From: a virus
DNA: 21,150 bases
Virus record (IMG/VR): IMGVR_UViG_3300009185_000131
Location: 1 to 21,150 of that record
Direction: 5' to 3' (one strand)
The notes under the pieces were generated by a model. That model made no database searches. It had not been told where the DNA came from and saw only the letters and a list, made by a program, of their open reading frames with translations. Below, in pieces: positions 1-21,150 of this stretch. The first letter of the stretch is position 1. Every line of letters begins with the position of its first letter. The position numbers were made by a program, and so were the translations under genes.

Positions 1-327
1 ATCAGCTGTTGGCTCTCCTATAGTAATAACATTTTTGCCGACGATAGTGTTATAAGAACCTCCTCCAGAGTATTGTACTAAAGCATTTGGAGTGGATATA
101 AAAAGATTCTTGTTGGGTTTGATGGATATATCCCCAGGAGCTTTCATTGCAATAAATCCCTGAGCATTTAAATCAATTTGAGCTCCAGCATTTTGATACA
201 AAGATACATAAGAATTATCACTTTGCATACCAGATAAATTTCTTACATTAGAAATAAAATGCAACCCACCAGAAGGCATTACTACTGAATTAGTTCCATT
301 ACGAGATCCATTGTCTGATATATCCAT
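1..327 (-). CDS. Baseplate spike-like protein, partial (C-terminus beyond window)
   Basis: The reading frame opens with ATG at 327 and runs without a stop to the window edge, giving 109 N-terminal residues. The protein is rich in Gly, Asn, Ser and short alternating hydrophobic stretches, for example FIAMKAPGDISIKP and NVITIGEP. Such periodic short strands are typical of the beta-helical C-terminal part of T4 gp5 and of VgrG-like spikes. It follows directly after a gp5-like gene that lacks this part, so it probably supplies the needle of the baseplate hub. A TCTAAATA element lies 6 bases upstream of the ATG and no Shine-Dalgarno sequence is visible. Another repetitive virion protein, such as a tail fibre or other baseplate component, is possible because the diagnostic C-terminus is missing. 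Confidence 0.6.
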   Translation of the reverse strand, partial: MDISDNGSRNGTNSVVMPSGGLHFISNVRNLSGMQSDNSYVSLYQNAGAQIDLNAQGFIAMKAPGDISIKPNKNLFISTPNALVQYSGGGSYNTIVGKNVITIGEPTAD

Positions 328-333
328 ATTTTA

Positions 334-341
334 TATTTAGA
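334..341 (-). promoter_or_regulatory. TAARTA start-proximal element (TCTAAATA)
   Basis: On the minus strand TCTAAATA lies 6 bases upstream of the spike-like ATG, inside the short gap after the gp5-like gene. It belongs to a set of similar elements found before most starts here. It may be a T4-late-type -10 element or a non-Shine-Dalgarno translation signal; the sequence alone does not decide. Confidence 0.4.
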
Positions 342-361
342 AAAATTTGTTTTTTAAGCAA

Positions 362-1753
362 CTAAATTGCTTTGGAACGAGAAGGTATTAATTCTGTATT
401 TGAGCCATCTGGGTTTGTTGGCAAATTTAATTCATCTTCATTATTACGCGTTGGGCGCTGTAAATTGGGTTTTGGTACTAACTGTTTGTGCACTTCTGCT
501 GGAGGACTTACCGGCACAGCCTGATCTCTTGCATTAGCATAGGCTTCTGTTACAGAAGCAAAATATACAGGTTTTTGTAAATCTCCATTTAAAAAGAAAA
601 CCCAAACCATATTACCAGGCTGAGGAACAGAATTAGAACCTTGAGGCAATTTATAATTTGCACCCTTTCCAAAAGAAACCTCTTCTCGTGGACCAGAACG
701 ATAACCGCCAGTGTGCACTTCGGCAGCTTCTCGAGTGCGGGATGATGTTGTTTTACTATTATTACCGTTATAATAAGCTAAATCTTTTTCAGAAAATCGT
801 TCTGTAAACTTATTTCCATTTTTCCAAAAATCTTTTAATAATCTTATTGTTTCTTCGCCATATAAACCAACTTGATTTGTTGTTCTTCCGGTCATATCTG
901 CCACACTTATATTTTTTGAAGTTCTTCTAAATGTATTTTCCATCAACGCCATTCCAGCTTTGAGACCTACTGTTGGATCTTTTAATCTTTTATTCATACT
1001 ATCATCTACTCCATAATTCGACATTACGGTGGAATTTTTGGGTATATTTCCATCCGACAATGAAAAAAGTCCCATAGAAACTTGGCCCTTTGCTTCTCCT
1101 TGTGTTTCTGTCATACTATCCAATGGATTAAAACTACTTTCAAATGCTATAACCGGTATAATAAAATTATCTACATAATCTTGAGGACTGGTAAATGTTG
1201 AAGAACCTGAAGTACTATCTCTAGGTCTACCAGCTAGAGCTTCTTGAATATTTAACCAATTGTTTGTAGCTATTTCCAGAGCCAATGATCTAACTTCATT
1301 TGGTTTAACATATGGAACGTATGATCCGGGGAATTCATATATCTGTAAATCATTTAAAACAAATGGTTCAATTTTTTCAACCGGTGCACCAGATCTAGCT
1401 CCGAGAGCATTAGATGCTACTTTAAGATTATCAATTTGATGAGCGAGAATTGGGGTTGCAGCAGGTTCTGTTTTTCCATTTTGTCCTACAATTGTAGTTC
1501 CTCCAGATCCCAATAAAGGTCTTGCAGCTTCTGCCCAAGGTAAATTTTCTCTCAAAGATTTTCCAACTGGATGATCTGGATTAAGATATTCTTGAAAGGT
1601 TTGAGCATCTAATTTTATGTCAGTTGCTTTGACATTCCATTGTTCCAATAAAGTAGTAGACAAATGAGGAATAAGAACCTGGACTCTTCCTCTACCTTCC
1701 GGATCCAAGCTGTTTATTATAACTCCTATATGGTTACCGTATTGATAATTCAT
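362..1753 (-). CDS. gp5-like baseplate hub protein with OB fold and inserted lytic transglycosylase-like domain
   Basis: This 463-residue protein begins like T4 gp5, with GVIINSLDPEGRGRVQVLIP (residues 10-29) matching the first OB-fold strands and NLPWAEAARP (70-79) matching the T4 stretch LPWMSVIQP. The closing OB strands appear only at PGNMVWVFFLNGDLQKPVYF (379-398). Between them, about 190-335, sits a lytic-transglycosylase-like domain: FESSFNP (204-210) with Glu205 as candidate catalytic acid, MGLFSLSDG (227-235), DPTVGLKAGMA (259-269) and YYNG (327-330). In T4 gp5 the lysozyme domain follows the OB fold, so this order is unusual. The role is trimerisation in the hub under the tube and local peptidoglycan cleavage during injection. 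A strong ribosome binding site, TAAGGAG, ends 10 bases before the ATG. The C-terminal 50 residues are Pro-rich and probably a linker. Confidence 0.8.
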   Translation of the reverse strand: MNYQYGNHIGVIINSLDPEGRGRVQVLIPHLSTTLLEQWNVKATDIKLDAQTFQEYLNPDHPVGKSLRENLPWAEAARPLLGSGGTTIVGQNGKTEPAATPILAHQIDNLKVASNALGARSGAPVEKIEPFVLNDLQIYEFPGSYVPYVKPNEVRSLALEIATNNWLNIQEALAGRPRDSTSGSSTFTSPQDYVDNFIIPVIAFESSFNPLDSMTETQGEAKGQVSMGLFSLSDGNIPKNSTVMSNYGVDDSMNKRLKDPTVGLKAGMALMENTFRRTSKNISVADMTGRTTNQVGLYGEETIRLLKDFWKNGNKFTERFSEKDLAYYNGNNSKTTSSRTREAAEVHTGGYRSGPREEVSFGKGANYKLPQGSNSVPQPGNMVWVFFLNGDLQKPVYFASVTEAYANARDQAVPVSPPAEVHKQLVPKPNLQRPTRNNEDELNLPTNPDGSNTELIPSRSKAI

Positions 1754-1754
1754 T

Positions 1755-3215
1755 TTATTTATACTCCTTAGAAACCATGCTAGTTTTTAAAGCCTTTACA
1801 AAATGATTTGCATTACCAGCTGCTTTTCCTAAATCATATGCAGATTTATTAAAATAATAATTTCCAGATGGATCTATCAAAGAAGAAAAAGAATTTTTTA
1901 GACCTGATAATGTAAATTCCGGAGTTCCGTCTGGCCGCAATTTTCCAAAAGCAAACAAATTAGGATTAACTTTGCCTAATAATTCATAAGGAACATTTTT
2001 TGGGTAAAAAGACATAGGACCTTTAAATTGAGGAGTTCCGGATCTATTCCACTTAGATGAAGGCACCGCAGTTCCAAAACTATCCATAACTGGTTCTAAT
2101 TCACCCAATTGAGAACCCAAACAATAATGTTTAATAATTGCGTTTGCAATAGCAAGAGCAGAACTGCTTCCTTTAGCACCAAAACTAAATCCTTGAATTA
2201 AAAATCCCATGAATTGTTCCGGTATCTGTCCTATAGAATTAATAAAATTAGCCAATGCCTGAGCTTGTTTAGGCAAAACATATTGCGCCACTCCCACAGT
2301 AATAGGATGCTCAATCACATTAATGACCTCAGAACCTATATTAACCACAGTTTGAAATATATTAAGAATCCTAAAAAGGTTGTCAGAACCATTGAACAAA
2401 GACCCGAAAAAAGCTATATCATCAATAAGAGTTTGAATAGCTGAAAGAACTAAACATACTATAGTTATTACAAGTAAGGCTCTACTACCTCTACCCAGAA
2501 ATTTATTAACAAGCCAGGTTTCTATTAAACCTATAACATGATTTATAAATAATTGAGCCTGTAAAGCAGCTAATTGCATGCCTTGATATAAATCCAACAT
2601 GGCTTGTCTAAAACTACCAATAGCATTAGATAAAAAATGTACAGCTTCAGTTATGCCACCAAATTGACCAATAGCTGTATTGGTCAAATAAGAATGAGAA
2701 TTAATACTTTCTACCCAATCTCCTATAGCATTAGCCCATTCAGAACCCGATTCTGCCAAAATAGCATCACAATTAGGAGGTAGATGAGTTCGGGGACCAT
2801 TAATGGGGTCTTTTTGTCTCATCCCCATCAATCTAACCAATAAACCCGGAACTGGATATTTTAATTGTCCAGATTTACCAGCCGGGGTCTTGGCTGTAGC
2901 ATTTGCCAGTATACCAGCATGGTCTAGATGTCCACCTGGTTTGATTAATTCATTGTAAAAATCTTTATTTGCAACCGCTATTTCATGCCCATCAAAAGCA
3001 AATGAATCTCCTAAAATTTTATAACCCCTATTCAATATATGCAAAGCAGCACAGTATTTATTACCCACATTAGTACCACCTAAAATGCCTTGTAATAATC
3101 CCAATTCTGTATCATTCAAACCAGTCAATTTTTCTTCATCCACAACTTTAAATTGTTCCGGTGTATGAATGACTACATTAGATTCGTTATATTGTCGTGA
3201 ATTACAAGAGGCCAT
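1755..3215 (-). CDS. Hydrophobic virion-associated protein of unknown function (baseplate region)
   Basis: I do not recognise this 486-residue protein. Its N-terminal 150 residues are mixed and include a His/Gly-rich stretch (PGGHLDHAGILANA, 93-106). From about 185 to 365 it is long, helical and hydrophobic, with one stretch strong enough to be membrane-spanning (ALLVITIVCLVLSAIQTLI, 246-264) and further amphipathic segments to 345. The C-terminal 120 residues are polar and rich in Gly, Pro and aromatics. It lies between the small cysteine-rich gene and the gp5-like spike gene, so a virion role near the hub is likely. A hydrophobic protein at this place could contact the host membrane during injection, but that is inference. 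There is no signal peptide. The start ATG follows the upstream stop by 4 bases (GGTAAATATATG). Confidence 0.6.
   Translation of the reverse strand: MASCNSRQYNESNVVIHTPEQFKVVDEEKLTGLNDTELGLLQGILGGTNVGNKYCAALHILNRGYKILGDSFAFDGHEIAVANKDFYNELIKPGGHLDHAGILANATAKTPAGKSGQLKYPVPGLLVRLMGMRQKDPINGPRTHLPPNCDAILAESGSEWANAIGDWVESINSHSYLTNTAIGQFGGITEAVHFLSNAIGSFRQAMLDLYQGMQLAALQAQLFINHVIGLIETWLVNKFLGRGSRALLVITIVCLVLSAIQTLIDDIAFFGSLFNGSDNLFRILNIFQTVVNIGSEVINVIEHPITVGVAQYVLPKQAQALANFINSIGQIPEQFMGFLIQGFSFGAKGSSSALAIANAIIKHYCLGSQLGELEPVMDSFGTAVPSSKWNRSGTPQFKGPMSFYPKNVPYELLGKVNPNLFAFGKLRPDGTPEFTLSGLKNSFSSLIDPSGNYYFNKSAYDLGKAAGNANHFVKALKTSMVSKEYK
1756..1763 (-). promoter_or_regulatory. TATAAATA element abutting the gp5-like start
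   Basis: TATAAATA, identical to the T4 late promoter -10 core, lies 2 bases before the ATG, between the Shine-Dalgarno sequence (TAAGGAG, 1764-1770) and the start codon. A T4-type promoter here would start transcription inside the gene, so a promoter for this gene is doubtful. The site is listed because the same TAARTA core recurs at other starts. Confidence 0.3.
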
Positions 3216-3219
3216 ATAT

Positions 3220-3534
3220 TTACCATTTTCCTATAGGACATTTTTCAGCTGTTAACATAGTTTTAGCAGCCATATAACATCCACACTTTTTACATCTTTG
3301 TTGTTCTTTATCAAAAAAAGAACATTCATTACAAATATTTAGTCTACTTTGCTTTTGTGTATCAGAAACTTTTAAATTATTACCTTCTAACACACTTCCT
3401 ACATTTCTTATAATGCTGTCAGAAACATTACGAGCCATAGTAGCTAATCCCGGAGTGCCGTTGGAGGATGGCTTCCAAGCTGGCAATCTAGACTTTATTT
3501 CTTCTAGTCGCTTTTTTAATTGTTCTTTATCCAT
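3220..3534 (-). CDS. Small cysteine-rich putative zinc-binding protein
   Basis: This 104-residue protein has a charged helical N-terminus (1-17), a middle region of low complexity, and a C-terminal cysteine cluster: C68 and C71 (CNEC), C81, C84 and C86 (CKKCGC), and C99 in the terminal motif CPIGKW. Small phage proteins with this C-x2-C / C-x2-C-G-C / CP-x-GKW pattern occur in many myovirus genomes near tail genes; the function is unknown to me. The spacing suggests binding of one or two zinc ions. It starts 3 bases after the stop of the gp27-like gene and ends 4 bases before the next start, so it is translated as part of the baseplate operon. It could be an assembly factor or a minor virion component. 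Confidence 0.7.
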   Translation of the reverse strand: MDKEQLKKRLEEIKSRLPAWKPSSNGTPGLATMARNVSDSIIRNVGSVLEGNNLKVSDTQKQSRLNICNECSFFDKEQQRCKKCGCYMAAKTMLTAEKCPIGKW

Positions 3535-3537
3535 AAT

Positions 3538-5265
3538 TTAAGGGGCTATATTATTTTTACCAGTTTCATATATCTTGCTATAACTATCTATTTTGGTGCA
3601 AATTATATCATTAGTATAAGAATTTTTTGTAAAAAAATGTACTACTTTAACAGTTAACCACTGACCGAAAAATCTATCATCAAAAGAATTTTTTTCTGGT
3701 ATGGGTCTGTATATATGTAAAAAATTTCCTGGTTTTCTAATAATTAAACCTGGTATTTGAAGATACAAGGCTTGATTTTTATAAACTAAATTTTTTAACA
3801 TTTGCATTCCGGTAAGATTTGATGAAACAAAAGGTTGTGTAACAAACTTATATTGAGTATTTAATCCACTAAGTTTAGTTTGATTAGTGTTTAATAAAAT
3901 CTGAGCATTTTTATTATTATTTTTAAAATTAAACAATCCTCCACCCATTAAAGTAGCATTTTCTATTACATCTGTAATTTTATTATTAGCAAATCCTATT
4001 TCATACTGAGACAGATTAAATTTAAATTGAACCACAGGACTGTTAGCAAACTCCGCATCATCCACAGCTACCATGGGGGCGAAATGATAGTTATCAGCAA
4101 CGGAAGCAATTGGAGAATTAAAATTGTTCATGTCTGGTTCATTGGGGTCCATAGAACTAAAAGCTCTTTGACCAACGTCTACAGCCGCATCAGAAGCTGC
4201 ATAATCTCTTATTATAATTTTTTCTTTTTGTAATTTTTTTGAATTTTTGTAATAGTCTGCTAAAGGAATTAAAGTCCATCTTTTATCTATTTTTCCTGTA
4301 TATCCAGTATTTGCCTTTATATCTTCACCAGGCATACCTCTACTACCTACTTGTAATATCAAAGGTGACGGATTAACAGTATTTGAAGAAGTTGCATATT
4401 TTAAAATATAATTTATATCATCCAATATAGTACTATTTGCTGGAGAATTATATAATATTTTACTTTCCGGGTCTCCTCCATCCCATTTAGAGTCGTCTAT
4501 ATTTAAAATAGATAAATTAGGTTTATCTATAGAGCCAGTTTCATCATAAGCCATTTTTAAAGGAACATTTGCCATAGTTTCTAAAGTTCCACTATTGGCA
4601 TTGAGTATAAGATGTTTTAAAATTAAACCAGCTGGTACACTTTTTTCAGAATCATAGGCTAAATTTAAATCCAACACAGTACCTTCTAATTCTTTTATTT
4701 TTCTAGCTATGTTTCCAGAACTCCATTGCAAATATCTTTCTGAAAAAATTTGATGACGTATATCTTTAAAATAAAAAGTTCTTAATTTTTTAAAATTGTC
4801 TGTAGAAGTGTCTTGAATGTCATATATGCTACAATCAAAAGACATGACCCAATTTTCAGCTTTTAAAGTGGTTTGAGTTCCTTTGGAGCCGGTTTCATCA
4901 TCAATATAAGGATATATTTTAAAACTAATTAAATTTCTTCCATCTGTTCTAAAATTTAAAAAACCTGGCTGAGTTGGAGTTTGGCTATATCCTTGGATAG
5001 AACTGCCAGATTTAGATGCATAGGTACCCCTCTCTAAAATTTCATTCCAATTTTCTATAGTAATATATCCAGTAATATTCCAATCATATAAAGTTTCTTC
5101 TATACATAATTGATCTACGGCAGCAAACGGTAACTGATAAGGAGGTTTGCTTATATCATAATTATACATCCATATTTCTATCCAGAAAAAATCTGTTCCA
5201 ATTTGATATACAGATTTTGTTTGACCAGAATCTTCTATTCCTCCTATAGAAAAACTATTCGCCAT
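3538..5265 (-). CDS. gp27-like baseplate hub protein
   Basis: This 575-residue protein has an N-terminal beta-rich domain (about 15-75, with PYQLPFAAVDQLCIEETLYD) and a C-terminal domain holding QIPGLIIRKPGNFLHIYRP (503-521) and GQWLTVKVVHFF (535-546) followed by a Tyr-containing strand. That C-terminal pattern, a small beta domain with PG before a strand and then a 'G-x-W-hydrophobic' strand, is typical of gp27/gpD-like hub proteins that form the ring on which the spike sits. The length exceeds T4 gp27 (391 residues); the middle is a family-specific insertion. Its ATG lies within the end of the preceding tube-like gene (11-base overlap), which suggests coupled translation. The gp5-like gene two genes downstream supports the hub assignment. 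Identity is too low to judge by eye, so another baseplate protein cannot be excluded. Confidence 0.6.
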   Translation of the reverse strand: MANSFSIGGIEDSGQTKSVYQIGTDFFWIEIWMYNYDISKPPYQLPFAAVDQLCIEETLYDWNITGYITIENWNEILERGTYASKSGSSIQGYSQTPTQPGFLNFRTDGRNLISFKIYPYIDDETGSKGTQTTLKAENWVMSFDCSIYDIQDTSTDNFKKLRTFYFKDIRHQIFSERYLQWSSGNIARKIKELEGTVLDLNLAYDSEKSVPAGLILKHLILNANSGTLETMANVPLKMAYDETGSIDKPNLSILNIDDSKWDGGDPESKILYNSPANSTILDDINYILKYATSSNTVNPSPLILQVGSRGMPGEDIKANTGYTGKIDKRWTLIPLADYYKNSKKLQKEKIIIRDYAASDAAVDVGQRAFSSMDPNEPDMNNFNSPIASVADNYHFAPMVAVDDAEFANSPVVQFKFNLSQYEIGFANNKITDVIENATLMGGGLFNFKNNNKNAQILLNTNQTKLSGLNTQYKFVTQPFVSSNLTGMQMLKNLVYKNQALYLQIPGLIIRKPGNFLHIYRPIPEKNSFDDRFFGQWLTVKVVHFFTKNSYTNDIICTKIDSYSKIYETGKNNIAP

Positions 5266-5881
5266 AATATTGAGTGTTTTCTCCTACATTAGCTAACAAT
5301 TCCACATGAAATTGGCTATAAGCAAAAGAGGCTGTGCAGGAAATAATGGTTTCATCTTGATGAGAATAATTTAATTCACTTAAAGAACTAATATAAGCAT
5401 CTACATATTTAAAAGAGACAATAGGATTATTATATTCATCCAAAGCTAATAAATTTATATTCGTTGTAAAATCAAAAAAAGTATTACCTATAATTCCATT
5501 GTCTGAAATGTCTTTGGTTAAATCTATGCGTCGTTGTAAAATTACATCTGTGGTTCCATCAAAAGAATCATTGAAATGGTTTAACCATTTCCACAAAATC
5601 CAATAATTCATATAACCGTTATCGATTAAAAATTTTAAATTTAAATCTGGATAAGCTGGTCTGGAGTGAGATGAAACACTTACATTTTGCCCACCATATG
5701 CCAAATTTATAGTAGGTATTTTAATAGCTGGAACCGGAGAACCAAATACCGTAAACTGTACTGTGTCTGGATTTTGCTTGTTTTTAATAACTGGGTCTGA
5801 TTCTCTTTTAAGAATAAGAGGAAGATCCATAATTAAACTAAATTTATCTAACCTTGATCTATTTAAAATTGATTGTTCCAT
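5255..5881 (-). CDS. Tail tube-like (gp19 fold) protein, third copy
   Basis: The open frame extends to 5935, but that would overlap the terminase by 53 bases. The ATG at 5881, one base after the terminase stop, gives a 208-residue protein and is the likelier start. Its layout resembles the tail-tube fold: FTVFGSPVPAIKIPTINLAYGG (43-64), a Tyr/Trp-rich helix (NYWILWKWLNHF, 92-103), a strand region (TNINLLALDEYNNPIVSFKY, 140-159), then DAYISSLSELNY (161-172) and a final pair of strands ending FAYSQFHVEL. In gp19-like proteins the segment before the last strands reads as 'a-i-x-l-x-x-l-x-y', as here. Beside the hub gene it could be a tube initiator or adaptor ring between hub and tube (comparable in role to T4 gp54 or gp48). 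The tube-like fold is inferred from pattern only. Confidence 0.55.
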   Translation of the reverse strand: MEQSILNRSRLDKFSLIMDLPLILKRESDPVIKNKQNPDTVQFTVFGSPVPAIKIPTINLAYGGQNVSVSSHSRPAYPDLNLKFLIDNGYMNYWILWKWLNHFNDSFDGTTDVILQRRIDLTKDISDNGIIGNTFFDFTTNINLLALDEYNNPIVSFKYVDAYISSLSELNYSHQDETIISCTASFAYSQFHVELLANVGENTQYYGE

Positions 5882-5882
5882 A

Positions 5883-7775
5883 TTAAAATAATATAATTTG
5901 TTTATAGTCTTCTTTATACATTCCTTCCAAGGCATCTGCTGTCATAAATTCTGGCTCTGCTGGTTTGTAAGGATCTATATTTCGATCATTGTATGCCACA
6001 GTATGTAACCAATTCCATAATTGACGAGCTTCGTTATCTTGCTCGTTTTGAGGAGTAGGATTAATCATCACTGGCATAGTATTAATTACCCTATTTCTTC
6101 GAAACAACCCAGAACCACCCACTAATAATGGACTTTGTTTTAATAAATCTTTATTATCATACAAAGAAACCATTTCTTTAGGTCTTCCTTGATCATCCAT
6201 ATCAATTATTTGAAAATAATTTTGAACTATACTGGGATTTAAAATAAACAAAGCCCAAATACAACCAAATACCCTATCATCTAAATCTTCTTTAGTTTGT
6301 TTGCTATAAGTTTGATTAGGCAATCTTACAAAAGTATGAAGTTCTTTAATAGTTTCTGGATCATAAAATTTAATGGCTCTTAGACTATTACACCAATATC
6401 TAAAATTACTGATTCCATTGTATCTAGTAGTTGTATGACTATGAATACCTTTACGATTCTTGGTATTGTAATGAACACTATTTCCTTCTAAAGTGTAAGA
6501 AACTAAATTTTCATAGTTGTGGGTATGAAATACAACATCTATAACCTGATTGCCATTATTATTATTTTCAATTAACACTGGTGGTCTACCCCAGTCATTC
6601 AAAACCCCTAATAAACGAGTACCAAAATGATATGGACTAATAGTATTAGAAGCATAAACCGCTACCTGTTCTATTTCTTGTAAATTAGTTATGTCAAAAA
6701 CCTGAGCCACTGTATTAGAACGACCAATACCTTCTCCTACGTCTACCCCCATTACATAATGTCTTCCCACCTCTGGCATTTTATATATTAGATATTTGCC
6801 TTCATCTAAAACCATACTAGGTTCTGGACAATTTTTTAATTGTTCTAGTAAATCTGGATCTACAACAGATCTGCCTGGAGTTATAAACTGGTTACCAAAT
6901 TCTTGATCAAAGTCTTCTTGGCCCCTCCCTTCAGAAGCCAGTAATTCCACGGCATCTGCTTTCCAAGATTCATCTCGGCCAGGAACATCCCACCAATCTA
7001 CTCGTTCCGGATGCCACATACTATCTGATTTTTGAGCAATTTGCCAGAGTTGATAAAATTTATTATCGGTTCCGTTAGCAGTACTGATTAAAATAATTTG
7101 AGACTTCTGCGATTGAATAATAATTGGAATAGAAGATCTCCAGAGCTCTGCCATGTCTTCTGGAGGACAGAAAGCCATTTCATCAATAATCAATAAGTTA
7201 CTAGAACCGCCACGAGGGCCTGTGGAAATGGTAATAGAAGAGTCATTGGTTAAATCTAAACCATCTTTGCGCCAAGATTTAATACTCGGTTTGAGATAAA
7301 TTGGTAACATTTCATAAGCAGTTTTAATACGAGCAAAAATTTCTTTAGCAGAATCTGCTTTGTATGAAATAATAGTTACTCGCTTATCTTGTTGAAAACA
7401 GACATACCACAGGGCGTAAATAGCCATGGTGGTAGTTTTACCACTTTGACGAGAGGATAACAAAATAGTAAAACGTTCTTTTTTAAAAGTTTTGAGAAGA
7501 TGTTTTTGATATTTGTAAAGACTGATTTTTTCCTTACCTCTATCCAAATGAGTAATAGTGTAATGAGCTTCTGCAAAATGAAGTATACTTTTATGGCAAA
7601 GTTTAAAATCCTCTTGCATCTCCGGTGTCCACTTGAACACTGCATTCTTGGTACGGAGAATATTCTCATTCCCCTTATAAAATTTACCATCTACTAAAAT
7701 GTCTTCTGCCTGTAAATCATCTAAGGAGAACTCATCTTCTTCTTCACCATCTTGCTGTTTAGGTCTACGGCCCAT
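5883..7775 (-). CDS. Terminase large subunit (gp17-like DNA packaging ATPase/nuclease)
   Basis: This 630-residue protein is the motor that pumps DNA into the capsid and cuts it to length. The ATPase domain shows Walker A SRQSGKTT (108-115), Walker B LLIIDE (194-199) with the catalytic Glu199, and the coupling motif STANG (231-235). The RNase H-like nuclease domain shows GVDVGEG (343-349, Asp345), LIENNNNG (401-408, Glu403) and DLDD (497-500). An acidic stretch opens the protein (9-20). T4 gp17 has 610 residues, so it is full length. The C-terminal 80 residues are variable. The gene sits between baseplate genes rather than beside portal or small terminase genes, neither of which is in the window. 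The ATG follows the stop of the gp53-like gene by one base, so the two are probably co-translated. Confidence 0.95.
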   Translation of the reverse strand: MGRRPKQQDGEEEDEFSLDDLQAEDILVDGKFYKGNENILRTKNAVFKWTPEMQEDFKLCHKSILHFAEAHYTITHLDRGKEKISLYKYQKHLLKTFKKERFTILLSSRQSGKTTTMAIYALWYVCFQQDKRVTIISYKADSAKEIFARIKTAYEMLPIYLKPSIKSWRKDGLDLTNDSSITISTGPRGGSSNLLIIDEMAFCPPEDMAELWRSSIPIIIQSQKSQIILISTANGTDNKFYQLWQIAQKSDSMWHPERVDWWDVPGRDESWKADAVELLASEGRGQEDFDQEFGNQFITPGRSVVDPDLLEQLKNCPEPSMVLDEGKYLIYKMPEVGRHYVMGVDVGEGIGRSNTVAQVFDITNLQEIEQVAVYASNTISPYHFGTRLLGVLNDWGRPPVLIENNNNGNQVIDVVFHTHNYENLVSYTLEGNSVHYNTKNRKGIHSHTTTRYNGISNFRYWCNSLRAIKFYDPETIKELHTFVRLPNQTYSKQTKEDLDDRVFGCIWALFILNPSIVQNYFQIIDMDDQGRPKEMVSLYDNKDLLKQSPLLVGGSGLFRRNRVINTMPVMINPTPQNEQDNEARQLWNWLHTVAYNDRNIDPYKPAEPEFMTADALEGMYKEDYKQIILF

Positions 7776-7776
7776 A

Positions 7777-8136
7777 TTACCTATTTACTTGAGACCGCAG
7801 TTCTTGCAAAACATACCCCACATATTCTGGATTTAATAATTTAATACTAGTTCCGGCTTCTGGTAATTGCGTAGGATCCATTATTTGATTATAAGAGCAA
7901 ACCAGCCACCATAGTTCTAAAGTTTTGTAAAATTTATAAGAAATATAATACCAAGTATCTCCTGGTGATATGTTATAGGTAGATTGAACGTCTGAATTGT
8001 CTGTTTGAAATATGTTTATGGAACGCAATACATTATAAAATAATTCTTGAGTCCTGTCATCTTGATAGACATTAAAAAAATTTTCATATCTATAAAAAGA
8101 AAGTTTAGGAATATTATCTATTTGATTCTGGTTCAT
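7777..8136 (-). CDS. gp53-like baseplate wedge protein with LysM-like domain
   Basis: This 119-residue protein has a helical N-terminal half (FNVYQDD around 21-27, ELFYNVLRSINIF 31-43) and a C-terminal LysM-like domain (about 50-102): YNISPGDTWYYISYKFY, then LELWWLVCSYNQIMDP and LPEAGTSIKL. The pattern 'PGDT-x-x-x-I-S-x-K-x-Y ... WW ... N-x-I-DP ... L-x-x-G-x-x-I' is that of T4 gp53 and related baseplate wedge proteins, where the LysM fold takes part in protein contacts rather than wall binding. It is shorter than T4 gp53 (196 residues). It lies directly upstream of the terminase gene (one-base gap) and 7 bases downstream of the tube-cap-like gene. Confidence 0.75.
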   Translation of the reverse strand: MNQNQIDNIPKLSFYRYENFFNVYQDDRTQELFYNVLRSINIFQTDNSDVQSTYNISPGDTWYYISYKFYKTLELWWLVCSYNQIMDPTQLPEAGTSIKLLNPEYVGYVLQELRSQVNR

Positions 8137-8143
8137 AATTTAC

Positions 8144-10390
8144 CTATTTAGGTTTTTTGGCAGAAGAGGCATTAACTATAGGTTTTTGTGCTGCAGGGGC
8201 TGCTGGCACTGCTGGGGCTGCTGGGGCTGCTGGGGCTGCTATTTCAGTGCTTGCCACCTTCAAGAGTTTAGTAATACGTTCCAAAGCAGCTGTTGATTCT
8301 ATTTCTGCTTGTTGAAATCCTGCCATCTCACTTAATACAGCACCTGGCTTTACTGGTTCTGTATTTGGATTAGTAATAATTAGACCATTATTTTTTTCTG
8401 CCATTTTTGCCAGGACTGCATGCTCTTCCAACATACGCTTCCATATGTCTCCAGACACTTCTAATCTTTTGTAATATAGGCTGCTGGATTCTCCAGGTAA
8501 TTGCCCGTCCTTATTCCATTCTGATCGTGTATAAGCTTTTGAGCCTTCTTCTGTAACTAAGTTTTTATAGATTGGTTCTGTTGGTGATTGAGCATCTAGA
8601 GTTGTCACTGATTTCGAAAGTGAACCGGGCTGAGAGCCTGTGGAAGGAGGGGTTGTTACTTCTACTAAAGGCGGTGGTGGTGGTGTGTTGATTTGTGTTT
8701 TTTCGGCTTCATTTAATTTTTGTTTGGCTTCATTTAATTCTTGCAAAGCTTTTACTCGTTGAGCCTCTATTAAATCTAAAGCTGGTTCAAACGTAGCCAC
8801 AACCGCGTTGCCATTGGCCCCGGGTTGCATTATTGCCTGAGCTCTCTGTCCAAGTATCACTTCATGGGCTTTTAAAACCGCGTTAAGGTTTTCTGTTGCT
8901 ATTTCTACGGATGTTTCTACGGATGGTTGAATGTTTGTAGGAGCTGGTTGATTGTCTGTAGGTAAACTTGATGAAGATTGCCCATTTGGTGTAACACCGG
9001 GTGTGGGCGTGGGCGTGACTGGTATATAGGTTTTTAAATTAAAAATATCTTCTGTATTTGGTGAAGAAAACAAATCTACTTTTGTATCTAGAATAGAACC
9101 GTTGTTTTTAAAATTTCCTATATCTAAAGATTTTACACCTCCTAATGTAATTTCTGGAGACAAGTTGCCTAATTCTGTAATTCCATTTTGGGTTTGTATA
9201 AAAAGTTGACTCTTTGCTTGAGCTATCTGAGCATCTACTTTAGCTATTTGATTCGTTTGCCATATTAATGCATTACGATCCCCATTAGTACCTGTTGAAA
9301 GCTCATAAAGAGAACCTTTATCATCAATTTTATAAATCCTAGCCCACAAAGTTTTATAAGCTGCATCTAGATTCTTACGTATTTCCTGTAAATCTTGCAA
9401 AGTAGTATTTGGAGCAACTGTCCAATAATTGGGAGTTGGTGGTATATTTGAAGATTGAGTTTTATTATTAGGAGAGCTTCCAATTACCTCTACCAAAAAC
9501 TCATTTCCACCCAAAGTTGCAGCAAAAGTGTTACTACTTTCTGGTAATAATTCTTTAATTGTTATGGTTATATCATAAGCTTCAGGAATCAATATAGTTT
9601 TATTGCTATATTTTACTTTTCTTACCGGACCAACAGCCTTTACATCAAAATTACTAACAAATGCCGCTGGCATATTTATACCACCAGTAATACCAACTGT
9701 TGAAACTTTATATATCTTTGGAGGTAAATAAGTCATCCAAGAGGTTCTGGTTTTAAGATTTTGCAAAGTAAATAAAGTCACAAATTCAAAATTACGAATA
9801 GTTTTTTTTGAATCTATGGTGTTGTATAATGGAAACTGTATAATAATTGATTTTCCGTTATCTGAAGCTTTATATCTTTTAACCTCTTCCCCGGCTCCTC
9901 CATAAGATAAACCTTCTGCAAAAAACTTACCGATATCCCCTAAAGACCGATCAAGGTTTTTACCAAAACTCCCAGCAAAAGATTCTCCCATACCAGTCTC
10001 ACTACCACTCCAATCATTTTGTAATTGCCCTTTTATGGTGCCTTGATTTATTAAATAAGGTAATACATAGGTAAATCCTGTATAAGTTCCTTGATATAAA
10101 AGTTGATAAGGACTTGTTGCCGTAGAATCATTAAAACTTTTTACAGTGTTAAAAAACCTTGATAAGTGAGTCATCCATAATCCGAAAGATAATTCATATT
10201 CTTCTAAATTTATACAGGGAACTTCACTTATATCATTTCCTGAATTTTTCCAAGCACTGTTATTATACAAATCTATAGTTCCACCATTAGACACAGCTAC
10301 TGCTTTTGGAGCTTTAAAAGTTTTACCTAAAAATTTATAGTCTTCATTTTTAACAGAAAAAGTTTCAAAATTTACATTATTGTCACTCAT
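8144..10390 (-). CDS. Large baseplate/tube-cap-like protein (gp48/gp54-type N-terminus) with low-complexity C-terminal extension
   Basis: The 748-residue protein has two parts. Residues 1-305 are a folded beta-rich domain; PPKIYKVSTVG (223-233), MPAAFVSNFDVKAVGP (240-255) and IPEAYDITITIKELLP (268-283) resemble the closing part of T4-type tube cap and tube initiator proteins (gp48, gp54). The rest is unlike them: a helical segment (330-395), a Pro/Ser/Thr-rich linker with PTPTPG (459-464), a coiled-coil-like helix (535-565), a run of six prolines (570-574 plus flank), another helical region (640-715) and an Ala/Pro repeat (718-734). T4 gp48 and gp54 have 364 and 320 residues, so the C-terminal half is an extension. 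Its ATG overlaps the tape-measure stop as ATGA. The assignment of the N-terminal domain is moderate; the tail is of unknown role. Confidence 0.5.
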   Translation of the reverse strand: MSDNNVNFETFSVKNEDYKFLGKTFKAPKAVAVSNGGTIDLYNNSAWKNSGNDISEVPCINLEEYELSFGLWMTHLSRFFNTVKSFNDSTATSPYQLLYQGTYTGFTYVLPYLINQGTIKGQLQNDWSGSETGMGESFAGSFGKNLDRSLGDIGKFFAEGLSYGGAGEEVKRYKASDNGKSIIIQFPLYNTIDSKKTIRNFEFVTLFTLQNLKTRTSWMTYLPPKIYKVSTVGITGGINMPAAFVSNFDVKAVGPVRKVKYSNKTILIPEAYDITITIKELLPESSNTFAATLGGNEFLVEVIGSSPNNKTQSSNIPPTPNYWTVAPNTTLQDLQEIRKNLDAAYKTLWARIYKIDDKGSLYELSTGTNGDRNALIWQTNQIAKVDAQIAQAKSQLFIQTQNGITELGNLSPEITLGGVKSLDIGNFKNNGSILDTKVDLFSSPNTEDIFNLKTYIPVTPTPTPGVTPNGQSSSSLPTDNQPAPTNIQPSVETSVEIATENLNAVLKAHEVILGQRAQAIMQPGANGNAVVATFEPALDLIEAQRVKALQELNEAKQKLNEAEKTQINTPPPPPLVEVTTPPSTGSQPGSLSKSVTTLDAQSPTEPIYKNLVTEEGSKAYTRSEWNKDGQLPGESSSLYYKRLEVSGDIWKRMLEEHAVLAKMAEKNNGLIITNPNTEPVKPGAVLSEMAGFQQAEIESTAALERITKLLKVASTEIAAPAAPAAPAVPAAPAAQKPIVNASSAKKPK
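8190..8240. repeat. Tandem 9-base repeat coding for Ala-Ala-Pro units
   Basis: A GC-rich run built on the 9-base unit CTGGGGCTG is repeated several times, some copies with one or two changes. On the minus strand it codes for Ala-Ala-Pro units at residues 718-734 near the C-terminus of the tube-cap-like protein. It stands out from the AT-rich surroundings and is likely to vary in copy number by slippage. Confidence 0.8.
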
Positions 10391-12444
10391 AATTTACGGT
10401 TGATCTCCCCTCTATAATCACCTATGGTATTAGGCCTAGAAGAAACTGGAATAGGCCCGGAATGGGCACTATTATTAACTACACTTTGGTTTACTACATT
10501 ACCAATAGACATTTGACCTAATTTATCAAAACTTTGTTGAAAAGAACCAATCATGGTTTTAAATTGAGAGGACATACTATTTAAAATTTCAGTGCCACTG
10601 TCTGACATTCCTTGCATCCGAGCTGGAGTTAAAGCTTGAGTTAAAGCTGGAACTGTTATAATAGATGATGATGGTGTTGGTGGTTTTGTTTCTAAAGTTG
10701 GAAGAGTTCCATTTTTTACAGGTTCAGTTTTAGTTGCTGGAGCCGATGTAGGAAGAGTTCCATTTTTTTCTGATTCTGTTTTAGATACTGGTGGTTTTAA
10801 AGTATTTTTTGGTTTTTCTTCCTCATCCCAAGAAGATACCCAACTATCCAGACCAACAAGTTTGAGAGCTTTTTTAAGTATCCATTTGACTCCATTGTAA
10901 ATTGCAGTTCCTATATCTGAAAGAAATGTCATAAAACCATAACCAGCATTTTTTGCATCAATATCTCCACCAGCTTCTTCTGTTAATTTAGCATCGTAAG
11001 CATCTATCATAAATGATAAAGCCCATCCAGCATAAGGTATCAAACCAGCCAAACCTGAAGCTAAACTAAGCACTCCTCCTCTAGTATCCCCTTCAGAGAA
11101 TTTTTTAACAGCAAATCCTATAGAAATTAAAGTTCCTAAAAGAGGAACTTTTTTAAGAAAATTTAACAATTTAGGAACTATTTTAGTTATTCCTATAGCA
11201 CCGTCTTTTACAGCAGCTCCAGCAACAGATGCTACCTTTCCTACCATGTCCACACTTGTTTTACTGGTAATTGCCTTGCCTACATTAGAACCAGCAACGG
11301 CCATTCTACCAACTCTCGCCGCCAATGCTGGATTCTTAGCAAGTCGCCAAGAATTGCTTATAAATTTTAAAGTACCTTTGACAAAGTTATATATTAATTC
11401 TGGAATTTTTGTTAAAGATTCAAATATTTGAGGCAATTGAGACAAAGAAGATTTAAATAAAACTGTTTGTTTAAATAAAGTTTGAATCCATCCTCTATAT
11501 TTTTTTAATGGTTCTACTAAAGAACTAATAACTCCGGATATATTAGTTCCAGCACTTTCATCTATTACTCCTATAGCCTTCATTATAGAACCACCAAATA
11601 AGGTGGCTATTGTAGCAATGGCTCCAATATCTATAATAGTATTCAGTAGACCACCTGCGGCACTTTTTGCATTTTTTACTATTTCTAAATTACTAAAAAA
11701 ACCAATCAAAGTGTCTTTTAAAAATACCATCATATTTGATGTAAAATTGACAAATTCTTTACCCAAATCTGAAATTATTTGTTTCCAATCTGGTAACTTT
11801 TCTTTTTTGTCCGGTGTTAATGTATCTTCATTTTTGGGTTTTAAAGACTCAGCAATATACCCCAAAGATTTACTCAAATCATCTAAATGTTTAAATAAAT
11901 ATAAAGATAAAGACGAATCTGCGGACGGTAAAGAAATCTTAGTTAAAAGTTTTTCACTAACATTTGCATACCAATTTTCTGCATTTGTTTGATTATTTTT
12001 TCTTATTTCATCACTTACATTAAAATGATCTACAAGATTTCTCAAACTAGTATTCATTTCTATAAAAGTTGCTAATTGATCATTAAATCTTTTAACATTT
12101 TTTTCATTTTCTTCTATAGATACAGAAAGCAAAGAAGAAATATTATCTACAACATTACCTAGAGAAGTTTCTAAAATACTCAAACTAGTAGATAACAAAG
12201 CAACCATTACTGGGTCTCTTTGAACCGAATAAGTATATTGTTTGGCTATTTCAGTATTTAATTTTTGCAGTTCTATTAATTCTGCGGTTTTTCCGGTTTT
12301 ATTTTTTTCATCAACTTTTGCTTCGGAAGAATTATCTGATCGAGTTGTTCGAGCAGTTGGAGAGAAAGCTTCGTTTAAATTTCTAACGAGCCTTATAACA
12401 TCCTGATTGTTTAATCCTATATCTTCAGCCCAGCTACTACTCAT
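10387..12444 (-). CDS. Probable tail tape measure protein
   Basis: This 685-residue protein is mainly helical and alternates polar helices with hydrophobic stretches: TIIDIGAIATIATLFGG (269-285), VPLLGTLISIGFAV (433-446) and LSLASGLAGLIPYAGWALSF (459-478). A polar, helical N-terminal third and hydrophobic patches in the second half are typical of tape measure proteins, which set tail length and enter the host membrane. The C-terminus has a Pro/Thr-rich linker (545-600) with a 17-residue duplication, then a helical end (608-645). At roughly 0.15 nm per residue it would give a tail near 100 nm, close to T4, whose gp29 has 590 residues. Its place after the tube and gp26-like genes fits. The ATG at 12444 follows a CCTAAGTA element by 6 bases; the stop overlaps the next start as ATGA. 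Confidence 0.65.
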   Translation of the reverse strand: MSSSWAEDIGLNNQDVIRLVRNLNEAFSPTARTTRSDNSSEAKVDEKNKTGKTAELIELQKLNTEIAKQYTYSVQRDPVMVALLSTSLSILETSLGNVVDNISSLLSVSIEENEKNVKRFNDQLATFIEMNTSLRNLVDHFNVSDEIRKNNQTNAENWYANVSEKLLTKISLPSADSSLSLYLFKHLDDLSKSLGYIAESLKPKNEDTLTPDKKEKLPDWKQIISDLGKEFVNFTSNMMVFLKDTLIGFFSNLEIVKNAKSAAGGLLNTIIDIGAIATIATLFGGSIMKAIGVIDESAGTNISGVISSLVEPLKKYRGWIQTLFKQTVLFKSSLSQLPQIFESLTKIPELIYNFVKGTLKFISNSWRLAKNPALAARVGRMAVAGSNVGKAITSKTSVDMVGKVASVAGAAVKDGAIGITKIVPKLLNFLKKVPLLGTLISIGFAVKKFSEGDTRGGVLSLASGLAGLIPYAGWALSFMIDAYDAKLTEEAGGDIDAKNAGYGFMTFLSDIGTAIYNGVKWILKKALKLVGLDSWVSSWDEEEKPKNTLKPPVSKTESEKNGTLPTSAPATKTEPVKNGTLPTLETKPPTPSSSIITVPALTQALTPARMQGMSDSGTEILNSMSSQFKTMIGSFQQSFDKLGQMSIGNVVNQSVVNNSAHSGPIPVSSRPNTIGDYRGEINRKL
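10700..10768. repeat. 51-base-spaced direct repeat within tape measure gene
   Basis: The 18-base sequence GGAAGAGTTCCATTTTTT occurs at 10700-10717 and again at 10751-10768. The surrounding 51-base units code for similar peptides, SKTESEKNGTLPT (554-566) and TKTEPVKNGTLPT (571-583), so one linker unit has been duplicated. Confidence 0.8.
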
Positions 12445-12450
12445 GTTAAA

Positions 12451-12458
12451 TACTTAGG
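12451..12458 (-). promoter_or_regulatory. TAARTA element before tape measure gene (CCTAAGTA)
   Basis: CCTAAGTA on the minus strand lies 6 bases upstream of the tape measure ATG, in the 26-base gap after the second gp26-like gene. The identical octamer precedes the second tube-like gene at the same 6-base distance. There is no Shine-Dalgarno sequence in the gap. Confidence 0.45.
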
Positions 12459-12470
12459 CACCGATTGAAA

Positions 12471-13280
12471 TTAAGTGGATAAGAATAAAGTAGTATCTAT
12501 ATCAATTAATTTTTTATCACCGGTACTAGATTGCACTGTAAAAAATTCATTATAAACTTCTTTCCAGGCAGAAATCTCTTTGAGGACTGCTTGTAAAATA
12601 GCTGAAGGTAATTTTTCTAAAACTAGAATCTTTTGTTTTGTTTTTAAATCATTAAAACCAAGATTTATTCCTTGAATTTCTATTTCTTTTATATACTTTG
12701 AAACTTCTGCAATATAAGCTTCAGAAATAGCTTGTTTTAAAATTTCAGAAGTGGTTTCTTTTTTTAAAGTTGGAATATTATTAAAATATTCTACCTCTTT
12801 TTTAATAGAAGGTATTTCTATTTGTACAGAAACAGTTATACCATTTTTTTCTATATTTAATGTGGTCAAAGTGGGGTGATTATAATTTTTAAGATTTTCT
12901 ACCAAATCTGAGAGATCTACTGTTTCACTTAGATCTTCTGAAAATTCAACATTTAATTCTTTAGATATATGTTTTCTCATAGCAATTGCTATAGCCAATC
13001 TATCATAATAGGTAAATGCATCCACATCTTCTTTAGTGGTTTGGCAATTTTCTAATAAAATTTGATAAAAAATTTTGGTAAAAAATGGTTTATACCCCTC
13101 TGCATTAGTATCTATAGCAGCCGATAATAAGTTTTTTTGCTGTTTAGAAGAAAGTTCGTTTACTGTTATATATTTTTTAATGGAGGGTACCCATATGGTA
13201 TTGATGAAAATTTCTTTGGTGTAATTAGATAATAAATCTAAAGCTTGATCAAAATTAATGGAAGAGGATTCTTGGGTCAT
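12471..13280 (-). CDS. gp26/gp51-family baseplate hub assembly protein, copy 2
   Basis: The 269-residue protein has the layout of the T4 baseplate family (T4 gp26 and gp51, Pfam T4_baseplate): a short strand segment (WVPSIKKYITVNELSSKQQ, 30-48), a helical part with LLENCQ (75-80) and IAIAMRKHISKELNV (97-111), then a longer family-specific region. It is a paralog of the gene just upstream: both share ELSSK-[QE]-Q, the 'I-x-MR-x-x-x-S' region and a later block 'F-x-D-x-x-x-KQK-x-x-x-x-x-KLP' (here 209-225). Family members assist hub assembly and are found between tube and tape measure genes in T4-like phages. The stop of the upstream copy lies 12 bases before the ATG. The C-terminal half has no further recognisable domain. 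Confidence 0.6.
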   Translation of the reverse strand: MTQESSSINFDQALDLLSNYTKEIFINTIWVPSIKKYITVNELSSKQQKNLLSAAIDTNAEGYKPFFTKIFYQILLENCQTTKEDVDAFTYYDRLAIAIAMRKHISKELNVEFSEDLSETVDLSDLVENLKNYNHPTLTTLNIEKNGITVSVQIEIPSIKKEVEYFNNIPTLKKETTSEILKQAISEAYIAEVSKYIKEIEIQGINLGFNDLKTKQKILVLEKLPSAILQAVLKEISAWKEVYNEFFTVQSSTGDKKLIDIDTTLFLST

Positions 13281-13292
13281 AAATAACAGTAT

Positions 13293-14243
13293 TTACCCTT
13301 CTAATTCCTCTAGTCCATCATCAAAAGAAGAAAAACCTCCTCCTTCAGAATTCTGTGACTGTTTTCTGTTTTCATATTCTTCTTCTATAAAGGAAAAATA
13401 AACATTCCTTTCAGCCACTGTTAAATTATCTACATAGTCTAGAGAAATCTTCTTACTAGCCAGGAGGTAGTATTGTTGATAGATATTCTTTAAGTTATCT
13501 GCAAACATTAATCTTAAAAAATTTTGAAAACTCCAATTATAAAAATTTATTTTCAAATATTCTTTTTTAGAACTTTCTATAAAATCTAATTCTGAGAATT
13601 TTTTAATATTATTAAACACTTCAGATTGAATTTTTAAACGTATCTTGCCAGGCAATTTATCAAATAAATCAGATTTTTGTTTTAAGGAAAAATCTGAAAA
13701 TGTTATAATTTTACCATACAAATTTATATAATTAATGAATAAAACAGTACTGTCTCTTATCAATTCATATTCTGTTAAATTTTGTAATTTGTAAAAATCT
13801 TTTTCTGTGTTATGATTTGGCCAGTCTAAGTATACATTTATATTATCCTCAGATATACATTTTTCTAAAAAAAGATCTTTGCATTTTAGAAAAATATTAT
13901 ATATTAATTTAGACAATCCTATATTAAATTTAATTTTAACTATTTCTCCGTCTACTTCTTCTTGTGTTTGAAGAATTAATTCATCTCCTAAAGAAGATGT
14001 GCGCATTTTAATAGCAAATAATAAATACTCTATTATATTTAATTTGTCAAAATCAGATTTATTTTCTACACAATCACTTAAAATTTTTTTTAAATGTTTA
14101 GCATAATTTTCTACATTATCTTTGTCTAGAGGCAATAGGACATTTGCTTTAGCTAGTACTAATTGTTCTTTACTACTTAATTCTCGATAATTTAAAATTA
14201 AACCAGAAATAGGCATTTCTACACTATAGAGATAATATTCCAT
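13293..14243 (-). CDS. gp26/gp51-family baseplate hub assembly protein, copy 1
   Basis: The 316-residue protein opens with a strand segment and LNYRELSSKEQLVLAKA (17-33), then LKKILSDCVE (51-60), FDKLNIIEYLLFAIKMRTSS (65-84) and a strand (IVKIKFNI, 101-108). This 'strand, K-E-Q-x-x-L, C-x-x, L-x-x-x-D-x-x-x-L-x-x-x-I-R-x-x-S-x-G' order is typical of the T4 baseplate family (gp26/gp51). The second half is lineage-specific, with the block FSDFSLKQKSDLFDKLPGK (182-200) shared with the next gene. It ends in an acidic tail (SFDDGLEELEG). Its place between tube and tape measure also fits a tail assembly chaperone; I see no slippery-site overlap with the next gene that would suggest a frameshift product. 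The ATG is 5 bases after the upstream stop. Confidence 0.65.
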   Translation of the reverse strand: MEYYLYSVEMPISGLILNYRELSSKEQLVLAKANVLLPLDKDNVENYAKHLKKILSDCVENKSDFDKLNIIEYLLFAIKMRTSSLGDELILQTQEEVDGEIVKIKFNIGLSKLIYNIFLKCKDLFLEKCISEDNINVYLDWPNHNTEKDFYKLQNLTEYELIRDSTVLFINYINLYGKIITFSDFSLKQKSDLFDKLPGKIRLKIQSEVFNNIKKFSELDFIESSKKEYLKINFYNWSFQNFLRLMFADNLKNIYQQYYLLASKKISLDYVDNLTVAERNVYFSFIEEEYENRKQSQNSEGGGFSSFDDGLEELEG

Positions 14244-14248
14244 AGGAC

Positions 14249-14941
14249 TTATTCGACGGTGTCTGTAAAATTTCTTACTTCATAATTTTCATAAACAAAT
14301 GAAGTTTCTGTCTCTAAAAGAGATTCTCCGGCTTGTACTAAATTAGTAGCTCCTACAGAAATTGGAGCTACATTTTTGAATAAAATTTCTTTACGCTTTA
14401 TCATAGGTCTTCCCAATCCACCTAACATAAATTGAGTTACAGCCATAACCGGACATTTAACTTTAAGATCTTTTTCTGTTTCCGGTTCTCTCGCCAACAT
14501 TCCATAATACCCAGCCATTATGCTCCAGGGTCTAATAATACTATCTATAAAAGAATAATTTGTTTCTAAAAATTTTATACTGACTGGGTCATATTCTGTC
14601 CTGCGTTCCACGACAGCAGGTCCTAAGTAACCACCGTATTTTAAAGCTCCTCTAGAAATTATTATTCTTTCTCCGGGAATAGTAACACTTCTTGCAAAAA
14701 CACATCCGACATTTTGTCCGGAGTTTAAAGTCGCTTCTTCTCCTAAAATTATATTTAATACGTCTGGAGTGTCGCTAGACCAATTTTCCAAGGCTCGTAA
14801 ATATTCGGCAGATTTTTTTAAAACTGTAACATCTTTTAAAGTATGAAATTCCACTCTCCACAAAGAACCTAAAGAGGGCATGTATCCAGCTTCACTGAAT
14901 ACATTTGTAAGATAATATTGGAAAGGACCTTTAGATGCCAT
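14249..14941 (-). CDS. Second tail tube-like protein
   Basis: The 230-residue protein follows the tube gene and shows tube-fold features: LWRVEF (27-32), a strand pair FARSVTIPGERIIISRG (82-98), YDPVSIKFLETNYSFIDSIIRPWSIMAGYYG (117-147) and a C-terminal block FKNVAPISVGATNL (188-201) ending with FVYENYEV (215-222). In gp19-like tube proteins the helix after the 'v-x-f-l' strand and the 'f-x-n-x-x-P-x-x-i ... f-x-y-x-x-y-x-v' ending are characteristic. It is 47 residues longer than the main tube protein and has extra segments at 40-75 and 150-180. It may be a tube terminator, tube initiator or adaptor ring. A CCTAAGTA element lies 6 bases before the ATG and the bases between are TAAATA. Confidence 0.6.
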   Translation of the reverse strand: MASKGPFQYYLTNVFSEAGYMPSLGSLWRVEFHTLKDVTVLKKSAEYLRALENWSSDTPDVLNIILGEEATLNSGQNVGCVFARSVTIPGERIIISRGALKYGGYLGPAVVERRTEYDPVSIKFLETNYSFIDSIIRPWSIMAGYYGMLAREPETEKDLKVKCPVMAVTQFMLGGLGRPMIKRKEILFKNVAPISVGATNLVQAGESLLETETSFVYENYEVRNFTDTVE

Positions 14942-14947
14942 TATTTA

Positions 14948-14955
14948 TACTTAGG
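14948..14955 (-). promoter_or_regulatory. TAARTA element before second tube-like gene (CCTAAGTA)
   Basis: CCTAAGTA on the minus strand is followed by TAAATA and then directly by the ATG at 14941, so the segment also contains TATAAATA overlapping it (14942-14949). It is identical in sequence and spacing to the element before the tape measure gene. A promoter at this distance would give a leaderless or nearly leaderless transcript. Confidence 0.45.
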
Positions 14956-14965
14956 GTATAAACAA

Positions 14966-15517
14966 TTATTTGGCACTTTCCCAGTATTGATAAGCAATCA
15001 CTGCATCTTGTTCAACAACTGTACCAGCATCAGTGGCATCTAAAGCATATTCCCCCAGATTTACACAGAAAGCTCCTACCAAGCGGTATGTAATAGTAGG
15101 ATCTCCTCTTTTATCCATTAGAGCCAGTGTAATCGTCCCCAAATCACCCATACTGTATGCTCCTTGAGTAGTAGCATCATCAAAAGTAGCTCGAGTCCAG
15201 AATTCTAATTTTCTACGGATCAATAAATCTTGAGGCATTCTAAATTTAACTGTCCAAGCTTCACTACCTGGATAAGAGGCAGTTCCTGGCACATTAAATT
15301 TCATACCCATATAAGCAACATTCACCACATTGATACTTCTTTTAGGCAAAGTAGTGGATGTAACATAAACCAAATCTGACGAATCAAATAACACTCCGCC
15401 ACCAGCGCGACCTCCATCAATACTGAGAATTCTGAAAAGATTTTTACGAGCAAAATCTCTCTGTCTGGTGTTTTGATAAAAATCTGTTATGCTTTGACCC
15501 TGAAATATATTAGACAT
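14966..15517 (-). CDS. Tail tube protein (gp19-like)
   Basis: The 183-residue protein has the length and pattern of T4 gp19 (163 residues): an N-terminal helix (ITDFYQNTRQRDFARKNLFR, 10-29), strand region YVTSTTLPKRSINVVNVAYM (51-70), KFNVPG (73-78), WTVKFRMPQDLLIRRKLEFW (88-107), a loop, LGTITLALMDKRG (126-138), then the closing ITYRLVGAFCVNLGEY (142-157) and VIAYQYWE. This is the classic tube fold: a strand with 'P-x-r-x-i', a long helix after 'v-x-F', a strand, and 'l-x-g-x-f-x-x-x-l-x-x-y'. It is the inner tube monomer through which DNA passes. The position right after the sheath gene is the T4 order (gp18-gp19). A GATAAGTA element lies 13 bases before the ATG. Confidence 0.9.
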   Translation of the reverse strand: MSNIFQGQSITDFYQNTRQRDFARKNLFRILSIDGGRAGGGVLFDSSDLVYVTSTTLPKRSINVVNVAYMGMKFNVPGTASYPGSEAWTVKFRMPQDLLIRRKLEFWTRATFDDATTQGAYSMGDLGTITLALMDKRGDPTITYRLVGAFCVNLGEYALDATDAGTVVEQDAVIAYQYWESAK

Positions 15518-15530
15518 AAAATTATAATAT

Positions 15531-15538
15531 TACTTATC
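15531..15538 (-). promoter_or_regulatory. TAARTA element before tail tube gene (GATAAGTA)
   Basis: GATAAGTA on the minus strand lies in the 23-base gap between sheath and tube genes, 13 bases before the tube ATG. It is identical to the element before the sheath gene and differs by one base from the T4-like late consensus NATAAATA. Confidence 0.5.
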
Positions 15539-15540
15539 TA

Positions 15541-17967
15541 TTAAGAGGTAATTTCATTGAAATCAGAACCAGAACGTGTAGCCACAAAATCAGCTAATAT
15601 AAATTCTGCAGTGCGTACTGGTTGAATATAAATTGCTATCTTCAATGTATTGTCATCAATAACGTCTGGCGTGTTATTACGTTCATCACAAATAATACGG
15701 AAGTCATATAAACCATCACTATTCTTGGCCTGATTAAATAATGGCAATAAAGAATTTACCAAACGCAAACGAGTTGTATAAGTATTACCTTCAAATACAT
15801 AGTACCTCAAGAGTCTCTGTACCACTTTTTCTAAGGTTAAGAACAATCTACGCACATTAATTCTATCAAACGCAGATGGCTTATTAAAGAGGGTCTTTTG
15901 TCCGAAAATAACATATCCATCTCCTGGAAAGTAAGCTACTGGATTGATATTAATTTTGTACAACAGGTCTCGATGTTTTTGTGTAGGATTAATAGCAATA
16001 TCTACTATACCAGTTAAAGTGCCTCTAGCAAAACCAGCCGGAGCACTCCAAGGATAATTGGTTGCAGAAGACAACGCAATATCAGCTGCTACAAATCCAG
16101 ACATAGGAATCCATACATAATTGTTAGAATCAGTACCAGAGACTTTTGCCCAATTACCATAGGTTGCTCCATAGCTAGTCACAATGTTTCCGTATAGATT
16201 TTTAAGAGCCCAAAAAATGTCTGTAGAAAAATTATAGCCAGCTTTTTTAGTTGCTTTAACATTTGGACCATCTGGCCCATTTAAGAAAATGTAACGCAAC
16301 GGATCTGCAATAAACATATGGTCTTTACGGGTTTTTTCTGCAAAGGTAGCCATCTGAGATACAATTGACACATAATCATCTTTTAACACACTACTAAAAG
16401 TTGCAATATCTTGATTAAATAACGCAGTCAATTCTGTTGCTGGAACTGGTTGAGTTGTATCAAAATATAAACCACTATAACCAGAATTTATAGTTTGGTA
16501 AATTCTTTCTCTACTTCTTGCTCCGGCGTAAATAGTGCCAAGACCCGCTTCTGCGAAAAGATCTAATTCAGTATCTAGATCATCTAATCGGTTTAATACT
16601 CTTCTTAATTTGTCTGGAACATTACCAAGTTCTTGTCCTACATCTTGGCTCTGAACAAAAGTTCCAGCTGCGTATATGTTTTTAGCTTCTGGGTTTAGTC
16701 TGACAGTTTTTACTACATTACCAGAACCATCTAACCAATTATTACTATTAGCAATCCACGGATTGACTATCATCTTAATGTCTGAAGATTCTAGATTAGT
16801 TATCTTTTCTAAGGAGAAAGAAACTGGAGCCCCTCCCTTTTGATTGTTTTGTGTTCTTCCAGAATATAAAGAACCCGTATGTCCTTCTTGAATTATGTAA
16901 TCCAATTTAATAGTATCTTGTCCGTAAGTGGAAGTTCTTATTTTAAACAACATTAAGGTCAAACTATCATTGTAAGTTGATGAACCAAAATCAGACAAAA
17001 GGGGAAATTGTTCAATAGCTTGAGAAATACTAGTTCCACCTTCTGTAGAAGTACTGGATAACTTGAAACTTAAACGGGAAGCTGGTATATTGGTCCAAGT
17101 CTGCACTCCACTAGTTCCACCAGTGACTGTCTTTGCACCGGTCAAGGCGTCAAAATTGGTGGCTGGGTTATTATTTGAATTGTCTGCCAGACCAACATAA
17201 TAACCTTCATATTTGTCATTAATAGTTGTTTTTGAAGAATTTACAATAACAATGCCTGCATTTTTTAAATAATTTGCATTGTTTCCAGAGAATGAAGAAT
17301 ATTTACTACTCCAATTTACATCATTAGTAACCAAAGAATGGTATTCTTCTTCATTCAACTGAATAGAAATTGGCTGACCGATTATAAAATTATTAGCCAG
17401 TTCATAAGGCAATGCTTTTGTAGATGCAGTCTCTATATAACTAGTTAAAATGTTAACTGTAGGAGTTTCTATGGTAGCAGATAAATTTGAATAACCATTG
17501 GTATAAACTGGAGACATTGTGGTAACATCCGTAGACAATGTTATAGTCGTTACGCCGTTGAAGAAATAGTGGGAACCAGCCAAATTTTCTGTAGACATCA
17601 ACGGAGTTACAGTAGAAACTTGTTTTGTATAAGTAGCTATAACCGGATAAACCAAAGCCGCATGAGTATTAGCAAAACCAGCTCCCATTCCAGAACCGTA
17701 AGCCATTCTGGTCACTGCTAAATTAGCTGGAGATTGGGTTAAAATTTGTTTAGCTGTGTGATACAAATAACGTTCGGCTTCATTGGTAGGCAATCCAAAT
17801 GTAGATTCAAAATCAGAAACTGAAGTAATGTTGATTACTTCATCTGTATGCCCTTGAGGAGCAAATCCAGTAATAAATACTGTGGTACCCGCTTGAGCTC
17901 TTGTGGTTAAGGATCGATCAACCTCAGAAATTTGGACGCCTGGTGATGCTATGTATCTAGTAGACAT
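15541..17967 (-). CDS. Tail sheath protein (gp18-like)
   Basis: The frame is open to 18075, but the ATG at 17967 begins STRYIASPGVQISEVDRSLT, the usual start of sheath proteins, and gives 808 residues; the longer form would run across the divergent spacer and into the start of the plus-strand gene. The N-terminal part has TTVFITGFAPQGHTDEV (28-44) and SDFESTFGLPTNEAERYL (51-68). The C-terminal third has AFDRINVRRLFLTLEKVV with RLLRYYVFEGNT, then LRLVNSLLPLF and a final strand region with IQPVRTAEFI, the conserved sheath core that carries the interlocking arms. T4 gp18 has 659 residues; the extra length is in surface domains between about 90 and 400. The protein forms the contractile outer sheath. 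A GATAAGTA element lies 17 bases upstream. Confidence 0.93.
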   Translation of the reverse strand: MSTRYIASPGVQISEVDRSLTTRAQAGTTVFITGFAPQGHTDEVINITSVSDFESTFGLPTNEAERYLYHTAKQILTQSPANLAVTRMAYGSGMGAGFANTHAALVYPVIATYTKQVSTVTPLMSTENLAGSHYFFNGVTTITLSTDVTTMSPVYTNGYSNLSATIETPTVNILTSYIETASTKALPYELANNFIIGQPISIQLNEEEYHSLVTNDVNWSSKYSSFSGNNANYLKNAGIVIVNSSKTTINDKYEGYYVGLADNSNNNPATNFDALTGAKTVTGGTSGVQTWTNIPASRLSFKLSSTSTEGGTSISQAIEQFPLLSDFGSSTYNDSLTLMLFKIRTSTYGQDTIKLDYIIQEGHTGSLYSGRTQNNQKGGAPVSFSLEKITNLESSDIKMIVNPWIANSNNWLDGSGNVVKTVRLNPEAKNIYAAGTFVQSQDVGQELGNVPDKLRRVLNRLDDLDTELDLFAEAGLGTIYAGARSRERIYQTINSGYSGLYFDTTQPVPATELTALFNQDIATFSSVLKDDYVSIVSQMATFAEKTRKDHMFIADPLRYIFLNGPDGPNVKATKKAGYNFSTDIFWALKNLYGNIVTSYGATYGNWAKVSGTDSNNYVWIPMSGFVAADIALSSATNYPWSAPAGFARGTLTGIVDIAINPTQKHRDLLYKININPVAYFPGDGYVIFGQKTLFNKPSAFDRINVRRLFLTLEKVVQRLLRYYVFEGNTYTTRLRLVNSLLPLFNQAKNSDGLYDFRIICDERNNTPDVIDDNTLKIAIYIQPVRTAEFILADFVATRSGSDFNEITS

Positions 17968-17984
17968 AATAAATAATATAGAGT

Positions 17985-17992
17985 TACTTATC
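17985..17992 (-). promoter_or_regulatory. TAARTA element before sheath gene (GATAAGTA)
   Basis: GATAAGTA on the minus strand ends 17 bases before the sheath ATG. The distance would allow a short leader if it acts as a T4-late-type -10 element. The same octamer precedes the tube gene. Confidence 0.5.
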
Positions 17993-18035
17993 CATTTTAA
18001 AGTCTCAAAAACCAATTTGAATAAGCAAACCTTTT

Positions 18036-18043
18036 GATAAATA
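18036..18043 (+). promoter_or_regulatory. TAARTA element before first plus-strand gene (GATAAATA)
   Basis: GATAAATA ends 5 bases before the ATG at 18049. It fits NATAAATA, described as a late promoter motif in T4-like cyanophages, and is repeated exactly before the zinc ribbon gene at 19230. Confidence 0.45.
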
Positions 18044-18048
18044 TCTTT

Positions 18049-18375
18049 ATGAGTAAATTTAATAGTATCTTTCAAAAGACTTTCAGCAACATTTCCGAAG
18101 CGGCTCCAACTCCCGGCACTTCTAATTCTGCTCTCCCGAGTATAACTTCTTTATTTGCTGCCAAAAACACAGATCAGTTGTGGAAGACTAATTTTTTGAA
18201 GGCTATAAATGCTACAATTACAAATTCCAACCCAGGACAACTTCCAACATCTCTGACAGATGCAGAAAAGAAAACCTTACTAGATTTAGATGCTCATTAT
18301 AATTCTGCTCAAACAACCACCAATCCAACAACAACAACCACAACTCCTGCACCTAGTAATAAACCTGTAGTTTAA
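18049..18375 (+). CDS. Small hypothetical protein with Thr-rich tail
   Basis: Starting at the ATG at 18049 (an in-frame ATG at 18034 lies upstream of the GATAAATA element and is less likely), the protein has 108 residues. It opens with a short amphipathic helix (MSKFNSIFQKTFSNI), has a Pro/Ser/Ala linker, a helical middle (TDQLWKTNFLKAINATI and SLTDAEKKTLLDLDAHY) and ends in a low-complexity run of Thr, Pro and Asn. I do not recognise the family. The size and composition resemble small accessory virion or scaffold proteins, but there is nothing diagnostic. It stands first in the plus-strand cluster and 46 bases upstream of the PhoH-like gene. Confidence 0.65.
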   Translation: MSKFNSIFQKTFSNISEAAPTPGTSNSALPSITSLFAAKNTDQLWKTNFLKAINATITNSNPGQLPTSLTDAEKKTLLDLDAHYNSAQTTTNPTTTTTTPAPSNKPVV

Positions 18376-18403
18376 GGTTATTAAATTTTTTTGACATCTT
18401 AGT

Positions 18404-18411
18404 TGTAAATA
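18404..18411 (+). promoter_or_regulatory. TAARTA element before PhoH-like gene (TGTAAATA)
   Basis: TGTAAATA ends 10 bases before the ATG at 18422, within the 46-base gap after the Thr-rich gene. A TTGACA lies 7 bases further upstream (18391-18396), too near to form a normal -35/-10 pair with it. Confidence 0.4.
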
Positions 18412-18421
18412 TAAACAACAT

Positions 18422-19219
18422 ATGGGAAACAAACCCCGTTCTAAGAGCCGGCTTTTGGATGACTCTGTCAAACCAGAAAAACCAAAAGATAATTCACCTC
18501 ACGTCTTCCAGCGCGATAAAGTAAATTTTGACTTTACTATTAGAGAATTACCCTGGACAGATAAACAAAAAGAACTTATACAAATTCTTTTAAATAAAAA
18601 TACCAAATGTGTTTTTATAGAAGGCCCTGCTGGAGTTTCAAAAACTTCAACAGCAGTATATGCTGGGTTACAATTATTAAAAAACAAAAAAGCCTCTGAT
18701 ATTATTTTTGTTAGAAGTGCGGTAGAAAGTGCTGATAGTAAAATTGGATATCTTCCAGGAACCATTGATGAAAAATTTGAAGCTTATATGGCTCCATTCA
18801 TAGAAAAGATGGAAGAGTTCTTAGAAAACAACACCATTAAAAGATTACATACCGATAAAAGAGTTAGTGCTATGCCAGTAAACTATATAAGAGGATTACA
18901 CTGGCCGGCTAAAGTAATCATTGTAGATGAATGTCAAAATATTACTTTTCGAGAATTAGTAACCACCATTACCCGATTGGGTGAATTTTCCAAAATTATT
19001 TTTCTAGGAGATCCAAATCAATCAGATTTGCCACACGGCAAAATGGGTGGATTTAGCAAGATGTGTAAACTTTTTTCAGACCAAGAAAGTGCTGATCACG
19101 GAGTATATCATTTTAAATTTGATAAAGAAGATATTGTGCGTTCTGAATTTGTAAAATTTGTAGTAGGAAAAATAGAGGATGGTTCACCCCATTCTCATGA
19201 AATGTTTCCTAGTAATTGA
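18422..19219 (+). CDS. phoH: PhoH-like P-loop ATPase
   Basis: The 265-residue protein has a basic, polar N-terminus (1-30) and a PhoH ATPase domain from about 40: Walker A GPAGVSKT (68-75, Lys74), the family motif FVRSAVES (96-103), PGTIDEKFEAYMAP (112-125), Walker B VIIVDECQN (165-173) and GDPNQSDLP (196-204), the PhoH version of the sensor motif. In most family members the Walker A is GPAGTGKT; here Ser73 replaces the Gly before the Lys. PhoH-like proteins are widespread in phages; bacterial relatives have ATPase and RNA-unwinding activity, while the phage role is not established. A few T4-like relatives place phoH near structural genes. It may act in RNA metabolism during infection. Stop is followed within 11 bases by the zinc ribbon gene. 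Confidence 0.9.
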   Translation: MGNKPRSKSRLLDDSVKPEKPKDNSPHVFQRDKVNFDFTIRELPWTDKQKELIQILLNKNTKCVFIEGPAGVSKTSTAVYAGLQLLKNKKASDIIFVRSAVESADSKIGYLPGTIDEKFEAYMAPFIEKMEEFLENNTIKRLHTDKRVSAMPVNYIRGLHWPAKVIIVDECQNITFRELVTTITRLGEFSKIIFLGDPNQSDLPHGKMGGFSKMCKLFSDQESADHGVYHFKFDKEDIVRSEFVKFVVGKIEDGSPHSHEMFPSN

Positions 19220-19225
19220 TAAATA
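19218..19225 (+). promoter_or_regulatory. TAARTA element before zinc ribbon gene (GATAAATA)
   Basis: GATAAATA begins within the PhoH stop codon (TGA at 19217-19219) and ends 4 bases before the ATG at 19230. It repeats exactly the element at 18036. Confidence 0.4.
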
Positions 19226-19229
19226 TAAC

Positions 19230-19424
19230 ATGAGTGACTCAAATAACAAACCAGAATACCAGACCCTAGCTAATCGCCCAGTTGCTTGCACTTACTGTGG
19301 AAACCATGTTCAGGGTAGACTGATGGAACAGTATGATCCTCGTTCTAAACAATCCAATAAAATAATTCGTTGGAATTGTGGACGATGTGGAAATACTGTT
19401 CGTATTGGAAAACCACAAGAGTAA
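19230..19424 (+). CDS. Small zinc ribbon protein
   Basis: The chosen ATG at 19230 gives 64 residues; an in-frame upstream ATG (19179) would lie within the PhoH gene and adds a segment with no zinc ribbon features. Two CxxC pairs, C20/C23 (CTYC) and C50/C53 (CGRC), are 26 residues apart with a basic loop between (DPRSKQSNKIIRW). This is a classic four-cysteine zinc ribbon, and the Lys/Arg-rich loop suggests binding of nucleic acid or a nucleic-acid-bound partner. It sits directly after the PhoH-like gene and one base before the next start, so the three are probably co-expressed. Comparable small zinc ribbons occur beside late-gene transcription factors in phages, but no specific homolog is recognised. 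Confidence 0.75.
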   Translation: MSDSNNKPEYQTLANRPVACTYCGNHVQGRLMEQYDPRSKQSNKIIRWNCGRCGNTVRIGKPQE

Positions 19425-19425
19425 T

Positions 19426-19899
19426 ATGACAGATATGGATAAATTATTCCAAGAAGCACTTGGAGGACTTTGGAACAATCCAACATATGGTGGCTATAGT
19501 GATCCACCAAGAAAGGACTTTGCTCCAGTCAGTAATGCTTCGGGATATGATTTTCCGTATCAGAAAAATACTCCTCCTATTTTTCCGCCCACAGCACCAG
19601 GTCCAGAGAATCCTATTAATATGCCGTGGCCTTTACAAACGGTTACGGCAGATTTGACAGATAGTTTTACCTATTTGTTAGCAGCTGGTAATAAAATAGA
19701 AAATTGTTTAAAATTAAATAAAAAAGTTTCTTCTAAACAAAAGAAAAAATTAAACAAGCTTCTTAGCTATACTGGACAAATTTTAGGAGCTATTCAGAAT
19801 TTAGACAAACAGCTTACTCTTTCTATGGATATGTCTAAGGAATTGCCAGCGTCCAATCCCCACCAAGAAAGAGATCTGAATAAGGGTGAGTTTCCCTAG
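19426..19899 (+). CDS. Hypothetical protein, Pro-rich N-terminus and helical C-terminus
   Basis: The ATG at 19426 is one base after the zinc ribbon stop, giving 157 residues; the open frame reaches further upstream but that would overlap the zinc ribbon. Residues 10-80 are rich in Pro, Gly, Asn and aromatics (NTPPIFPPTAPGPENP), likely disordered. Residues 85-145 are helical: LTDSFTYLLAAGNKIENCL, a Lys-rich stretch (NKKVSSKQKKKLNKLLSY) and a further helix. The end is polar. No family is recognised. The basic helix could bind nucleic acid or phospholipid, but this is speculation. It overlaps the possible GTG start of the next gene. Confidence 0.7.
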   Translation: MTDMDKLFQEALGGLWNNPTYGGYSDPPRKDFAPVSNASGYDFPYQKNTPPIFPPTAPGPENPINMPWPLQTVTADLTDSFTYLLAAGNKIENCLKLNKKVSSKQKKKLNKLLSYTGQILGAIQNLDKQLTLSMDMSKELPASNPHQERDLNKGEFP

Positions 19900-19921
19900 A
19901 ACTAATGATAAATTAGTTTTA

Positions 19922-20374
19922 ATGAAATTATTCAAATATTTTTTATCCTATAAAGACTTCTTTAAGTCTACCACTATAGTATTAACTAATTCTGGTTTGG
20001 TAGGTCTTGCCTTCACACTCTTAGACAAACCATTTTGGCCGGCTTTTATCTTAGCCACTTGCACCCAATATCTCGCATTTGGAGTTTTGGTTTCTATTGT
20101 GTCTCAATATCTTCAATCCAAGGTGAGATTGGCAGAATTGGATCGATTGGAACCATTATCCACTATTCTACAATGTGCTTCTTGTGCCACTCCGAATGTT
20201 ACCACATTCGTACCAGATCAACAGGAACGAGTGGAGTTTGTATGTGATAAGTGTGAAGGCAGAAATGTTGTTTCTATTAATTTTACAGTTGCTAGAGTAA
20301 CAGAATTCATTGAACCTATTCAGGTATCGCAGAATATTGGCAACATGATTCCTACTCAACAATTTAAAAACTAA
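19922..20374 (+). CDS. Putative membrane protein with C-terminal zinc ribbon
   Basis: The ATG at 19922 gives 150 residues; an in-frame GTG at 19886 would add 12 and overlap the upstream gene by 14 bases. Two hydrophobic helices, about 17-34 (TTIVLTNSGLVGLAFTLL) and 38-61, form a hairpin in the membrane, followed by a polar helix (YLQSKVRLAELDRLEPL) and a zinc ribbon with C85/C88 (CASC) and C108/C111 (CDKC). The ribbon is thus presented on one side of the membrane, probably the cytoplasmic side given the basic N-terminus. I do not recognise the family. With the other cysteine-pair proteins it makes three in the window. A role in host takeover or membrane anchoring of a phage complex is possible but unproven. 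Confidence 0.65.
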   Translation: MKLFKYFLSYKDFFKSTTIVLTNSGLVGLAFTLLDKPFWPAFILATCTQYLAFGVLVSIVSQYLQSKVRLAELDRLEPLSTILQCASCATPNVTTFVPDQQERVEFVCDKCEGRNVVSINFTVARVTEFIEPIQVSQNIGNMIPTQQFKN

Positions 20375-20376
20375 TA

Positions 20377-20685
20377 ATGAAAACTAAAACACAACCCACA
20401 GAAGAACTTCAATCCCCTCTAGCCTGGTGGGGTAAAACCCAAGAAAAATCTTTAACACTAGCTAAGTGGATGGCTTTTTATGAAGCAGTTAACATCATAG
20501 CAGACAAAGCAGAAGAAAGAAATATACCCTTTGAAGAGGTTAAACTTTGTCCCCTAGATATCAGAGATTATATTAATTCTACACAAGACATCTTTCTTCG
20601 CAAACTTCTAGAAGAAGATTATAAAATTCAAATTTATCACTCCGAAGAAAGTGCTACAGATTTTTTAAAGGTTGATATTGTTTAA
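20377..20685 (+). CDS. Hypothetical protein, 102 residues
   Basis: The protein is soluble and mostly helical: LTLAKWMAFYEAVNIIADKAEERN (27-50) is one long helix, followed by PFEEVKLCPLDIRDYINST and FLRKLLEEDYKIQIYH. The N-terminus has a short WWGKTQ stretch. No domain is recognised. The ATG follows the previous stop by 2 bases, so it is the last gene of the plus-strand cluster. Its stop codon, TAA at 20683-20685, overlaps the stop of the oncoming minus-strand gene. Confidence 0.65.
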   Translation: MKTKTQPTEELQSPLAWWGKTQEKSLTLAKWMAFYEAVNIIADKAEERNIPFEEVKLCPLDIRDYINSTQDIFLRKLLEEDYKIQIYHSEESATDFLKVDIV

Positions 20686-21150
20686 TAATGACCGTATACA
20701 GACGGGTTGCTATTGGGATTATCTGTAATATAACTAAAATTTTCATTAGCAGCCTGTTCTATTACATCATTATCATCAAGAACATTGGCTCCTTGACCAG
20801 CACCCGGACTATGTAGTTCTTGACTAAATTGATACCTCTTAGCTGCTAAAAACCAAACATAATGTCCACCCAAAGCATTTTGTTTGAATTCATCTATACT
20901 TTCAGTTAATTCATAAACAGTAGTACCTCGCTTTGGAAAGTGAATACGATCTGAACCAAATTCCGTAAGAGCAATTAAATCTCCAGCCTTGGGTTCTTTT
21001 GTTTGAAGATTTAAAGCTGATATGGATATATTAAGAGAATTAACTGCATCAGTACTTAAAGTAAAGAATGCACTAGAACTTAAACCATCAAACGTAATAG
21101 AACTTAATGTTAAAGAACTTAAAGAAGGGCTTCCGAGGGCATTAATAGCA
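20682..21150 (-). CDS. Hypothetical virion-like protein, partial (N-terminus beyond window)
   Basis: An open frame runs from the right edge to the TAA at 20682-20684 and gives 155 C-terminal residues. The first part has a repeated pattern of Leu-Ser and short hydrophobic strands (LSSLTLSSITFDGLSSS, LSTDAVNLSISIS), encoded partly by three copies of AGAACTTAA (21075, 21099, 21114, plus strand). Then comes a folded region with GTTVYELTESIDEF and GGHYVWFLAAKRYQF, and a Gly/Asn/Pro-rich polar end. Strand-rich Ser/Thr repeats suggest a fibre shaft or other virion surface protein, but the N-terminus is missing and no family can be named. Confidence 0.6.
   Translation of the reverse strand, partial: AINALGSPSLSSLTLSSITFDGLSSSAFFTLSTDAVNSLNISISALNLQTKEPKAGDLIALTEFGSDRIHFPKRGTTVYELTESIDEFKQNALGGHYVWFLAAKRYQFSQELHSPGAGQGANVLDDNDVIEQAANENFSYITDNPNSNPSVYGHY

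Follow-up and report, generated by a model that had tools for sequence, protein, structure and literature searches.

A probable central-spike protein of an uncultured T4-like myovirus with a DslA-like lysozyme domain inside its OB fold

The spike gene and its neighbourhood

The stretch of DNA analysed here in full (the window) comprises 21,150 bases of record IMGVR_UViG_3300009185_000131, an uncultured virus in IMG/VR. The spike gene occupies the minus strand as an open reading frame of 463 codons, the same interval on the plus strand being full of stops (Table 1). The entire protein matches PF04717 with 28.6 bits, above the cut-off of 23.8, and residues 371-412 match phrog_430, annotated as "baseplate hub subunit and tail lysozyme" (E 1.2e-6). 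The motifs quoted in a preliminary description of this DNA are all found in the 463-aa protein: LPWAEAARP at residues 71-79, ESSFNP at 205-210, MGLFSLSDG at 227-235, DPTVGLKAG at 259-267, YYNG at 327-330 and NMVWVFFLNGD at 381-391. Two sibling contigs, IMGVR 3300014819_000813 (L001) and 3300009151_006129 (L004), carry relatives of the gene, and the gene order is common to both.

Table 1. Positions in the window of the spike gene, its predicted parts and the adjoining needle gene
Feature	Positions	Strand	Basis
gp5-like spike protein, split OB and inserted lysozyme domain	362..1753	-	463 aa; ORF, PF04717, phrog_430
OB fold, N-terminal part, residues 1-85 (first strands through LPWAEAARPLLGSG)	1499..1753	-	OB HMM 10-40 and 49-77; PF04717 2-32
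Variable N-side linker, residues 86-149	1307..1498	-	sibling identity collapses past about residue 90
DslA-like lysozyme-superfamily domain, residues 150-345	719..1306	-	hhalign, AF2 model, Foldseek/VIA
E205, predicted catalytic acid, ES motif (= DslA E143)	1139..1141	-	invariant in 3 inserts and 18 DslA homologues
E216, predicted second catalytic acid (= DslA E154)	1106..1108	-	alignment
S226, S-x-G-L motif (= DslA S166)	1076..1078	-	invariant in 21 sequences
Variable C-side linker, residues 346-368	650..718	-	low sibling identity until about 368, high beyond
OB fold, C-terminal part, residues 369-410 (VPQPGNMVWVFFLNGDLQKPVYFASV)	524..649	-	OB HMM 70-102; PF04717 44-72
Variable Pro-rich C-terminal tail, residues 411-463	365..523	-	32-50% aa identity among siblings
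Downstream gene, 5' part, probable needle (beta-helix)	1..327	-	ORFs; weak DUF2345

The surrounding genes form a T4-like structural neighbourhood, with T4_baseplate, gp19-like tube and T4-type terminase matches, and the virus is read as a contractile-tailed phage. The large terminase gene (5883-7775, minus strand) sits within the tail/baseplate block, where its neighbours are a LysM/baseplate-wedge-like gene (7777-8136) and a tail-tube-like gene (5255-5935) that overlaps the 3' end of the terminase gene. A PhoH-like ATPase gene (18422-19219, plus strand) is divergent from the structural block. A candidate hub gene at 3538-5265 has no family match, and its assignment as a relative of the hub-like protein of Slickus was rejected for want of any similarity. 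Between the candidate hub and spike genes lies a gene for a Cys-rich protein of 104 aa (3220-3534, minus strand; DUF6171/phrog_13558), which is 100% identical in all three contigs despite its varying neighbours. The C-terminal 43 residues of this small protein occur also in four unrelated phages (L011-L014), in which no spike relative was found.

The needle is probably encoded by the separate gene downstream. This gene runs off the window from its start at 327, and is complete in L004 and L001 with 660-662 aa; repeated short beta-rich segments can be recognised by eye in the sibling genes, and DUF2345 gives a weak match in L001 (E 0.027). The complete genes (L001 6061-8049, L004 6093-8075) also contain the cysteine motifs CPTCG and CGPGC and a conserved HNH...DEH region. 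The spike chain itself ends 53 residues past the OB fold, with no C-terminal beta-helix in the same chain. A needle in the same chain is not required of all gp5-type spikes.

The OB fold is split

The first and last parts of an OB fold had been proposed to enclose the middle region, and this reading was borne out by three lines of comparison. PF04717 matches the window spike in two ordered pieces, model positions 2-32 at residues 9-39 (window 1637-1729) and 44-72 at residues 371-399 (window 557-643), and the same two-piece pattern is found in both sibling spikes. The pieces are about 330 residues apart, rather than forming the contiguous OB followed by further domains of the T4 type. A second profile (OB HMM) was built from contiguous spike OB folds, namely those of T4 gp5, the Vibrio phages Va1 and phiKT1024, the Alishewanella phage Slickus01, and locus L041. 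It matches the window spike in three stretches in order, model 10-40, 49-77 and 70-102 corresponding to residues 8-38, 69-93 and 373-405. Joined together, the flanks reach 35.9 bits, whereas the highest score among 5000 shuffles is 7.5. The C-terminal half (model 70-102) is strong at 20.8 bits; the first OB strands taken alone are weak at 2.3 bits, but their order and the LPWAE motif are still consistent with the fold. Finally, the central spike of Anabaena phage A-1(L) (PDB entry 8kea_D; PMC10966104) has the two matching stretches 11 residues apart, compared with 334 in the window spike.

The predicted split point is the loop preceding the last two OB strands. The profiles show the OB fold interrupted by about 280 residues, in which flexible linkers enclose a predicted DslA-like lysozyme domain; shortly past the OB the chain comes to its end. 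An AF2 model of the full-length spike, made with the three-sibling alignment, reached a pLDDT of only 34.7; the split therefore rests on the sequence profiles and on the unsplit relatives. Among these are five T4-like phages picked solely by terminase similarity (pf16, S-SRM01, SRB7757, phiN3 and phiM9), in each of which the OB model finds a single unbroken stretch of 225-303 bases, so that among the phages sampled the insertion is a property of the window's phage group. The OB is also contiguous in Slickus01, Va1 and phiKT1024.

The inserted domain belongs to the lysozyme superfamily

The middle region had been described as resembling the soluble lytic transglycosylases rather than T4 lysozyme. 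A peptidoglycan-cleaving fold unlike that of T4 is upheld, while the nearest relative proves to be DslA, a GH23-like lysozyme, and not an SLT in the strict sense. With hhalign, the insert and the lysozyme domain of T4 gp5 share no similarity (probability 0.2, E 0.32, 8 aligned columns), and the comparison with E. coli Slt70 alone is insignificant, though the motifs lined up. In contrast, the insert aligns with the DslA family over 79 columns (probability 95.6, E 1.2e-8). When the three inserts were made into a profile and run against the whole set of PDB sequences, DslA entries alone were matched (E 0.11). A DslA-family HMM, for which 22 relatives were gathered from bacterial genomes, gives the window insert 18.2 bits, while the highest-scoring of 6000 shuffles reaches 8.8; it finds no match in the L004 insert alone. 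The reverse search provides an unbiased test: the full phage profile, run against 291 Bdellovibrio-phylum genomes, hits only two places, both in DslA-family genes and both in the catalytic core. Two divergent DslA-like lysozymes from Bdellovibrio-phylum genomes (L064 and L065) are picked up by the DslA profile as well as by that of the phage inserts, and L065 has a short hairpin like that of L001.

An AF2 model of residues 150-350 (pLDDT 70.5) displays the lysozyme-superfamily fold, with a helix (41-57) that bears E56, corresponding to E205 of the whole protein, and a hairpin (64-66/76-78). It matches DslA (Z 9.2), Slt70 (Z 9.0), MltE (Z 8.2) and other lysozymes, with a GH124 cellulase tied at Z 9.3, and DslA is the top match in Foldseek; since the alignment behind the model contained DslA homologues, the likeness to DslA and its rank are partly built in. 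The lysozyme-superfamily fold of the insert is, however, supported also by the sequence evidence, beyond the model with its DslA bias. A BFVD fold search returned weak matches only, several of them to SLT or tape-measure proteins. A GST_C match in one sibling was rejected as below the cut-off and inconsistent with the domain model.

Predicted catalysis

DslA needs both E143, in its ES motif, and E154, which is held by S166 (PMC7511926). Their predicted counterparts are listed in Table 1, and the spacing of E205 and E216 (+11) is the same as that of E143 and E154. The second-acid position is Asp in L001 and Glu in L004. Five residues, E205, S226, G228, Y247 and P260, are invariant over the three inserts and 18 DslA homologues. 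The insert would thus probably cut hydrolytically, E205 serving as the acid and E216 as the base.

The alternative that the insert is a true lytic transglycosylase (GH23 SLT), leaving anhydro-MurNAc ends, holds a minor yet real share of the probability. SLT (PF01464) is the only Pfam family matched by the window insert (14.2 bits, below the cut-off of 21.3; E 0.033), the domain model matches Slt70 and MltE at Z 8-9, and the order of the motifs, ES followed by G-L-(M/L/F), is the SLT order. The nearest sequence, however, is DslA, a two-acid hydrolase; lytic transglycosylases lack the second acid (PMC7511926), and an acid aligns at that position in all three inserts. As both DslA acids align in the window (E205, E216), a hydrolysing lysozyme is favoured, and "transglycosylase" may be the wrong chemistry for the insert, in which the second acid seems to be kept. 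It is a good deal less probable that the insert no longer cleaves peptidoglycan and serves as a binding or structural decoration, free to drift. The inserts are only 31-39% identical, with indels, and the motif context in L004 is loose (AETVDSENLGF), as would be expected of drift; but the inserts and the DslA homologues alike retain the catalytic Glu, the second acid, S-x-G, Tyr and Pro, and the sibling reading frames are intact.

Variation among the sibling contigs

The siblings share near-identical OB flanks around very different inserts. The gene upstream of the spike is 91% identical in the sibling comparison. Amino acid identity to the window over spike residues 1-87 is 98% in L001 and 85% in L004, and it rises to 100% in both siblings over residues 369-410, while the pairwise identities of the three inserts are 31%, 39% and 32%. 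The breaks in identity are sharp and fall near residues 90 and 366. At the DNA level, the window is 96-100% identical to L001 just upstream of the spike and through the N-terminal OB half; its needle gene is 96-99% identical to that of L004, but 65-79% to that of L001.

Variable patches are seen in other genes as well. In the gene upstream of the spike (486 aa), a patch at about 2421-2521 (minus strand) has 64-73% nucleotide identity among the siblings, against 80-100% elsewhere. The candidate hub gene (575 aa; about 4000-5300, minus strand) is a further hot spot of divergence: its middle has only 69-86% nucleotide identity to both siblings, which are mutually 86-100% identical.

The likeness to L001 upstream and in the N-terminal OB half, and to L004 in the needle gene, makes a mosaic of the kind typical of recombination, although the three contigs at hand do not fully separate recombination from fast divergence in place. 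The variation behaves as if the insert were an exchangeable enzyme cartridge across three otherwise near-identical phages. That no cassette is exchanged, and that the insert diverges where it stands under strong diversifying selection, is rather doubtful: the three inserts are homologous and occupy the same position, and their GC content is near that of the flanks, but the flanks are highly identical on both sides of an insert that has large indels and about 45% nucleotide identity, and the window resembles L001 in its N-terminal half and L004 in its needle gene. An assembly chimera, to which one might turn because all three records are uncultured IMG/VR contigs, is scarcely credible, as two more contigs, named as coming from two different IMG data sets, have the same architecture with intact frames.

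Comparison with known systems

We conclude, with a probability of roughly 0.8, that the gene encodes the central-spike (gp5-type) subunit of an uncultured T4-like myovirus, with a split OB fold and a DslA-like lysozyme inside it. T4 gp5 likewise joins a spike OB and a lysozyme-superfamily domain in one chain. Its lysozyme, however, comes after the complete OB and before the beta-helix, as the preliminary description correctly held, and proteolysis cleaves the T4 chain (PMC3004832). The window spike differs in that the enzyme lies inside the OB and has no similarity to T4 lysozyme, and in its needle, probably a separate gene product; the cleavage into gp5* and gp5C would then be replaced by two genes.

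DslA (Bd0314 of Bdellovibrio bacteriovorus, PDB 6TA9) is the closest sequence relative of the insert, with E143, E154 and S166 all matched. It is a free-standing cellular enzyme, specific for GlcNAc-deacetylated peptidoglycan, and has two disulfides, C117-C253 and C182-C199 (PMC7511926), which have no counterpart in the window spike, a protein with zero cysteines. The Anabaena myophage A-1(L) (PDB 8KEA) has an OB spike, gp25, that resembles the window OB, and wall-degrading domains in its baseplate; its lysozyme, endoglucanase and peptidase domains, however, are in the hub gp15 and not in the spike OB (PMC10966104). In phiKZ, gp181 also brings a peptidoglycan glycosidase (lysozyme or lytic transglycosylase) into the cell-puncturing device; it is far larger, at 246 kDa, and the accessible portion of its account does not describe a spike-OB insertion (PMC5380687).

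Relatives of this arrangement are few. With tblastn, neither the full spike protein nor the insert found anything in phages, and short OB pieces used as queries gave weak leads only, the useful ones being Slickus01 and Va1-type phages. Scans of viral contigs returned only the two siblings, L041 and four unrelated loci, and a scan of genome contigs by full-protein alignment found nothing. At the search sensitivity used, no DslA-family lysozyme was found in phage tails among 50,697 phage records. The literature searched, with most subscription papers outside its scope, contained no account of an enzyme placed within a spike OB. Taken singly, the spike lysozyme, the spike OB fold and the DslA-type lysozyme are all familiar; neither the nesting of one in another nor an insert that varies while the ends around it stay constant was found in that literature.

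Proposed mechanism and significance

Three spike subunits would form a barrel, the trimeric OB docking under the hub, and the strands that touch hub and needle and close the barrel would stay constant. Three lysozymes would hang from a surface loop, each tied to the barrel at both ends by linkers, one of about 60 residues and the other of about 25. Once the sheath has contracted, the needle, made from its own gene, would cross the outer membrane, and the lysozymes would then cut the glycan strands, allowing the tube to reach the inner membrane. The near-identical OB ends could act as homology arms, so that recombination swaps the enzyme and spike assembly goes undisturbed.

A broader proposal can be offered only speculatively, and is more likely wrong than right: the OB may be a dedicated docking chassis whose loop ahead of the final two strands takes up interchangeable peptidoglycan hydrolases through recombination, including DslA-type enzymes for modified (e.g. 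deacetylated) host walls, which would make the choice of tail lysozyme an evolvable host-range trait apart from the receptor fibres.

The customary picture of a spike lysozyme is a bead on a string, placed behind the OB fold. An enzyme within the barrel, variable between constant ends, would mean that a loop of the OB can accommodate large domains, and would suggest that phage tails are under selection from the chemistry of the host wall. The DslA lysozymes, a family of cellular bacteria, would moreover gain members in phage tails.
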